Origin: Fodinicurvata sp. EGI_FJ10296
GTDB lineage: Bacteria; Pseudomonadota; Alphaproteobacteria; DSM-16000; Inquilinaceae
NCBI RefSeq assembly: GCF_040712075.1
Contig: NZ_JBFCVL010000005.1
Coordinates: forward strand, 124,001-188,000
DNA length: 64,000 nucleotides
Direction: 5' to 3'
Of the stretch, positions 1-64,000 are shown one piece after another (position 1 is the first letter of the stretch; each line of letters opens with the position of its first letter). The notes under the pieces are model-generated. The model was not told the DNA's origin, ran no database searches, and worked only from the letters and a program-made list of their open reading frames with translations. The position numbers and the translations under genes were made by a program.

Positions 1-337
1 CCTGAGCGCCGGAATGTGGCTGCACATTGGCGAATGCACAGTCGAAAAGCTTGCAGGCCCGGTCGATGGCCAGACTTTCGGCGATATCGACGTACTCGCA
101 GCCGCCATAGTACCGGCGGTTCGGGTAGCCTTCGGCATATTTGTTTGTCAGGACCGTGCCCTGAGCCTCAAGGACTGCGCGCGACACGATGTTCTCGCTG
201 GCGATCAGTTCGATCTGTTCTTGCTGGCGTTTCAGCTCTTTCTGGACCGATCCGAAAATCTCCGGATCCGCTTCGGAGAGGTGGCGGCTGAAGAAACCGT
301 TATCCGCACGGGTATCAATGGCAGGTGAAGTGGTCAT
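1..337 (-). CDS. glyA: Serine hydroxymethyltransferase, N-terminal part (cut by window edge)
   Basis: The first 112 residues of a PLP enzyme that interconverts serine and glycine and supplies one-carbon units on tetrahydrofolate in the cytoplasm. The ATG lies at 337-335 on the reverse strand and the frame stays open to the left edge. Diagnostic stretches are [10 protein letters not shown] (about residues 45-54), [17 protein letters not shown] (about 66-82) and the VQPHSGAQ segment at the cut. It lies 87 nt downstream of rpiB in the same direction, an arrangement seen in many Alphaproteobacteria, so they may be cotranscribed. The catalytic lysine and the C-terminal domain are outside the window. 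Confidence 0.95.
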
Positions 338-424
338 GGGGCATCCCCATTCGTTTTGTTCAAATGAAAATCGCGACGGCGCTCCGCTGGCCGACCAAAG
401 CCGGATCGGGCACGCCGACCGGGA

Positions 425-862
425 TCAGAGTTTGTCGAGTCTGCGCTGGTGGCGTCCGCCTTCGAACCCGGTATCCAGGAACGCCTCAAGGCATTCACGG
501 GCGACAGCGGGCCCGATCACCCGAGCACCCAGCGCCAAGACATTGGCGTCATTGTGCTGACGGGACAGGCGGGCCGTTGTCACATCGTGGCAAAGAGCCG
601 CACGGCAACCGGACAACCGATTGGCTGCAATGGATATCCCGATGCCCGTGCCGCACACGGCAACGCCGAAAGCGGCATCGCCTGAGGTGACCGCCTGCGC
701 TACGGCCCGGCCGAAATCCGGGTAGTCGACGCTGTCGGCGTCGTTACCGGTGCCGAGATCAATGACAGTGTGCCCTTGCTCGGTCAGGAGCGTCACCAAT
801 TCGGATTTGAGACCGAATCCGGCATGGTCGGACGCGATTGCAACCTTATGTTGCGTCGGCAT
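425..862 (-). CDS. rpiB: Ribose-5-phosphate isomerase B
   Basis: Encodes 145 aa, normal for RpiB/LacAB isomerases. It interconverts ribose 5-phosphate and ribulose 5-phosphate in the non-oxidative pentose phosphate pathway. The N-terminal IASDHAGFGLK (residues 9-19) is the family phosphate/sugar-binding signature. The VCGTGIGISIAANR segment (about 69-82) holds the catalytic cysteine and anion-binding loop. RAALCHDV and NDANVLALGARVIG follow as expected. It starts with ATG at 862 and is followed by glyA on the same strand. Distinguishing RpiB from the related allose-6-phosphate isomerase needs biochemistry, but the glyA context favours RpiB. Confidence 0.95.
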   Translation of the reverse strand: MPTQHKVAIASDHAGFGLKSELVTLLTEQGHTVIDLGTGNDADSVDYPDFGRAVAQAVTSGDAAFGVAVCGTGIGISIAANRLSGCRAALCHDVTTARLSRQHNDANVLALGARVIGPAVARECLEAFLDTGFEGGRHQRRLDKL

Positions 863-891
863 ATGGCTTTGGCTCTTTCCAGCTTTATTGG

Positions 892-910
892 CGGACGGCA
901 GGACCGTCCG
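892..910. repeat. Inverted repeat upstream of rpiB
   Basis: CGGACGG (892-898) and CCGTCCG (904-910) are perfect 7-bp arms around a 5-nt spacer, about 30 nt upstream of the rpiB start. It could be an operator or a short 5'-UTR hairpin. The rest of the gap up to 1106 shows nothing else recognisable. Confidence 0.4.
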
Positions 911-1106
911 ATCGTGAGCATGAAACTACGCGCTTGGTAGCGGCATGACAAGTGCGCCCCGCCAAGCGGCCCCAGTACCGTATCAGGCGCAGGGTCACGA
1001 CCGGGATCTTCGAAGCTGTTCAGGGACTTGTAGCCTGATGTAAAACCGACGCTACGATAGCCGCCCCATTGAGCTGATGATTTCATACCTCATGAATCTA
1101 CTCCCC

Positions 1107-1313
1107 CTAGAGGCCGTCCCACGCCGACCGGCGTGTCGGGCGGCCCCGTTTCATGACGAACGCCAACCTGGCAGTCGCAGCCGCTTCGAGCTGGGCCTGC
1201 GTGCAGGTCGCCGGACATTGAACGATGACCTCGGTCAGAGAGTCCGGATCGACCGCGGCCACCCGAATGATTGATCCGATGCGGGTAAACTCGAACAATA
1301 TTTCTCTTGCCAC
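1107..1313 (-). CDS. Small DUF6898-like protein
   Basis: A 68-residue protein starting with GTG at 1313, preceded by AAAGGA at a suitable distance. The pattern is REILFEFTRIGSIIRVAAVD, then TEVIVQCPATCTQAQLEAAATARLAFV. It matches small alphaproteobacterial proteins of the DUF6898 type: a strand-rich N-terminus followed by a helix that begins with a conserved alanine-rich segment. Function is unknown. It lies 244 nt from rpiB and is oriented the same way. The C-terminus is basic and poorly conserved in character. Family assignment is from memory of the motif pattern. Confidence 0.6.
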   Translation of the reverse strand: MAREILFEFTRIGSIIRVAAVDPDSLTEVIVQCPATCTQAQLEAAATARLAFVMKRGRPTRRSAWDGL

Positions 1314-1346
1314 CTCGTGAAATCCTTTCCGGCATCAGGTCGCCAA

Positions 1347-1374
1347 TTGTAGCGGCGCAGAACCTGCAGATAGT
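1347..1374 (+). promoter_or_regulatory. Candidate promoter for lrgAB
   Basis: TTGTAG (1347-1352) and GATAGT (1369-1374) are separated by 16 nt and lie about 155 nt upstream of the lrgA-like start. The -10 resembles the TATAGT found at the stronger rpoZ and yajC promoter candidates in this window. This is sequence resemblance only. Confidence 0.3.
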
Positions 1375-1529
1375 GCCAAACTCTCAGACAATTGCTCTGC
1401 AAAAGCAGCCGCACTGCGTGCGTGTTTGCGCATCCATCCATAACAGGCGACGATGCTTTCCTACCCATACTGGCGTTAACGGACCCTTTCCGACATTCCA
1501 CGACAGTCACGGCATTCACGAGGCAGCCC

Positions 1530-1937
1530 ATGATCGGAATCATCACCCTGTTGCTGAGTTTTCAACTGATCGGCGAAGTGGTCGTCGTTGCCCTCGGTCT
1601 GGCATTGCCGGGCCCGGTCATGGGCATGGCGCTGCTATTCCTCGGCCTCTGCCTCTGGGGGGCGGCGGATCGCGTGCTGCCGCATTCGCTCGACGAAACG
1701 GTCGGCGTTCTGCTGGGAAACCTGTCCCTGCTCTTCGTGCCAGCGGGTGTCGGCGTCGTTCTCCACCTGTCTCTGGTTCGCGAGGAATGGCTGCCTATCG
1801 TTGCGGCGCTGCTGGGCTCCACGATCCTGACGGTGGGGCTGAGCGCGCTGGCGATGTCATGGTTGCTGCAGCTCAGCGGCAACGGGACAGAATCCGGCGA
1901 AGGATCTGGCGATGCAGAATCAGGAGGTGGCGCATGA
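1530..1937 (+). CDS. LrgA/CidA family membrane protein
   Basis: Encodes 135 aa, starting at ATG 1530 behind GAGG. The first residues are MIGIITLLLSFQLIGEVVV, followed by LALPGPVMGMALLFL, the hallmark of the LrgA/CidA (UPF0299) family of holin-like proteins. Four hydrophobic segments are visible before a short glycine/serine/glutamate-rich tail. The family partners with LrgB proteins and has been linked to murein hydrolase export, cell lysis control or export of small acids. The stop overlaps the LrgB start by 4 nt (ATGA), so translation is probably coupled. A longer frame upstream lacks a credible start. Confidence 0.85.
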   Translation: MIGIITLLLSFQLIGEVVVVALGLALPGPVMGMALLFLGLCLWGAADRVLPHSLDETVGVLLGNLSLLFVPAGVGVVLHLSLVREEWLPIVAALLGSTILTVGLSALAMSWLLQLSGNGTESGEGSGDAESGGGA

Positions 1938-2665
1938 CCGCCGAGCAGCCCGACGATCTGTTCGCGCTGTGGATTTACCTTTCAGCGTCGCCGCTGCTGG
2001 GACTGACGGCAACGCTGGGTGCATACCTTGTCGGACAGCAAATTTATCTGCGCTTTGCCATGAACCCGTTGGCCAATCCGGTCTTGATCGCGGTCTGCCT
2101 GTTGGTCGGTCTGCTGATGGTATCAGACGTGGCATACGAGGATTATTTCGAGGGCGCCCAGTTCATTCATTTCCTGCTGGGTCCGGCGACCGTGGCACTG
2201 GCAATTCCCCTCTATCGCAATCTCGCCCTCATCCGAAGATCGGCGACACCTCTGGCCGTCGCGATTGTCGGCGGTTCCCTGACGGCTTCGTTGAGCGCCG
2301 TTGCGATCGCCTGGCTGCTCGGCGCAACGCGCGAGACGGTTCTGTCGCTCGCACCGAAATCGGTGACGACGCCCATTGCCATGGGCATATCGGAAAGCAT
2401 AGGTGGCCTGCCGTCTCTGACGGCCGTCATCGTAATTCTGACTGGAATATCCGGGGCGATGCTGGCGACGAGCATACTGAATATGCTGCGCATTCGAGAT
2501 TGGCGAGCCCGCGGCGTTGCCATCGGACTCGCGGCGCATGGCATCGGAACGGCCCGTGCCATTGGTGTCAACGACGTCGCAGGAGCCTTCGCCAGCCTCG
2601 CCATGGGGCTCAATGGACTGGCGACGGCGATCCTTCTGCCGCTGGTATTCAGGCTGCTGATGTGA
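1934..2665 (+). CDS. LrgB/CidB family membrane protein
   Basis: Encodes 243 aa, beginning at the overlapping ATG 1934 (GGAGG upstream). It is a multi-spanning membrane protein with family blocks FLLGPATVALAIPLYRN, LAPKSVTTPIAMGISESIGG and a C-terminal IGLAAHGIGTARAI. These are the conserved LrgB signatures. It probably forms a complex with the LrgA protein just upstream. In other bacteria such pairs control autolysis or export small metabolites. Its 3' end overlaps the convergent MarR-type gene by 17 nt. Confidence 0.9.
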   Translation: MTAEQPDDLFALWIYLSASPLLGLTATLGAYLVGQQIYLRFAMNPLANPVLIAVCLLVGLLMVSDVAYEDYFEGAQFIHFLLGPATVALAIPLYRNLALIRRSATPLAVAIVGGSLTASLSAVAIAWLLGATRETVLSLAPKSVTTPIAMGISESIGGLPSLTAVIVILTGISGAMLATSILNMLRIRDWRARGVAIGLAAHGIGTARAIGVNDVAGAFASLAMGLNGLATAILLPLVFRLLM

Positions 2666-3116
2666 CGCCGGGGTAGCCCAGCCGGCCCGACCAGAATCGC
2701 TCCAGCTTCAGCAGCGACTGATTCAATTCGTTGAGCGCTTCCGTGTTCAGGTCGACATTCGACAGTTCCGCACTCTGGCGTTCGAACATCTCGCTTATCT
2801 TCTCCCTGAGCAGGAGGCCTTTTTCAGACAGTCTGACGCGAAGCGAGCGGCGATCATGGATCGATCGCTCCTGAACGAGATACCCGTTCTCGACCATCTT
2901 CTTGACGTTATAGGAAACGTTCGAGCCGAGATAATAGCCACGGGCAGTCAATTCGCCGACGGTCAGTTCGTCCTGCCCGATGTTGTAAAGAATCAGGCTT
3001 TGCACGTTATTGATGTCATGGATACTGCCACGGTCCAGCTCAGCCTTGATAAGTTCAAGGAAGTGACGGTGCAGCCGTTCGATCAGCAGGATGCTCTGAT
3101 AGTACGGATGTTTCAC
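2649..3116 (-). CDS. MarR-family winged-helix transcriptional regulator
   Basis: About 155 aa. The frame opens with TTG at 3119, but the following GTG at 3116 is better placed behind AGGAG and is preferred. The helix-turn-helix is visible around TVGELTARGYYLGSNVSYN, followed by the wing VKKMVENGYLVQERSIHDRRSLRVRLSEKG. The N- and C-terminal helices would make the dimer interface. It resembles the alphaproteobacterial LdtR-like branch of MarR proteins; that subgroup call is tentative. It converges on lrgB with a 17-nt overlap and has a perfect palindrome about 40 nt upstream, suggesting autoregulation. Confidence 0.85.
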   Translation of the reverse strand: MKHPYYQSILLIERLHRHFLELIKAELDRGSIHDINNVQSLILYNIGQDELTVGELTARGYYLGSNVSYNVKKMVENGYLVQERSIHDRRSLRVRLSEKGLLLREKISEMFERQSAELSNVDLNTEALNELNQSLLKLERFWSGRLGYPGVTSAA

Positions 3117-3158
3117 CAAAATTCTCCTAAGATCCGGCAGACCACTGCGCGTTTTCGT

Positions 3159-3173
3159 GTGGTTTCAAACCAC
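3159..3173. promoter_or_regulatory. Palindrome, candidate MarR operator
   Basis: GTGGTTT-C-AAACCAC is a perfect 7-bp palindrome with a 1-nt centre, about 42 nt upstream of the MarR-type start. MarR dimers usually bind such near-perfect palindromes in their own promoter. Confidence 0.5.
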
Positions 3174-3197
3174 TTCGTTGATAATGACACCCTGATA

Positions 3198-3220
3198 CCC
3201 GTTCGGAGCTCATGAACGGG
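3198..3220. repeat. Second inverted repeat upstream of the marR-type gene
   Basis: CCCGTTC (3198-3204) and GAACGGG (3214-3220) are perfect 7-bp arms with a 9-nt spacer. There is no T-run on either side, so it is more likely an operator or a 5'-UTR hairpin than a terminator. The rest of the 3120-3407 gap shows nothing clear. Confidence 0.35.
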
Positions 3221-3407
3221 CCAGGCCATCGACACATCGTTAACCGATCCGTAGCGCGTACAGTTCCACAGCGGCGCTGCAATCCGGCGAATCGAATGCC
3301 CGGTCGCAATAGCTCAATACACCAACAACTGCCAGCACCGTCTCCGAACCGACTACGACCGACGCTGGGCCCCACCGTCACCGTCGTGCCTCCCTCCCAC
3401 AATGCAA

Positions 3408-4316
3408 TTATCGTGATTGCCCGTCAATCATTTGGAAGATACCGGAAAAATCGGTGTCTCCTTCGCCGCTGTTGCAGAACATCGAATAGAGCATCGCCGC
3501 CTGCGCGCCCAGACTGGTCACAGCCCCGGTTCTGGCAGCGGCGTCCTGTGACAGCCGCAAATCCTTGAGCATCATTGCGGCCGTGAATCCTGGCTGATAG
3601 TCGCGGTTGGCCGGCGATGCAGGCACCGGGCCCGGCACGGGACAATACGTCGTCAGTGACCAGCACTGGCCCGAGGCGTTCGATGCGACGTCGAACAGCT
3701 TCTGCCGGTCGAGGCCAAGCCGATCCGCCAGCGCAAAGGCTTCGACGACCGACAGCATCTGTATGCCCAGCATCATGTTGTTGCACATCTTGGCCGCCTG
3801 ACCGGTCCCGGGGCCGCCGGTGTGGACGACGTTGCGGCCCATCGCTTCGAGGATGGGGCGGGCCCGATCGACCGATTCCGGCGGGCCGCCGACCATGAAG
3901 GTCAGTGTTGCGGCCTGAGCGCCGCCAACGCCGCCGGATACCGGAGCCTCTACCATCGACAGCCCCTTGTCGGCCGCCGCCGCGGCGACGTTCCGTGACG
4001 TGTCCACGTCGATTGTGGAGCAATCGATCAGCAGTGCCTCATTCGGGGCATGCGCCAGGATGCCGTCATCGCCGGCCCCGTCCTCACCCAGGTAGACCGT
4101 GCGCACATGCTGACCGGCCGGCAGCATGGTGATGACGACCTCTGCATCCACGACGGCATCGGCCAGGCTGTTGCATTCGGTTACGCCGGTTTCCGCCGCC
4201 GCTTTGCGAAGCGGTTCGGACAGATCGTAGCCCTTCACTGTGTGACCCGCCTTGACGAGATTGGCAGCCATGGGCCCGCCCATGTTGCCAAGGCCGATAA
4301 AGCCAATGCGCGGCAT
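3408..4316 (-). CDS. mmsB: 3-hydroxyisobutyrate dehydrogenase
   Basis: Encodes 302 aa, the usual length. It oxidises 3-hydroxyisobutyrate to methylmalonate semialdehyde with NAD+ in valine breakdown. The Rossmann motif GFIGLGNMGGPMAANL lies at residues 5-20. The substrate-binding EAPVSGGVGGAQ and the segment with the catalytic lysine, GTGQAAKMCNNMML, follow. A GGAGGA ribosome-binding site precedes ATG 4316. It is the last gene of a three-gene operon after the acyl-CoA dehydrogenase and the 3-hydroxyisobutyryl-CoA hydrolase, which supports the substrate call over other beta-hydroxyacid dehydrogenases. The next enzyme of the pathway, mmsA, is not in the window. Confidence 0.93.
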   Translation of the reverse strand: MPRIGFIGLGNMGGPMAANLVKAGHTVKGYDLSEPLRKAAAETGVTECNSLADAVVDAEVVITMLPAGQHVRTVYLGEDGAGDDGILAHAPNEALLIDCSTIDVDTSRNVAAAAADKGLSMVEAPVSGGVGGAQAATLTFMVGGPPESVDRARPILEAMGRNVVHTGGPGTGQAAKMCNNMMLGIQMLSVVEAFALADRLGLDRQKLFDVASNASGQCWSLTTYCPVPGPVPASPANRDYQPGFTAAMMLKDLRLSQDAAARTGAVTSLGAQAAMLYSMFCNSGEGDTDFSGIFQMIDGQSR

Positions 4317-4368
4317 TTCTGTCCTCCCCCAGTTTCCCCGTTTGTTGACGTCCGGCCCATTCGCCCCG

Positions 4369-5451
4369 TCAGATGCTCAAATCGTTGGCGCCGAGCGGCT
4401 TGAAGTGATCCTCGACGATCTCCTTTGTGACATCGGCAAGCCGGGCCGGTGCCCATCGTGGCGACTTGTCCTTGTCGACCAGCAGGGCGCGGATCCCCTC
4501 GTAGAAATCGTGGCCGCGCATGCACCCCTGGGAAAGCCGGTATTCGATTCGGACCATTTCGTCATAGTCCATCGCCCGGCCCATACGAAGCTGGGCCAGC
4601 GTGACCGCGAGGCTGGTAGGCGACATGCGACCCAACGTCTGCAGGGTCGCGCGCGTCCAGTCCGTGTCGTGAGCGGCCAGGGCATCGAAAATCTCCTGGA
4701 CGGTATCACCGTCGAAGCAATCGTCGATTGCCGAGCGCCGTTCCGCGATCGGAGCGGGACCGGGATCCTGGCCGAACGTATCGAGCAGCGACACGACGGC
4801 CTCTTCGCCGGCATCCGCCGGAAGCGAGCCGAGCGCGGAGCGTAGGGCATCCAGGGATTCCGACGGAACATAATGGGTGCCGTAGCCCAGATACATTGCG
4901 TCCGCGGGGCCGCAACGATGACCGGTCAGCGCCAGATAGGTGCCGGTTTCCCCCGGCATCCGAGGCAGGAACCATCCACCGCCGACATCGGGAAACAAGC
5001 CGATGCCTGTTTCCGGCATCGCGAACAGCGTCCGTTCGGTGATGACGCGAATGAGGCCGTGGAACGACAGGCCCAGTCCGCCTCCCATGGATATGCCGTC
5101 GACGATCGCGATATAGGGTTTCGTGCAGTGATGGATCGCGCGGTTGAGGTTGTATTCTTCCCTGAAAAAATCCGCCGTCATCGTGCCGGGATCGCTCACC
5201 GACCCCTCGCCGCCCGCTTTGATGGCGATTCCGGCATCGTAGACTGCCCGGACATCGCCGCCGGCACAGAAGGCGCGATCGCCCTCACCGCTGACGACGA
5301 TCGCCGCAACCTCCGGATCCTCCTGCTGTTTGCCCAGCCAGGGCCCGAGTTCGCGGATCATGTCGAGGCTCAGGGCATTCAGCGCCTTTGGCCGTGCGAG
5401 CACGGCTTCGCCGACGGCGCCGTACCGACCGAAATGGATTTCGCTGCTCAT
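4369..5451 (-). CDS. 3-hydroxyisobutyryl-CoA hydrolase (enoyl-CoA hydratase superfamily)
   Basis: Encodes 360 aa, longer than a plain enoyl-CoA hydratase (about 260) and right for the HIBCH subgroup. It releases CoA from 3-hydroxyisobutyryl-CoA in valine catabolism. Crotonase-fold motifs seen are GDRAFCAGGDVRAVYDAG (about residues 57-74, oxyanion hole), DGISMGGGLGLSFHG and PETGIGLFPDVGGGWFLPRM with the catalytic glutamate. AGGAACG precedes ATG 5451. It lies 12 nt downstream of the acyl-CoA dehydrogenase and 52 nt upstream of mmsB. Confidence 0.9.
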   Translation of the reverse strand: MSSEIHFGRYGAVGEAVLARPKALNALSLDMIRELGPWLGKQQEDPEVAAIVVSGEGDRAFCAGGDVRAVYDAGIAIKAGGEGSVSDPGTMTADFFREEYNLNRAIHHCTKPYIAIVDGISMGGGLGLSFHGLIRVITERTLFAMPETGIGLFPDVGGGWFLPRMPGETGTYLALTGHRCGPADAMYLGYGTHYVPSESLDALRSALGSLPADAGEEAVVSLLDTFGQDPGPAPIAERRSAIDDCFDGDTVQEIFDALAAHDTDWTRATLQTLGRMSPTSLAVTLAQLRMGRAMDYDEMVRIEYRLSQGCMRGHDFYEGIRALLVDKDKSPRWAPARLADVTKEIVEDHFKPLGANDLSI

Positions 5452-5462
5452 CGTTCCTTTTC

Positions 5463-6605
5463 CTAAAGATCGTCCAGCATCTTGCGGGCGATGATCAACC
5501 GCATGATCTCGTTGGTGCCTTCAAGAATGCGATGAACCCGCAGGTCCCGAAAATACCTTTCGATGGGATATTCGGACACATATCCGTAGCCACCGTGGAT
5601 CTGCAACGCCTCGTCCGCTATGCGGAATCCGGCATCGCTGGCGAACCTTTTCGCCATGGCGCAGTGGCGGGTCCGGTCGGGGTCTTCCGTGTCAAGGGAT
5701 CGGGCCGCGCGATGGACCAGCAGGCGGGCCGCATCGAGATCGGTGGCCATGTCGGCCAGTTTGAACTGAAGCGACTGGAACGACGCTATCGGCTGGCCGA
5801 ACTGACGCCGCTCCAGCGCATATCGGCGCGCCGCATCCAGGCACGCCCGCGCGCCGCCGAGCGAACACGAAGCTATGTTGACCCGGCCGCCATCGAGCGC
5901 CTTCATTGCGAAGCGAAATCCGTCCCCATCGATCCCCAGTCGATTGCCCGCCGGGATCCGGCAGCCGTCGAAGATCACCGCCGTCGTCGGCTGACTGTTC
6001 CACCCCAGCTTGCGCTCTTTCTTGCCGAACGACAGTCCCGGCGTCCCCTTTTCGACCAGAAATGCCGAGATGCCGCCAGCGCCTTCGCCGCCGGTCCGGG
6101 CCATCACGACGTAGACGTCCGATCGCGATCCGCCGGAAATGAAAACCTTGGTGCCATCCAGCACATAGTCCGCGCCATCGGCGCGGGCAGTCGTCCGCAG
6201 CGAGGCGGCATCGGACCCGGCCCCCGGTTCGGTCAGACAGTAGCTGGCAAAACGATTCATCGTCAGAAGCGGGCCGAGGAACTCATCGTGCTGTGCCTCG
6301 CTTCCGAAACAGTCGATCATCCAGCAGACCATGTTGTGAATGGAGATATAGGCGGCCGTCGACACGCAGCCGGCGGAAAGCTCCTCGAAGATGATCGCCG
6401 CGTCGAGCCTGTCCAGCCCCGCGCCGCCGACTTTCTCCCGGCAATAGATACCGGCAAAGCCCAGGGTTGCCGCCTCGCGAAGGCATTCTTCGGGAAAGAC
6501 CGACCGCCGGTCCCACTCCGCCGCGAAGGGAGCCATGCGATCCCGCGCAAATCCACGGGCCACGGTCTGAAACGCCAGTTGATCGTCGCTCGGCCGGAAA
6601 TCCAT
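5463..6605 (-). CDS. Acyl-CoA dehydrogenase, probably isobutyryl-CoA dehydrogenase
   Basis: About 380 aa from ATG 6605, which follows GGGGGGAAAA; an in-frame ATG at 6644 would add 13 poorly conserved residues. It is a FAD enzyme that passes electrons to ETF. Motifs include YCLTEPGAGSDAASL (substrate/FAD loop), KVFISGG and the C-terminal IHGGYGYVSEYPIERYFRD. RILEGTNEIMR supplies the catalytic glutamate (about E362), the position used by isobutyryl-CoA dehydrogenases. The two valine-pathway genes that follow it in the operon make isobutyryl-CoA the likely substrate. It is divergent from hemB. Confidence 0.88.
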   Translation of the reverse strand: MDFRPSDDQLAFQTVARGFARDRMAPFAAEWDRRSVFPEECLREAATLGFAGIYCREKVGGAGLDRLDAAIIFEELSAGCVSTAAYISIHNMVCWMIDCFGSEAQHDEFLGPLLTMNRFASYCLTEPGAGSDAASLRTTARADGADYVLDGTKVFISGGSRSDVYVVMARTGGEGAGGISAFLVEKGTPGLSFGKKERKLGWNSQPTTAVIFDGCRIPAGNRLGIDGDGFRFAMKALDGGRVNIASCSLGGARACLDAARRYALERRQFGQPIASFQSLQFKLADMATDLDAARLLVHRAARSLDTEDPDRTRHCAMAKRFASDAGFRIADEALQIHGGYGYVSEYPIERYFRDLRVHRILEGTNEIMRLIIARKMLDDL

Positions 6606-6651
6606 GTCGGCTTTTCCCCCCATTCTGCCGTCCTGCCACGCCACACGCTGC

Positions 6652-6669
6652 TCCGCCCATCTTGGCGGA
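6652..6669. repeat. Inverted repeat in the acyl-CoA dehydrogenase/hemB divergent gap
   Basis: TCCGCC (6652-6657) and GGCGGA (6664-6669) are perfect 6-bp arms with a 6-nt spacer, about 50 nt upstream of the valine-operon start. It could be the operator of a branched-chain amino acid regulator. No regulator gene is adjacent. Confidence 0.3.
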
Positions 6670-6778
6670 ACGGGTTAGCCCATTGCGACGGCCCGTTCGC
6701 GGCCCTATGGTGGCAGTGTTTCGCCGCCATGGCGACATCAGTAATGGCTGAAAGTACGAAAGGCTTCGACCCCCACTC

Positions 6779-7831
6779 ATGACTCGTTCTGTACCCGGTT
6801 CGTCATCCGCCCGTTCCACTGCCCATTCGTCGGTCGGCACCTTTCCGGCGACGCGTCTGCGCCGCAACCGTTCGAATGACTGGACCCGGCGTCTCGTTCG
6901 GGAGCACGAAGTCACGGCGTCCTGCCTCGTACTTCCGCTGTTCGTTGTCGAGGGCGAGAACGTGACCCAGCCAATCGATTCAATGCCCGGCGTCTTTCGC
7001 TACAGCATCGACCGCTTGACCGAAGTCGTCGACGAAGCGCGTGCGCTCGGGATTCCATCGGTTGCCCTGTTTCCCTCGGTCGACGACGCCCTGCGCACCG
7101 ACGATGCCCGGGAATCATGGAACCCGGACAACCTCGTCTGTCGGGCGATCAAGCGTCTGAAATCCGCGGTACCCGGCATCGGGGTGATCACGGACGTCGC
7201 CCTGGACCCCTATACCACTCATGGCCACGATGGATTTCTTCGGGATGGCCGGATCGTCAATGACGAGACGGTCGAGGCCCTGACGCATCAGGCACTCGCA
7301 CATGCCGCAGCGGGCGTCGACATCGTCGCGCCGTCGGACATGATGGATGGTCGGGTCGCCGCCATTCGTGACGCCCTGGACCGTGCGGGCCATGACGGTG
7401 TCGGCATCGTCTCATACGCGGCCAAATACGCGTCGGGCTTCTATGGGCCGTTTCGCGACGCCGTAGGCTCGGGCAAGCGGCTGTCGGGTGACAAGAACAC
7501 CTATCAGATGGACCCGGCCAACAGCGACGAAGCGATGCGCGAGATCGAGATGGACCTCAAGGAAGGGGCCGACATGATCATCGTCAAGCCCGGTTTGCCA
7601 TACCTGGATATCGTAAGGCGGGCCAAGGATACGTTTGGCGTGCCGATGATCGCATATCACGTCAGTGGCGAGTACGCGATGCTTCGCGCCGCCGCCGCCA
7701 ATGGCTGGCTCGATTACGAGCAGTGCCTGATGGAAACCCTGATGGGGTTCAGGCGGGCCGGATGCGACGCCGTCATCACATATGGTGCGCTGGATGCCGC
7801 CCGGCTGATCAAGCGGCAAGGCCGAAAATAG
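6779..7831 (+). CDS. hemB: Delta-aminolevulinic acid dehydratase (porphobilinogen synthase)
   Basis: Encodes 350 aa. It condenses two aminolevulinate molecules into porphobilinogen, the second common step of haem and corrin synthesis. The two active-site lysines sit in SYAAKYASGFYGPFRDA and DMIIVKPGLPYLDIV. The metal-site segment reads DVALDPYTTHGHDGF, with aspartates in place of the three cysteines of zinc-dependent enzymes, so this is the magnesium/potassium-type enzyme common in Alphaproteobacteria. The Ser/Thr-rich first 25 residues precede the RLRRNR segment usual for the family. The ribosome-binding site before ATG 6779 is weak, so the exact start is less sure. Confidence 0.95.
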   Translation: MTRSVPGSSSARSTAHSSVGTFPATRLRRNRSNDWTRRLVREHEVTASCLVLPLFVVEGENVTQPIDSMPGVFRYSIDRLTEVVDEARALGIPSVALFPSVDDALRTDDARESWNPDNLVCRAIKRLKSAVPGIGVITDVALDPYTTHGHDGFLRDGRIVNDETVEALTHQALAHAAAGVDIVAPSDMMDGRVAAIRDALDRAGHDGVGIVSYAAKYASGFYGPFRDAVGSGKRLSGDKNTYQMDPANSDEAMREIEMDLKEGADMIIVKPGLPYLDIVRRAKDTFGVPMIAYHVSGEYAMLRAAAANGWLDYEQCLMETLMGFRRAGCDAVITYGALDAARLIKRQGRK

Positions 7832-7879
7832 CCCAGGCGAGCACTAGTCAGACGGTCACCATCCAACTATAAAAAAGCC

Positions 7880-9157
7880 CTATAAGCTACTGATATCGGA
7901 TAGAAAACCGACAATCTTGCGGTCATGCCAGGACGGTGGGCCACTGCGGTCGTGAAAGCCCACATGCCCGCCGGACGGCAGAATCAGTGGCAACAGCATT
8001 TTGTTGCTGGCCCACGGAAATGCCAGATACGGCGCCACCGGGATCCAGGGGTCGTTTTCGGCGTGGATCAGTACGGTCGGGCGCCGGATCATGGGCAGAT
8101 ACTTAACCGCGCTGGCATCCTCGTAATAGGCTTCGGCGGTTTCATATCCCGCTTCCGGCGCGATTACATGGCTGTCGAAGTCCCGCACGGTCCGGACCAG
8201 GGCGGTACGGCGGCGGCGGCCGGCGTCCATGAATCCCTCGATAGAGGTCATATCGTTCAGCATTCGACGAAGAAACCAGTGATGGTACAGCCGGTTGCGC
8301 GGCGCCATCAGCCGGCGTTGCGTCCCGGCCAGATCGATGGGTGCGGAAATCGAGAAAGCGGCAGCGATGCGATGATCGTCGCCCAGCTCGCCCATAAGCT
8401 TGAGTACCATGCTGCCGCCCAGCGAGAAGCCGCACAGTGCGAGACCCCCGGCAGGCGGATCGATCGAGTCGATAACGTCTCTGAGGTCGTCGGTTCGGCC
8501 GGCGTGATAAAGGGTCGACGCATAGGCCCTGGAGGGTCCGGCGCCGCGCAGGTTCATCCTGAGCACCGCAAACCCGGATTGCAGCAGGTAGCGGGTCGAG
8601 GCGACCATGTAGTGGCTGGTCTCGCACCCGCTCAGCCCATGACACAGAATAACCAGCGGCCGCGACGACATGGCAGGGCGCAGCTTCGTCCAGTCGATAC
8701 GCGACGCGTCGACAGCCCGTCCGAGGTCATAAGACAGATCGGGGACCGCTACCGTATCGGGCCAACCATACGTGTCTTCGAACTCTTTCATTTCGATTGC
8801 CGGCGGTGCGCCGTCGGCCGGCAGCGACAGGCACGCCACGAGCCGGTCACCCGAACCGTCCCGCAACGGAAACACAATGTGTTGATGGCGATAGCCGGGA
8901 AGTTTGCGCCTTCCGCCGCCGAATGGCTTCAGCAGTGTATTGCGCACCGTCTGCAGATCGCCGCCGAACCAGGGCATTCGCGGGTTGAAGGCCAGGGGCG
9001 GCGCCACGAGACCATGCGCCAGACGCCGGTCCCGATCGAGAAGGCGATCACGAGGCTGCAAGGGATCAAGGGTCTGAGACCTGGATATGGCGCCGGATTC
9101 GACCTCAGACTCCGCCGCTGCCGAAGAGCCAGTCATGAATGATGTCAACGTGATCAT
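7880..9157 (-). CDS. YheT-like alpha/beta hydrolase (AB hydrolase 4 group)
   Basis: Up to 425 aa from ATG 9157 (GGACG upstream); a second ATG at 9136 is possible. It has the fold markers of the YheT/ABHD1-3 group: LVILCHGLSGCETSHYM, then VLRMNLRGAGPS, then the nucleophile elbow CGFSLGGSM. A late HAENDPWIPV (acid) and GGHVGFHDR (histidine) complete the triad. Substrates of bacterial members are not firmly known; ester or lipid hydrolysis is expected. The first 60 residues are charged and unlike a signal peptide, so it is probably cytoplasmic. It overlaps the upstream hydrolase gene by about 50 nt. Confidence 0.82.
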   Translation of the reverse strand: MITLTSFMTGSSAAAESEVESGAISRSQTLDPLQPRDRLLDRDRRLAHGLVAPPLAFNPRMPWFGGDLQTVRNTLLKPFGGGRRKLPGYRHQHIVFPLRDGSGDRLVACLSLPADGAPPAIEMKEFEDTYGWPDTVAVPDLSYDLGRAVDASRIDWTKLRPAMSSRPLVILCHGLSGCETSHYMVASTRYLLQSGFAVLRMNLRGAGPSRAYASTLYHAGRTDDLRDVIDSIDPPAGGLALCGFSLGGSMVLKLMGELGDDHRIAAAFSISAPIDLAGTQRRLMAPRNRLYHHWFLRRMLNDMTSIEGFMDAGRRRRTALVRTVRDFDSHVIAPEAGYETAEAYYEDASAVKYLPMIRRPTVLIHAENDPWIPVAPYLAFPWASNKMLLPLILPSGGHVGFHDRSGPPSWHDRKIVGFLSDISSL

Positions 9158-9974
9158 CGTCCATCAGTGACGGTGCATGGCCACATTCCGGAAACTCCAC
9201 AACTTTTGCACATGGGCCGCGGGTTTGCATTTCTGCGGCCGTCTCACGATCCAGTATATCGCTTGATGCCCCTCTCAGTACAAGCACCGGACATTTTATC
9301 GCATCCCAGAGCGGCCAGATATCGACTTCCTTAAGCGGCTGATCTCGGAACGGTTTGGAAATTCTCGGATCATAGGCCAACGCGAGACGGCCATCGGGCA
9401 ACTGACGCGCGGAATGTGTCGCCAGATGCCGCCACTGCCAGTCGTTCAGGATACCGAACGGGGCATGCACCCGGCGCATATAGGTTTCGAGCTGCGCAAT
9501 GCTGTCGAAAACGGGATCTTCGCCCACAAAGGCGGCAACGCGTGCCAGCCCCTCCGTCGGAACGACCGGTCCGATATCGTTGAGGATCAGACGGCGTATC
9601 GGAGAATTGGGCCTGGCAGCCAGCATCATGCCGATAATGCCACCCATACTCGTACCGATCCAGTCGATCTGGTCGCGCTCCAGCCGGCCGATCAGAACAG
9701 CCATGTCGGTACAATACTGATCGTATTCGTAATCGACACCCTGCGGCAGCCAGTCACTGCGCCCGCGACCGACCACGTCCGGACACACGACGCGCGCGCT
9801 CTGGGCCAGATTTTTTGCCAGGACGTCGAAATCGCGCCCGTTGCGGGTCAACCCGTGGACACAGACAACGGTGTCGTCCGCCTTGGACAGCCCGAATTCC
9901 GTGTACACGACGTTGTGAAACCCATCCGGGTTTAAACTTTTGAGTGTTCTACGACGCATGGGAAATTCAGTCAT
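9105..9974 (-). CDS. Alpha/beta hydrolase
   Basis: Encodes 289 aa. Classic alpha/beta hydrolase features are VVCVHGLTRNGRDFD (oxyanion strand), CPDVVGRGRSDWL, the nucleophile elbow WIGTSMGGIIGMML and a C-terminal ECGHAPSLMDD with the catalytic histidine. It is about 30% longer than minimal members because of a cap region (residues about 140-210). The substrate cannot be told from sequence. It shares an operon with a second, unrelated-looking hydrolase downstream (overlap) and lies 33 nt after the short-chain dehydrogenase gene on the same strand. Confidence 0.82.
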   Translation of the reverse strand: MTEFPMRRRTLKSLNPDGFHNVVYTEFGLSKADDTVVCVHGLTRNGRDFDVLAKNLAQSARVVCPDVVGRGRSDWLPQGVDYEYDQYCTDMAVLIGRLERDQIDWIGTSMGGIIGMMLAARPNSPIRRLILNDIGPVVPTEGLARVAAFVGEDPVFDSIAQLETYMRRVHAPFGILNDWQWRHLATHSARQLPDGRLALAYDPRISKPFRDQPLKEVDIWPLWDAIKCPVLVLRGASSDILDRETAAEMQTRGPCAKVVEFPECGHAPSLMDDDHVDIIHDWLFGSGGV

Positions 9975-10007
9975 CCGGTACGGTGTGAGGAAAGTCGACT
10001 AAGCCGT

Positions 10008-10802
10008 TCAGGCGACGCGGATGTTGGCTCGCTTCTGGATGTCGGGATCTCTGATATCGATCTCGCGCGCATGCGTATCGGCGGCATCGCTGCCGCACAG
10101 CCAGACGATCAGATCTGCGGGCGCTGTCACCGGCAGCAGAGAATCGCGCGGCAGGCCGCTGACCGGATTGATACCCGAGGCCCGTATGCTGACCTGCATG
10201 TCGGTATCGACGACGCCCGGACGAACGCCGACGCATCGGAGACCTGTACCTTCCGTCTCCATGGCGACGGACCGGGTGACCATGGCCAGACCGGCCTTGC
10301 CGGCGCAATATGCGCTCCATCCCTCATAGGGTTTGTCGGCGGCACCGCTGGAAACGTTCAACAGAATGCCGCCGCCGGCCGCGTGGGTACCGGACGCCTC
10401 AATCAGATGGGGCAGGCTAGCGTGAACCACGTTGAACGCGCCGACCAGATTGACGGAGATGTTGCGCGCCCACACCGTCGGATCGATATCGGTGATCAGG
10501 CCGATCGGCTCGATCACCCCGGCGTTATTGACGACGATATCCAGCGCCCCGAACCGGTCCACCACACCGGCGACCAGCGATGCTACCGAGCCATAGTCGG
10601 CGACATCGCATTCGAACGCCTCGGCTTCACCGCCGAAGTCGGCGATCTCAGTGGCGATTTCTCGACAGGCGACGGCGGAACGCGCCGCCACCGCAACGCG
10701 GGCCCCTGCCCGTGCGAGTGCATGAGCGGCAGCCGCACCAATACCCCGGCTGCCACCGGCGACCAGCGCGACCCGCCCCGAAAGATCAACGATCTGCGTC
10801 AT
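10008..10802 (-). CDS. Short-chain dehydrogenase/reductase
   Basis: Encodes 264 aa from ATG 10802. It has the SDR cofactor motif VALVAGGSRGIGAAAAH (about residues 10-26), NNAGV, and the active-site YCAGKAGLAM with Tyr and Lys in YxxxK register. The substrate is unknown. The start lies 17 nt inside the end of the ornithine/lysine decarboxylase gene, so translation is probably coupled. That suggests a role in polyamine or amino-acid metabolism, but this is inference from position. A longer frame continuing upstream to 11039 lies wholly within the decarboxylase and is rejected. Confidence 0.88.
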   Translation of the reverse strand: MTQIVDLSGRVALVAGGSRGIGAAAAHALARAGARVAVAARSAVACREIATEIADFGGEAEAFECDVADYGSVASLVAGVVDRFGALDIVVNNAGVIEPIGLITDIDPTVWARNISVNLVGAFNVVHASLPHLIEASGTHAAGGGILLNVSSGAADKPYEGWSAYCAGKAGLAMVTRSVAMETEGTGLRCVGVRPGVVDTDMQVSIRASGINPVSGLPRDSLLPVTAPADLIVWLCGSDAADTHAREIDIRDPDIQKRANIRVA

Positions 10803-11988
10803 TGTGAACCAGCTTTCCCCGTAGTGTCTTCGGAAGCATTTCCAATGTCGGCTCGAAACCTTCGTCTTCGGTAAACACGGAGGCGAAATCCCCGAATCCA
10901 TTGAATCCGGTGTGCAGCACGTTGGTGTAAGCACCGGCCTGACCGATTTCCAGCCAATCGCCCTCGATGATATCATCGGGGAGCCAATAGGGGCCAGGGA
11001 GATGGTCAACGGAATCGCATGTCGGGCCGAAAAGATCATAACTGATCAGGTCGCCGGTCGCTTCGCCGCCAGGGCGCAGGATCCGGATAGGCAAGTCGAT
11101 GCCGTCGAGCTTCATGTCCATGAGACTGCCGTAGCTGCCGTCGTTCAGATACAGCTGGTTGTCGCGCCGCAGCATGACGCGAACGACGATAGAGTATCCC
11201 TTGGCGACCATGGCGCGGCCCGGTTCGGCCATCAGCCGCGTCGTCGGCGGCAAGGCGATCTCCTGGACGCCCTCGGCGATAGCCGCCATGTATTCTGACA
11301 GATCAGGCGGAAAGGTTCCGACATACGCCACCGGAAAACCGCCCCCGATATCCAGAACCGCCAGATCGACACCCGACTGCTGCCAGACATCCGCCGCCCG
11401 CCGCATCATATTCAAATATGCTTTCGGGGAAAGGCACTGAGATCCAACGTGGAATGTCAGGCCCGGTTTTGCACCCAGGCGAACGACTTCGCGAAGCAGA
11501 TCGGCGGCAAGATCATTGGGCGCGCCGAATTTGCCGCCAAGGTCGCATACCGCCTGGGCCCGGACCGCCTCCAGCCGCACCACGAGCGTGGTCTGGCTGA
11601 GATCGCCCAGCTCTTCGCGAAGTTTGCGCAGTTCGTCATGGTGGTCGAGGGAGAACGTTCGCATGCCGTAGCGGTGATAGGATTCGCGGATAGCGGTCCT
11701 GCTCTTGACCGGGTGCATATAATAGCAGTTCGGGTTCAGGAACTGATCGTGGATCTGTTCGATTTCCGCGATTGATGCGGTATCGAAATGCCTGACGCCG
11801 CCCTCGTAAAGGGCCCGCAGGACACGGCGATCATTGTTGCACTTGACCGCGTACATCGCGTTGCCGGGGAACGCCTGGACAAAGCGGCGGGCGGTTTCCC
11901 TGATTACGTGTGGCCGTAGACAATGAATCGGCACCTCCGGACGGAGTTCCTCGACCATGGCCTTGGGCGTGGAGAACGTTTGAGTCAT
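10786..11988 (-). CDS. Ornithine/lysine decarboxylase, eukaryotic-type (fold III)
   Basis: Encodes 400 aa from ATG 11988. A PLP enzyme of the alanine-racemase fold that makes putrescine (or cadaverine). Visible residues are the Schiff-base lysine in YAVKCN (K49), HVGSQ (180-184), the phosphate loop GGGFP (215-219), EPGR (255-258) and the dimer-supplied catalytic GPTCDS (C324, D325). The short length and TCDS motif separate it from diaminopimelate and arginine decarboxylases. Bacterial members often accept both ornithine and lysine, so no gene symbol is given. It forms a two-gene unit with the SDR and is preceded by a 513-nt non-coding gap. Confidence 0.92.
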   Translation of the reverse strand: MTQTFSTPKAMVEELRPEVPIHCLRPHVIRETARRFVQAFPGNAMYAVKCNNDRRVLRALYEGGVRHFDTASIAEIEQIHDQFLNPNCYYMHPVKSRTAIRESYHRYGMRTFSLDHHDELRKLREELGDLSQTTLVVRLEAVRAQAVCDLGGKFGAPNDLAADLLREVVRLGAKPGLTFHVGSQCLSPKAYLNMMRRAADVWQQSGVDLAVLDIGGGFPVAYVGTFPPDLSEYMAAIAEGVQEIALPPTTRLMAEPGRAMVAKGYSIVVRVMLRRDNQLYLNDGSYGSLMDMKLDGIDLPIRILRPGGEATGDLISYDLFGPTCDSVDHLPGPYWLPDDIIEGDWLEIGQAGAYTNVLHTGFNGFGDFASVFTEDEGFEPTLEMLPKTLRGKLVHNDADR

Positions 11989-12501
11989 TCGTGAGGACCT
12001 TCCATCTGACCGCTCCGCCATCGGCGTTCGCTGAATTCTAACTCTCGCGCAATCGCCGAACTCGAGAACAACCGCATTCATGGGCGATCCTTGCCACAAA
12101 CATACGGCCGGGGCCAGCGTTCCCGGACTCCGCCCGACTTACTTGCGGACCAAACCCGCAAGGCCGATAGACTGCCTCGCTGTCGGGCGTTGTCCGACTG
12201 ATTCCAGCCGCCGATATCCTTGTCCCATGCGCCGACGGGCGCGAACCGAAGAAGCCGAAGCATAGCTTGATGCTGCGGCACCCTTTCATATTAGGGACGA
12301 TACAACCTAAAATTGTTTTAAGATACTGCCGTCGCTTGTCTGACCCAGAAGGCCGGGAACCAGTCCGGCCAGGCCGCGGTTGGCCGTTGGGTTGCAAAAT
12401 CCGGGCGGCAAGCGCACTGTCGGGCACTTACGAACCGCGGTACAAACCGTTGGCGGCGCGAGCAAGAGCGACATTCCCGGGAATTCATTCGGAAAGAAAA
12501 A
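11989..12501. other. Divergent 513-nt intergenic region
   Basis: Separates the decarboxylase (leftward) from the penicillin-acylase gene (rightward). It holds no convincing gene. Visible signals are a possible rightward promoter (12267-12294), an AT-rich imperfect palindrome CCTAAAA-TTG-TTTTAAG (12306-12322) that stands out in this GC-rich DNA, and an inverted repeat GGCCGG/CCGGCC (12351-12356 and 12365-12370). Confidence 0.5.
12267..12294 (+). promoter_or_regulatory. Candidate promoter for the penicillin-acylase gene
   Basis: TTGATG (12267-12272), a 16-nt spacer and TATTAG (12289-12294). It lies about 210 nt upstream of the start, with the AT-rich palindrome just downstream. Weak evidence. 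Confidence 0.3.
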
Positions 12502-15006
12502 ATGAAGTGGGTCTGGCGGGCGGTCATTGCAATGGTCTTGCTTATTCCGGCAGTCGGCGCCGGCCTTTTCTTCTGGCTGCGTACGGGCGTCCCGTCCTAT
12601 GACGGCACCATCGCTGCCGATGCCTTGACGGCCCCGGTTCAGATCATGCGCGACGGAAATGCAGTCCCGCACATATTCGCATCCAATGAGCATGACGCCT
12701 ATTTTGCACTGGGTTACGTTCATGCGCAGGATCGACTGTGGCAAATGGACATCCAGCGCCGGATCGGCGCCGGCCGGCTGTCTGAGATCGTCGGCGAGCG
12801 GGGGCTGGGATCGGACCGGTACATGCGGACGCTCGGCCTCTACAGGCACGCCGAGGCGGCATTCGACCATCTTTCCCGGGATGTGCAGCTCGCCCTGCTC
12901 GCGTATGCCGAGGGCGTCAATACCTGGATCGCCAATCGGCGGCGTTCGCTTCCCCCGGAATACTTGGTGCTGAGGACCCGTCCGGATCGCTGGAGCCCGG
13001 CCGACAGTATCGTCTGGGGCAAGATCATGGCGGTCCAGCTATCAGGCAACTATCGCGGTGAATTGCTGCGGACCCGAATCGCGGATGCGCTTGGGCCGGA
13101 TGTTCTCGATGATCTGTTTCCCCACCGCTTGATCGAACAGGACCCGATCACGATGCCGGACGACGGAGAGTTGGCCTCGCAACTGCCTGATGATCACCCT
13201 CGGCACGCGACCGCAGGGGACCAAACGACACCGCGATTGCGACCGGCACGTCAGGATGGTCTCCCCCCTCACCTGACCGAACTGGCAGAGGCGGCTCTGC
13301 CTGCGCCGTTCCCCGAACCGTTCTCGGCATCAAACGCGTGGGTTGTATCCGGCGAACTGACGAACACCGGGTCGCCCATTCTGGCCAACGATCCCCATCT
13401 CGGGCTCCAATCGCCGATACTCTGGTATCTGGCCCGTCTTGAAACACCGGATTGGTCGATCACCGGGGCGACGGTCCCGGGCGTCCCCTTTCACCTGATC
13501 GGACACAACGGCTCGGCGGCGTGGGGCTTTACGACCACGAACAGCGATACCCAGGATGTTTTCCGCGAGCGTCTCGATCCGGAGGATTCGGAACGCTACC
13601 TGACGCCCGATGGAACGGCACCGTTCGAAGTTCGCCAGGAAACCATACCGGTCAAGGGCGGCGATTCGGTCACTCTGCGGATCCGATCGACCCGCCATGG
13701 TCCGGTCATCTCCGATATCGGTACCGAAACCGCTGCGGCGGCCGCCGAGGGCGAAGTGCTCGCCCTGGCATTTCCGGCGTTGACCGATCAGGATACGAGC
13801 GCCGAAGCACTCTATCGGCTGAATCGTGCCCGTAACTGGTCGGACTTCACCGGCGCAATGAGTCAATGGGTCGCCCCCCAGCAGAATGTCGTTTATGCCG
13901 ACACGCACGGCACCACCGGCCTCTATGTTCCGGGACTCCTGCCGGTCCGCTCCGATACCGACGGGCGGCTTCCGGCCGAAGGGTGGCATGGCGAAGATGA
14001 TTGGCAGGGCTACGTGCCGTTCGAGGATCTGCCGCATGTTCGCGATCCCGAACGTGGATGGCTTGTCAATGCGAACAACAGAGTGGTCAGGGACGATTAC
14101 GCGTTCGACCTCGGCCACGACTATGACGCTCCGTACAGGGCCAGGCGCATCGAGGATCTGCTGTCGGGCACGATCGGAGAGCATGACGTCGAGGACAGCG
14201 TCGCCATTCAGATGGATACTGTCTCGCTGGCGGCGGAAGCGCTGCTCGACGTACTTCTCGATCTGTCCGGGGAGCGTTCCCGACATGCCGAGGCACTCAG
14301 CCTGCTGAGATCCTGGTCGTTCGAAATGGATCGAGAGCGGCCGGAACCGCTGATATTCAACCACTGGCTGCGAGAGATCAACCGGGCGCTATTCTCCGAC
14401 TCGCTCGGCCCGGCCTTCTCCGACTATTGGGCACAGCGGGCGATGACAGTCCAACGCCTGCTTTCGAGCCGCCCGCGCTGGTGCGATCCAGACGCCCCGG
14501 CCGAAACGGACGACCGCGATCTGGCATTGACGCACTGCGCGCCGCTTGCTTTGGAAGCCCTGGACCGCGCACTGGAAAGACTCACGGCGGCTCACGGCGA
14601 AAACATGGAACAATGGCGCTGGGGCGACGAACATGTGGCGCCACTCGACAATCAGGTCATGGCGTTTCTTCCGATCGTGCGGTCGATCATCGACCTGTCC
14701 GTCGAGACAGATGGCGGCTTTTACACGATCAATCGCGGCGGCTATCGCGTATCCCGCACCGACCAGCCATTCGGCCACGTTCATGGGGCGGGACTTCGGG
14801 CGGTGTTCGACCTTCACGATCTCGACAACTCCCGTTTCATCATTGCGACGGGGCAATCGGGCAATCCATTGTCGGACAACTATGGCAACATGGTCCTGCG
14901 CTGGCGCGAGGGTGATACGATCACCATCCACGGCGATCCGGCCGACATTGCAGAGTCCGGTCTCGGGACACTGACATTGCGTCGCGGTGCCCTTGACGAC
15001 GACTGA
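12502..15006 (+). CDS. Penicillin acylase family protein (Ntn-hydrolase)
   Basis: Encodes 834 aa. ATG 12502 follows GGAAAG. An N-terminal hydrophobic segment (about residues 5-27) would act as signal or anchor, placing the enzyme in the periplasm. The family matures by autocleavage into alpha and beta subunits. The new N-terminal nucleophile is the serine of SASNAWVVSG (S277), preceded by a variable linker. Other family blocks are YVHAQDRLWQMDIQRR, ANDPHLGL, GHNGSAAWGFTTT and the C-terminal GQSGNPLSDNY. Members cleave amides such as penicillins or acyl-homoserine lactones. The natural substrate here is not predictable. Confidence 0.92.
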   Translation: MKWVWRAVIAMVLLIPAVGAGLFFWLRTGVPSYDGTIAADALTAPVQIMRDGNAVPHIFASNEHDAYFALGYVHAQDRLWQMDIQRRIGAGRLSEIVGERGLGSDRYMRTLGLYRHAEAAFDHLSRDVQLALLAYAEGVNTWIANRRRSLPPEYLVLRTRPDRWSPADSIVWGKIMAVQLSGNYRGELLRTRIADALGPDVLDDLFPHRLIEQDPITMPDDGELASQLPDDHPRHATAGDQTTPRLRPARQDGLPPHLTELAEAALPAPFPEPFSASNAWVVSGELTNTGSPILANDPHLGLQSPILWYLARLETPDWSITGATVPGVPFHLIGHNGSAAWGFTTTNSDTQDVFRERLDPEDSERYLTPDGTAPFEVRQETIPVKGGDSVTLRIRSTRHGPVISDIGTETAAAAAEGEVLALAFPALTDQDTSAEALYRLNRARNWSDFTGAMSQWVAPQQNVVYADTHGTTGLYVPGLLPVRSDTDGRLPAEGWHGEDDWQGYVPFEDLPHVRDPERGWLVNANNRVVRDDYAFDLGHDYDAPYRARRIEDLLSGTIGEHDVEDSVAIQMDTVSLAAEALLDVLLDLSGERSRHAEALSLLRSWSFEMDRERPEPLIFNHWLREINRALFSDSLGPAFSDYWAQRAMTVQRLLSSRPRWCDPDAPAETDDRDLALTHCAPLALEALDRALERLTAAHGENMEQWRWGDEHVAPLDNQVMAFLPIVRSIIDLSVETDGGFYTINRGGYRVSRTDQPFGHVHGAGLRAVFDLHDLDNSRFIIATGQSGNPLSDNYGNMVLRWREGDTITIHGDPADIAESGLGTLTLRRGALDDD

Positions 15007-15066
15007 TAATGTCCGCCGCGGCATGCGCTGAAACAGGGAACGCGGAAACCAGATGAGAAACAGTTC

Positions 15067-16344
15067 ATGACCGTTCACCGCGACATGATATTGGCGGCCG
15101 GGAATCGGATGGCAGGTCGGCTCGTGGCGACGCCGACAGTCCATTCGCCCGCCCTTTCAAGCCGTTATGGCTGCCGGATCCTGCTGAAGCTCGAAACGCT
15201 CCAGGTGACCGGTTCGTTCAAGGCCCGGGGCGCCCTTAACCGGCTCATGACCTTGCCGCGGGATCGCAAGGAATCGGGTGTCATCGCCATGTCGGCCGGC
15301 AACCACGCACAGGGCGTGGCCTGCTTTGCCGCAGAACTCGGCATTGCAGCCACTATCGTCATGCCGCGGTTCACGCCGTTCGTAAAGGTGGCGCAGACAG
15401 CTGGCTATGGCGCGAGTGTTGTCCTGGAAGGCGATACGGTCGCCGAAAGCTACGAGCATGCCTGCAAGCTGGCCAATCGCGACGGACTGACCTTCATTCA
15501 CCCTTACGATGACGCGGAGATAATCGCCGGTCAGGGCACGGTCGGATTGGAGATCCTTCGGGATGTCGACGAAAAGATCGATGATGTCGTCATCCCCATC
15601 GGCGGCGGCGGGCTGGCATCGGGAATAGCCGTAGCTTTTGGCGGCAGCAGCAATCTATCGGCCGAGAGCGGCACAGCGGCGAGACTGACCGGCGTTCAGA
15701 CGTCCGCCTTTCCCTCAATGTATAAAGCCTTGTTCGACACACCGGAGCCGGAACGCGAAGGTATCGATCCGGCAATGCCGGCCACACCGCTCGGTGGAAC
15801 GACACTGGCCGAGGGGATCGCCGTCAAGACGCCGGGCGTCCTGACCAGAGCCATCCTCAAGGCGCATCTGGACGCGATCGCCCTGGTCGATGAACCGCTG
15901 CTGGAGCGCGCGGTGCACGACCTCTGTGTGCATCAGAAGCTCGTGACCGAGGGCGCGGGGGCGGCGGGCCTTGCTGCCGTCATGGCGGCGCCCGAGCGCT
16001 ATGAGGGCCGAACCGTCGTCATCGTGATCTGTGGCGGCAACATCGACCCGCGTATCCTTTCTTCGATATTGATCCGCGGTCTGGTCAAGGAAGGCCGGTT
16101 GACCCGCCTGCGAGTCCGGATCGAGGACAGCCCCGGCGCATTGGCCGAAACTTCCCGCCTGATCGGTGAGGCCGGCGCCAATATCGTGGAAGTCTTCCAC
16201 TATCGATTGGGGCTGGATGTGCCCGTAAAGCGACTGGATGTCGGGTTCCTGATCGAATCACGCGACCGTCCGCATGTCGCGGACATCATGGAGCGTCTGC
16301 GGGCTGCAGGGCTGCATGCCTCGGTCGCGGATGATGCGGGATAA
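15067..16344 (+). CDS. ilvA: Threonine ammonia-lyase with C-terminal ACT domain
   Basis: Encodes 425 aa. A PLP enzyme that deaminates threonine to 2-oxobutyrate. The PLP lysine is in TGSFKARGAL (K52). SAGNHAQGVA and the glycine-rich IPIGGGGLASGIA bind the cofactor phosphate. The last 75 residues (RLRVRIEDSPGALAETS onward) form one ACT-type domain, as in the shorter, catabolic-like threonine dehydratases rather than the 510-aa biosynthetic form with two ACT-like domains. So it may be the catabolic enzyme (tdcB-like); the symbol follows common annotation. It starts 60 nt after the acylase gene. Confidence 0.9.
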   Translation: MTVHRDMILAAGNRMAGRLVATPTVHSPALSSRYGCRILLKLETLQVTGSFKARGALNRLMTLPRDRKESGVIAMSAGNHAQGVACFAAELGIAATIVMPRFTPFVKVAQTAGYGASVVLEGDTVAESYEHACKLANRDGLTFIHPYDDAEIIAGQGTVGLEILRDVDEKIDDVVIPIGGGGLASGIAVAFGGSSNLSAESGTAARLTGVQTSAFPSMYKALFDTPEPEREGIDPAMPATPLGGTTLAEGIAVKTPGVLTRAILKAHLDAIALVDEPLLERAVHDLCVHQKLVTEGAGAAGLAAVMAAPERYEGRTVVIVICGGNIDPRILSSILIRGLVKEGRLTRLRVRIEDSPGALAETSRLIGEAGANIVEVFHYRLGLDVPVKRLDVGFLIESRDRPHVADIMERLRAAGLHASVADDAG

Positions 16345-16384
16345 GACGGCGCGGTGACGCCACCGTTGGCCGCGATGCGTCGGC

Positions 16385-16915
16385 CTATTCGGGCAATTCT
16401 GCATATTGCCCGCCATGATACAGCAGGGCGGGCTGCCAATTCAGAACGCAGCATCGCTCGACGGCGCCGACAAGGATCTCGTGATCGCCACCGGGATAAA
16501 CCGCGTCCAGCCGGCATTCCAGCGCGGCAAGCGATTCACTCAGAATCGGCGCTCCGGTCCGCCAAAAGGTGACAGGGATATCGTCCCATTGTTTGCCGCC
16601 GCTGGCGAATCGCGTCGACAATTCCTGCTGGCCGAGGGCGAGAATCGAGATCGCAAAGAACCCGCTGCGCCGGAAGGCCGGAAGACTGCGCGCCGTTCGA
16701 TCGAGACAGAACAGCAACATCGGCGGCGAAAGCGAGACGCTGGTCAGCGAATTTACTGTTACCGCTACCGGCGCGCCGTCGGCCATCGTGGTGGCGACGG
16801 CGACCCCCGTGGTGAAACGCCCCATGCACGCTCTGAAAGCCCGCTCATCGGACGGCTGAGCGGTAGCGTTGGCGGCGCCATCGTCGATCGGCGTCGGCGG
16901 TTCCTGGCCCGTCAT
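16385..16915 (-). CDS. Flavin reductase family protein
   Basis: About 176 aa from ATG 16915, which has AAAGGA six bases upstream; ATGs at 16921 and further out are less well placed. The flavin-reductase/FMN-binding split-barrel signature is clear: RACMGRFTTGVAVATT, then VTVNSLTSVSLSPPMLLFCLDRTARS, then FAISILALGQQELSTRFA. Such proteins supply reduced flavin to a partner monooxygenase or reduce FMN on their own. No oxygenase is adjacent, so the partner is unknown. It converges on ilvA with a 40-nt gap. Confidence 0.88.
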   Translation of the reverse strand: MTGQEPPTPIDDGAANATAQPSDERAFRACMGRFTTGVAVATTMADGAPVAVTVNSLTSVSLSPPMLLFCLDRTARSLPAFRRSGFFAISILALGQQELSTRFASGGKQWDDIPVTFWRTGAPILSESLAALECRLDAVYPGGDHEILVGAVERCCVLNWQPALLYHGGQYAELPE

Positions 16916-17187
16916 GCACATTCCTTTTGCAACTGGTCGCAATCGACCCTGCAAGAGATGTCCGTTCGTCGTCCTGTTGGCAAGCCCCCGCGCGCGTCAT
17001 GCCGACGTCGAGCCCGGCGCCCTCCCGGCGGCTATATGCCGCGCCGCGGGCCGACACGCCGGAATATTGCCCGGGCTTAAACCCTTTGTTCAGAAAAACA
17101 GGACAAGGTTAACGCTCAGGATCAATCTTGACGACCGTGAGGGCCGGTATCGCTCTCCCTATGCCAGAAGGTTGAGGTCACAGGCCA

Positions 17188-18048
17188 ATGCTTTTCATTG
17201 CCGGCTCCATAATCGTCATAATATGCACCCTCGGCGGCTATGCCGCCATGGGCGGTTATCTCAGTGTTCTATGGCAGCCATTCGAAGTAGTCATCATCTG
17301 TGGCGCGGCGCTTGGGGGGTATGTCATTGCCAACCAGCCTGCCGTGCTCAAGAAAACACTGGGTGCCGTCAAAGAGGCCAGCAAAGGGCAGAGATTCAGC
17401 AAAAAAGACTATGTCGAGCTGCTTAGTCTTCTGTATATGACCTTCAAGCTTTCCAAGACAAAAGGAATGCTGGCGCTTGAGCAGCACATCGAGAACCCCG
17501 AGGAGAGCTCGCTTTTTCAGCAATTCCCCGGTGTTGCGAACAACGAGCAGGCGCTCACTTTCTTGCGGGACTATCTCCGACTCATGTCCCTCGGGACTGA
17601 AGATCCCCATACGCTGGAGGATCTCATGGACGAGGAGATCGAGACCCATCACAAGGAACAGCATCGGCTGTCCCATGCAATGCAGGCTCTGGCAGACACG
17701 CTGCCGGCGCTGGGGATTGTCGCCGCCGTGCTCGGCATCATCAAGACGATGGGGTCGATCACCGAACCGCCAGAAGTGCTGGGTGGCCTTATCGGTGGCG
17801 CCCTTGTCGGCACCTTCCTCGGCGTCTGGCTTTCGTACGGCTTTGCGGCCCCCGTGGCCCGCGCGATGGCCGAACGATACGACGAGGAATCCCGTTATTA
17901 TCAATGCATGAAGGCGGGACTCCTGGCGCATCTCCACGGCTATGCGCCGGCAGTATCCGTGGAATTCGCCCGCAAAGCCCTGTTCCACGATGACCGTCCG
18001 GACTTCTACGAGCTGGAAGAGGCCACGAACGCGCTGCCACCCGCCTGA
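17188..18048 (+). CDS. motA: Flagellar motor stator protein MotA
   Basis: Encodes 286 aa, the usual length. It forms the proton-channel stator ring with MotB in the inner membrane. The N-terminal MLFIAGSIIVIICTLGGY is the family signature. The second transmembrane pair holds DTLPALGIVAAVLGIIKTMG with the conserved prolines, followed by LIGGALVGTFLGVWLSYGF. The large cytoplasmic loop (about 60-170) carries charged residues that contact FliG. AGGTCACAGGCC precedes the ATG. motB follows after 95 nt. No other flagellar genes are nearby, as is common for motAB in Alphaproteobacteria. Confidence 0.96.
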   Translation: MLFIAGSIIVIICTLGGYAAMGGYLSVLWQPFEVVIICGAALGGYVIANQPAVLKKTLGAVKEASKGQRFSKKDYVELLSLLYMTFKLSKTKGMLALEQHIENPEESSLFQQFPGVANNEQALTFLRDYLRLMSLGTEDPHTLEDLMDEEIETHHKEQHRLSHAMQALADTLPALGIVAAVLGIIKTMGSITEPPEVLGGLIGGALVGTFLGVWLSYGFAAPVARAMAERYDEESRYYQCMKAGLLAHLHGYAPAVSVEFARKALFHDDRPDFYELEEATNALPPA

Positions 18049-18143
18049 TCGAGACCACCTGACCCCGATCTCCTGCCCCCGGTCCCGTTGGGGTCATTAA
18101 GGCGCCCCGGCGCGCGAGCAAACAGAACGACGGAGAATTCACG

Positions 18144-19145
18144 GTGGCATCGACTGATCAGCCGGTCATCATCATCAGAAAGAAGAGACGAAAGGCCGCC
18201 GGCGGCGATGGTCACGGCGGTTCGGCGTGGAAGGTCGCCTATGCCGATTTCGTCACCGCCATGATGGCATTCTTTCTGCTGCTCTGGCTGCTGAATGTGA
18301 CCACGGCCGAACAGAAGCAAGGAATCGCCGACTATTTCGACCCGATGGCGGTGTCACAGGGCCAGAGCGGCTCCGGCGGTGTTCTCGGCGGCCTGACCGT
18401 TTCAAGCCCGGGCAATCTGTCGTCACCGAGTTCGCCATTCTCCATGCACGAAAGCCTTCCGGGCCGGCCGGAACCGGCCGACGACAGCAATACCCTGGAC
18501 AGTGGCGCGACGGATGTCGTGGACGAGGATTCCGGCGACCTTTCGTTTCCCGATCTCGCCGACTACGAAGACGAGGTTCGCCGGCTTGAGGGCCGCGAGC
18601 TTACCGAGCAGGAAGTGGCGGATTTCCTGGCCGCCCGTGAACAGGCGCAGTTCGAGCAGGCCGAGCAAATGCTTCGCGACGCCATCGAAGGCGTTCCGGA
18701 ATTGGCGGAACTGGGTGAAAACCTTATGATCGATCAGACCCCTGAAGGGCTGCGAATTCAGATCGTGGACCAGGACCAGTATTCGATGTTCCCAAGTGGG
18801 AGTGCGGATCTGCTGCCCCGTTCGCGCCGACTGATGGAGATGGTCGGTCAGGCCATCCGGGGCCTGCCCAACGATGTTTCAGTCCGCGGCCATACCGACG
18901 GCACACCCTTCGCCGATGGATCACAGTACGACAACTGGGAGCTTTCTGCAGACCGCGCGAATGCCAGCCGACGGGCCCTGGTCGATTCGGGAATGGAAAG
19001 CCAGCGGGTCGCAAACGTCGTCGGGAAGGCCGACACCGATCACCTGTTTCCCGACGAACCCGAAGGAGCACAGAATCGCCGGATCTCGATCATACTTCTC
19101 CGCGAAGCGCCTCTCCTTCAGTCAAGCGTGTCGGCGGAGGAATGA
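18144..19145 (+). CDS. motB: Flagellar motor stator protein MotB
   Basis: Encodes 333 aa with a GTG start at 18144 (GGAG upstream). A basic N-terminus is followed by a single transmembrane helix containing the proton-carrying aspartate in AYADFVTAMMAFFLL (D35). A Gly/Ser-rich and acidic linker (about 75-190) leads to the OmpA-like peptidoglycan-binding domain (about 195-325, SVRGHTDGTPFADGSQYDNW and NRRISIILL). It anchors the stator to the cell wall. The linker is acidic and repetitive (EQ-rich stretch around 150-175). Confidence 0.95.
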   Translation: MASTDQPVIIIRKKRRKAAGGDGHGGSAWKVAYADFVTAMMAFFLLLWLLNVTTAEQKQGIADYFDPMAVSQGQSGSGGVLGGLTVSSPGNLSSPSSPFSMHESLPGRPEPADDSNTLDSGATDVVDEDSGDLSFPDLADYEDEVRRLEGRELTEQEVADFLAAREQAQFEQAEQMLRDAIEGVPELAELGENLMIDQTPEGLRIQIVDQDQYSMFPSGSADLLPRSRRLMEMVGQAIRGLPNDVSVRGHTDGTPFADGSQYDNWELSADRANASRRALVDSGMESQRVANVVGKADTDHLFPDEPEGAQNRRISIILLREAPLLQSSVSAEE

Positions 19146-19302
19146 TGATTGCGGGTCCATGAGACCAGTTCGTCGGAGGCCGGTTCAGCGAGTGGCCGAG
19201 CGATGAACTTCCTGCCAAGGGTTGCCGAAGGTGTCATCACTGTCGTTAAATGATAGTGAAAGATGACATATCTCAGGTCCCTGCCTCAGGAGGCTCAGCA
19301 AC

Positions 19303-20781
19303 GTGGCATCCAGTCAGTCCGGTTCCCCCGGCAGCGCCTACCCGTCAGACTCCCTGTTTCTCCGGTATGACGCCGGAGGCTTTTTCGACGAACTATTGAG
19401 CCATACCGAAGGCCGCACGCCGATTCCTGCGACAGTCAGAGAACGGCTCTGCCGCTTCACGATCGAGGATCTTCGCGTCAGGTCCGAGGAAGCGTCGCGG
19501 GAACTTTATAATCTCGGCATTACCTTTCTGGTATTTTCCGAGAGTGGCAGCGAAGACCGGATCCTGCCATTCGATGTCGTCCCGCGACTGATACCAAGCA
19601 CGGAATGGACCGTCCTGGAGGCTGGCGTCAAACAGCGTGTCGCCGCCATCAACTGCTTTCTGAAGGACATCTATAACGATCAGAAGATTCTGAAGGACGG
19701 CGTCGTGCCTGCCGATCTGGTGCTCGGTCATAAGGCCTATCGAAAGGCAATGGTCGGCTTGTCGCTTCCGTTTGACACTTATGCCCACGTCGCAGGCGTT
19801 GACATCATCCGTGATCAGCAGGGCGAATTCCGCGTTCTTGAAGACAACGCGCGGGTACCGTCGGGCGTTTCCTACGTCGTTGAAAACCGCCAGATGATGC
19901 AACGGATCCTGCCGGAATTGATTGACCGGCTGCCCGTCCGGCCCGTCGACAGCTATGGCCTTCGTCTTCGCAGTGCTCTGTCGGAACTGGCGCCCGGCGG
20001 CGTGTCGGAGCCGAGCGTCGTTCTGCTATCGCCTGGCAGTTACAACTCGGCCTATTTCGAGCACGTATTCCTGGCGCGCGAAATGGGTGTACCGCTGGTG
20101 GAAGGCAACGACCTGTTTGTCGAAAACGATCACGTCTATATGCGCACGATCGAAGGCCCCGCCCGTGTCGACGCCATTTATCGACGTCTCGATGACGATT
20201 TTCTCGATCCGACCGTGTTCCGAAGCGACAGTCTGCTGGGGGTTCCAGGTCTGGTGGCGGCCTATGCCAAGGGCAACATCGCTATCGCCAATGCCATCGG
20301 CACCGGCGTCGCGGACGACAAGGCGGTTTATGCCTATATGCCGCGGATCATCAAATATTTCCTCGATGAAGAGCCGATCATCCAGAATGTCGAGACGAAT
20401 ATCTGCCGGGAAAAGGACGGCCTTGCCTATACGCTGGACAACCTGGAATCACTGGTCGTCAAACCGGTCGGCGAGGCCGGCGGCTACGGGATCACGATCG
20501 GACCGCAAGCCACACGCGCGCAGCTCGACGCCTGCCGCGACTCCATAAAGGCGAACCCGGCGAATTACATCAGTCAGCCGGTAATCGGCCTGTCCGTCTG
20601 TCCGACCCTGACACCGGATGGCATGGAGCCCCGCCATGTCGATTTCCGGCCCTTCGCCGTGACGGGTCGGGATACCTGGGTGCTGCCTGGCGGCCTCACG
20701 CGCGTGGCGCTGCAGAAAGGCCGACTGATCGTCAATTCGTCCCAAGGGGGCGGCTCCAAGGACACGTGGGTACTAGGGTAG
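19303..20781 (+). CDS. Circularly permuted ATP-grasp type 2 protein
   Basis: Encodes 492 aa; GTG start at 19303 directly behind AGGAGG. It has the DUF404/DUF407 signature: FLKDIYNDQKILKDGVVP, HVAGVDIIRDQQGEFRVLEDNARVPSGVSYVVENR, and the C-terminal PVGEAGGYGI and GGLTRVAL. These belong to circularly permuted ATP-grasp ligases, presumed to form amide bonds in an unknown peptide-like product. It sits 8 nt upstream of an alpha-E protein, its usual partner. The transglutaminase-like and proteasome-like genes that often follow in other genomes are absent here. No product is known. Confidence 0.9.
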   Translation: MASSQSGSPGSAYPSDSLFLRYDAGGFFDELLSHTEGRTPIPATVRERLCRFTIEDLRVRSEEASRELYNLGITFLVFSESGSEDRILPFDVVPRLIPSTEWTVLEAGVKQRVAAINCFLKDIYNDQKILKDGVVPADLVLGHKAYRKAMVGLSLPFDTYAHVAGVDIIRDQQGEFRVLEDNARVPSGVSYVVENRQMMQRILPELIDRLPVRPVDSYGLRLRSALSELAPGGVSEPSVVLLSPGSYNSAYFEHVFLAREMGVPLVEGNDLFVENDHVYMRTIEGPARVDAIYRRLDDDFLDPTVFRSDSLLGVPGLVAAYAKGNIAIANAIGTGVADDKAVYAYMPRIIKYFLDEEPIIQNVETNICREKDGLAYTLDNLESLVVKPVGEAGGYGITIGPQATRAQLDACRDSIKANPANYISQPVIGLSVCPTLTPDGMEPRHVDFRPFAVTGRDTWVLPGGLTRVALQKGRLIVNSSQGGGSKDTWVLG

Positions 20782-20789
20782 GAATCAAA

Positions 20790-21782
20790 ATGACACTGCT
20801 GCTATCCCGCTACGCCGACGCCGCCTTCTGGCTCGCCCGCTACATCGAGCGCGCCGAAAATGCGGCAAGGCTGATCGACGTGAACGAAACCTTCGCACAA
20901 GACGATTCAGGCAATCACAACTGGGCGTCGATCATCGAGATCAACGCGGACATGGAAAGGTTCAACGCCCTCCATGACGAGGTATCGAGCCAGTCGGTCC
21001 TGCACTTCACGATCCTGGAAGAGACCAACCCCGATTCGATCCTGAATGCTGTTCGCAACGCGCGCCGCAATGCCCGGACTCTCCGGCCGATGATCAGCAC
21101 GGAAATGTGGTCGCATGTGAACATATTCCATGGCCGCGTCAACCGTCTGACGCATGCCGATCTGGAACTGGGTCGGCTCAATCGGCTCTGCTCTTTCGTC
21201 AAGGAAAGCTGCCAGGCTCATGCCGGTGTCGTCGAAGGCACCCTGCACCGGGACGAGGCCTGGTATTTCTATCAGATCGGGAGGCACCTGGAGCGTGCCG
21301 ATCAGAGCACGCGCCTGCTCGACATCAAATTCCACCTCTTGACCAGCGGCGACCCTGCATCCGGCGATGCATCGGAAAGCCGGCAGTGGAACGCGGTGCT
21401 GCGCTCGGCGGCGGGTTACCACGCATTCCGCCGCATCCATATGCGCGGCATGAACCCGCTCGATGTCGCGACATTCCTCATCCACTCCCCGGACTTCCCG
21501 AGATCCGTGGCGCTGAATGTCACAGCCATGGCAGAGTTGCTAACACGTCTGCGGTCGCGGTTCAGATTGCGGCGCGGGACAGCTGCCATGGAGCGGCTGG
21601 ACGAGATTCAGGCTGCGTTATTGGAGCGGACGACGAGCGAACGGATCGATTTCGGCCTGAACGATTTTCTCGACTGGCTTCAGCGGCAATTCTCTGCCTT
21701 GACGACCGATCTTGGCGAAGCCTATTTCGGATATGCGCCCGCTGCGGCGAATCAGAGCCAGGCCACGCAGCGATCAGCGTGA
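20790..21782 (+). CDS. Alpha-E domain-containing protein (DUF403)
   Basis: About 330 aa from ATG 20790, which has AGGAATCAAA upstream. The in-frame start at 20766 would overlap the ATP-grasp gene and lacks this signal. The opening LLLSRYADAAFWLARYIERAENAARLIDV is the family signature. The protein is nearly all alpha-helical, with WYFYQIGRHLERADQSTRLLD in the middle. It is the standard partner of the circularly permuted ATP-grasp protein. Its role is unknown; it may bind or modify the peptide-like substrate. The tail ends in a short Ala/Gln-rich segment. Confidence 0.9.
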   Translation: MTLLLSRYADAAFWLARYIERAENAARLIDVNETFAQDDSGNHNWASIIEINADMERFNALHDEVSSQSVLHFTILEETNPDSILNAVRNARRNARTLRPMISTEMWSHVNIFHGRVNRLTHADLELGRLNRLCSFVKESCQAHAGVVEGTLHRDEAWYFYQIGRHLERADQSTRLLDIKFHLLTSGDPASGDASESRQWNAVLRSAAGYHAFRRIHMRGMNPLDVATFLIHSPDFPRSVALNVTAMAELLTRLRSRFRLRRGTAAMERLDEIQAALLERTTSERIDFGLNDFLDWLQRQFSALTTDLGEAYFGYAPAAANQSQATQRSA

Positions 21783-21833
21783 TACGGGATACTTTCGGGT
21801 GGCACATCTGCCCGGTGAATCGCAAGGCCAAGA

Positions 21834-22580
21834 ATGTCGAATATCCGCAATCTACAACGGTCGATACAGTTTTTCCACCGCTCCGGTCCGATGGGATGCC
21901 CGTATCTCGAAGGCCGGGTCGAACGGAAGCTGTTCACGCGGCTTCCCGCTGATCCCGTCGTAGCGCAACGGCTGAATGCCGACCTTTCGAAGGCCGGCTT
22001 CCGGCGCAGTCACGACATACTCTACAAACCGATCTGCGACCGATGCTCTGCCTGCGTTCCGGTTAGAATCCCCGTCCGCCGTTTTCAGGCGACCAGGTCA
22101 ATTCGCCGGATCCAGCGGGCCAACGTCGATCTGGTGGTTTCCGCTTGCGCGCCCATTGCCGGCGAAGAAGATTTTTCACTCTTCCGCCGGTATCAGAAGG
22201 CGCGGCATCCCGATAGCGACATGGCGCATATGTCGGAGTCTGACTATCAGGCTATGGTCGAAGAAGGGAGCGCGGGCACGGTCGTCTTTCAGTTTCGACA
22301 GAAGGGCGGGGCAAAAGACGGCACTCTCGCTGGCGTGATGATCTCCGACCGTTTGGACGACGGATATTCCGCCGTCTACAGCTTCTTCGAAGCCGACGGA
22401 ACGCGCGAGGGTCTGGGAACGATGATGATCGTAGCGTTGATCGAACAAGCCCGTGATGAAGGTCTGGACAATGTCTATCTTGGGTACTGGATCGAACAAT
22501 CCCGGAAGATGGCCTACAAGGTGCGATTCAAACCGGTGGAATATCTGACGTCGGACGGCTGGCGCGAACAAAACTCATAG
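21834..22580 (+). CDS. bpt: Aspartate/glutamate leucyltransferase (Bpt)
   Basis: Encodes 248 aa. It transfers leucine from leucyl-tRNA onto proteins with N-terminal Asp or Glu, marking them for ClpS/ClpAP in the bacterial N-degron pathway. The N-terminal cysteine cluster is MGCPYLEGR and ICDRCSACVPVRIPV. The C-terminal GNAT-like half shows GVMISDRLDDGYSAVYSFF and GLDNVYLGYWIEQSRKMAYK, the ATE/Bpt hallmark. It follows the ATP-grasp/alpha-E pair by 51 nt on the same strand but has no evident functional link to it. Confidence 0.92.
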   Translation: MSNIRNLQRSIQFFHRSGPMGCPYLEGRVERKLFTRLPADPVVAQRLNADLSKAGFRRSHDILYKPICDRCSACVPVRIPVRRFQATRSIRRIQRANVDLVVSACAPIAGEEDFSLFRRYQKARHPDSDMAHMSESDYQAMVEEGSAGTVVFQFRQKGGAKDGTLAGVMISDRLDDGYSAVYSFFEADGTREGLGTMMIVALIEQARDEGLDNVYLGYWIEQSRKMAYKVRFKPVEYLTSDGWREQNS

Positions 22581-22639
22581 CGAACTATCAGTTTCGCTCG
22601 TGCCGTTGCCGTCCCAGTGACTCTTGAGCCCACTTTTTC

Positions 22640-23698
22640 CTATTGCTGCGCTTCTTCTTCCTCATCGGCAGCGGTAACATCGTTATCGTTTCCAGCCTCT
22701 GCTTCAGCGGCGGGCTCGTTTGTGTCTTCGATGGCCTCTTCAAGGTCGTCGCGCTGTGCGCGCAGTGCCTCAAGGTCCGCCTGGACGGTATCGATATTCT
22801 CCAGCAACTCCCGATATTCGTTGCCGGTTGACTCCATGGTCGTTTCGAGATTCTCCCGGTTCTCTATCATCGACTCGATCTCCGCCTGGAGACTGTCGCG
22901 GCCCGAGGTAAGTTCGGAGAGTTCGGATTGCAGCGCATCGAGGTCGGACCGTGTTTCCTCAAGCTCCGCTGCGGCGGCGTCGCGCTCGCTGGTAAGGGCT
23001 TCGACTTCTTCGGTTAAGTCGTCCCGCTCCTGGCGAAGACCAGCGAGGGTTTCTTCGAGTTCCTCGATCGAGGCAACACCCTCGGCGGCCTCGCTGAGAT
23101 CGGCCTCGAGCCGGGCAATGGTATCGTCCCGCTCGCTCAGCGCTGATTCGAGTTCGGAGGCATTCTCCGTTGTAGCCGAAAGTTCGGCTTCCAGCGCCTC
23201 GACCTGCTCATCTCCGGCTGTGATTTCCGATTCCAGAGACGAAATCGTCTCCTGGGCAGCCGAAAGTTCGGCCTCGATAGCCTCTACGCGCTCATCGCGA
23301 TCGGCGATCTCCGGCTCAAGCGATGCAACGGATTCTTGTGCCGCGGAAAGCTCGGATTCCAGTTCGGCGATGCGTTCATCGCGCGCTTCCAGATCCGTTG
23401 TTAGCGAGCCGACTTCTTCCTCCAGAGCGGCCGCTTCGGTCTGCAGTGCCTCCGCATCGACACCGGTCTCCTGGAGTTCAGCGAGTTCTGCGTTGGCGGC
23501 TTCGAGCTGTCCGCGCACATCAGCCAGTTGTGCCTGCGCGGACGTCGCTTCTTCCTCTGCGGTGCCGGCGGTATTGCCCATATAGATGGCCGTGATGATG
23601 GCAATCACCGCCACGCCGCCAAGCGCATAGGAAACCATTTTTGCCCGGCTCACTTTCGATTCGGCATCCGAAGCGGATGTCGCGTTCCGATCGCTCAC
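22640..23698 (-). CDS. Membrane-anchored long coiled-coil protein with 28-residue repeats
   Basis: Encodes 352 aa; GTG start at 23698 behind AGGGAG. A short charged cytoplasmic tail is followed by one transmembrane helix (about 21-41). Then comes an almost unbroken acidic coiled coil (about 50-325) and an acidic disordered tail. Residues 116-143, 144-171 and 172-199 are tandem 28-residue units (four heptads each) beginning ELSA; a fourth, weaker unit follows. I recognise no family. The cell-envelope side is uncertain; the positive patch before the helix suggests an external coil. It lies 12 nt downstream of parC, so it is probably cotranscribed with it. Confidence 0.75.
   Translation of the reverse strand: MSDRNATSASDAESKVSRAKMVSYALGGVAVIAIITAIYMGNTAGTAEEEATSAQAQLADVRGQLEAANAELAELQETGVDAEALQTEAAALEEEVGSLTTDLEARDERIAELESELSAAQESVASLEPEIADRDERVEAIEAELSAAQETISSLESEITAGDEQVEALEAELSATTENASELESALSERDDTIARLEADLSEAAEGVASIEELEETLAGLRQERDDLTEEVEALTSERDAAAAELEETRSDLDALQSELSELTSGRDSLQAEIESMIENRENLETTMESTGNEYRELLENIDTVQADLEALRAQRDDLEEAIEDTNEPAAEAEAGNDNDVTAADEEEEAQQ
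23102..23353 (-). repeat. Three tandem 84-nt coding repeats
   Basis: These encode the 28-residue units of the coiled-coil protein (residues 116-199). The amino-acid units are similar but not identical: ELSAAQESVASLEPE, ELSAAQETISSLESE, ELSATTENASELESA. This indicates older duplication rather than recent slippage. Confidence 0.75.
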
Positions 23699-23710
23699 AA
23701 TATGTCTCCC

Positions 23711-26107
23711 TTAGTTGAACCCGTTTACCGACGAAAAGCCTTTGGGCCGCAATCGGCCGGCACCTGCACGGGCACCGCGATAGCCGAGCAAATCCTGCCC
23801 CGCCAGGGTGCGCCGCCCCCATTTCAAACCCTCTGCGTCATTGAATGTTTTCAAATCCAGCAGCTTGCCTTCTTTGTACTTCTGAAGAATCACGCCCCGC
23901 CCCTTGGCCATTTCGGGCACCTCGGACAGCGAAAACACGAGCAGTTTATGGTTCGTGCCCAAAAGCGCGATCATATCGCCGGACACGGGCTTACATACCA
24001 TGGCGGTGGCACCTTTCCCCGGAGAAAGCACCTGCCGCCCAGCCTTGGTCTGCGCGAGGGTTTCGGACTGCGAGACGATGAATCCCCGGCCGTCATCCGC
24101 CGCGACGATCAGCTTCACTTCCGGATCGTATACGAAGACCGTGACGACTTCCGAGTCGTTCGGCATATCGACACTCAGGCGCAAGGGCTCGCCAAAGCCT
24201 CGGCCGCGCGGTAGCTTGTCGGCCGCTATCGAATAGAAGCGACCGGTCGACGCCATGATCTGCACCTTGTCGGTCGTCTGGCAGCGCAGAACGAATCGTT
24301 CGCTATCGCCTTCCTTGTACTTGACCTCGGTCGGGTCGGCCTGGTGCCCCTTTACCGACCGGATCCAGCCCTGCGTCGACAGGAATACCGTGATCGGTTC
24401 CCGCTCGATGAAGGCCTCGATCGGCACGGTCGTACCGGTCGGGGCCGAGCCGATGACCGTTCTGCGTCGCCCGAGCTCGGTCTCGGATCCGAAACGCGTT
24501 CGAATATCCGCCAACTCGTCGCGGATGCGCTGCCAGCGCAATGCTCCCTCGGCAAGGAGCGCCTCAAGTTCGGCGCGTTCAGCCGACAGTTTGTCGTGCT
24601 CGCGCCTGATCTCGATTTCCTCAAGCTTTCGCAATGCCCGCAGGCGCATGTTCAGGATCGCTTCGGCCTGCATATCCGTCAGTGCGAACGCGGCAATCAG
24701 CCCGGCCTTTGCGTCGTCTTCCTCCCGGATGATCCGGATGACCTCATCGAGATTGAGAAAGGCGATCAAATAGCCGTCCAGCACGGCAAGTCGGTCGAGG
24801 ATCTTGGCCAACCGATGGCGGCTGCGTCGCACGAGGACGGTGTGGCGGTGAACCAGGAAAGCCTGCAGCGCCTCCTTGATGCCCATGATGCGGGGGACGC
24901 CATGCGCATCGAGAACGTTCAGGTTGACGCCGAATCGCGTCTCCAGATCTGTCTTGCGGTACAGATGTTCCATGAGCACGTCGGGGTCGACGTTTCGGCT
25001 TTTCGGTTCGAGCACCAGCCGAACGTCGTCGGCCGATTCGTCCCGGACGTCGTTGAGAAGCGGCAAGTGACGGCCGTTTATCAGGTCGGCGATCTTCTCG
25101 ATCAGTTTGGCCTTGGGCACCTGATAGGGGATCTCGTAGACGACGATGATATAGGTGCCCTGCCCTGTCTTCTCGACGGACCATCGCGCCCGCAGCCGCA
25201 ACGAGCCGCGCCCCGTCCGATAGGTCTCGGTTATGGTCTCGGCTGTCTCGACCAGTTCGCCGCCGGTCGGAAAATCGGGCCCCGGCATCAGGGCGGCCAA
25301 CTCGCCCACGGTCACGGGATCCGCCGTCATGGGCAGGCCGGGATTGGCCGGCAGCGACGGCGGCGGGGCTCCAGGCTCCTCGCCCTCGCCTTCAGCCGGC
25401 ACCGCCTCAGGATCGACGTTGGGATCGTCATTGTTCGCCGGCGGCTGCTCCGGACGTCCGGCTCCCGCTACGTCGGAACGGTCGATAAGCAGCGTCAGGG
25501 CCGCGCATAGCTCGCCGACATTGTGCGGGGGAATGTTCGTGGCCATGCCGACCGCAATTCCCTGCGCGCCGTTCGCCAGCAGATTGGGGACACTGGCCGG
25601 CAGAACGAGCGGCTCCCGGCCTTCCTCGTCGTATGTCGGTCGGAAGTCGACCGCGTCCTCGTCGATTCCATCGAGCAGCGCCTGCGCGAACGCGGTCAGC
25701 CGGGCCTCCGTATACCGCATGGCGGCGGCATTATCGCCGTCGATGTTGCCGAAATTGCCCTGGCCATCGACCAGCGGGTACCGGACCGAAAATGGCTGCG
25801 CCAGGCGGACAAGAGCTTCATAGACGGATTGATCGCCATGGGGATGGTATTGGCCGATCACGTCGCCGACGACGCGGGCGCATTTCTTGGGTGCCGTCGC
25901 CGGATCCAGCTTCAGCTGACGCATGGCATAAAGCAGTCGCCGATGCACCGGCTTGAGGCCGTCGCGCACATCCGGCAGCGACCTGGCGGTGATGGTCGAC
26001 AGCGCGTAACTCAGATACCGGTCACCGAGGGCCTTGGCGAATCCGATCGGGACGATTCGTCCGTCGCCGGGATCGTCGCCGTCGCTTCCGGGTGCTCCGT
26101 CATTCAT
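23711..26107 (-). CDS. parC: DNA topoisomerase IV subunit A
   Basis: Encodes 798 aa. With ParE it decatenates replicated chromosomes. The breakage-reunion domain has [18 protein letters not shown], a [18 protein letters not shown] helix and the catalytic tyrosine in AMRYTEARL (Y132). The C-terminal part carries degenerate beta-pinwheel blades without the GyrA box, and with the short length this supports ParC over GyrA. A Pro/Glu/Asp-rich insert of about 50 residues (about 211-264) interrupts the segment between LIDR and [11 protein letters not shown], where E. coli ParC has only about 8 residues. A 15-nt tandem repeat lies just before the start. Confidence 0.95.
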
Positions 26108-26118
26108 GCTGTCATTCC

Positions 26119-26153
26119 ACTCGCTTCCAGTTCACTCGCTTCCAGTTCACTCG
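26119..26153. repeat. Tandem 15-nt repeat between recO and parC
   Basis: ACTCGCTTCCAGTTC occurs twice (26119-26133 and 26134-26148) and ACTCG begins a third copy. It is intergenic, about 12-46 nt upstream of the parC start. Read on the coding strand, each unit contains GGAAGCGAG, so the repeat multiplies ribosome-binding-like purine tracts. Confidence 0.85.
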
Positions 26154-26170
26154 TGCGTTGGCCGGGATTC

Positions 26171-26890
26171 TTATAGCGCATGGGCCTTCCTGTATCGGGC
26201 CAAAAATCGCTCCCGCGCTGGAACAGGGCCGCCTCCGCCCTGCTGAGCCAGCATACGGGCAAGAAAGGTCCCGGTCAGCATCAGCCCCTGGTGGATTTCC
26301 TCCGGAGAGCCACCGAGGCCGGGGACCGCCAGAAATTGCGGCAAGGGCAGAAGCCGATCGGCATAGGCATGCCCGGCCTCGGCCGACACCGCGCGCCCCG
26401 TTCTGGGGCTGACATATTTCAGATCGGCCGTCACGCCGGTCGCCGCACAGCGGGACAGATCCAGGGGGTATCCGGCATGCTCCAGAAGTGCAAGTTCCCA
26501 ACGCACATAGGCGATGTCCCAGGCCTCACCGCCCAGCAAGGCGATCAGGGATCTGAGGTCCTCGTAGATGTTCAGCGACGCGTCGCGTTCCGCCGTCAGC
26601 GATTCGACCAGAGCGCAGGCTGATGCCAGTGCGGAAAGCCGATTCCTGTCATCCATCAGGCTGACCGCTGCGGCGTCGGTGACCTCCAGCGTCCATGTGC
26701 CCAGATGATCGGCCAGCCGGGCCCGCCAGGCAGCCTGCACGATGGTTCCGGGCTGGCAGGCAGCCCGTGCCTGACGCCCGCGCACCAGTCCCGCATGGCG
26801 ACCGTGAGCGCGGGTCATCAGGATCGCTCTCAAGCTGCTGTCGCCCAATGGATGGGCCGACAATATGATGCCCTCATCGACCCATTGCAT
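26171..26890 (-). CDS. recO: DNA repair protein RecO
   Basis: Encodes 239 aa from ATG 26890, reading MQWVDEGIILSAHPLGDSSLRAIL, the conserved OB-fold start. It loads RecA on gapped DNA with RecR. The C-terminal helical domain includes LEHAGYPLDLSRCAATG; the four-cysteine zinc site found in many RecO proteins is reduced to one cysteine. The start lies 17 nt inside the MFS gene, so the genes are translationally coupled. Its place between era and parC is the normal alphaproteobacterial context apart from the MFS gene. Confidence 0.93.
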   Translation of the reverse strand: MQWVDEGIILSAHPLGDSSLRAILMTRAHGRHAGLVRGRQARAACQPGTIVQAAWRARLADHLGTWTLEVTDAAAVSLMDDRNRLSALASACALVESLTAERDASLNIYEDLRSLIALLGGEAWDIAYVRWELALLEHAGYPLDLSRCAATGVTADLKYVSPRTGRAVSAEAGHAYADRLLPLPQFLAVPGLGGSPEEIHQGLMLTGTFLARMLAQQGGGGPVPARERFLARYRKAHAL

Positions 26891-28124
26891 GGCCTGGTGC
26901 CTCTTCGGTCTTTCGCTGCCGCTTGCTCCCGCTATCGCCCCGGGAACGTCCACGGGGCCCACTGGGGGCGCCGAATACGAGGATGCCGACAAGAAATACC
27001 GCGAGCACCAGCGCCAGCGCCACCAGCAGGCCCTGTTCGGGCCAAAGTGCCATGGCGGCACCGCTCGCCACCGGTCCCACGATCATGCCCACGGTGTAAG
27101 CCAGGATGAAAGCGGTGCTCGCCCCGGCCAGATCGCCGGCCGAATGGCGCTGCCCCAGCATTACCATGCCAACGGTATAGAGGCCGGCAATGGCGCCGCC
27201 GAACAGGATGACCGTCGGCCAAAGGAGGCCGGCGGTACCGAACCCCACCGGAATGATGGACAGACAGGCCAGGGCCATGATCACGATTCCCCCCAGCAGC
27301 CGTCGCCGTGAGAGCCGGTCGGCAAGCCATCCGATCGGCGCCTGAAGCGCGAAGTTGCCGAGGGCGAAAGCCGAGGCCAGCAGAACCGCACGTTCCGCCA
27401 CCATGCCATGGGCGGTGGCGTGGATGGGGAACAATGAAAAGACGGACGCTTCGGCAAAACCGCACAGGATGCCGGTCGCAATCGGCAGTGGCGAAGCACT
27501 CAAAAAGCGAATGACCGAATGTGGGGACGACGTCGTTCGGCCGATCGACGGCGCGAGACGTCTCGCCGCAAGCACCGGCTGGAATGCAACGGCCAGCAGC
27601 GCCGCGCCGACCAGAAACGGCAAGGATCCGGCTGTCCCGGTAAGCCAGAGAATTGCCGGTCCGCCGGTCGTACCAGCCCCCCAGATCGTCGCGTAGATGG
27701 CCACAACCCTGCCTCTGCTGGCCTCGTCGGGCAGCGTATTGATCCAGGTCTCGCTGATGATCCAGTCGCAGGCGTTGCCAAGCCCCATCACGAATCGTAA
27801 CAGGATGATCAGCGGCAACCCCGGTGCAAAGGGGAAAGCGATCAGGGCTCCGGCTGCCAGAACCGACCCGAGCGCCAGCGTGCGCACCGTGCCCATTCGG
27901 GCGACGATGGCTGGAACGAAGGGGCCGAACAGCAGTATGGCGGCACTGTAGGCGCCCGCCACGATGCCGATCGTCAGAGACGAATAGCCCCGCCCCTCAA
28001 GGTGCAGCGCAATCAGCGGCTGAGACATTCCGATGGTCAGGCCGACGCCGAACGCCGATGCCATAATTGCCGCGAGGCTTCTTCGGCGATCGCCTGCCCG
28101 CCTTTCATCGATAGCCAAAGACAT
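26874..28124 (-). CDS. Major facilitator superfamily transporter
   Basis: About 416 aa from ATG 28124; an upstream TTG at 28139 is an alternative. Twelve hydrophobic segments are visible. The first loop has ARMGTVRTLALG and the second half repeats it as DRLSRRRLLGGI, both versions of the MFS loop 2-3 motif. It belongs to the YcaD/YbfB-like group of sugar or drug carriers by general look only. The substrate is unknown. It is inserted between era and recO, which are adjacent in many related genomes. It overlaps recO by 17 nt. Confidence 0.88.
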   Translation of the reverse strand: MSLAIDERRAGDRRRSLAAIMASAFGVGLTIGMSQPLIALHLEGRGYSSLTIGIVAGAYSAAILLFGPFVPAIVARMGTVRTLALGSVLAAGALIAFPFAPGLPLIILLRFVMGLGNACDWIISETWINTLPDEASRGRVVAIYATIWGAGTTGGPAILWLTGTAGSLPFLVGAALLAVAFQPVLAARRLAPSIGRTTSSPHSVIRFLSASPLPIATGILCGFAEASVFSLFPIHATAHGMVAERAVLLASAFALGNFALQAPIGWLADRLSRRRLLGGIVIMALACLSIIPVGFGTAGLLWPTVILFGGAIAGLYTVGMVMLGQRHSAGDLAGASTAFILAYTVGMIVGPVASGAAMALWPEQGLLVALALVLAVFLVGILVFGAPSGPRGRSRGDSGSKRQRKTEEAPGHAMGR

Positions 28125-28192
28125 CGCCGTACCGCTCAAGCCTTTCCAGCGTCCGCATCGAAATGAACCGGGGCGTCGACTGAATTCAGGCG

Positions 28193-29125
28193 TCAGGCAT
28201 TGAAATCAAGGCCCCAGGTCTCGTAGCGCTCCGGGTCTTCGGGCCATTCCGACCGGACCTTGACGAACAACGAGACGTGAACGCGGTGCCCCAGAATCTC
28301 TTCCAATTCCAGCCGGGCCGCTTCGCCGACGGCTTTGATCATCGCACCGCCATGCCCAAGGACGATGGCTTTCTGGCTGTCGCGCCGAACATAGATGACC
28401 ATGCCGATGCGTACACTGCCGTTATCGAACTGCTCCCAGCTTTCCGCCTCCACCGTCAGATCGTGGGGCAACTCCTGTCGCAGCCGGAGAAAGAGTTTCT
28501 CCCGCACAAGCTCGGCGGCGAGCTGGCGATCAGACATGTCGGACAGCTGGTCGTCCGGGTAGAGCCATGGTCCTTTTGGCGCCTCTTTGGTCAGAAATGC
28601 CGCGATGTCGGAAACCCGGTCGCCGTTCAGGGCGCTGACCATGAATGTCTGCTCGAAGTCTGCTTTCTGGTTCAGGCTGGCAGCCAGCGCCAGCAGCTTC
28701 TGCGGGCGAATGAGATCGACCTTGTTCAGCACGAGAATTCGCCGGATATCGGCTGTCGCAAGGCGCTCGATCAAGGCAATGGTCTCGGCACTCGGACGGG
28801 TCCTCGACACATCGACGACCGTAAGGGCAAAATCGGCGCCGGCCAGGCTGTCCCAGGCAGCGCTGGTCATGGCCCGTTCCAGCCGTCGTTGAGGCTTGAA
28901 CAGCCCCGGCGTGTCGACGTAAACGATCTGGGTCACGCCTTCACCAGCGATCCCCATGACCCGGGTCCGGGTGGTTTGGGGCGTCGGCGACACGATCGAG
29001 ACTTTCGTCCCGACAAGGGCATTGACCAGTGTCGATTTCCCGGCATTCGGGGCGCCGACGACGGCGACGACGGCACAATGCCGATCATCATCCTGTTTGA
29101 GTATGTTATCGGGGTCGTCGCTCAT
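28193..29125 (-). CDS. era: GTPase Era
   Basis: Encodes 310 aa. An essential GTPase that binds 16S rRNA 3' ends and helps assemble the 30S subunit. G1 is GAPNAGKST (24-32), G3 is DTPG (71-74) and G4 is NKVD. The C-terminal KH domain holds VLGHGGAMIKAVGEAARLEL. The ATG at 29125 overlaps the rnc stop by 4 nt, the usual rnc-era coupling. The N-terminus has about 15 extra polar residues. Confidence 0.97.
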   Translation of the reverse strand: MSDDPDNILKQDDDRHCAVVAVVGAPNAGKSTLVNALVGTKVSIVSPTPQTTRTRVMGIAGEGVTQIVYVDTPGLFKPQRRLERAMTSAAWDSLAGADFALTVVDVSRTRPSAETIALIERLATADIRRILVLNKVDLIRPQKLLALAASLNQKADFEQTFMVSALNGDRVSDIAAFLTKEAPKGPWLYPDDQLSDMSDRQLAAELVREKLFLRLRQELPHDLTVEAESWEQFDNGSVRIGMVIYVRRDSQKAIVLGHGGAMIKAVGEAARLELEEILGHRVHVSLFVKVRSEWPEDPERYETWGLDFNA

Positions 29126-29877
29126 ATCTGATCACCGTCACTCAGCTGCCGCATGATTGCGGCGGCCGCTTCTTTTTCCGCACTGCGTTTGGACTGCCCC
29201 TGCGCCACGACCGGGTCATAGCCCTGGACCGTTACCACGATCTCGAAGGTCGGGTCGTGATCCGGCCCGGTTCTGGAGACGATATCGTAGCGCGGAAGAG
29301 GCAGTCCCCGCGCCTGTGCCCATTCCTGAAGTGCCGTTTTCGCATCGATCGGTGGGGCCGCGCTGTCTTCCACGATCGGCAGAAACGCATTCCGGATGAA
29401 TGCGCTCACTGCCTCCAGCCCGCCGTCGAGATAGATTGCCGCCATTACGGCCTCGCAGGCATCGGCAAGAATGGCCTGATTGTCGCGGCCGCCGGCACCC
29501 TCTTCCCCGAGAGACAGAATGATGAACGGACCAATATCGACAGCCGAGGCCACCCTTGCCAGCGCTTCCCGTCGGACGAGCGCCGTGTGACGTCGGGCCA
29601 GAGAACCCTCCGGTTCCTCGGGAAATTTTTCCAGTAGCCATTCGGCGATCACCAGCCCGACGACACGGTCGCCGAGGAACTCCAGACGCTCATACCCGAA
29701 ACTCGCCGTCCCACGATCTTCGGGAGCGCTGCTGGGGTGGGTCAGTGCTTCACGAAGGAGCCGGCGATCGGCAAAGCGATAGCCCAGACGCGACTCCAGA
29801 ACGTCGATGGACATGGTCGCCGGGCCTCCGGCCCGGCGCTCCCGATCCGGGCGTCCTGTCTTTCCGGGTTCAGTCAC
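29122..29877 (-). CDS. rnc: Ribonuclease III
   Basis: Up to 251 aa. It cleaves double-stranded RNA in rRNA maturation. The endonuclease signature ERLEFLGDRVVGLVIAEWL and the second acidic helix DACEAVMAAIYLDGG are present. A C-terminal dsRNA-binding domain ends in QSKRSAEKEAAAAIM. The start is either GTG 29877 (AGGAAG upstream) or ATG 29814 (GGAGG upstream, MSIDVLESRLGYRF); both have good ribosome-binding sites. It lies between lepB and era, the conserved alphaproteobacterial order. Confidence 0.96.
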   Translation of the reverse strand: MTEPGKTGRPDRERRAGGPATMSIDVLESRLGYRFADRRLLREALTHPSSAPEDRGTASFGYERLEFLGDRVVGLVIAEWLLEKFPEEPEGSLARRHTALVRREALARVASAVDIGPFIILSLGEEGAGGRDNQAILADACEAVMAAIYLDGGLEAVSAFIRNAFLPIVEDSAAPPIDAKTALQEWAQARGLPLPRYDIVSRTGPDHDPTFEIVVTVQGYDPVVAQGQSKRSAEKEAAAAIMRQLSDGDQI

Positions 29878-29888
29878 GGTTCGACTTC

Positions 29889-30623
29889 CTACTGGATCGC
29901 CGTGAACAATCGGTCGAAACGGATCGCGGTCGGCCAGCGCCAGATTTCCCAGAAGCGGGCGTCATCAAGACTGAACCACAGGAACTCCGCACGTCCGACC
30001 AGATTCTCCTCCGGGATGAAGCCAACTGCGTTGAGCACGCGGCTGTCCTGTGAGGAGTCCCGATTGTCGCCCATGGCAAAATAATGATCTTCAGGCACCT
30101 CGAACACCTGGGTATTATCCAGGAAATGATTCCGGGTACGCTCCAGCACGCTATAGGAGTGATCGCCGAGCTGCTCACTGTATTCCGTCACACTTTCGAC
30201 CCGGCCGAAGCGGTCGCGCAGCTCGTATTGACCGACCTCGGTCCGCTCGATCAGTTCGTCGTTGATATACAGGCTGCCGTCGCGGACCTGCACCGTGTCT
30301 CCGGGAAGGCCGACAATTCTTTTGATGTAGTCAACCGACGGATCGGACGGCAATTTGAAGACGGCGACATCGCCACGCTCAGGGTCGCTGCCGAAAATCC
30401 GACCGTTGAACAGGGGGTAACCGAATGCAATGGTATGATAACTATATCCGTACGAAAATTTCGACACGAAAAGGTAATCTCCCTCCAGCAGTGTCGGGAT
30501 CATCGATCCGGAAGGAATATTGAAGGGCTCATACGCCAATGTCCGCACCGCCAGGGCGATTAGGACGGCATAGACGACCGTCTTGATGACGTCGCCGATT
30601 CCGCCTTGTTTCTTGGATGACAT
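29889..30623 (-). CDS. lepB: Signal peptidase I
   Basis: Encodes 244 aa. It removes signal peptides from Sec and Tat cargo at the outer face of the inner membrane. One N-terminal transmembrane helix (about 11-29) is followed by the catalytic serine in PSGSM (S40) and the general-base lysine in DYIKRIVGLPGD (K101). GDNRDSSQDSR is the third family box. It is transcribed with rnc and era. A 200-nt gap upstream (30624-30823) separates it from acpS and may hold its own promoter; pdxJ, often nearby in relatives, is absent. Confidence 0.97.
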   Translation of the reverse strand: MSSKKQGGIGDVIKTVVYAVLIALAVRTLAYEPFNIPSGSMIPTLLEGDYLFVSKFSYGYSYHTIAFGYPLFNGRIFGSDPERGDVAVFKLPSDPSVDYIKRIVGLPGDTVQVRDGSLYINDELIERTEVGQYELRDRFGRVESVTEYSEQLGDHSYSVLERTRNHFLDNTQVFEVPEDHYFAMGDNRDSSQDSRVLNAVGFIPEENLVGRAEFLWFSLDDARFWEIWRWPTAIRFDRLFTAIQ

Positions 30624-30823
30624 AAATGATCTGCCTCAGAAGTCGGTAAACTGAATCGCCGGTACGACCCTGTCCTGTATCCACGCATGGCGATCCGAAA
30701 TCAAGCACCGCACCTGCCGCCCCGACAATCGGCCGCCGCCGATCATTCGATCATCTGGTCATACGCCCCATAGCCGAACTTGCCAATGGGTCGGCCACCC
30801 GCTACCGGCCGTCGAATACAGCT

Positions 30824-31219
30824 TCAGTCGTCGGTTGAAATTATGGCAATTGCCTGGGCCCAAGGATGATCGTCGGTCAGTGTCAGGTGTATCCGTGCCG
30901 TCCTGCCTTCGGGCGTAAGCGCCTCCAGCCGGCTCCTGGCGCGGCCGGACAGCACCGCCGTCGGCTGTCCTCCGACAAGATTGACGACGCCGATGTCGCG
31001 CCAGCCGACACCCCTGGCAAGGCCGGTGCCAAGGGCCTTGGCACACGCCTCCTTTGCGGCGAACCGTTTGGCATAGCTGGCCGCCCGGTTATGGCGCCGA
31101 TCGGATTTCTCGCGCTCGATTTCCGTGAATACACGAGCCGTGAACCGGTCGCCGAACCGCGCGAGTGTCCGCTCGACGCGGCGGATATCGATCATGTCGT
31201 TACCAATGCCGATGATCAT
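30824..31219 (-). CDS. acpS: Holo-[acyl-carrier-protein] synthase
   Basis: Encodes 131 aa. It transfers 4'-phosphopantetheine from CoA to the acyl carrier protein. The N-terminal [15 protein letters not shown] supplies the magnesium-binding aspartate (D8). [15 protein letters not shown] holds the conserved Lys/Glu and forms the CoA site. The C-terminal half is standard, with [15 protein letters not shown]. It lies between spoT and lepB, matching the common alphaproteobacterial order. Confidence 0.95.
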
Positions 31220-31276
31220 TTGCGGTGCCTCCGAACCAGTTCCCGCGGATCGTGCTTTCCCTGCATGCCGATAACG

Positions 31277-33451
31277 TTATCCGCTGCGGGCGCGGTCGAC
31301 CTGCGTAATGACGGGCGTTGCGCGAAGCGCTGCAATGATATGCGTCAGGTGTTTGACGTCGCTCACATCGACGTCGATCAGCATCTCGAAGAAATCAATC
31401 GAGCGGTGCGTGATCTTGAGATTGGTGATGTTGCCACCGTTCTTGCCGATGACGGTCGTCAGCGTACCGAGCGACCCGGGCTCGTTGGCGATGACGGCAT
31501 GCAGGCGACCGACATGATCCTCGCCGTTGGAAGCGTCGGAATCCCAACTGACGTCGATCCATCGTTCCGGCGTTTCGTAGAAATTCTCCAGCGTTTCGCA
31601 GTCAATGGTGTGGATCGTGACGCCCTTGCCGGTGGTCACGATACCGACGATGCGATCGCCGGGAATCGGGTGGCAGCACCGCGCGTAGTGGACAGCCATG
31701 CCCGGAATCAGCCCGCGGATCGGCAGCGGCTGACCGTGTCCGCGCGGCTGGGTCTTGCGTGCCTTGCTGAGCGGTACGACGTTGGCGTCGTCGCCGGTCT
31801 GGCTCTTCTGGACAGCACTCTTGTGACCGGGAAAGATCTGCGCGAACACATCGCGAGCCGGCGTATTGCCCGCGCCGATCGAAGCATAGATGTCCTCGGT
31901 GGACATCGCCTTGAAGGCCTTGAGAGTCCCTTCGACGGCCTTTTCGGTAAAATCATACCCTTCGTTGCGGAAGACTTTCTGAAGCAGCGCCTTGCCGAGA
32001 TTGGCGTATTGACTGCGTTGTTGCAGCCTGACGAAGCGCCGGATCCGCGCCCGTGCTTTCCCCGTCGCGACGAATCGCTCCCATTCCGGCGAAGGCGTTG
32101 ACGTCCTGGATGTGATGATGTCGACCTGATCGCCGTTCTGCAATTGCTGGCGCAATGTGACCATCCGGCCATTGACGCGGGCGCCGATACAGGTATCCCC
32201 GATCTCGGAATGGACGGCATAGGCGAAGTCGACCGGCGTCGCATGTTGCGGCAGGGCGATGAGCATACCCTTGGGGGTGAAACAGAAAACCTGATCCTGG
32301 AACAGTTCGAGTTTGGTGTGCTCCAGAAATTCTTCCGGCTTCTGTGCCTGATCCAGGATGTCCAGAAGTTCCTGCAACCATCGATACCGCTGGGTCTCGA
32401 CTTCTACCTCGGGCCCACCCTGCTTATAGGACCAATGCGCGGCGACGCCCAGTTCGGCGACCCGATGCATCAGTTCCGTCCGGATCTGTATTTCGATCCG
32501 GCGGCGCATCGGGCCTATTACGGCCGTATGAAGTGATTGATAGCCGTTGGGTTTGGGTGTCGATATGTAATCCTTGAACCGTCCGGGTATCGACGCATAG
32601 GTGGCGTGGATGATGCCGAGCGCCTGATAGCAGTCCGCAACGTCACTAACGACGATGCGAAATGCCATGATGTCCATAAGCTGTTCGAACGGGATCGACT
32701 TCCGCTGCATCTTGCGCCAGATCGAGTACGGCCGCTTTTCGCGGCCGGTCACCGATGCACTGATGCCGTTTTCTTCCAGAACAGCGCAGAGCTCTTCCAG
32801 AACGCCCGGTACCGATTCCCCGCCTTCCAGCCTCAGCTCCGACAGGCGCCTGACGATGGAGGCCCGTGCATCGGGGTTGAGATGAGAGAACGCCAGGTCT
32901 TCCAGCTCGTCCTTCATCTCGTTCATGCCGATACGTTCGGCCAGTGGGGCGTAAATCTCGATCGTTTCTCGCGCGATACGACGCCGCTTATCCTCGCTGG
33001 GAATGGCGTCGAGCGTGCGCATGTTGTGAAGCCGGTCGGCCAGCTTCACGAGAAGGACGCGGATGTCCTTGGACATCGCGAGTACCAGCTTGCGGAAATT
33101 CTCCGCCTGCTTGGCCTCGGCATCCTGAAGCTCCAGCTTGGAAAGTTTGGTGACGCCGTCGACCAGTTGGGCGATTTCGGCGCCGAACGCCTTGTGAATT
33201 TCTTCGTTGGTGGCAACCGTATCCTCGACCGTGTCGTGCAGCAGCGCCGTCACGATCGACCCGGTGTCCAGGCGCATATTCGCAAGAATGCCGGCGACTT
33301 CCAACGGGTGCAGGAAATACGGATCGCCCGATGCCCTGCGCTGCGATCCGTGAGCCTTCATCGAGAATACATAGGCGCGATTGATCAGGTCCTCGTCGGC
33401 CTCGGGATCATAGGCCTTGACCTTTTCAACCAGCTCATACTGCCTGATCAT
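31277..33451 (-). CDS. spoT: Bifunctional (p)ppGpp synthetase/hydrolase (RSH)
   Basis: Encodes 724 aa, the full RelA/SpoT length. The HD hydrolase domain has DPYFLHPLEVA and TALLHDTVEDT. The synthetase domain has GREKRPYSIWRKMQRK and the G-loop PKPNGYQSLHT, so both activities should be present. TGS (about 385-445) and C-terminal ACT domains (about 650-720) follow. It is the stringent-response regulator, directly downstream of rpoZ (202-nt gap), as is usual. Alphaproteobacteria generally have this single long RSH; some call it rsh. Confidence 0.96.
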   Translation of the reverse strand: MIRQYELVEKVKAYDPEADEDLINRAYVFSMKAHGSQRRASGDPYFLHPLEVAGILANMRLDTGSIVTALLHDTVEDTVATNEEIHKAFGAEIAQLVDGVTKLSKLELQDAEAKQAENFRKLVLAMSKDIRVLLVKLADRLHNMRTLDAIPSEDKRRRIARETIEIYAPLAERIGMNEMKDELEDLAFSHLNPDARASIVRRLSELRLEGGESVPGVLEELCAVLEENGISASVTGREKRPYSIWRKMQRKSIPFEQLMDIMAFRIVVSDVADCYQALGIIHATYASIPGRFKDYISTPKPNGYQSLHTAVIGPMRRRIEIQIRTELMHRVAELGVAAHWSYKQGGPEVEVETQRYRWLQELLDILDQAQKPEEFLEHTKLELFQDQVFCFTPKGMLIALPQHATPVDFAYAVHSEIGDTCIGARVNGRMVTLRQQLQNGDQVDIITSRTSTPSPEWERFVATGKARARIRRFVRLQQRSQYANLGKALLQKVFRNEGYDFTEKAVEGTLKAFKAMSTEDIYASIGAGNTPARDVFAQIFPGHKSAVQKSQTGDDANVVPLSKARKTQPRGHGQPLPIRGLIPGMAVHYARCCHPIPGDRIVGIVTTGKGVTIHTIDCETLENFYETPERWIDVSWDSDASNGEDHVGRLHAVIANEPGSLGTLTTVIGKNGGNITNLKITHRSIDFFEMLIDVDVSDVKHLTHIIAALRATPVITQVDRARSG

Positions 33452-33653
33452 TCATCAACCCCGACGCCCGCCCCGATCCTCAATGGTCCGACTCCCATCG
33501 CAACAAAGCACGGCGATCGCAATCGCTTGCCGCCGCGCTATCCGCCCTGCGGTGTATCCCCGGTTCCGGAGAAACCGTCATCGCTGCCGACTAGGGACGC
33601 GCGCCGACGAACCGCCCGTCCATCTGATCGATCTAAATCAGCGGCGGGATGGA

Positions 33654-34178
33654 TCAAGACTTGTCGTCGTCGAGGTCGGCAAACGGGTCGTCGGGCGAGA
33701 CATCCGGCGCATTGGCTTCGTCGTCCACTACCAGCGACGCCGGATCGGGGAGGTCGTCATCCTGCAGTGACGCTTGACCGGCCTCAGCACCGGCGTCCGC
33801 GTTTGCGTCGGCCTTCGTATCACCAGACTGGTCCTCACCGAGGCTGTCGATGACTTCCATGTCGTCGGCGAGAGTATCCGCGCTGGCCTGTGCATAAAGT
33901 TCTTCTTCACCAGCCATCAATTCGATGACCTCGTCGTCGGGCTCTTCCTCCTGAGCGACGCGCTGGCGATCCCGAACGAGGGCGTCCTTCAGATGGCCGA
34001 TCGTGATCGTTCCCTCGGCGATCTCGCGCAGCGCGACAACCGGGTTCTTGTCGTTATCGCGGTCGAGTGTCAGCGAGGCGCCGGCCCCGATGTCACGGGC
34101 CCTCTGAGCTGCCAGCATGACCAATTCGAAGCGATTCGGGATCTTAACAATACAATCTTCAACGGTAACGCGCGCCAT
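33654..34178 (-). CDS. rpoZ: RNA polymerase omega subunit with long acidic C-terminal tail
   Basis: Encodes 174 aa from ATG 34178 (MARVTVEDC). Residues 1-73 are the omega core, with [17 protein letters not shown] and [11 protein letters not shown]. Omega stabilises beta' and, with the (p)ppGpp site, links to the downstream spoT. Roughly the last 100 residues are Asp/Glu/Ala-rich, with no predicted fold. E. coli omega is 91 aa; alphaproteobacterial forms carry tails, but this one is long. The in-frame start at 34199 is rejected because MARVT is the family start. Confidence 0.95.
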
Positions 34179-34550
34179 AATCCATAACTCCAGGAACATC
34201 GTGCCGGATTTCCCTCCGGTGCGAACGCCGAACTATAGACATGGCGACGCTGCGGTGCAAGAAGACCATTCGCGGCAGCCGTTCTGCCGTGGCCGACCGG
34301 ATTGCCGGGCCGGCCGTCTGGCTTAATCGGGCGTCAAGGCGGAAAACCGATGTTGGAGTTGAAACCGGCATTCAGAAGTAGACACATTGACAGAATTTTC
34401 CGGCCTGCGTCATGGCGTATCAGGTTTCGATTTTTGCAAATCGGACTTTCGATACTACATAAGGTGGGTGAACAGTGACGCGCCGGCCGGCGACGGCGCG
34501 CAGCCGATGGTAACGTCAACCTTTCATATTTTTGACATCAAGGGCTTGAG
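34179..34550. other. Divergent 372-nt gap between rpoZ and the NYN gene
   Basis: Holds the rpoZ promoter near its left end. The right half (about 34380-34550) is noticeably AT-richer, with TTGACA at 34387-34392 but no good -10 at the right distance, so the promoter of the NYN gene is not resolved. No gene or hairpin terminator is visible. Confidence 0.5.
34232..34260 (-). promoter_or_regulatory. Strong candidate sigma70 promoter for rpoZ-spoT
   Basis: On the reverse strand TTGCAC (34260-34255), a 17-nt spacer and TATAGT (34237-34232). The -10 lies about 54 nt before the rpoZ start. It is one of the best promoter matches in the window and heads the long leftward operon. Confidence 0.65.
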
Positions 34551-35213
34551 ATGATTTTTTACAAGGAAGAGCGACTGGCTCTCTTTATTGACGGCGCAAA
34601 CTTGTACGCGGCGGCTCGGTCTCTGGGTTTCGACATCGATTACAAGAGGCTTCTTGATCTTTTTGCTAAAAAAGGTCGACTCATCCGTGCATTTTATTAT
34701 ACGACGATGATCGAAGATCAAGAATACTCTCCGATGCGCCCGTTGATCGACTGGCTCGACTATAATGGCTATTGTATGGTCACAAAGCCTTTGCGCGAAT
34801 ATACAGACAATCAAGGACGTAGGAAGCAAAAAGGAAGCATCGACATCGACCTCGCTATCGATGCTCTGGAGATGGCCGACAAGGTCGATCATATACTTCT
34901 GTTTTCCGGCGACGGCGATTTCAGACGTCTTGTCGAAGCCATTCAGCGAAAGGGCGTCCGCGTCACGATCATCAGCACGATCAAGGCTCAGCCGCCGATG
35001 GTCGCGGACGAACTGCGCCGGCAGGCTGACAACTTCATCGAACTCCTGGACCTGGCGCCGCACGTCCAACGCTCGTCCCAGACCCGCTATTCCGTCGATC
35101 ACGGCAATGTCGATCGGACCGATGCGCGACCCGATCAGGGGCCCGATCAAGGGGTGGAAGAGCCGGCCGATGACGATCCCGACCTGGCCATCGTCCGCTC
35201 TGGCAGCGATTGA
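34551..35213 (+). CDS. NYN-domain (LabA/DUF88-like) protein
   Basis: Encodes 220 aa. The PIN-like NYN fold is clear: LALFIDGANLYAAARSLG (first acidic residue), then KGSIDIDLAIDALEMADKVDHILLFSGDGDF with the remaining catalytic-type aspartates. A C-terminal polar tail (about 175-220) is rich in Asp/Gln/Pro. NYN proteins are predicted metal-dependent RNases. The first half has lower GC and AT-rich codons unlike its neighbours. The stop lies 21 nt before the ATG chosen for the uracil-DNA glycosylase gene, suggesting coupling. Confidence 0.9.
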   Translation: MIFYKEERLALFIDGANLYAAARSLGFDIDYKRLLDLFAKKGRLIRAFYYTTMIEDQEYSPMRPLIDWLDYNGYCMVTKPLREYTDNQGRRKQKGSIDIDLAIDALEMADKVDHILLFSGDGDFRRLVEAIQRKGVRVTIISTIKAQPPMVADELRRQADNFIELLDLAPHVQRSSQTRYSVDHGNVDRTDARPDQGPDQGVEEPADDDPDLAIVRSGSD

Positions 35214-35233
35214 CCGATCGACGAGGTGCGCCA

Positions 35234-35911
35234 ATGCCGCAAGCCGTGACGCCGGGGTTGCCGCCGCCGAATTGCCCACTGTGCCCTCGCCTGGCGGCGT
35301 TCCGTGACACCAACCGGGATCGCTATCCGCAATTCCACAACGGTCCGGTTCCGCCGTTCGGCCCGCCGACGGCGCGTCTGCTCGTCGTCGGACTCGCGCC
35401 CGGGCTGAAAGGCGCTAATCAGACCGGTCGCCCTTTCACCGGCGATTATGCGGGCGATCTGCTTTATTCCACCCTGGCGGCATTCGGTTTCAGCCGGGGC
35501 GACTACGGGGCGTCGCCGGATGACGGCCTGGCGCTGAATGACTGTCGAATTATCAATGCGGTTCGTTGCGTTCCGCCGGAGAACAAGCCGACGGGCGCCG
35601 AGGTGGCAACCTGCCGGCGGTTCCTTGCGGCAGAAATCGCGGCCATGCCCGATCTGACGGCGATCGTGGCCCTCGGCCAGGTGGCGCATCGCGCGGTTAT
35701 CGCGACATTCGGCCTGCGGCAGGCAGCATACCCGTTCGGCCATGGCGCCCGTCACGACCTTGAGACAAGGCATATCCGCCTTACCGACAGCTACCATTGC
35801 TCGCGCTACAATACCAATACCGGCCGGCTGACGACGTCGATGTTTCACGACGTGTTCGCTGCCGTTCGGCGTGATCTGTCCGGAGTTCCCCCGGTCATCG
35901 ATGCCCGTTGA
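35234..35911 (+). CDS. Uracil-DNA glycosylase, family 5 (UDGb)
   Basis: Encodes 225 aa from ATG 35234, preceded by GAGG; a TTG at 35210 would overlap the NYN gene. It removes uracil and other deaminated bases from DNA. The active-site motif [19 protein letters not shown] (about 53-71) is the family 5 form, lacking the catalytic Asp of family 1. Four cysteines for a 4Fe-4S cluster are C14, C17 (NCPLC), C112 and C127. The terminal motif is [15 protein letters not shown], matching the usual HPS-like region. It is followed by trmFO. Confidence 0.9.
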
Positions 35912-35978
35912 ACCTATCGGCCACACGATCCCCTGCCGAGATCAGTGGACAACAAATCCAGTGGAAGGTGCGATCCGA

Positions 35979-37364
35979 ATGACAGCCAAACCGATCCATA
36001 TCATCGGCGGCGGACTGGCCGGCAGTGAGGCTGCCTGGCAGATCGCCGGCGCCGGTGTTCCCGTCATCCTCCACGAGATGCGGCCGGAACGGATGACCGA
36101 GGCCCATCAGACGGAGGGGCTGGCCGAGCTCGTCTGCTCGAATTCGTTCCGGTCCGACGACGCGGAGCAGAATGCCGTTGGTCTGCTGCACGAGGAAATG
36201 CGCCGGGCCGGCAGTCTGATCATGCGCGCCGGCGATGCCAATCAGGTTCCGGCCGGTGGCGCTCTGGCCGTCGACAGGCACGGATTTTCCGCCGCCGTGA
36301 CCGAGGCGATCCAGTCGCATCCGCTTATCACGGTCGATCGGGGCGAGGTCGCAGGCTTGCCCCCGGAGAGCTGGCAGTCGGTCATCATTGCAACCGGCCC
36401 TCTTACCTCGACGTCACTCGCCGAGGCTATATTCGAACTGACCGGCGAGGATTCGCTGGCATTCTTCGATGCGATCGCGCCGATCGTCTACAAGGAGTCG
36501 ATCGATTTCTCCAAGGCATGGTTCCAATCGCGCTACGATAAGGTGGGGCCGGGCGGGTCCGGCAAGGATTACATCAATTGCCCGCTCGACCGGGAGACAT
36601 ACGAGCGGTTCATCAGTGAACTGCTGGCTGCGCCCAAAACGGAATTCAAGGATTGGGAAGTCGACACCCCCTATTTCGAAGGCTGTCTGCCGATCGAAGT
36701 CATGGCCGAACGGGGACCGGAAACCCTGCGATACGGGCCGCTAAAGCCGGTCGGGTTGACGAATCCGAATTCCGAAGAGAAACCCTATGCCGTCGTCCAG
36801 CTTCGCCAAGACAATGCCTTGGGCACGCTTTACAACATGGTCGGCTTTCAGACGAAACTGAAATACGGCGAGCAAAGCCGCGTCCTGAAGATGATACCGG
36901 GCCTGGAGAACGCGGAATTCGCGCGGCTCGGCGGTATTCATCGGAACACCTTTCTCAACAGCCCGCGACTGCTCGACCCGACCCTGCGTCTGAAGGCGGC
37001 GCCTCGTCTGCGGTTCGCCGGGCAGATCACCGGCGTCGAGGGATATGTCGAGTCAGCAGCCATCGGCCTGCTTGCCGGTCGGTTGGCGGCCAGCGAATGC
37101 CTGGGCACCACTTCGGCACCTCCGCCCCGGACGACCGCAATGGGCGCCCTCCTGCGGCATATTACGCTTGATGCCGACCAACGCGGGTTCCAGCCGATGA
37201 ACGTCAATTTCGGACTGTTTCCCGAGGTCGAACCACCGCCGGGGGTGCGAAAGCTGCGCGGCGGCGATCGCAAACGCGCCTACACCAGCAGGGCACTGGC
37301 CGACTTCGACGCATGGCTGCAAGGGGCTCCGGCCGGTGAACTTGCGCCCACCGCCGGTCAGTAA
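35979..37364 (+). CDS. trmFO: tRNA (uracil-5-)-methyltransferase, folate/FAD-dependent
   Basis: Encodes 461 aa from ATG 35979 (GGAAGG upstream). It makes ribothymidine at tRNA position 54 using methylene-tetrahydrofolate and FADH2. The FAD-binding motif is [16 protein letters not shown] (about 8-23), then [15 protein letters not shown] and [26 protein letters not shown] holds the second conserved cysteine. The C-terminus has [21 protein letters not shown]. It lies 67 nt after the glycosylase gene on the same strand and converges on the next gene with an 8-nt gap. Confidence 0.96.
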
Positions 37365-37372
37365 CGGTCCCT

Positions 37373-38290
37373 TCAGTAGCGATTCAGCCAGCTCCGGACC
37401 GCCATGGGAACGATGCGTAACGGCGGCGGATGCGCGAGCCGCGGATCGAATGGATTCCAGCGTGCCTGTTGAAGCCGTTTCAGATGCGCATCCACCAGAC
37501 AGCATCCGGCCAGCAGCCGGATGCTGTCTTTGCCAATGTCCCGGCGTAATCTCCTCGCGCGGTTCAGATGATCGGCGGCCCTGTCGGCGATTTCATGCAC
37601 CACCTCGGCAAGCCCTGCAGAGGCGCGTCCTTCGATGACGTCGCCGCGATCCACCCCTTTGGCCGCCAGCAAGTCCGCCGGCATGCGGCATTGCCGACGA
37701 CGGGCAAGATGCGGCACGGCCCGGATCGTACCGGCGAGACCCCACGCGGTCCCCATATGCCGCACGGCCTCCATCTCGGCTTCTGGCGGCTGACGGGGAT
37801 GCTCCGGGCTGTGTTTCAGGATCGACAACGCGATCGCAAACGGCGTCGCCGCCGTGCCCTCGGCATAAGCTTCCAGACCGGATAGCGTCGCCGGCTGCGG
37901 GTCCTGGGCCAGATCGTGATCTTCGCGGACGGTGAGAATCTGCTCGAACGGTTCGCGATGCAGGCCGAATCGCCGGATTGTCTCGCCAAGCGGTGTGGCG
38001 ACCTCGTGCATCCTGACGGGAGCGTCTTGCTCAACGGCTTCAGCGATCGCGTCCCACCACCATTGGAACCGCATCTGGCCAGCAATGGGTTCGGATACCG
38101 CGTCGGCGATCTTGGCGACTTCGTGGTTGAACGCGTAGACGGTCAGAATCGCCTCGCGCCGATCATGCGGCACGACAAGGGTGGCCATGAACCGATCGCG
38201 ATCATGGGATCTGACGATGCGTCCGCTGGCCGACAGCCGCGCGTCATGCCCAACCGCATTTGCTTCAGCTGCCATCTCATTGTCGATCAT
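37373..38290 (-). CDS. Squalene/phytoene synthase-family protein, NDUFAF6-like
   Basis: About 305 aa if started at ATG 38290; the upstream open frame to 38449 shows no conserved features, and 38275 is another option. It has the fold of trans-isoprenyl synthases: VYAFNHEVAKIADAV, RFQWWWDAIAE, then GTAWGLAGTIRAVPHLARR and LLAGCCLVDAHLKRL. The two Asp-rich catalytic motifs of true squalene/phytoene synthases are degenerate. This matches the bacterial relatives of mitochondrial NDUFAF6, a complex I assembly factor. The nearby Mth938 (NDUFAF3-like) gene and secDF support that view over carotenoid or hopanoid synthesis. Confidence 0.8.
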   Translation of the reverse strand: MIDNEMAAEANAVGHDARLSASGRIVRSHDRDRFMATLVVPHDRREAILTVYAFNHEVAKIADAVSEPIAGQMRFQWWWDAIAEAVEQDAPVRMHEVATPLGETIRRFGLHREPFEQILTVREDHDLAQDPQPATLSGLEAYAEGTAATPFAIALSILKHSPEHPRQPPEAEMEAVRHMGTAWGLAGTIRAVPHLARRRQCRMPADLLAAKGVDRGDVIEGRASAGLAEVVHEIADRAADHLNRARRLRRDIGKDSIRLLAGCCLVDAHLKRLQQARWNPFDPRLAHPPPLRIVPMAVRSWLNRY

Positions 38291-38473
38291 ACGTCGTGTC
38301 ACGGGCAAATATCGCTCATTGTTGGTGATTTCCCACCTGTAGGCGGTGGCCGATTCCGGCCCCAAAGCCGATTGGCTGTGAAAACTGATGGCAGTCCCTT
38401 CACATTCAGTGAGGCAATCGTTATCTCTCCACGAGAGCGCATGGCTCAACCACTAAAAGTCGAGGGATAATCA

Positions 38474-39076
38474 ATGGCTTTCCAACTGCCCGATCTGCCC
38501 TACTCCTACGATGCCCTGGCTCCGTACATGTCACGGGAAACGCTCGAATTTCACCATGACAAGCACCACGCCAAGTACATCTCCACGATGAACGACATGA
38601 TCAAGGGCACGCCCCTTGAGAATGCCGATCTCGACACCGTCATGAAGGAGAGCTTCAACGATCCGTCCAAACGGGGATTGTTCAATCAGGCTGGCCAAAC
38701 CTGGAACCACAACCATTTCTGGCAGATGATGAAACCCAGCGGCGGAGGTTCGATCCCCGGCGAACTGGAGAAGAAAATTGCCGCCGACTTCGGCAGCGTC
38801 GATGCGTTCAAGGACGAGTTCAAGAAGGCCGGCGCCACGTTGTTCGGAAGCGGCTGGGCCTGGCTTGCGCTCGATGGCGGCAAGCTTACCGTCATGCAGA
38901 CGCCGAACGGCGAGAACCCGAACGCACACGGGAAGACGGCGCTTCTCGGCGTCGATGTGTGGGAACATGCGTTCTACATTGACTACCGGAACGACAAGCC
39001 GAAATATCTTGAGGCGTTCCTCAACAACCTGGTCAACTGGGACTATGTTGCCGAGTTGTACTCGAAGGCCTCGTAG
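38474..39076 (+). CDS. sodB: Superoxide dismutase [Fe]
   Basis: Encodes 200 aa, cytoplasmic (no signal peptide). It dismutates superoxide. Metal ligands are H27 (LEFHHDKHH), H79 (QTWNHNHFW), D161 and H165 (DVWEHAFYID). Q75, four residues before H79, sits where the Fe-type enzymes place their second-sphere glutamine, so the iron (or cambialistic) type is likely. It is divergent from the NDUFAF6-like gene and followed by a strong terminator. Confidence 0.96.
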   Translation: MAFQLPDLPYSYDALAPYMSRETLEFHHDKHHAKYISTMNDMIKGTPLENADLDTVMKESFNDPSKRGLFNQAGQTWNHNHFWQMMKPSGGGSIPGELEKKIAADFGSVDAFKDEFKKAGATLFGSGWAWLALDGGKLTVMQTPNGENPNAHGKTALLGVDVWEHAFYIDYRNDKPKYLEAFLNNLVNWDYVAELYSKAS

Positions 39077-39120
39077 CGACAACCGTGCGGCCCTGAAAGC
39101 CGTAATGTCTGCCTCAGCCG

Positions 39121-39158
39121 GGGCCGTCTCGATCCAATCGGGACGGCCCTTTGTATTT
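39121..39158 (+). terminator. Rho-independent terminator after sodB
   Basis: A 13-bp stem, GGGCCGTCTCGAT (39121-39133) with ATCGGGACGGCCC (39137-39149), one T-G pair, a 3-nt loop, then TTTGTATTT. It lies 45 nt after the sodB stop. Confidence 0.85.
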
Positions 39159-39221
39159 GTCGACAGCAACGCAAAATGCGTCGCGGACAATTTCAGCGAC
39201 TCTACCGGTCACCATCGAACG

Positions 39222-39599
39222 TCAGATAGCAATCAGGGCAGCGCCAACACTGCGACCTTCGGCGAGAAGCACGTTGTAGGTTCGACAGGCAGCGCCGGTC
39301 TCCATCACATCGACCGATATGCCTCTGTCGATAACCGCGTCCCTCACAGTCCGGGGAACCAACGTCATCTTGCCGCCGCTGCCGAGCAGTAATATCTCCA
39401 AATGCTCCGGCGACTGGGACACGGCATCCACAATGTTCTGCGCGGTCAGATCCTCGACAGCGCCCACGGACCACGAGGCCACGCCGGTGGGGAACACGAG
39501 CATCGAACCGTGATAGACCTCGCCGGAAATCCGGAACTGATTGGGACCGTAGCCATTGATAACCCAGCGATTGCCGGGGATCATCGGTGTGACATCCAT
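39222..39599 (-). CDS. Mth938-domain protein, NDUFAF3-like
   Basis: Encodes 125 aa. GGAGGCGGCTG precedes ATG 39599. It has the Mth938/DUF498 pattern: INGYGPNQFRISGEVYHGSMLVFP, then LEILLLGSGGKMTLVP and a C-terminal ACRTYNVLLAEGRSVGAALI. The human homologue NDUFAF3 takes part in complex I assembly. In Alphaproteobacteria the gene commonly follows secF, as here (83-nt gap). Biochemical function is unknown. It and the NDUFAF6-like gene flank sodB, which runs in the opposite direction. Confidence 0.88.
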   Translation of the reverse strand: MDVTPMIPGNRWVINGYGPNQFRISGEVYHGSMLVFPTGVASWSVGAVEDLTAQNIVDAVSQSPEHLEILLLGSGGKMTLVPRTVRDAVIDRGISVDVMETGAACRTYNVLLAEGRSVGAALIAI

Positions 39600-39682
39600 C
39601 AGCCGCCTCCAATCGTCCCTGCTCGCCGTCCGCTGTCACACAAGAGGCACTGGAAAAACGGCGGATGTTCTGTTCCGGACAT

Positions 39683-40636
39683 CTAGGACGCTGTGCCGGT
39701 CACCCGGGCCGCCGTATCCTTATCCGATTCTTCCCCGGATCTCGAAGTACGCGTGAGACCCATATACAGAAGAAGCGGAACAGCCAGCAGAATGGAACTG
39801 TAGGTACCGATCAGAATGCCCCAGATCAGCGCAAAAGCAAAATTCTGGATCACGGCACCACCAAAAACATAGATGGCTGCAAGTGCCAACAACGTCGTCA
39901 CACTGGTCAAGATCGTCCGTGACAGAACGTCGTTAATTGATCGGTTAAGAACCTCGACCAGGGACGCCTTCTTGTACCGGCGGAGATTCTCGCGGACGCG
40001 GTCGAAAACGACGACCGTGTCATTGATCGAGTATCCGGCGATCGTCAGCAATGCCGCAATCGTCGAAAGGTTGAACTCGAACTGAATCAACGCGAAGAGC
40101 CCGATTGTCGTAATGACATCATGGGCCAATGCAATGACGGCACACAGCCCGAACTGCCATTCGAACCGAAGCCAGATATAGATCAATATGCCGGCCAACG
40201 ACAGCAATACAGCCATGGTGCCGGCTTCGACCAGTTCGTCGCCCACCGTCGGCCCGACAAACTCGGTACGCCGGTATTCGACGTTGTCGCCCAGTGCATC
40301 CTGAACAACGCCAATGGCCTCGATCTGCTCTTCCTCGGTGCCGGATTGCCGCTGTATCCGGATCAAAACGTCCCGATCCGTTCCGAAAAGCTGAAGCGAC
40401 GTCTCTCCCAGGCCGAGACCTTCAAGAGAGTTACGCATCTGTTCCAGGTCCGCCGGTTCCTCTGTGCGGACTTCCAGCAACGTGCCACCGCGGAAATCGA
40501 TTCCGAAATTCAATCCCTGTATGGCAGTCGTTACAATCGCCAGCAGAACCAGAACGGCAGAGAACGCAAATGCGATACGCCTCAATCCGATGAAGTTGAC
40601 CGACAGACTGTCCGGTACGATGCGAAGTGGTTTCAT
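39683..40636 (-). CDS. secF: Protein-export membrane protein SecF
   Basis: Encodes 317 aa from ATG 40636 (GAGGAAAG upstream; longer frame rejected). It works with SecD to drive late translocation through SecYEG using the proton gradient. Six transmembrane segments are visible, with the hallmark GLNFGIDFRGGTLLEV (first periplasmic loop), ALAHDVITTIGLFAL and GYSINDTVVVFDRVRENLR. RTILTSVTTLLALAAIYVFGG is also conserved. It follows secD by 14 nt. Confidence 0.96.
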   Translation of the reverse strand: MKPLRIVPDSLSVNFIGLRRIAFAFSAVLVLLAIVTTAIQGLNFGIDFRGGTLLEVRTEEPADLEQMRNSLEGLGLGETSLQLFGTDRDVLIRIQRQSGTEEEQIEAIGVVQDALGDNVEYRRTEFVGPTVGDELVEAGTMAVLLSLAGILIYIWLRFEWQFGLCAVIALAHDVITTIGLFALIQFEFNLSTIAALLTIAGYSINDTVVVFDRVRENLRRYKKASLVEVLNRSINDVLSRTILTSVTTLLALAAIYVFGGAVIQNFAFALIWGILIGTYSSILLAVPLLLYMGLTRTSRSGEESDKDTAARVTGTAS

Positions 40637-40650
40637 GACCGGGACTTTCC

Positions 40651-42237
40651 TCAGATCGGAATCGATTTCGGACGCTGGCGACGAAGCCATGTCACGACGA
40701 ACAGGCGGGTAACCATAATGGCAGTGAACATCGAACACAGGATGCCAAAGGACAATGTAACCGCAAATCCGCGGATCGGCCCCGTCCCCAGCGCGAATAG
40801 CAGCGCCGCGGCGATCAGGGTCGTGACATTGGAGTCGATGATGGTCGTCAAGGCGCGGCTGTAACCGGCGTCGACGGCTGAGATCGGCGTTCTTCCTGCC
40901 GCCTGTTCTTCGCGTATGCGCTCGAAGATCAGGACATTGGCATCGACTGCCATGCCGACGGTGAGGACGATTCCGGCGATCCCCGGCAGCGTCAACGTCG
41001 CCTGCAGGGCCGACAATACCGCGATGAGAAGCGCCAGATTGATAATCAGCGCAGCCGAAGCCATCAGACCCAACAGACCATAAGTCACGGACATGAAGAC
41101 GATGACCAGGAGAAATCCGATTGCCGAAGCGATCTGACCGGCCGCGATGCTGTCTTCTCCCAGGCCGGGCCCAACCGTCCGTTCCTCAAGCACCGTGAGC
41201 GGTGCCGGAAGTGCGCCGGCCCGCAAAAGAATCGCCAGGTCGTTCGCGCTATCGACGCTGAACTGTCCGGTGATAATTCCACGGCCACCAAGAATGGGCG
41301 AATTGATCCGCGGCGCGGAAACGACCTTGTCGTCGAGTACGATCGCGAGGAAGCGGCCGACATTCTCCTGCGTCACCTCGCCAAAACGTCGCGCTCCGAC
41401 ACTGTCGAAACTGAAAGAGACGACCGGTTGTCCGTCCTGAAACGTCGGCTGCGCGTCGACCAGAGTCTCACCGCTCACCATCACCCGGCGGCGAACGACA
41501 TAGTCCTGAACCGGCTCGCCGTCAGGCCCCGTCTCGTCACTGGGAACAAGCATCGATCCGGCGGGAAGATTGCCTTCCCTAGCCTGCTGCACTGACGTGC
41601 CCTCATCAAGCATATGAAAAGTCAGTCGAGCCGTTTGGCCCAGCAGATCCTTGATCCGTTCCGGATCTTCGATACCCGGCAACTGGACGATGATGCGATC
41701 TTCGCCCTGCCGCTGGATGTTGGGTTCCACGGTTCCGAATTCATTTACCCGCCGCCGAACGATCTCGATCGCCTGATCGACGGCGCCAGCCCGCAATTCC
41801 TGCAGTCCCAGGTCACTGAATCCCGCCGTGACCGAGGTGCCGTCGGCGCTGACCTCAAGGCTCTGATCGTATTCCGTGACCATGCTGCGGACAGCGCTCA
41901 CGTCGTCGGCATCGCGAAGCTCCAAGGTCAGGCTGTCGCCGTCGAGTCCCAGACCGGTATATCCGATATCGTCGGCGCGGAGCTGCGTGCGAAGCTGTTC
42001 GACCGCGGCTTCGAGCCGTTCGCCGATCAGCACCTGGTATTCAACCTCCAGAAGCAGATGCGAGCCGCCCTGAAGGTCGAGGCCGAGCACGATCTGACGG
42101 CCGGGAACCCAGGCTGGCAGCGATTCGGACCATTCCTGCACGGTGTTCCGGTCGAATGCGTTCGGCGCGGCATAGAGCCCGCCCAACAGGCACACCAGAA
42201 GCACAAGGATGATCTTCCATCGCGGATAGTGAATCAT
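40651..42237 (-). CDS. secD: Protein translocase subunit SecD
   Basis: Encodes 528 aa. It opens with MIHYPRWKIILVLLVCLLG and carries VLGLDLQGGSHLLLEV, the SecD signature. The large periplasmic P1 region (about 60-330) includes VNEFGTVEPNIQRQGEDRIIVQLPG. The membrane domain holds GIVLTVGMAVDANVLIFERIREE and SNVTTLIAAALLFALGTGPIRGFAVTL. It is the middle gene of yajC-secD-secF. Confidence 0.96.
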   Translation of the reverse strand: MIHYPRWKIILVLLVCLLGGLYAAPNAFDRNTVQEWSESLPAWVPGRQIVLGLDLQGGSHLLLEVEYQVLIGERLEAAVEQLRTQLRADDIGYTGLGLDGDSLTLELRDADDVSAVRSMVTEYDQSLEVSADGTSVTAGFSDLGLQELRAGAVDQAIEIVRRRVNEFGTVEPNIQRQGEDRIIVQLPGIEDPERIKDLLGQTARLTFHMLDEGTSVQQAREGNLPAGSMLVPSDETGPDGEPVQDYVVRRRVMVSGETLVDAQPTFQDGQPVVSFSFDSVGARRFGEVTQENVGRFLAIVLDDKVVSAPRINSPILGGRGIITGQFSVDSANDLAILLRAGALPAPLTVLEERTVGPGLGEDSIAAGQIASAIGFLLVIVFMSVTYGLLGLMASAALIINLALLIAVLSALQATLTLPGIAGIVLTVGMAVDANVLIFERIREEQAAGRTPISAVDAGYSRALTTIIDSNVTTLIAAALLFALGTGPIRGFAVTLSFGILCSMFTAIMVTRLFVVTWLRRQRPKSIPI

Positions 42238-42359
42238 GTGCGCTCTCTACGGCTACGATCTGCCGTTTACGATTCCCGTCGGCAATGACGGCTCGCAGTC
42301 AGCAATCAGGTCGAGCCGGCTAACACGTCGCGCGGCAAAAGCCAAACTCAACGTACATT

Positions 42360-42387
42360 CCGGCTTACGGTTTGCCCGGCTTACGGT
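42360..42387. repeat. 12-nt direct repeat in the yajC-secD gap
   Basis: CCGGCTTACGGT occurs at 42360-42371 and 42376-42387, separated by TTGC (16-nt period). It is non-coding, just after the yajC stop. It may be a binding site or a slippage relic. Confidence 0.6.
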
Positions 42388-42397
42388 CAGCGTATGG

Positions 42398-42832
42398 CTA
42401 TCGCCCGAGGAAACGGCCGAATCCCTTTTTCGCGTCCGCAGCTGGGGGTTCGGCCGCTGTGTCGCCATCCGCGGCATCGCTCTCGCCGTCCTGATCATCC
42501 CCGCCCTTGCCCCTGGCGGGCTTCGTTTTTGCCAGCACGTCCGCGACCATGTGCTGCATCGCCTTGACCCTGACGCCGTCGGCGATTTCCAGCGTCAGCA
42601 TGTTGTCCGAACCGACCTTGACGACCTGGCCGACGATGCCGCCATTGGTCACGATGCGATCGCCGCGCCGTATGCCGTCCAGCATCTCGCGATGCTGCTT
42701 CTGCCGTTTCTGCTGAGGGCGGATCAGCAGGAAGTAGAAGACGACGAAAATGAGAATCAGGGGCAACAGATTGATCAGAAGGTTGCCGCCACCGGCCCCG
42801 CCCGATTGAGCGTACGCCTGCGAAATGAACAT
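42398..42832 (-). CDS. yajC: Preprotein translocase subunit YajC
   Basis: Encodes 144 aa. One transmembrane helix in NLLPLILIFVVFYFLLIRPQQKRQKQH is followed by the YajC domain, GDRIVTNGGIVGQVVKV. The last 45 residues are an acidic Asp/Ala-rich tail ending in KKGFGRFLGR; common YajC proteins are about 110 aa. It associates with SecDF and is the first gene of that operon, with a good promoter upstream. The gap to secD is 160 nt, longer than usual. Confidence 0.95.
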   Translation of the reverse strand: MFISQAYAQSGGAGGGNLLINLLPLILIFVVFYFLLIRPQQKRQKQHREMLDGIRRGDRIVTNGGIVGQVVKVGSDNMLTLEIADGVRVKAMQHMVADVLAKTKPARGKGGDDQDGESDAADGDTAAEPPAADAKKGFGRFLGR

Positions 42833-42874
42833 ATAGAGCTCCTATTGAAACCGGGTTCCGCCGCGGAAATCGCG

Positions 42875-42902
42875 ACTATAACGATCCGTCGTGCTGTTGC
42901 AA
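42875..42902 (-). promoter_or_regulatory. Strong candidate promoter for yajC-secD-secF
   Basis: On the reverse strand TTGCAA (42902-42897), a 16-nt spacer and TATAGT (42880-42875), 43 nt before the yajC start. It is nearly the same as the rpoZ promoter candidate. The rest of the 332-nt divergent gap (42833-43164) shows no gene. Confidence 0.6.
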
Positions 42903-43164
42903 TCGAAAGCGCTCCTCCGATGGACGCTACGGTCGTCGATCCCGGCGCTCGCCGTTGTTGACGTGGGCGACGCCAACGTGCCTCACGCTTGCCGGATCGG
43001 CGGCCGAAATCGCCGTGTCCGTCTTTGGTTTGCGCTGACGCGCCGGACGGTTTAATACCGAACGGCTTTGTCGGAAACCCCGAATGCAAAGACTGGCATC
43101 CGCACCGAACAGCCGGCGTTCGATGTCGACACCCGGGACCAATGCAACGAGGAGAATCAACCCC

Positions 43165-44055
43165 GTGACGGATCTGAGCGACCTTCCGGCAGCGCTGGAA
43201 AGAATCGAACAAGCCCTATCGCGTATTGCCGATGGTGTCGACCGCAATTCCCCACCGGCGCCGTCCGCGCCGTTCGACCCGCGTGCCGCCGATGCCTTCG
43301 TCTGGGTCTCGGATGCTGCCCGGTTACAGCCCGTTGTGACGGTGAATAAGACGGATATCGACCTGCTGGCGGGCATCGACCAACAAAAGAGCATCCTGCT
43401 GGAGAACACCGCAAGATTCGCCCGCGGGCTTCCGGCCAACAACGCCTTGCTCTGGGGGTCGCGCGGCATGGGGAAAAGTTCGCTGGTCAAGGCCGTCCAT
43501 GCCCGGATCAACGAAGAGACGCCGGGTGCGATGGCGTTGGTCGAGGTCCATCGCGAGGACCTTCCGACGCTGCCAAAGCTGATGGCCGAACTCAGATCGG
43601 TCGACCGCCCTTGCCTCCTCTTTTGCGACGATCTCAGCTTCGACCAATCCGACCAAAGCTATAAATCGCTGAAGGCGGTCCTCGAAGGGGGCATCGAAGG
43701 ACGACCGAGCAACGTTCTTCTCTATGCAACTTCGAACAGACGTCACCTGATGCCACGCGACATGATCGAGAACGAGCAGTCATCCGCCATCATGCCGGAA
43801 GAAGCCGTCGAGGAAAAAGTATCGCTCAGCGACCGCTTCGGGCTCTGGCTGGGCTTTCACGCCTGCCGCCAGGACCTCTTTTTCGAGATGGTTGAGAACT
43901 ATGCCCGGTCATATGATCTCCCCATCGAGCGCGAGGAACTGCATGCCCGTGCCCGCGAGTGGCAAGTGACGCGCGGCAGCCGATCCGGTCGCGTTGCCTG
44001 GCAGTTCATCCAGGATCTTGCAGGATCACTTGGCCGTCGGCTGGACCGGCGTTAG
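43165..44055 (+). CDS. DUF815-family AAA-type ATPase
   Basis: Encodes 296 aa from GTG 43165, nine bases after GAGGAG; the track start at 43084 lacks such a site. Walker A is LLWGSRGMGKSSLVKAVH, Walker B is RPCLLFCDDLSF and a sensor-like TSNRRHLMPRDM follows. It is preceded by an AIDQQKSILLENTARF helix typical of the group. The function is unknown. The gene lies between yajC and nlpD-like genes, as in many Alphaproteobacteria. It converges on the M23 lipoprotein with a 23-nt gap. Confidence 0.88.
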   Translation: MTDLSDLPAALERIEQALSRIADGVDRNSPPAPSAPFDPRAADAFVWVSDAARLQPVVTVNKTDIDLLAGIDQQKSILLENTARFARGLPANNALLWGSRGMGKSSLVKAVHARINEETPGAMALVEVHREDLPTLPKLMAELRSVDRPCLLFCDDLSFDQSDQSYKSLKAVLEGGIEGRPSNVLLYATSNRRHLMPRDMIENEQSSAIMPEEAVEEKVSLSDRFGLWLGFHACRQDLFFEMVENYARSYDLPIEREELHARAREWQVTRGSRSGRVAWQFIQDLAGSLGRRLDRR

Positions 44056-44078
44056 GCAACCGGACTCGCGATGTCGGC

Positions 44079-45458
44079 TCAGCCACGGGGCGTCAGATGG
44101 TCCATCGGATCGACCGGCGTCGATTGCCGCCGTATCTCGAAATGCAGTTGCGGCGAACTGACAGCCCCGGTCGAGCCGACCTCACCCAGCGTATCGCCCA
44201 CGGAAACGGACTGGCCGCGCTGGACCGAAATCGTATCGGCATGGCCATAAGCCGTAACCCAGCCGTCCGCATGACGGACAATGATCAGATTGCCATATCC
44301 CCGCAACTCGCTTCCGGCATAGGCGACAACGCCATTATCTGCCGCCCTGATCGGGGTGCCGCGGGGTGCGTCGATATTAATGCCATCGTTATGCTGCCCG
44401 TCGTCTTTCGGGCCGAACGTCGAAATCACCGAACCATCGATCGGCCATGAAAAACGATCGCCGCTGCGCGCTGCCGGCGCGGACACAGCCGGCAGATTCG
44501 CCTGCTCTTCATTGACGGCAGCACTTTCCTGCGTCGGCTGGTCCTGTGGTTCCGGGCGCGGTGCCTCTGCCTCCTGTCCTTCATCGGACGACTCATCAGC
44601 AACCGGCTGTGCGGTGATATCCGCCTCCGCCGGCACGGATCCGTCGGTGCCTGATGGGGGCGAAACGGACCGGGCAGAGTCGGGCGGCACTGCCGAGCCA
44701 TCTGTTTGATCGTCGTTGTCGGCTTGGGCCTCGCGGGTTTGGGACGTACCGGACGGCGACTCCGACAGGGGCTCTGCCGTCACCGTGCGGTCATTGCTGG
44801 AACGCGCTGGTGTCAGCGCCCGGGGCCGGCCATCGGCGGCACGTCCGGCATCCTGATCCTGCCGTGGCTCGCTCCAGGCGGTCGTTGCGCCGCCGTCTTG
44901 TCCAGCGTCGCCGCGCTCGGCCACAGTCGTCTGGCCGACAGAAGTCTGGCGCCCCTGGCCCGGACCCTCGGGGATTCGCAGCGACTGACCGACGAAAATC
45001 GTATAGGGCGTGTCCAACCGATTGGCCTGAGCGACGGCATCGACGTCGACATCGTAGTTCTGAGCAATCCGATAGAGGGTATCGCCGTTGCTGACGTGGT
45101 GAAACTGCGCCTGCGGCAGCGATAACTGTTGGCCGGGATAGACGGTGTACGGCTCTCGCAGGTCGTTCTCCGCAATGATGGCGCGCACGGGAATCCCGGT
45201 GCGTTCGGCCACGATCGAGACATTCTCACCCGGCTGAACCACAGCGTATCTGGGTGACTGTTCTTCTGCGGTAACATCCCCGGATTGCCCCGGCAACGGC
45301 GGTGGCAAGGTGCAGCCGGCAGCAAGCGCCGATACCAGTAGAGAGACGGCCATGGATCCACGCCTTGTGAAAAGGCGCTTCCTGAAGTCGCTTGGTACCT
45401 GTCCAATCGTTCCCTGGAGGGCCGCCTGAGAGGGTCCCGGACCGCTTTGCTGCGTCAT
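44079..45458 (-). CDS. LysM/M23 lipoprotein, NlpD-like
   Basis: Encodes 459 aa from ATG 45458. A basic region and hydrophobic stretch lead to a lipobox SALAAGC (Cys49). Two LysM domains follow: about 70-115 (YAVVQPGENVSIVAERTG) and about 118-162 (FHHVSNGDTLYRIAQNY). A long Pro/Ser/Glu-rich linker leads to an M23 domain (QHNDGINIDAPRG, LHFEIRR). The zinc-ligand aspartate of active LytM enzymes is replaced by Asn in HNDGIN, as in NlpD, so it may activate amidases in cell separation rather than cleave murein itself. The ATG overlaps the pcm stop by 4 nt. Confidence 0.88.
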   Translation of the reverse strand: MTQQSGPGPSQAALQGTIGQVPSDFRKRLFTRRGSMAVSLLVSALAAGCTLPPPLPGQSGDVTAEEQSPRYAVVQPGENVSIVAERTGIPVRAIIAENDLREPYTVYPGQQLSLPQAQFHHVSNGDTLYRIAQNYDVDVDAVAQANRLDTPYTIFVGQSLRIPEGPGQGRQTSVGQTTVAERGDAGQDGGATTAWSEPRQDQDAGRAADGRPRALTPARSSNDRTVTAEPLSESPSGTSQTREAQADNDDQTDGSAVPPDSARSVSPPSGTDGSVPAEADITAQPVADESSDEGQEAEAPRPEPQDQPTQESAAVNEEQANLPAVSAPAARSGDRFSWPIDGSVISTFGPKDDGQHNDGINIDAPRGTPIRAADNGVVAYAGSELRGYGNLIIVRHADGWVTAYGHADTISVQRGQSVSVGDTLGEVGSTGAVSSPQLHFEIRRQSTPVDPMDHLTPRG

Positions 45459-46117
45459 GATGATGCCTTCATCCGTTGAGCGCCGTCCTGAGTATCGGGC
45501 AGCAGAGGTACGAAGCGAACTGGCCACAAATCCTCCCGCTCGAGCCCATCATCCATGCGCCGGTAACGAACGACCCGTTGCTTGCGCTTCTCGTCGCCCA
45601 TTGGAATCACCAGCAGTCCACCGACGGCAAGCTGGTCGGTCAGGGCCTTGGGCGGCTCATCGCCGCCATGAGCTGCCGTAACCAGTATTCGCTCGAATGG
45701 TGCCTGTTCCGGCCACCCCTTCGTCCCGTCGCCCGCCAATGCCGTCACATTGCGCACACGCAAGGTTTCCAGCCTCTCTACGGCGATGTCCAGCAATTCT
45801 TTGTGTCGCTCGATCGTATAGAGGCGCCGGCACAATTTGGCGAGAACCGCAGCCTGGTACCCGGACCCGGTTCCGATTTCGAGGACCTTGTGCCGGTCCG
45901 TGACTTCCAACGCCTGCGTCATGCGCGCGACCACCATCGGCTGACTGATCGTTTGGCCCATACCGATTGGCAGAGCCATATCTTCGTAAGCCTGATCGTG
46001 AAATGTGGCGGGAATGAACACTTCCCGAGGCACGCGCTCAATCGCGCCCAACACCTGCGTGTCCGTAATCCCGGATCGCCGCAGCGTCATCAGCAGGCGG
46101 ATCTTGCGTGCTTCCAT
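45455..46117 (-). CDS. pcm: Protein-L-isoaspartate O-methyltransferase
   Basis: Encodes 220 aa. It repairs isoaspartyl residues in aged proteins with S-adenosylmethionine. Motif I is VLEIGTGSGYQAAVLA, with an upstream MALPIGMGQTISQP substrate loop and a later RILVTAAHGGDEPPKAL. It lies between surE (3-nt gap) and the NlpD-like gene (4-nt overlap), the classic surE-pcm-nlpD order. Confidence 0.95.
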   Translation of the reverse strand: MEARKIRLLMTLRRSGITDTQVLGAIERVPREVFIPATFHDQAYEDMALPIGMGQTISQPMVVARMTQALEVTDRHKVLEIGTGSGYQAAVLAKLCRRLYTIERHKELLDIAVERLETLRVRNVTALAGDGTKGWPEQAPFERILVTAAHGGDEPPKALTDQLAVGGLLVIPMGDEKRKQRVVRYRRMDDGLEREDLWPVRFVPLLPDTQDGAQRMKASS

Positions 46118-46119
46118 GA

Positions 46120-46884
46120 TCAGCCAAGTGCCCCTTTCAGGGTTGCCAGCGTCGCATGGTGGGTGAGATCCAGGTGCAGGGGCGTCACCGTGATTTGGCC
46201 GCGCGACAGCGCCTTGATGTCGGTATCGTCTGGTGCCTCTTGGTCGCTGCGACTGGAGCCGATCCAGAAATAGGATCGGCCGCGCGGGTCGGTCCGCTCG
46301 TCCAGAACATCACCAATTTTGCGCACGCCGTGCGGAACGACGGCGACGCCCGCGACCTCGTCCGCGAGAACAGCCGGAAAGTTGACGTTCATCAGCACGC
46401 CCTGCGGCCATCCCGCATCAAGCAGCCGAGCCGCGATCTGCGGGCCCCATTTTTCGGCTACGGACCAATCGGCATCGCTTCCCTGTGGCAGAGACTGGCT
46501 GAACGCGATCGCCGGTATACCGAGCAGCGTCGCTTCCATGGCGGCAGCGATGGTGCCGGAATAGGTTACGTCTTCGGCAATGTTGCGACCGTGATTGACG
46601 CCCGACAGCACCAGATCTGGCGGCTGGTCGGCCATGATGTGATTGACGGCAAGCAGAACGCAATCCGTGGGGGTACCGTCAACCGTATAGCGTTTTTCAT
46701 CAACCCGCCCGAGACGCACCGGACGATGGATTGTCAGGGAATGGCTGGCGGCGGACTGCTCGGCAGACGGCGCGCATACCCAGACATCGTCGGACAGGGA
46801 CCGCGCAATTCGTTCAAGAACCGAAAAGCCGTGTGCATGAATTCCATCGTCATTTGACAGGAGTATGCGAGGATTCTTTTTCAA
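46120..46884 (-). CDS. surE: 5'-nucleotidase SurE
   Basis: Encodes 254 aa. A metal-dependent phosphatase for nucleoside monophosphates. The N-terminal ILLSNDDGIHAHG holds the metal-binding aspartates, and VLSGVNHGRNIAEDVTYSGTIAAAMEA is the other signature. The start appears to be TTG 46884 (MKKNPRI) with GAGG ten bases upstream; no ATG is close. It lies 19 nt after serS and 3 nt before pcm. Confidence 0.95.
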   Translation of the reverse strand: MKKNPRILLSNDDGIHAHGFSVLERIARSLSDDVWVCAPSAEQSAASHSLTIHRPVRLGRVDEKRYTVDGTPTDCVLLAVNHIMADQPPDLVLSGVNHGRNIAEDVTYSGTIAAAMEATLLGIPAIAFSQSLPQGSDADWSVAEKWGPQIAARLLDAGWPQGVLMNVNFPAVLADEVAGVAVVPHGVRKIGDVLDERTDPRGRSYFWIGSSRSDQEAPDDTDIKALSRGQITVTPLHLDLTHHATLATLKGALG

Positions 46885-46903
46885 TTCGATTCAGCCTCGT
46901 TGT

Positions 46904-48175
46904 TTATGCCGGTCTCAGGACATCCATGCCGCGCATATAGGGTCGCAGCGGCTCAGGCACGACGATAGAGCCATCGGGTTGCTGAAATGTTTCCATGACC
47001 GCAATAAGGGCGCGGCCGACGGCAACGCCTGAGCCATTTAAAGTATGAACGAACTGCGTCGCCTTCTCGCCCGCTTTTCGCATCCGCGCATTCATCCGCC
47101 GTGCCTGAAAATCTCCGGTTGTCGATACCGACGAAATCTCCCGATACCGTGCCTGACCGGGCAGCCACACTTCAATGTCGAAAGTCCGCCGGGCGCTGAA
47201 TCCGATATCGCCCGAACACAGGTTGACAACACGATACGCAAGCCCGAGCCGCTGCAGGACCGTTTCGGCGCAGGTCAGCATGCGCTGCTGTTCGGCGTCG
47301 GAGTTCTCCGGCGTCGTAATGCAGACCATTTCAACCTTGTTGAACTGATGCATGCGGATCATGCCGCGCGTATCGCGCCCTGCCGCGCCGGCCTCGGAGC
47401 GAAAGCAGGGCGTCAGCGCCGTCAGCCGCATGGGCAGATCGTCGGCAGAAAGTATCCGGTCCGCGACCATATTCGTCAGGGGTACTTCTGATGTCGGGAT
47501 CAGCCACCGATCGTCCGTCGTCCTGAACAGATCCTCACCGAATTTTGGAAGCTGCCCGGTCCCGAACAGGGCCTCGGACCCGACGAGAAACGGCGGCTGC
47601 ACCTCTTCGAAGCCATGCTCGGCAATGTGTATGTCGAGCATGAACTGCCCGAGCGCCCGTTCCAGCCGCGCCAGCCCGCCGCGCAACAACACGAAACGCG
47701 AACCGGCCATATCTGTCGCCGACTTGAAATCGAGCATCCCGAGCCCTTCGCCCAGGGCGACGTGATCCCTGGCGTCGGAAATTTCCCTCGGCTCGCCAAC
47801 GCGCCGGCATTCGACGTTGTCGCCTTCATCCGCACCGTCGGGAACATCGTCGGCCATGACATTGGGCAGCCGGGCCAGCCATTGTGACAATTCGTCACTC
47901 AACTCGCGCTCGCGTTCCTCCAGACCTGCCATCCGCTCCTTGATGCTCGCCACTTCGCGCATCAGGGCATCGGCATCGCCGCCGGCCTTCTTCGCGGCTC
48001 CGATCTCCTTCGAAACGGTGTTTCGATGTTGCTGAAGGGATTGCAGTTCCGTCTGCAGTGAACGCTTCTTCTCATCGAGAGCCAGCAGCTCTGCTGAGAC
48101 CGCGGCTTCGCCGCGCCGGGCCATTGCCCGATCGAAAGCCTCGGGGTTGTCGCGTATCCAGCGAAGGTCGTGCAT
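46904..48175 (-). CDS. serS: Seryl-tRNA synthetase
   Basis: Encodes 423 aa from ATG 48175 ([17 protein letters not shown], the conserved start); the frame upstream to 48340 is not conserved. The N-terminal coiled-coil tRNA-binding arm spans about 30-100. Class II motif 2 is [17 protein letters not shown] and motif 3 is [16 protein letters not shown]. It charges tRNA-Ser. It lies between tatC and surE as in most Alphaproteobacteria, with a 174-nt gap to tatC that may contain a promoter. Confidence 0.97.
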
Positions 48176-48349
48176 TTGGGCTCCGATTGGCATGGGCCGT
48201 CGTCGAATTCGTCCGGGCGTTATAAACGGGGTCCGAGAGAAAAATCCAGAAAAGGCCACAGTAACATCACGATTGCGCAAGGCACGGAAGCAGCGGGCGA
48301 CCATTCGATCGCCCGCCGCAGTCCGAACCGTGCCCAGCATAAGCGAGGA

Positions 48350-49153
48350 TCAGATCTCGCTGTCCTGCTCGCTTTCGGCTTCACGTTTCGCCCGCTTCTT
48401 TTCACCCATGCGCGCAAGAATGATTGATATCTCGTAGAGGATAATGATGGGTATCCCGAGCCCGATCTGGCTGATGATATCGGGCGGCGTCAGAATGGCA
48501 GCGACCACGAACACGATGACGATGGCGTATTTTCGTTTTGCAGCCAACGTATCGGACGAGACAATACCGGCGCGAGCCAGCAGGGTGAGCGCAACCGGCA
48601 GCTGGAAGGCTATGCCGAACGCGAAAATCAACTTCATTATGAGGCTCAGATACTCCGCAACGCGGGCTTCCAACTGAATAGGCAGCATGCCGTCGCCGCC
48701 TGGTGCCTCAAACCCCAGAAAAAACCGCCACGCCAGGGGAATGACCAGATAGTAAACCATCGCAGCGCCGGTGAAGAACAATATCGGCGTTGCAACAAGA
48801 AATGGCAAAAACGCATGCCGTTCGTTTTTGTATAAACCCGGAGCAATAAAAAGATAAAACTGCGAAGCAACGACGGGAAACGAGAAGAACGCCGCCGCAA
48901 AAAATGCTACTTTAATATAAGTGAAGAAAACTTCAGTCAGCCCGGTATAGATCATCCTCCGATTTTCGCCCTCCAATGCCGACGCCAAAGGCCGGACAAG
49001 AAACGCGTAAATATCGTCAGAGAAATAATAGCAGACAAGGAAAGCCGCGAAGAGTGCAGCCGTCGCATACATCAAACGATTGCGCAGCTCGATGAGGTGC
49101 TCGATAAGCGGCATCGGCTTATCGTCAATCGTGTTTTCTGTCTTTTCAGCCAC
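48350..49153 (-). CDS. tatC: Sec-independent protein translocase TatC
   Basis: Encodes 267 aa with a GTG start at 49153. Six transmembrane segments. PLIEHLIELRNRLMYA is the conserved N-terminus with the signal-peptide binding region; LPFLVATPILFFTGAAMVYY and FGIAFQLPVALTLLARAGIVS are family blocks. TatC receives twin-arginine signal peptides. The charged C-terminus is rich in Lys/Glu. It follows tatB by 19 nt. Confidence 0.96.
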   Translation of the reverse strand: MAEKTENTIDDKPMPLIEHLIELRNRLMYATAALFAAFLVCYYFSDDIYAFLVRPLASALEGENRRMIYTGLTEVFFTYIKVAFFAAAFFSFPVVASQFYLFIAPGLYKNERHAFLPFLVATPILFFTGAAMVYYLVIPLAWRFFLGFEAPGGDGMLPIQLEARVAEYLSLIMKLIFAFGIAFQLPVALTLLARAGIVSSDTLAAKRKYAIVIVFVVAAILTPPDIISQIGLGIPIIILYEISIILARMGEKKRAKREAESEQDSEI

Positions 49154-49172
49154 GTCAGCGGATCCGTTCGAA

Positions 49173-49823
49173 TCAGGCCTTGTCAGTCGTTACGGATTGA
49201 TCCGGTTCGACCGACGGTTTTTGCGGGGATGGTCGCGGCGACGTCGCAGGCTGCGACGACGTGCTTGCCGACCGATCAGAAAGACCGGGCGAACGCGACG
49301 TTGCGTCGGTCAAGACCTGCGCGGTCGTCGTATGTGTGATGCCGTTGCCGGTCGGCTTCTGCGGTGCGCTGACGCCGCCAGCGAATGCCCCAGTGGACGT
49401 GCCGGTGGACGCTGAGCTATTCGTGACAGCAGCCGATCGCGCCCGCGAATCCGGTATCCTGGCGGAACCGGTCGTGTCAGTGCCCGTGTCGGCACTCTCG
49501 TCGGCGCGCCAGGATCGGCCCGACCCGGACACTTTTTTCGACCCATTGAATGCCTGAGTGAGTGATCCGTCGGGATCGATCTGCTTTTCAAGCTCACGTT
49601 TGATATTGACCGATCGTGCCTTGTCGATGCCCCGCTTCACGTCTTCGAGTTCCGTCTCGCGCACAATGTCGTCCACATGTTTGTGGAACTCGGAACTCAT
49701 TCGTCTCGCGGCGCCGACCCACTTCCCGAGTTGCCGAAGAGCCTTGGGCAGATCTTTCGGGCCGATGACAATGAGAGCGACGATCATAACGATCATCAAC
49801 TCCGGCCAACCGATATCGAACAT
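49173..49823 (-). CDS. tatB: Sec-independent protein translocase TatB
   Basis: Encodes 216 aa. MFDIGWPELMIVMIVALIVIGPKDLPKAL is the TatB N-terminus (split here: one transmembrane helix with the conserved Glu8, then the hinge GPKDLP). An amphipathic helix follows. The last 120 residues are Ser/Thr/Ala-rich and low in complexity, longer than the E. coli protein (171 aa). It bridges TatC and TatA during export. Confidence 0.92.
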   Translation of the reverse strand: MFDIGWPELMIVMIVALIVIGPKDLPKALRQLGKWVGAARRMSSEFHKHVDDIVRETELEDVKRGIDKARSVNIKRELEKQIDPDGSLTQAFNGSKKVSGSGRSWRADESADTGTDTTGSARIPDSRARSAAVTNSSASTGTSTGAFAGGVSAPQKPTGNGITHTTTAQVLTDATSRSPGLSDRSASTSSQPATSPRPSPQKPSVEPDQSVTTDKA

Positions 49824-50061
49824 GTCTTCCGTCTTTCCGAACGCCAGTCACCGCGCCCTTCGCCGCCTCGCCCTGCCTCAATCCAGTCCATTGGATTGCG
49901 CAGGTACGTTCCGGCACATTAATGTATGAGGCAAACTGGCTTGCCGCGCGCCAGGCTCCTGCCAGGATCACCAAAATCCATCCGGTCGGAATGCAAAGCC
50001 CCAAGGCAGGGTCCCGGCCTTCGACCGATACGCCAGGAGCAGCTGGCAACGCGCTGGCCGG

Positions 50062-50319
50062 TCAGGGTTTCGACACACCGTCTCGCTGCGTGTCGCTGTC
50101 CTGGACGGTCGATGAACTGGTCGTCGTCGGCCGCCCGTCTTCATCGAGCTGACGGTTCGGATTCGTTCCGTCATCCGCCTCGTCTTCTTCCTTCAGACCG
50201 CTTCTGAAATTTTTCACCCCTTTGGCGACATCGCCCATTACCCGTGGGAGCTTACCGGCTCCGAAGATAATCAGGACGATCACCAGAATCAGAACGACCT
50301 GCCAAACACCCAAACCCAT
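50062..50319 (-). CDS. tatA: Sec-independent protein translocase TatA
   Basis: Encodes 85 aa. The N-terminal helix VWQVVLILVIVLIIFGAGKLP and the amphipathic helix VAKGVKNFRSGL are typical. It polymerises to form the export pore. It comes first in tatABC. The 238-nt space to tatB (49824-50061) is longer than usual and holds no gene. Confidence 0.94.
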   Translation of the reverse strand: MGLGVWQVVLILVIVLIIFGAGKLPRVMGDVAKGVKNFRSGLKEEDEADDGTNPNRQLDEDGRPTTTSSSTVQDSDTQRDGVSKP

Positions 50320-50409
50320 AATGATGCTACTCCGGAAGCTGCAGACGGTCGATTTCGACCGTCGTCTTTGTCGGTCGGAATGATGGCAGAAACACTATGT
50401 CATAGCAAT

Positions 50410-50448
50410 GGCGGTCACCGGGGGCGGTCACCGGGGCCGTTCACCGGA
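50410..50448. repeat. Three tandem 13-nt repeats between scpB and tatA
   Basis: GGCGGTCACCGGG occurs at 50410-50422 and 50423-50435, with a third, degenerate copy GCCGTTCACCGGA at 50436-50448. It sits about 90-130 nt upstream of tatA in the 160-nt gap after scpB. Confidence 0.85.
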
Positions 50449-50479
50449 TCGGGGGATGCAGAACCCGGCAGGGTTCGGG

Positions 50480-51181
50480 TTAAATCTGTCCCTCGCCGTC
50501 CCGGTCGTCATGGGGCCGATCCGGCCCCCCTTCGTGGCCATCGTCCGGCCGATCCGATACATTGTCACGATCCAGCATGCCGGCCGCCTTCAGTTCCTCC
50601 AGCGCCGGAAGGTCGTCCAGCGATCCGAGGTCGAATTGCGCCAGAAAGCCGTCGGTCGTAGCCCAGGTGAGCGGTCGTCCGGGGCTTCTGCGGCGGCCAC
50701 CGGGCTTGATCCAGCCGGCATGAATCAGCGCATCCAGAGTCCCCTTGTTGGTCGCAACGCCGCGAAGGTCCTCGATTTCAGCGCGTGTAACGGGTTGGTG
50801 ATAGGCGATGATCGCCAACGTCTCGATGGCCGCACGCCCCGGCTTCTTAAAGACTTGCCGGGTTGTCCTCAGATGTGGCGTCAGGTCGGGGGCTGTCCGG
50901 AAGGCGTATCCGCCGGCCGCTTCAGTCAGAATGACGCCGCGTCCGGCATATCGCTCGGCCAGATCCGACATGATGAGATCCAGATCGGCAGATTCCGGCA
51001 GCAAGGCACGCAGATCCCGGGGTGGGACCGGCGACGGCGCCGAGAACAGGACAGCTTCGACCAAGCGTACATGATCCACCGGTCCATTCAAAACACCGGT
51101 CATCGAACCTGATAGTGGATCTTCTTCGGCATTTCCGCCGTCCCCCGCGGGGTGGTCGGGATGCTCGGGACTGCTATTCAT
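50480..51181 (-). CDS. scpB: Segregation and condensation protein B
   Basis: Encodes 233 aa from ATG 51181; it overlaps scpA by 8 nt. Two winged-helix domains: VEAVLFSAPSPVPPRDLRALL and ETLAIIAYHQPVTRAEIEDLRGV, the ScpB signature, with GRPLTWATTDGFLAQF after it. It joins ScpA and SMC in chromosome condensation. The tail is acidic/Asp-Gly-rich. Confidence 0.94.
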   Translation of the reverse strand: MNSSPEHPDHPAGDGGNAEEDPLSGSMTGVLNGPVDHVRLVEAVLFSAPSPVPPRDLRALLPESADLDLIMSDLAERYAGRGVILTEAAGGYAFRTAPDLTPHLRTTRQVFKKPGRAAIETLAIIAYHQPVTRAEIEDLRGVATNKGTLDALIHAGWIKPGGRRRSPGRPLTWATTDGFLAQFDLGSLDDLPALEELKAAGMLDRDNVSDRPDDGHEGGPDRPHDDRDGEGQI

Positions 51182-52028
51182 TCTCGGTGGTCCCGGCGCT
51201 CGTCTGCCGAACCCGATCCGGTGACGCCCGGACATATATCGGCGCAAAGGGTTGGTTCTGGCGAAGTTCGACTTTTCCGGATTTGGCCAATTCCAGTGCC
51301 GCCACGAAATGGGACGCCAGAGCCGAACGTGAATGAAGCTTGTCGACCAGCGACTTGGGCAGGAAACCTTCCAGTCGATTCCAACCGGGAAACACGCCGA
51401 GCAGATGGCTGAATCGCCGGACCGCTTCGTCAACCGACACGAGGTTGAGCCGGGTACGATAGGTTTCGCCAATCACCTCCGACGGCCGCCGGTGTTCAGC
51501 GTATGCCTTAAGAAGATCGTAGAGGGATACATCGTAAGCTGTTGTCTTGACGGACTGAAGTTCGGGCGTCCGGCCGCTTGCATACCAATCGCGTCCAACG
51601 ATCCGGCGCGCCATCAGGGCCTCGCCGGCACGCCGCATGGCGTCAAGCCGCTGCAGGCGCCGGGTGAAGGCAGCTGCCAGTTCCTCGCCGCTCGGCTCAT
51701 CGTCCTCGGTCTCATCAGCAGGCAACAGCAGCCGGGACTTCAGATAGGCCAGCCACGCGGCCATAACGAGATAGTCAGCGGCCAGTTCGATCCGAAGATT
51801 TTCCGCTTGCTCGATGAAATCCAGGTACTGGTTGGCAAGTGCCAGAACCGAAATCTTCGACATGTCGACCTTTTGCGCCCGAGCCTGATCGAGCAGCAGA
51901 TCGATCGGCCCTTCATAGCTTTCGAGCGCCACGAACAGTTCCCCGGCAGCATCTTTCGCATGATCGCCACCAGCCGGCTTCGCGTCCTCTTGAAACGTTT
52001 CGGTCTGCCCAGCTACTGGTCCCGTCAT
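51174..52028 (-). CDS. scpA: Segregation and condensation protein A (kleisin)
   Basis: Encodes 284 aa from ATG 52028, overlapping nagZ by 4 nt. Family motifs are ALESYEGPIDLLLDQARAQKVDMS, ADYLVMAAWLAYLKSRLLLP and a C-terminal HFVAALELAKSGKVELRQNQPFAPIYV winged helix (split motifs). It links the SMC heads. The order nagZ-scpA-scpB is conserved in Alphaproteobacteria. Confidence 0.94.
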   Translation of the reverse strand: MTGPVAGQTETFQEDAKPAGGDHAKDAAGELFVALESYEGPIDLLLDQARAQKVDMSKISVLALANQYLDFIEQAENLRIELAADYLVMAAWLAYLKSRLLLPADETEDDEPSGEELAAAFTRRLQRLDAMRRAGEALMARRIVGRDWYASGRTPELQSVKTTAYDVSLYDLLKAYAEHRRPSEVIGETYRTRLNLVSVDEAVRRFSHLLGVFPGWNRLEGFLPKSLVDKLHSRSALASHFVAALELAKSGKVELRQNQPFAPIYVRASPDRVRQTSAGTTENE

Positions 52029-53089
52029 CGATCGGCCACCGGTGTGTCGGCCCGGGTCGATGCCGCGTTGTCCGGGGCCGACGCGGCAGGCGGCGCAAAC
52101 TCGGCGTACTCGTGCGCCCATTGGCCGGGTCGCGCCTGGCTTGCGGCCATTTGCCAACGCTTCAGGCGGGCCAAACCATCCCGGCTCAAGGGACGGGCGG
52201 CTTCCAGCGCGGAGGCCAGACGACGTGGTGACGGATCGCAGTACAGGGCGATATCGCATCCGGCGTCGAGGCACCGCGCCACACGCTCATTCGGGGAACC
52301 TGTCAGCGCACCCATAGCCAGATCGTCGGTTGTCAGTAAACCGTCGAAGCCGATCTTGCCGCGGATGATGTCTTGTATGACGGTCGGGGATAGCGTTGCC
52401 GGCAGGTCCGGATCGACATCAGCATACACGACGTGAGCCGTCATCCCCCAGGAAAGGTCCGCGAGCGCTGCGAACGGGACGAAATCTGACGCTTCAAGCA
52501 GGTCCAGCGGGGCATCGACCCGAGGGAGGCCGTGATGGCTGTCTAGTTTTGCCCGGCCATGCCCCGGCAGGTGTTTCATGACCGGCGCAACACCGGCACT
52601 TGAAAGACCGTCGGCCATGGCGCGCCCCAGAACGGCTACCCGGTGCGGGTCCGATCCAAAAGCGCGGTCGCCCACGACGCTGCTGGCACCGTCGAACAGA
52701 AGATCGAGAACGGGCGCGGCATCGACCGTGATGCCCAACTCGGCCAGCATGAGACCGATGATCCGCCCGTGGGCGCCGATCTTTGCGGCAGCCAACTGCG
52801 GATCGCACCGGTCCAATTCGGCGTAACGTCCCGGCGCCGGTAGATCAGGCCATTCCGGCGGCCGCAACCGCTGCACCCGGCCGCCTTCCTGATCGATCAT
52901 CACGGGCGCGTCGCACCGACCGACAAGATCACGGAACTCGGCGGTAAGCGCCCGGATCGAGTTTGCATCCGCGCAGTTGCGCCGAAACAGGATCAAGCCC
53001 AGGGGATTGGCACGTGCGATCAGCCGTCGCTCTTCGGCGGTAAATGTGGCCCCACTACATCCGATCAGGATTGCCGCTGGATCCGCCAT
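52025..53089 (-). CDS. nagZ: Beta-N-acetylhexosaminidase NagZ
   Basis: Encodes 354 aa from ATG 53089 (MADPAAILIGCSG). A cytoplasmic family 3 glycoside hydrolase that removes GlcNAc from anhydro-muropeptides in wall recycling. Signatures are PVMIDQEGGRVQRL, VMKHLPGHGRAKLDSHHGLP (His-Asp acid/base dyad loop) and GFDGLLTTDDLAMGAL with the nucleophilic aspartate. It lies downstream of the SPOR-domain gene in the same operon. Confidence 0.94.
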   Translation of the reverse strand: MADPAAILIGCSGATFTAEERRLIARANPLGLILFRRNCADANSIRALTAEFRDLVGRCDAPVMIDQEGGRVQRLRPPEWPDLPAPGRYAELDRCDPQLAAAKIGAHGRIIGLMLAELGITVDAAPVLDLLFDGASSVVGDRAFGSDPHRVAVLGRAMADGLSSAGVAPVMKHLPGHGRAKLDSHHGLPRVDAPLDLLEASDFVPFAALADLSWGMTAHVVYADVDPDLPATLSPTVIQDIIRGKIGFDGLLTTDDLAMGALTGSPNERVARCLDAGCDIALYCDPSPRRLASALEAARPLSRDGLARLKRWQMAASQARPGQWAHEYAEFAPPAASAPDNAASTRADTPVADR

Positions 53090-53130
53090 CGCTGGTATCC
53101 CTTGTCCTCGAAAGGCTGGCAACCGACGCG

Positions 53131-54384
53131 CTATCGGCTCACCACGATACAACCGGCGTTCCGGCTCTCCAACTCGCGGCAGACCTGCTCGGCCGCCTCC
53201 CGCGTTAATGGGCCGGCCTGAAGCCTGTACCAGCTTCGTCCGGAGATGTCAGCTTCCTGCACCGTCATCGAGAGGCCGCCGAGCAGATCGGAATGGCGCC
53301 CCGACAGTCGCGACCATTCGCCGCGCGCAGCATCCGCACTGTCGACCGAACCCAACTGAACACGGAACCCGCCATCGGGTGTCGCTGCGATCGGTTGGCC
53401 ATTTGCAGAGTCCTGTTCCGGTCCATCATCGGGTCGATCGCCATCGGTATCCGGCGAGACAGGCACCTGACCGGCTTCCGGTTCGGTTTGATCGGCGGGG
53501 CCTTCCTGGACCGGCCTCGGGTCCATCCCGGAGGGGGCGTCGTCAAGAATGCCCATCTGTTCGATCAAGGCCGCTATCTGGTCTTCCCGTCCGTCAAAAC
53601 CCACCGCCGGCTCGCTGGCGGGCTCTTCGGCAGGATCGGCACCGTCTTCAGGCGAGCTCTCAGCCGGCGTCGGTATCGAATTGAAACCAAACGGTTCTAC
53701 GTCCTGCGTTTCCGGGATAACGGGAGGGTCCGACAGGCCGTCGCGTCCGGCAATGGCAAAGCCTTCGCCCTCAGGCTGTTCGACAGCATCCGGCAATGGG
53801 ACCGGCTCCTCGGGTCCGGGCAACAGGCTCTCCACCCGATCCGGTGCGTGACGTCCGCCCAAAGTCTGCAGGATCTGACGGTTCTGATGCGGAACTTCGA
53901 GCCCGCCGGCATCCACCGGCCGTTCCTTGTATGGACCGTCGATGGCGGCGATAAGCGGCGCATCCTCCGGCAAGCCTCCGATCGACGGATCATCCGAGAA
54001 CAACCAGAACGCACCGCCACCAACGATCAGGATAACCGCAGCCACACCGGCCAGCAGGCGAAACCGATAACCTGCCGGCCCGTCATCCGGGGGCTCGATC
54101 CACGGCCCATTTTCCGAACCGTCATAGTCGTCGTCATCGTCAATGTCGTCGATGAATTCCCCGTGACCGTAAGCTTGTCCATAAGCTTGTCCGGGGCCCC
54201 CGCCAGCGTCCTGATCCCGGTGCCGGTTGCCATCATGGTCGAACCCGTCTCCAGCCCCGGATCCGGCATGAGCCTCCGGTTCGTACCAGGAATTCGTACG
54301 GGGCGCAGGCTGACGATCGGGAACGCCGTCGGACCCATCGTGCCTTCCATCCATTGTCGGGGATCTTCGCCGATAGTCGGTCAT
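53131..54384 (-). CDS. SPOR-domain membrane protein
   Basis: Encodes 417 aa. An Asp/Gly-rich cytoplasmic segment (1-100) is followed by one transmembrane helix in AGVAAVILIVGGGAFWLF (about 110-128). A Pro/Asp/Glu-rich periplasmic linker follows, and a C-terminal SPOR domain (about 335-415, FRVQLGSVDSADAARGEWSRL and WYRLQAGPLTREAAEQVCREL). SPOR domains bind denuded glycan at division sites, so a septal role is likely. It sits between dgt and nagZ as in related genomes. Confidence 0.88.
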   Translation of the reverse strand: MTDYRRRSPTMDGRHDGSDGVPDRQPAPRTNSWYEPEAHAGSGAGDGFDHDGNRHRDQDAGGGPGQAYGQAYGHGEFIDDIDDDDDYDGSENGPWIEPPDDGPAGYRFRLLAGVAAVILIVGGGAFWLFSDDPSIGGLPEDAPLIAAIDGPYKERPVDAGGLEVPHQNRQILQTLGGRHAPDRVESLLPGPEEPVPLPDAVEQPEGEGFAIAGRDGLSDPPVIPETQDVEPFGFNSIPTPAESSPEDGADPAEEPASEPAVGFDGREDQIAALIEQMGILDDAPSGMDPRPVQEGPADQTEPEAGQVPVSPDTDGDRPDDGPEQDSANGQPIAATPDGGFRVQLGSVDSADAARGEWSRLSGRHSDLLGGLSMTVQEADISGRSWYRLQAGPLTREAAEQVCRELESRNAGCIVVSR

Positions 54385-54418
54385 GAAACGTTCCGATTAA
54401 TTGGTCATAAGCGCACGG

Positions 54419-55741
54419 TCACGACAGGATCGCCGCCTGCTCAGTCGCTGCCCGGTCGGTCAGTGCGATGATCCGGTCCATCATCGCCCGGATCCAGGCC
54501 TCGCGGCGCAACGGGATACGCTCAACATTCGCGATCGTATTGAGCACCGCCTGATTTCGGATCGACACTGCACTTGTGTCCACCATAACTTCACGGTCGT
54601 AAAGGGCTGCGGCGAAATTTTCCAGCACCGTGCGCACGACCCGCTCAGCCTTCAGATCGGCGACGACCCGGCTCTGGAAGTCGTAAAGCTTGGGCTTGCT
54701 GATCTGGCGGATCCCACCAAGAACGTCGGCCGCCGGGATACACGTCAGCAGCGAATCGTCGAACCGGCCGTCCATAATCGTGTCGTAGTTGTCGAAAAAG
54801 GCGTCGACGGACTGGTTGACCAGCGTTTTCACAGCCTTCGCCCGAAGGAATACGATACGCTTTTCATCACTCTCCAGGTCGGCATAGTCCGACCGAGGTG
54901 TCCCTGCGAGCGGCTGGAGAAGATCCTCGACCTCTCGATACGACAGCGCACCGACAGCGTAACCATCCTCCAGATCCGTCACGAGATAGCAGTCATCGGC
55001 GCATTCCAGGGCGGTCGCCAGCGGATGGCGCATCCAGTGCCCTGGCGCCAGTTCCGGAAGGCCGCAGGCCTCGAACGCCTCCCTGAACAGCGGTAGTTCG
55101 CCCTCGAAGCATCCGAATTTCCGCAGCGACGGCCGGGCCTCGCCGGGTATCTCTGGTGCAGTCCACGGATACTTGGTATAGGTGCAAAGCGCCGCGGCGG
55201 TAAGCTGCAGGCCGCCGGTCTGCCGCCACCCTTCGATCCGGGTCAGAATTCGAAACCCCTGGGCATTGCCTTCCCAGTGGGTGAGTTCGTGTGACATCCG
55301 GGCGCTGAGACCCTGTCTGAGTTCCCGGCCCAGTGGGCTGGATTGCCACCATTCCGACGCGATATCCTCCGAAAGGTGGCCGAAAGGTCCGTGGCCGATA
55401 TCGTGCCCGGCCGCGGCCGCGGCGAGCAGATGGCCGAATGTCGGCGGATCGACCTCCAGTTCCGGGTGTCTCCGGCAAATACGCTCGCCCACCAGAAATC
55501 CGATCGTGCGCGCGACGCGAACGATTTCGGCGGTATGGGTCAGGCGGGACCGCACATAGTCGCTGCCGACGATGCTGCCATGGACCTGGCGCTTGTCCTG
55601 CAGCGATCGGAACGCCGCCGACCATGTGATGCGATCCTGATCGATCTCGAACGCCGTCCGGTACCGGTGGTCGGACGGTTGGACCGCCTCCCCGCCAACC
55701 CGGTGCTTCGACATCAACTGCGTCCACTCCAGACCACTCAT
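54419..55741 (-). CDS. Deoxyguanosinetriphosphate triphosphohydrolase-like protein
   Basis: Encodes 440 aa. The HD-domain metal site is visible: RLTHTAEIVRVAR (H69) and AAGHDIGHGPFGHLSED (H113, D114), with SRLQDK/QVHGSIVGSD near the N-terminus. It hydrolyses dNTPs to deoxynucleosides plus triphosphate. The dGTP specificity of the true Dgt is not certain. It is the first gene of the block and divergent from erpA. In many relatives argS follows dgt; here the SPOR gene does. Confidence 0.9.
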   Translation of the reverse strand: MSGLEWTQLMSKHRVGGEAVQPSDHRYRTAFEIDQDRITWSAAFRSLQDKRQVHGSIVGSDYVRSRLTHTAEIVRVARTIGFLVGERICRRHPELEVDPPTFGHLLAAAAAGHDIGHGPFGHLSEDIASEWWQSSPLGRELRQGLSARMSHELTHWEGNAQGFRILTRIEGWRQTGGLQLTAAALCTYTKYPWTAPEIPGEARPSLRKFGCFEGELPLFREAFEACGLPELAPGHWMRHPLATALECADDCYLVTDLEDGYAVGALSYREVEDLLQPLAGTPRSDYADLESDEKRIVFLRAKAVKTLVNQSVDAFFDNYDTIMDGRFDDSLLTCIPAADVLGGIRQISKPKLYDFQSRVVADLKAERVVRTVLENFAAALYDREVMVDTSAVSIRNQAVLNTIANVERIPLRREAWIRAMMDRIIALTDRAATEQAAILS

Positions 55742-55808
55742 CTCGAACTATTCATCCTCCTCGGACCGGTTCCGCTGGAAAAAGCAGCCCCCTCGTAGCG
55801 AGCCGGCA

Positions 55809-55836
55809 TTGCGCAGCGCCAATTGGCTTATACATA
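55809..55836 (+). promoter_or_regulatory. Candidate promoter for erpA
   Basis: TTGCGC (55809-55814), a 16-nt spacer and TACATA (55831-55836), about 56 nt upstream of the erpA start in the divergent dgt/erpA gap. Confidence 0.35.
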
Positions 55837-55891
55837 ATGGATGTGGCAAAATGCGACTGTCACGCAAAGCACCGAATTCAGGATCTGTTCC

Positions 55892-56293
55892 ATGAGCGAC
55901 GCGATACAATCGGCAACCGCTGAACGAACCGATGTCAGAACCGATGACGGGCCGACAACCGGCGGGCGGGTCATAACGATATCGGACAGCGCCGTTCGGC
56001 GTGTGCGGCAAATGATCGAACGGCGCGCCGATGACACGCTCATTCTGCGGGTCTCGGTCAGCGGTGGAGGATGCTCCGGTTTTCAATACGGAATCGGCTT
56101 CGACAACGCCGTCCACGAGGACGATCTGGTGTTCGAGCGCGATGGGGTCCGTTTGGCCGTCGACGACGTTTCGCTGGACCTTCTCGACGGGTCAGAGGTC
56201 GATTTCGTCGAGGAACTGATTGGGGCCTCGTTCCAGGTCCGCAATCCCAATGCAGCGTCATCGTGCGGATGCGGTACGTCTTTCTCGATCTGA
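55892..56293 (+). CDS. erpA: Iron-sulphur cluster insertion protein ErpA
   Basis: Encodes 133 aa from ATG 55892 (AGGA upstream). It is an A-type carrier for Fe-S clusters. The three cluster cysteines are C61 (GGGCSGFQYG), C125 and C127 (SSCGCGTSF). About 25 variable residues precede the core VITISDSAVRRVRQMI. ErpA versus IscA/SufA is decided by the stand-alone context beside xth, the usual alphaproteobacterial arrangement. Confidence 0.9.
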   Translation: MSDAIQSATAERTDVRTDDGPTTGGRVITISDSAVRRVRQMIERRADDTLILRVSVSGGGCSGFQYGIGFDNAVHEDDLVFERDGVRLAVDDVSLDLLDGSEVDFVEELIGASFQVRNPNAASSCGCGTSFSI

Positions 56294-56391
56294 TCATAAC
56301 CCGGTGTATTTGGTGACGCCGTCGCAAACGTCCCTGGTAGAGCGGACGGCAACCGTTTGCGCCCGCAGCCCCAGAATAAGAAGAAAACGCG

Positions 56392-57276
56392 ATGTCCGAC
56401 ACCCGATCCGACAAAACCGCCGAGACCGGAAACTCGACAGGGAACGAGGACTCAACCGCCGGTGAGGCCGTCCTCTCGATCGCTACCTGGAACGTCAATT
56501 CGATCAAGGCGCGGCTCGATGGCGTCTGCCGATGGCTGGTGGACGAACGTCCGGATATTGCCTGCTTGCAGGAACTCAAATGCGAAACCGGAAAATTCCC
56601 CTACGACGCGTTGGCAGAACTCGGTTACGCGGCTGAGGTGCACGGACAGAAGAGCTACAACGGCGTCGCAATTCTTCACCGTCATACTGCAACGAATGTC
56701 GCACGCGGACTGCCCGGCGACGCCAGCGATTCCCACGCTCGGTACATCGAAGCCGATATCGCTGGTGTTCGCGTGGTCTGCCTCTATCTGCCCAACGGCA
56801 ATCCGGCCATGACAGGCGAAAGCTACAGCGAAAAATATCGATACAAGCTGGCATGGCTGGACCGGTTGCATGATCGCCTCGCGGCGCTGCTTGCCGAAGA
56901 AATACCCGTGGTGGCCTGCGGCGACTACAACGTCATTCCCGATGCGATCGACTGTTACGATCCACGGGCCTGGGAGACCGACGCCCTGTTCCTGCCCGAC
57001 ACGCGCCGGGCATTCCGCCGAATCGCAAATATGGGCTATTACGACGCCTTTCGCGCGCTTCATCCGGATGACGCCGGGGCCTACACGTTCTGGGACTATC
57101 AGGCAGGCGCGTGGCAGCACAACCACGGCATCCGTATCGACCACGCGCTATTGTCGCCGCAGGCGGTGGATCGTCTTGACGCCGCCCGCATCGACAGCGC
57201 GCCGCGCGGCCGCGACAAGGCTTCCGATCACACTCCCCTGGTCATCACGCTGCGTCGGCAACTCGCGGACCAGTAG
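56392..57276 (+). CDS. xth: Exodeoxyribonuclease III
   Basis: Encodes 294 aa. An AP endonuclease/3' exonuclease for base-excision repair. Motifs are IATWNVNSIKARLDGV, CLQELKCETGKFPY (metal-binding Glu), GDYNVIPDAIDCYDP and SDHTPLVITL with the catalytic Asp-His pair. The N-terminus has about 22 extra polar residues before the core. It follows erpA by 98 nt. Confidence 0.95.
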   Translation: MSDTRSDKTAETGNSTGNEDSTAGEAVLSIATWNVNSIKARLDGVCRWLVDERPDIACLQELKCETGKFPYDALAELGYAAEVHGQKSYNGVAILHRHTATNVARGLPGDASDSHARYIEADIAGVRVVCLYLPNGNPAMTGESYSEKYRYKLAWLDRLHDRLAALLAEEIPVVACGDYNVIPDAIDCYDPRAWETDALFLPDTRRAFRRIANMGYYDAFRALHPDDAGAYTFWDYQAGAWQHNHGIRIDHALLSPQAVDRLDAARIDSAPRGRDKASDHTPLVITLRRQLADQ

Positions 57277-57321
57277 TCGATTTCTCCGCTTTCCTCTCGC
57301 CTACAGATTTTTTTAAACAAT

Positions 57322-57345
57322 TTGCGCGAAGCTGATTTCGCGTAA
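57322..57345. promoter_or_regulatory. Inverted repeat upstream of the TAXI gene
   Basis: TTGCGCGAA (57322-57330), spacer GCTGAT, TTCGCGTAA (57337-57345): 9-bp arms with one mismatch. It lies 38 nt upstream of the TAXI start and is preceded by a T-run, so it suits an operator rather than a terminator. Confidence 0.45.
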
Positions 57346-57382
57346 TGGTTGTCGGGATCCCCTTTTTGGCGGGAGGACGTTC

Positions 57383-58405
57383 ATGGCTGGACGGTTTGGC
57401 CGTTTTGTCGCGGCAATTGCCGTCATTTGTGCGCCTCTGGCCGGCGCGCTCACTGTTGCCGATTCAGCCGCGAACGATCTGGTCTCTTTCCGGATCGGGA
57501 CCGGCGGCAGTGGCGGCACCTATTTTCCCATTGGCCGCAGCATGGCCGAGGGAATATCGAGCCTGTCGATGAGCAGCGCCTGCGACGGCCGGGACTGCCC
57601 GCCGTCGATCCTCGCAGTTGCACAGACCTCGAACGGTTCTGTTGCCAACATTGAATCCCTGGCCGAAGGCGGGCTGGAAGGAGGATTCGCCCAGGCGAAT
57701 ATCGTCCATTGGGCTCATACCGGAACGGGAATGTTCGATGGCGAACAGCCGCATGGCGATCTGCGGGCGATAGCCAATCTTTATCCCGAAGCCATGCACC
57801 TCGTAACAGCGGCTGAAGCGGGGATAACCGGACTCGCCGGTATCGAAGACCACAGAATATCGCTGGATGAACCTGGATCGGGAACGCTGGTCGATGCCCA
57901 GTACCTCCTCGCGGCATTCGAGATTACCGACGACATGTTCAATGCCGAATACATGAAAGCCGACCTTGCGCTGGAAAGAATGGCCGCAGATTTGCTGGAC
58001 GGGTTTTTCGCCGTCGCCGGTCCGCCTTTGCGCAGCCTCATCGCCAGCGATACGCTTCGGCCCGGCGACTACCGCATCGTCCCGATCGATGGTGCGCCGG
58101 CACGCCGGCTCCTGGCCGATCACCCCTTCTATACCGCGCTAACCATACCTGGCGGCACATACCCCGATCACCCATCGGTTGAGACCGTAGGGATCGGCGC
58201 GCAATTCATCACCCATGCCCGTCTGCCCGACGACATCGTCTACGAGGTCACGCGGCTTTTATGGGCGGAAGAGACGCAAAGGCGCCTGTCAGCCGGGCAC
58301 CGAATGGGTGGCAACATCAATCTGTCGTCGGCGCTGGAGGGGCTTTCGATACCGCTTCATCCGGGGGCTGCCCGCTTCTATCGCGAACACGGTCTCATCG
58401 ACTGA
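57383..58405 (+). CDS. TAXI-family periplasmic solute-binding protein
   Basis: Encodes 340 aa behind GGAGGACG. It has a signal peptide (about 1-30). The TAXI signature is FRIGTGGSGGTYFPIGRSMAEGI at about 36-57 (key GTGGxGGTY), with FAQANIVHWAHTG, ANLYPEAMHLVTA and ISLDEPGSGTLVD following. TAXI proteins capture organic acids such as glutamate or 2-oxoglutarate, usually for TRAP transporters. No TRAP membrane genes are nearby. The next gene, 14 nt on, is a histidine kinase, so it may be a sensory binding protein. Confidence 0.92.
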   Translation: MAGRFGRFVAAIAVICAPLAGALTVADSAANDLVSFRIGTGGSGGTYFPIGRSMAEGISSLSMSSACDGRDCPPSILAVAQTSNGSVANIESLAEGGLEGGFAQANIVHWAHTGTGMFDGEQPHGDLRAIANLYPEAMHLVTAAEAGITGLAGIEDHRISLDEPGSGTLVDAQYLLAAFEITDDMFNAEYMKADLALERMAADLLDGFFAVAGPPLRSLIASDTLRPGDYRIVPIDGAPARRLLADHPFYTALTIPGGTYPDHPSVETVGIGAQFITHARLPDDIVYEVTRLLWAEETQRRLSAGHRMGGNINLSSALEGLSIPLHPGAARFYREHGLID

Positions 58406-58419
58406 GTCTGGGAGTCCTG

Positions 58420-59931
58420 ATGGCACAGATCGAAGCAGAACCCTGCTCGTTCGACGCATCCGATGTCGCGCCCCCGTCAAACGGGGACAGACGAGGCAAT
58501 ACGATCCTGGCCAAACTGTCATGGGGGCATGGGCGCCGGATTCTGCCGCTCCTGTTCGGTGCAATGGTCCTCGTCGTCAATATCGGCATCGGCCTCTATG
58601 TCCATTCGATGCTTTCGACCGTCAGCGACAGCCTGCCTGTCGACATGATCAGTCAAGAGCGGGACATGGTCCAGATCGGACAGAATTTTTCCGATCTCAT
58701 GATCAGAACCGAAGTCGCGCGCAACAACGCTACCGACAGAAACGTCGGATCGATCCTGCAATCGCTCTACGACATTCAGGTATCGACCGAGGAACTCCGC
58801 CGATCGCAGTCTTTCGACCGGATTACCGGCGCCGCGGCTCTGCATGCGGCAATCAGCCCCGCAATCAGCGATATGGATAGCTGGCTCACGCACGGGCTTT
58901 ACGGCCATCCGCCGAAATCGCCTGTCATCCTGGAACTGGTCTACAATCGCGCGCGCGAGACCGGCGAGAAAGTCCGCGACCTGTTGTTGGACAACCACGT
59001 AAGCGCCATGGGGCTGCTGTCGATACAACAGGAGCGGCTGAGCACATTTCGCAACAGTCTGATCGCCCTTCTCGTTCTGGTCGGCCTGTTATGCGTTGGC
59101 GGTTCGATCGGCTTCATCCGCTACCTGGAGCAACGTCGGCAAACCGAAAGCGCCTTGCGCCACGCCATGGAAGAGGCCGAATTCGCCAATCGGGCAAAGT
59201 CTCAGTTCCTCGCCAATATGAGCCACGAACTCCGCACGCCGCTCAACGCAATCATCGGGTTTGCCGAAATCCTGAAGGACCCGATGATCAGTCGGGGCGA
59301 AGACGCCAAGGGTGCGGAATATGCCGAGGACATTCACAAGAGCGGCATCCATCTTTTGTCCCTCATCAACGACCTCCTCGATCTTTCGAAGATCGAAGCG
59401 GGCCGGGCAACGCTCAGCGACGATACGATTCAGTTGCCCTATACCGTGGCCGCGACACTTCGGTTGGTGGAGACGCGCGCCGAAAAGCACGGCATCACGT
59501 TGGTGAAATCGGTAGCGAGTGGCGCGGAGTTAATTCGGGCGGACGAGCGCAAACTGAAACAGATTCTCCTCAACCTACTCAGCAATGCCGTGAAATTCAC
59601 GCCGGAAGGCGGTCGAATCGAGGTCAGTACGGCCCTCGCGGGCTCCGGTGCGCTCCTCATCAGCGTTTCCGACAACGGCATCGGCATCGCCGAGGCCGAT
59701 ATACCCAAGGTCATGAGTCCGTTCGGACAGGTCGAAAGCTCCCTCAATCGGCGATTTGAAGGCAGTGGTCTTGGATTGCCACTGGTAAAGGCACTCGCCG
59801 AATTGCACGGCGGGGATATGGATCTGGACAGCGAGCCGAATGTCGGCACCACCGTCACGGTTATATTGCCGGCAGATCGAATACTCCAACACGAACCGCA
59901 ATCCCGCCAGCCGGAAGCTGCGGCCCAATAG
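58420..59931 (+). CDS. Membrane sensor histidine kinase
   Basis: Encodes 503 aa from ATG 58420 (GGGAG upstream). Transmembrane helices at about 41-63 and 212-235 flank a mostly helical periplasmic sensor of about 148 residues with no known domain. The kinase core has FLANMSHELRTPLNAIIGFAE (phosphorylated H269), the N-box ILLNLLSNAVKF, G1 SDNGIGIAEADI and G2 GSGLGLPLVKALAELHGGDM. There is no receiver domain and no response-regulator gene next to it, so it is an orphan whose partner lies elsewhere. It is cotranscribed with the TAXI protein. Confidence 0.92.
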   Translation: MAQIEAEPCSFDASDVAPPSNGDRRGNTILAKLSWGHGRRILPLLFGAMVLVVNIGIGLYVHSMLSTVSDSLPVDMISQERDMVQIGQNFSDLMIRTEVARNNATDRNVGSILQSLYDIQVSTEELRRSQSFDRITGAAALHAAISPAISDMDSWLTHGLYGHPPKSPVILELVYNRARETGEKVRDLLLDNHVSAMGLLSIQQERLSTFRNSLIALLVLVGLLCVGGSIGFIRYLEQRRQTESALRHAMEEAEFANRAKSQFLANMSHELRTPLNAIIGFAEILKDPMISRGEDAKGAEYAEDIHKSGIHLLSLINDLLDLSKIEAGRATLSDDTIQLPYTVAATLRLVETRAEKHGITLVKSVASGAELIRADERKLKQILLNLLSNAVKFTPEGGRIEVSTALAGSGALLISVSDNGIGIAEADIPKVMSPFGQVESSLNRRFEGSGLGLPLVKALAELHGGDMDLDSEPNVGTTVTVILPADRILQHEPQSRQPEAAAQ

Positions 59932-60240
59932 CCGGAACCAGCAGAGGGGACCAGGTGCCGGGACTCTCACAATTCGGCACTGGCCGGTGACGGCCCTTCG
60001 CCCGTCAAGGGAACGCATCCACGTGACGTGCCGTAGAATCGACCTTCGGAAGGTCGATTCTCATTGCCGATTGCGATAGGAAGGGGGCGCTCGGCCGGGG
60101 GAAGTGCTACACAGTCGGTTGGGGACGAGCCCCCTGGCGCGTGTGCGCCTCTCCCCGGGACCCAGTATTCGGGGCCATGGATTGGCCGAAGAATGATGCG
60201 CGATCGTCGCTCGTCGACCATCAGCGAAGAAAGACATGTC
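59932..60240. other. 309-nt gap upstream of mreB
   Basis: No gene is seen. It contains a perfect 12-bp hairpin (60035-60061) and GC-rich short repeats such as GGGGACGAGCCCC near 60119-60131. The mreB promoter is not obvious. Confidence 0.5.
60035..60061. repeat. Perfect 12-bp hairpin upstream of mreB
   Basis: AGAATCGACCTT (60035-60046), loop CGG, AAGGTCGATTCT (60050-60061). There is no T-run downstream on either strand. It lies 104 nt after the kinase stop and about 180 nt before mreB. Confidence 0.75.
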
Positions 60241-61290
60241 ATGCTGTCGCAAATTACCGGCTTCCTGTCGAAGGACATGGCTATCGACCTCGGTACGGCA
60301 AATACACTCGTCTACGTGAAGGGACGGGGGATCGTGCTGAACGAGCCATCGGTGGTCGCCATTGGTCCCGATAACCGGTCGGGAGGCAGGACCGAGGTTC
60401 TCGCCGTCGGTGACGATGCCAAGATGATGGTCGGCCGCACGCCGGGAAATATCCGGGCCATCAGGCCTCTCAGAGACGGTGTGATCGCGGACTTCGAAGT
60501 CGCTCAGGCGATGATCCGCCATTTCATCCGCAAGGTTCATCACAACCGGCGGCTGGCTGCCCCCAAGGTGGTGATCTGCGTGCCGGCCGGATCAACGGCG
60601 GTTGAACGGCGCGCCATTCGCGAAGCCGCTGAAAGCGCGGGTGCTCGTCGCGTCTACCTGATCGAAGAACCGATCGGAGCCGCCATCGGCGCCGGGCTGC
60701 CGGTGACAGAACCCACCGGTTCGATGGTCGTCGATATCGGCGGCGGCACAACCGATTCGGCAGTGATCTCTCTGGGCGGTATCGTCTATTGCGAATCGAT
60801 AAAGATTGGCGGCGACAGCCTCGATGATGCAATAATCAATCACATGCGGCGTGTGCATAACTTTCTTATCGGCACCCGTACCGCCGAAGCCATCAAGATC
60901 GCCGTCGGAAGCGCGCTCCTCCCGACTGACGGGTATGGACGCACGATGTCCGTGCGTGGACGGGATCTGGTAAGCGGCGTCCCGACCGAAGTCGTCGTCA
61001 CAGAGGCCGAGATGGTCGAAGCGATCGCGGAGCCGCTGTCGTCCATCGTCGATGCCGTTTCGGCAACGCTGGAAAAGGTCGCCCCGGAGCTTTCCGCCGA
61101 CATCGTCGAGCGCGGGATCGTACTGACAGGCGGCGGCGCGCTTCTTCAGAATATGGATTCACTGTTGCGGCAACGCACGGGCTTGCCATGTTCACTGGCC
61201 GAAGAACCGCTGACATGCGTCGCTGTCGGCTGTGGCAAAGCCCTCTATGCGATCAATCGGCTGGAATCGCTGCTTCAGGACGTGGCCTAG
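60241..61290 (+). CDS. mreB: Rod shape-determining protein MreB
   Basis: Encodes 349 aa from ATG 60241 ([19 protein letters not shown]). Actin-fold ATPase that guides lateral wall synthesis. The phosphate-1 motif is [22 protein letters not shown], and phosphate-2 is [19 protein letters not shown]. The C-terminal adenosine motif [15 protein letters not shown] is present. Upstream in-frame starts back to 60064 are not conserved. mreC and mreD, which normally follow, are absent; the next gene runs the opposite way. Confidence 0.94.
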
Positions 61291-61505
61291 CACTCGCCCC
61301 TCCTATCCCCATCCCCGGAGACACGAAGCGTCATCCGGGACCCACACGCAGCGCGAGAGCGCTGGCAGTGTGGGCCTCCGGTTCTGCAAAGCGGCATTTA
61401 ATGCTGCATTGCGTCCGGGGCAGCGGTTTTCTGCGGCGCCGCCCCGCTGCCCCCTCCCCGAAAATGAAAAGATTCCGATGAACCTGAGCTGAACGAACCC
61501 CGGCT
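61291..61505. other. Hairpin-rich gap after mreB
   Basis: Three stem-loops in a row: CCCACAC-G-CAGCGC / GCGCTG-GCA-GTGTGGG (61341-61374, GAGA loop), GCGGCAT/ATGCTGC (61391-61407) and GGGGCAGCGG/CCGCTGCCCC (61417-61426 and 61444-61453, 17-nt loop with its own palindrome). No clear T-tract. It lies between convergent mreB and the aminotransferase and could be a bidirectional terminator or a structured RNA. Confidence 0.6.
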
Positions 61506-62921
61506 CTAAACCTTGATCGCGCCTTCGCTGACCAGCTCATCGGTCACCTTGGCGACCCCACGGCCAACTTTCTCGACAATTTCATCGACCTCCTCGCGCG
61601 TCATCACCAGGGGCGGTGCAAAACCCAGAATATCGCCATGGGGCATGGCGCGGGCGATAACCCCCTCGGCCAGCACGGCGGCCGACAAGCGAGCACCAAC
61701 CTTCATCGACGGATCGAAGCGCGTCTTTCGCGCCGGATCTGCGACGAATTCAACGGCTGCCAGCATACCGACGCCTCGGACTTCCCCGACGATCGGGTGA
61801 TCGCCGAAGGTTTCCGCCAGACGCTGATTGAGATAGCCACCAACGCGTTCAGCGTTGCCGGTCAGGTCGTCGCGCTCGATAACGTCCAGGTTGGCCAATG
61901 CGGCGGCCGCTCCGACCGGATGGGCGGAATAGGTATAGCCGTGGCTGAACGGGCCGATACTGTCCGAGGCCTGTTCCAGCACCTTCCACACTTTCTCGCC
62001 GACGATTGCCCCGGACAGCGGCTGATACGCACTGGTCAGACCCTTGGCGACGGTGATCAGATCCGGTTTGATCCCATAACGGTCGCATCCGAACGGCGTC
62101 CCGATACGGCCAAACCCGCAGACCACTTCGTCCGCGATCAGCAGAATGTCGTATTTCTGAAGGACGGCCTGAATTTCGTCCCAGTATCCTTCAGGCGGCG
62201 GAATGATGCCGCCCGTGCCGAGCACCGGTTCGCCGATGAATGCCGCCACGGTATCCGGCCCCTCGGCCAGAATCATTTCCTCCAGTTCCGCCGCACACCG
62301 CTTTGAAAACGCACGTTCATCCTCGCCCTCGGTCGCGTGCCAGTAATGGTGGGGTGTACTTGTATGCAGGACCCCCTTCACCGGCAGGTCGAAGGCCGTA
62401 TGATAGACGGGCAGACCGGTCAGGCTGCCTGACATCACGGATCCGCCGTGATAGCCGCGATGACGGGAGATGATCTTCTTCTTCTCCGGCCGTCCAAGGA
62501 CGTTGTTGTAGAACCACACCAGCTTGACCTGGGTCTCGTTGGCGTCCGATCCCGACAAACCGAAATAGACACGCGCCATTCCGCCCGGCGCCATGTTGAC
62601 GAGCCGGTGAGACAGACGAATGGCCGGTTCGTTCGAGTTCATGGCATAGGCGTGGTAGTAGGCCAGCTTGTGGGCCTGTTCCGCGATCGCCTCGGCAACC
62701 TCGGTCCGGCCGTAGCCGATATTGACGCAGTAGAGGCCGGCAAACGCGTCGATCAACTGATTGCCATGCTGATCCTGGATGCGGATTCCGCTGCCGCCGG
62801 TGACGATGCGCGGCCCGCCCAGTTTGCCGGACGAGTAGTCCTTGAGATTGGTAAAGGGATGAATAAGCGAATGCTGATCCATCTCCTCAAGACTCATATT
62901 CTGACGAGATTCGAGTGTCAT
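61506..62921 (-). CDS. Class III omega-aminotransferase
   Basis: Encodes 471 aa; AAGGAA precedes ATG 62921. A PLP transaminase acting on terminal amino groups. Signatures are FAGLYCVNIGYGR, HRGYHGGSVMSGSL, IADEVVCGFGRIGTPFG (Asp binding the PLP pyridine) and the Schiff-base lysine in LITVAKGLTSAYQPLSG. It resembles pyruvate-dependent aminotransferases that use GABA, beta-alanine or putrescine. Next to a succinate-semialdehyde dehydrogenase, GABA or a related omega-amino acid is a likely substrate, by inference. Confidence 0.9.
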   Translation of the reverse strand: MTLESRQNMSLEEMDQHSLIHPFTNLKDYSSGKLGGPRIVTGGSGIRIQDQHGNQLIDAFAGLYCVNIGYGRTEVAEAIAEQAHKLAYYHAYAMNSNEPAIRLSHRLVNMAPGGMARVYFGLSGSDANETQVKLVWFYNNVLGRPEKKKIISRHRGYHGGSVMSGSLTGLPVYHTAFDLPVKGVLHTSTPHHYWHATEGEDERAFSKRCAAELEEMILAEGPDTVAAFIGEPVLGTGGIIPPPEGYWDEIQAVLQKYDILLIADEVVCGFGRIGTPFGCDRYGIKPDLITVAKGLTSAYQPLSGAIVGEKVWKVLEQASDSIGPFSHGYTYSAHPVGAAAALANLDVIERDDLTGNAERVGGYLNQRLAETFGDHPIVGEVRGVGMLAAVEFVADPARKTRFDPSMKVGARLSAAVLAEGVIARAMPHGDILGFAPPLVMTREEVDEIVEKVGRGVAKVTDELVSEGAIKV

Positions 62922-62951
62922 AGCGAATTTCCTTAATATGGCGGATGAACG

Positions 62952-64000
62952 TTAGGCATCGACGCCGATGCAGAGGTATTTCAACTCGGTATAGTCGTCC
63001 AAACCGTATTTCGAGCCCTCACGCCCCAGACCCGACTGTTTGTGGCCGCCGAACGGTATCGATGGTCCGGTCATCGAGACGGCATTGATTCCGACCATGC
63101 CATATTCCAGCGCTTCACCGAGGCGGAACATGCGGCTCATATCGCGCGTGAAGACATAGGCGGCCAAACCGAACGCCGTGGCATTCGCCCGTTCGATGAC
63201 ATCGTCTTCGGTTCGAAACTTCATGATCGGCGCCACAGGGCCGAATGTTTCTTCCCGTGTAATGGCCATATCGTCGGTGACATCGCCCAATACGGTCGGT
63301 GCATAGAAACGCTTGCCCAGCTCCGTCAGACGACGTCCACCCGCCAGCAGCGTCGCGCCTTTTCCAAGGGCATCGGCAACGTGCTGCTCACATTTTTCGA
63401 CTGCTTGCTCGTCCATCAGCGGTCCCAGCCGCACACCGTCGTCAAATCCATTGCCGACGGACAGGTTGTCGGCAGCGGCGGCAAATTTCGCAGCAAACCG
63501 ATCATACAGCGATTCCTGAATGTAGAGTCTGTTGGCGGCGAGGCAGTCCTGGCCGGTAGTCTGGAATTTGGCGCCGATCGCGCCGGCAACCGCGCGTTCC
63601 AGTTCCACGTCGTCGAAGGCGATGAACGGTGCATGACCGCCAAGTTCCATGGACACCTTCTTGACGGTCTCTGCCGATTGACGCAGCAAAATCCGCCCGA
63701 CTTCCGTCGACCCCGTAAAGCTGATCTTGCGAACGACGTCCGACTCGCAAAGCGCCCCGGCGATGGTTCGACCATCCCCCGTCACGACCTGAAACACGCC
63801 GGCTGGAACACCCGCTTCAACCGCCAGCACGGCCAGTGCTGTCGCGGAAAATGGCGTCTCGCTGGCCGGACGCACGATCATCGGACATCCGGCTGCCAAG
63901 GCGGCGCCGGCCTTGCGAGTTATCATGGCCGAGGGAAAATTCCACGGCGTTATCGCTGCTGTGACGCCCACCGGCTCCCGGAAAACCAGAAGCCGCTGGC
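62952..64000 (-). CDS. NAD(P)-dependent aldehyde dehydrogenase, probably succinate-semialdehyde dehydrogenase (N-terminus cut)
   Basis: About 349 residues of the C-terminal part; the frame runs past the right edge, reading [22 protein letters not shown] at the cut. It has the NAD-site [11 protein letters not shown], the catalytic glutamate in [15 protein letters not shown] and the nucleophilic cysteine in [13 protein letters not shown]. The C-terminal [18 protein letters not shown] is typical of the GabD group. The apparent GTG at 63971 is internal. It precedes the aminotransferase on the same strand by 30 nt. Confidence 0.9.

Follow-up and report, generated by a model that had tools for sequence, protein, structure and literature searches.

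NDUFAF3 (C3orf60) and NDUFAF6 (C8orf38), the latter a human complex I assembly factor, are described in the accessible part of PMC10910544 as assembly factors for the quinone and proximal pump modules. According to the available portion of PMC8007014, both of the Asp motifs of squalene synthases are absent from NDUFAF6 and its orthologues. In the window (the whole stretch of 64,000 nucleotides that was analysed), genes resembling both factors lie close together beside secF-secD-yajC, with a superoxide dismutase (SOD) gene, sodB, between them. An earlier, sequence-only reading called the link of these families with secDF known, and Saada et al. 2009 is reportedly its likely source; our literature search, which covered few subscription journals, found no paper joining any two of C8orf38, secDF, and Mth938, and, among the papers listed, none joining C3orf60 with secD. 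What is new here is that a short DUF989 protein occupies the place of sodB in many relatives and complements SOD genome-wide. The arrangement described for this window holds up and exceeds what chance would give.

The locus and the NDUFAF6-like protein

The host genome (G000) comprises 4.83 Mb and is 99.4% complete. From left to right, the window carries trmFO (+), the NDUFAF6-like gene (-), sodB (+), the NDUFAF3-like DUF498 gene (-), secF, secD, and yajC (all -), and DUF815 (+). Hereafter, AF6 and AF3 denote the NDUFAF6-like gene and the NDUFAF3-like DUF498 gene, respectively, and the slot denotes the place between AF3 and AF6. The features were as follows.

35979..37364, + strand: trmFO, convergent with AF6 and taken as the control gene; TIGR00137 over cut-off
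37373..38290, - strand: AF6; SQS_PSY (Pfam) 167.7 bits, cut-off 26
38399..38427, + strand: promoter-like TTCACA-N17-TATCTC upstream of sodB, in a stretch shared with the divergent AF6
38474..39076, + strand: sodB, Fe/Mn-type superoxide dismutase, the slot occupant here; Sod_Fe_N and Sod_Fe_C both over cut-off
39120..39150, + strand: terminator-like hairpin 3' of sodB, with a 14-pair stem and a T-rich tail
39222..39599, - strand: AF3, a single, small gene; PF04430 106.4 bits, cut-off 33
39683..40738, - strand: secF open frame, the true start probably being further in; TIGR00966 over cut-off
40651..42237, - strand: secD; TIGR01129 over cut-off
42398..42832, - strand: yajC; TIGR00739 over cut-off

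These domain searches agreed with the genes and the coordinates given for AF6, sodB, and AF3 beside secF-secD-yajC in an earlier, sequence-only reading of this DNA, and sodB indeed lies between the two factor genes on the opposite strand. The open frame of AF6 extends to a TTG at 38449, and the ATG at 38290 is the likely start, judging from the conserved part and the ATG itself. The separate terminator attributed to sodB is present in form: besides the hairpin with its T-rich tail, the stretch 39077-39165, which spans the region 3' of sodB, folds at z = -4.1, and a terminator scan of 2.5 kb returned 5 terminator-like sites vs 2.0 expected. AF3 resembles NDUFAF3/DUF498 (Mth938-like) in exceeding the PF04430 cut-off and in being a single small gene, and the GAACRTxN stretch of its product was conserved across 14 relatives.

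Both the structural model of the NDUFAF6-like protein (mean pLDDT 93.9) and the motif counts were based on an alignment of 48 sequences. With a threshold of E 0.001, the model matched 18 solved structures (CrtM-like, HpnC, dehydrosqualene synthase, carbazole prenyltransferase, and YisP). In motif 1, the column of the first Asp was occupied by A, S or G in all 48 sequences; an acidic residue was found four columns on, likewise in 48 of 48, and the placement of a one-residue gap decides to which Asp it corresponds. In motif 2 (columns 190-195), Asp was absent throughout the alignment, and the Arg preceding the motif was invariably kept. The DxxxD pair of squalene/phytoene synthases was accordingly not found in this alignment. 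The score of the protein was 96.7 bits against HpnD (cut-off 278.6), 47.1 bits against HpnC (cut-off 250.45), and 37.7 against cyanobacterial CrtB (cut-off 550). Two further SQS_PSY genes, adjacent to each other, were found on contig 9 of the host genome; these stretches, as cut, scored 273.4 for HpnD and 207.5 for HpnC, which is near, not over, the cut-offs.

Squalene or phytoene synthase activity of the NDUFAF6-like protein would agree with its sharing the fold of these enzymes and with the acidic residue kept near motif 1, but the loss of Asp from motif 2, the scores far below the enzyme cut-offs, and the presence of separate HpnD-like and HpnC-like genes elsewhere in the genome leave this explanation a very slim chance. 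The motifs together with those scores also rule out an active prenyl transferase. At the motif level, the protein is a squalene-synthase fold that appears to have lost catalysis; the sequence-only reading had proposed modelling the active site for missing Asp-rich motifs, and the second of them proved to be gone. We used the name NDUFAF6-like because the motif loss is as that described in the accessible part of PMC8007014 and because of the gene context. The two proteins are alike in a squalene-synthase fold without the Asp motifs and in having an NDUFAF3-like gene as companion, whereas the gene here is bacterial and lies beside secDF and sodB; the likeness considered is one of motifs and context. 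A search of the PDB found no NDUFAF6 chain.

Conservation of the neighbourhood

The relatives consisted of 20 fetched loci and 80 named loci. Because the named loci had been picked by likeness to AF6, an even sample of the class was used as well (115 genomes, each at least 95% complete), with profiles for AF6, AF3, NuoC, SOD, trmFO, and DUF989. With a cut of our own at 137 bits or more, a clear AF6 was present in 58 of the 115 genomes, among the matches listed. The order DUF815 / yajC-secD-secF-AF3-(slot)-AF6 / trmFO recurred in the fetched and the named loci, and such conservation of gene order characterises the region. AF3 was present in 47 of the 58 AF6 genomes and lay within 9 kb of AF6 on the same strand in 39 of the 47, and in the majority of the loci read the pair of factor genes adjoined yajC and secDF. 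The gap between AF3 and AF6 was shorter than 150 bp in 10 of 53 loci with both genes; the two nearly touch in Microvirga, Stappia, Roseibium, and two other loci. Some frames of about 230-290 aa near AF3 (e.g. in G058, G074, and G114) align with no more than roughly the first 160 positions of the AF6 profile, among the matches listed, and are perhaps a short or diverged form of AF6.

SOD was present in 43 of the 58 AF6 genomes, and 24 of these 43 had it no more than 5 kb from AF6, in line with the conservation of sodB across relatives that the sequence-only reading had proposed to check. All 24 nearby SODs were upstream of AF6, 21 of them divergent and three on the same strand. Random placement in genomes of 4 Mb would yield 0.135 such cases, a figure that ignores shared ancestry.

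Several single loci extend this picture. Below the 137-bit cut, G043 and G108 also carry a divergent SOD, and in G057 sodB lies beside the NDUFAF3-like gene on another contig. In G089:C248:3482-4901 and G131:C87:12206-13578, sodB is found just upstream of AF6 on the same strand, the matches being about 45-60 bp apart, which is operon-like. Locus L057 (JANQQD010000035.1) is titled Anaerolineae; its gene order is that of the G012 contig, G012 belonging to the same family as the window, and the locus is probably a mislabelled bin.

In 43 of 57 genomes, the control gene trmFO lay no further than 5 kb from AF6. We know of no role in complex I for this tRNA-modification gene. Since trmFO is as faithful a neighbour as sodB, linkage alone proves little about shared function. 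By neutral shared ancestry, an old and slowly rearranging gene order of the class would simply have been retained, and sodB would have no bearing on complex I. The places kept by trmFO and DUF815, neither with a known tie to complex I, and the many other genes that pass through the slot are in keeping with this explanation, but the SodBs in the slot belong to at least two lineages, and an alternative occupant complementing SOD across whole genomes is not what neutral order would predict. On balance, we consider neutral ancestry somewhat unlikely.

As for complex I itself, all 58 sampled AF6 genomes carried a complex I subunit gene (NuoC in 57 and a NuoD fragment in one). The 12 genomes without NuoC in the class sample were all reduced (0.7-1.8 Mb), and hence the co-occurrence of AF6 with NuoC is weak because of confounding with genome size. 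Co-occurrence of the factors with NuoC was therefore dropped as proof of a complex I role. Genome G080 had been a candidate for a complex-I-less genome with an NDUFAF6-like gene and was rejected, since the NuoD fragment at the start of a contig indicates that NuoC was probably lost at the break. The earlier assignment of both proteins as complex I assembly homologues is partly supported by the motif loss and by the conserved cluster beside secDF.

Superoxide dismutases in the slot

sodB was the sole Fe/Mn-SOD match in the host genome. A Mn-preferring SOD group in Alphaproteobacteria is described in the accessible part of PMC10172142, and the name sodB therefore does not settle the metal. Of the 80 named loci, three repeated fetched loci and were left out; among the remaining 77, the slot could not be read in 8. 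In the 69 readable slots, sodB was found in 25 (divergent from AF6 in 24), short DUF989 in 23, both in 3, and neither in 24.

A SOD tree was built from 52 sequences, including 34 SodBs located in the slot or next to it. Monophyly of these 34 slot SodBs was rejected (AU p = 0.00045), with a long-branch warning on the tree. The SodB of the window belonged to a clade of 24 rows with 99/100 support, consisting of 17 slot SodBs and 7 from elsewhere, and the slot SodBs outside this clade were those of Azospirillum, Telmatospirillum, Magnetospirillum, Reyranella, and Rhodovibrionaceae. As the slot SodBs do not form one clade, different SodBs have been held there over time, by replacement, duplication or repeated entry. 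Furthermore, when the sodB label was placed on a secD-secF-trmFO tree of 82 loci, at least 11 changes were needed, 7 of them forced by well-supported branches. The sequence-only reading had held an insertion by chance to be equally possible. The position of sodB is common to many families of the class, and this shared position, together with its occupation by SodBs of more than one lineage, does not support that claim; conservation of the position rules out a private chance insertion. In L085:6271-7637, the slot contains two adjacent SodBs of different lineages, one on each strand.

The region between sodB and AF6 was also compared. A pattern like TTCACA-N17-TATCTC, chosen by eye after looking, was found in 7 of 22 divergent loci vs a mean of 0.18 in local shuffles; a stricter promoter scan did not report the pattern at 38399..38427. 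If the link between sodB and AF6 were one of shared regulation only, through a divergent promoter region responding, e.g., to iron or oxygen, the divergence of 21 of the 24 nearby SODs and the recurrence of the promoter-like pattern would be explained. However, the spacer is 47-74 bp in L065, L075, L094, and L113, too short for two separate promoters, and several kb in other loci, and no operator common to sodB and AF6 was seen by eye in the spacers of relatives. Regulation as the only link is accordingly improbable. A shared operator was rejected as a candidate, the recurrent feature being the promoter-like pattern only.

The short DUF989 protein and its complementarity with SOD

In many relatives, the slot holds a short DUF989/PuuD-like membrane protein (e.g. 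L058:7307-7891, L100:7242-7880, and L046:3171-3782); a genome search found none in the host genome. The protein has about 200 aa and matches part of the Urate_ox_N domain, and the two proteins tried gave no match to NCBIfam models. The aligned consensus contains no Cys, and hence no cytochrome c motif, and one His is invariant in 20 sequences. A predicted model (pLDDT 85) showed five long helices and had no fold match in the PDB at E 0.001 or better. The sole weak sequence match, to a mitochondrial ribosomal protein at E 0.02, was rejected.

Two described membrane proteins are the closest comparisons. The short slot protein matches part of the membrane domain of PuuD, the cytochrome-c urate oxidase of the DUF989 family, but its small size and the lack of a full DUF989 domain and of cytochrome c set it apart from PuuD. 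Short DUF989 forms with four membrane helices, no cytochrome c, and a gene context unlike that of puuD are described in the available part of PMC4562309. CybB of E. coli, a superoxide oxidase, is likewise a small membrane helical bundle and removes superoxide without SOD. Its two b haems are bound by several His, as stated in the accessible part of PMC11869295, whereas the short DUF989 protein has the one invariant His and no b561-like fold match, and we do not place it in the CybB family.

Within 5 kb of AF6, the 58 AF6 genomes had SOD only in 17 cases, DUF989 only in 24, both in 7, and neither in 10 (Fisher p = 0.003), and 48 of the 58 carried SOD or short DUF989 within 5 kb upstream. Here and below, SOD counts are those of Fe/Mn-SOD; Cu/Zn-SOD, Ni-SOD, and superoxide reductase lie outside them. 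Across the 115 genomes, 25 had both genes, 60 had SOD without DUF989, 27 had DUF989 without SOD, and 3 had neither (p = 5e-9), so that DUF989 was present in 27 of the 30 SOD-less genomes of the class sample. The three genomes with neither have 0.7-1.2 Mb and no NuoC match; one of them, G101, matches the 49-kDa complex I subunit family. All 103 genomes with NuoC had SOD, DUF989 or both (101 of 103 with weak SOD matches discounted). Discounting the five weak SOD matches gave DUF989 in 30 of 35 SOD-less genomes and left G067 and G087, both with NuoC, with neither. DUF989 occupied the slot in 14 of the 15 genomes with AF6 and no SOD, as it did in two less complete genomes outside the sample (G023 and G031) that gave no SOD match. 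Among 41 relatives, 13 were SOD-less; DUF989 was known in 6 of the 13, and the other 7, including G009 with an empty slot, lay outside the DUF989 search. Statistically, SOD and DUF989 thus behave as alternatives, both within the slot and at the level of the whole genome.

The complement was also examined on a NuoB-F tree of 102 genomes, one of the 103 with NuoC having been dropped for too little sequence; this was a quick tree with many weak branches. SOD changed at least 20 times on it. Among 11 independent pairs on well-supported branches, none had DUF989 and SOD changing in the same direction, and about 5 had them changing in opposite directions (median p 0.06; 0.125 when the traits were swapped). 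When one trait was simulated along the tree independently of the other, with G078 and G093 also left out for their very long branches, 12-13 genomes lacking both were expected and none was seen; none of 858 and none of 1675 accepted runs was as low. With weak SOD discounted, 2 genomes lacked both vs 15-16.5 expected, and 0 of 872 and 0 of 981 runs were as low. Phylogenetic simulation does not explain the complement of SOD and DUF989 away.

The complement could still arise from way of life or another shared cause, with DUF989 unrelated to superoxide. The 25 of 115 genomes with both genes would fit such a cause, as would the single invariant His of DUF989 with no significant solved fold match, and the further enzymes outside the SOD counts (Cu/Zn-SOD, Ni-SOD, and superoxide reductase) could play a part. 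Against it stand the repeated changes of SOD on the NuoB-F tree with no independent pair going the same way, and the position of DUF989 in the very slot of SOD in AF6 genomes that lack SOD. We regard a shared cause as unlikely.

The reading that we prefer is that the region, composed of yajC-secD-secF, AF3, the slot, and AF6, may be an old alphaproteobacterial neighbourhood for building complex I, with the slot given to a superoxide-defence gene. By analogy with the human homologues, the two factors would help assemble the quinone/membrane junction of complex I, and SecDF-YajC would help insert its membrane subunits. The slot would hold a defence gene against superoxide, sodB here and short DUF989 in many relatives: SodB would remove superoxide arising at the membrane or from partly assembled complex I, and the DUF989 protein would do so in SOD-less lineages. 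For the whole of this reading, we judge the chances for and against to be evenly balanced. It draws on the motif loss of AF6, the pairing of AF3 with AF6 in 39 of 47 genomes, the linkage of SOD, the slot SodBs of multiple lineages, and the SOD/DUF989 complement; the linkage of trmFO, the other slot genes, the 25 genomes with both SOD and DUF989, the small number of informative pairs (about 5), and the 49-kDa match of G101 count against it. The sequence-only reading had suspected that the layout of sodB and complex I factors is functional, complex I being a source of superoxide. Its superoxide part gains support from the complement, and its argument from linkage is tempered by the equal conservation of trmFO.

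More tentatively, and with a chance that we place short of even, the short DUF989 protein is a candidate membrane substitute for SOD beside complex I assembly, which would enable life without Fe/Mn-SOD in complex-I-bearing Alphaproteobacteria. A literature search that covered few subscription journals and no supplements found nothing joining sodB or short DUF989 with these genes, and the accessible parts of the literature on DUF989 revealed no tie to SOD. If the preferred reading is true, superoxide removal would be linked to where and when complex I is assembled in a class thought to include mitochondrial kin, an orphan membrane family would gain a function, and the many complex-I-bearing Alphaproteobacteria without Fe/Mn-SOD would be explained.

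Other genes were also observed in the slot and around AF6. The slot of other relatives holds FAD monooxygenase and cupin genes. A radical SAM gene occupies it in L034:9481-11244 and L057:6205-7956, both of one genus (G005 and G012), in which sodB is on another contig. At least 7 of the 58 genomes (G048, G050, G054, G062, G105, G121, and G128) carry a second SQS_PSY gene close to AF6, indicating that enzyme paralogues also enter the region.
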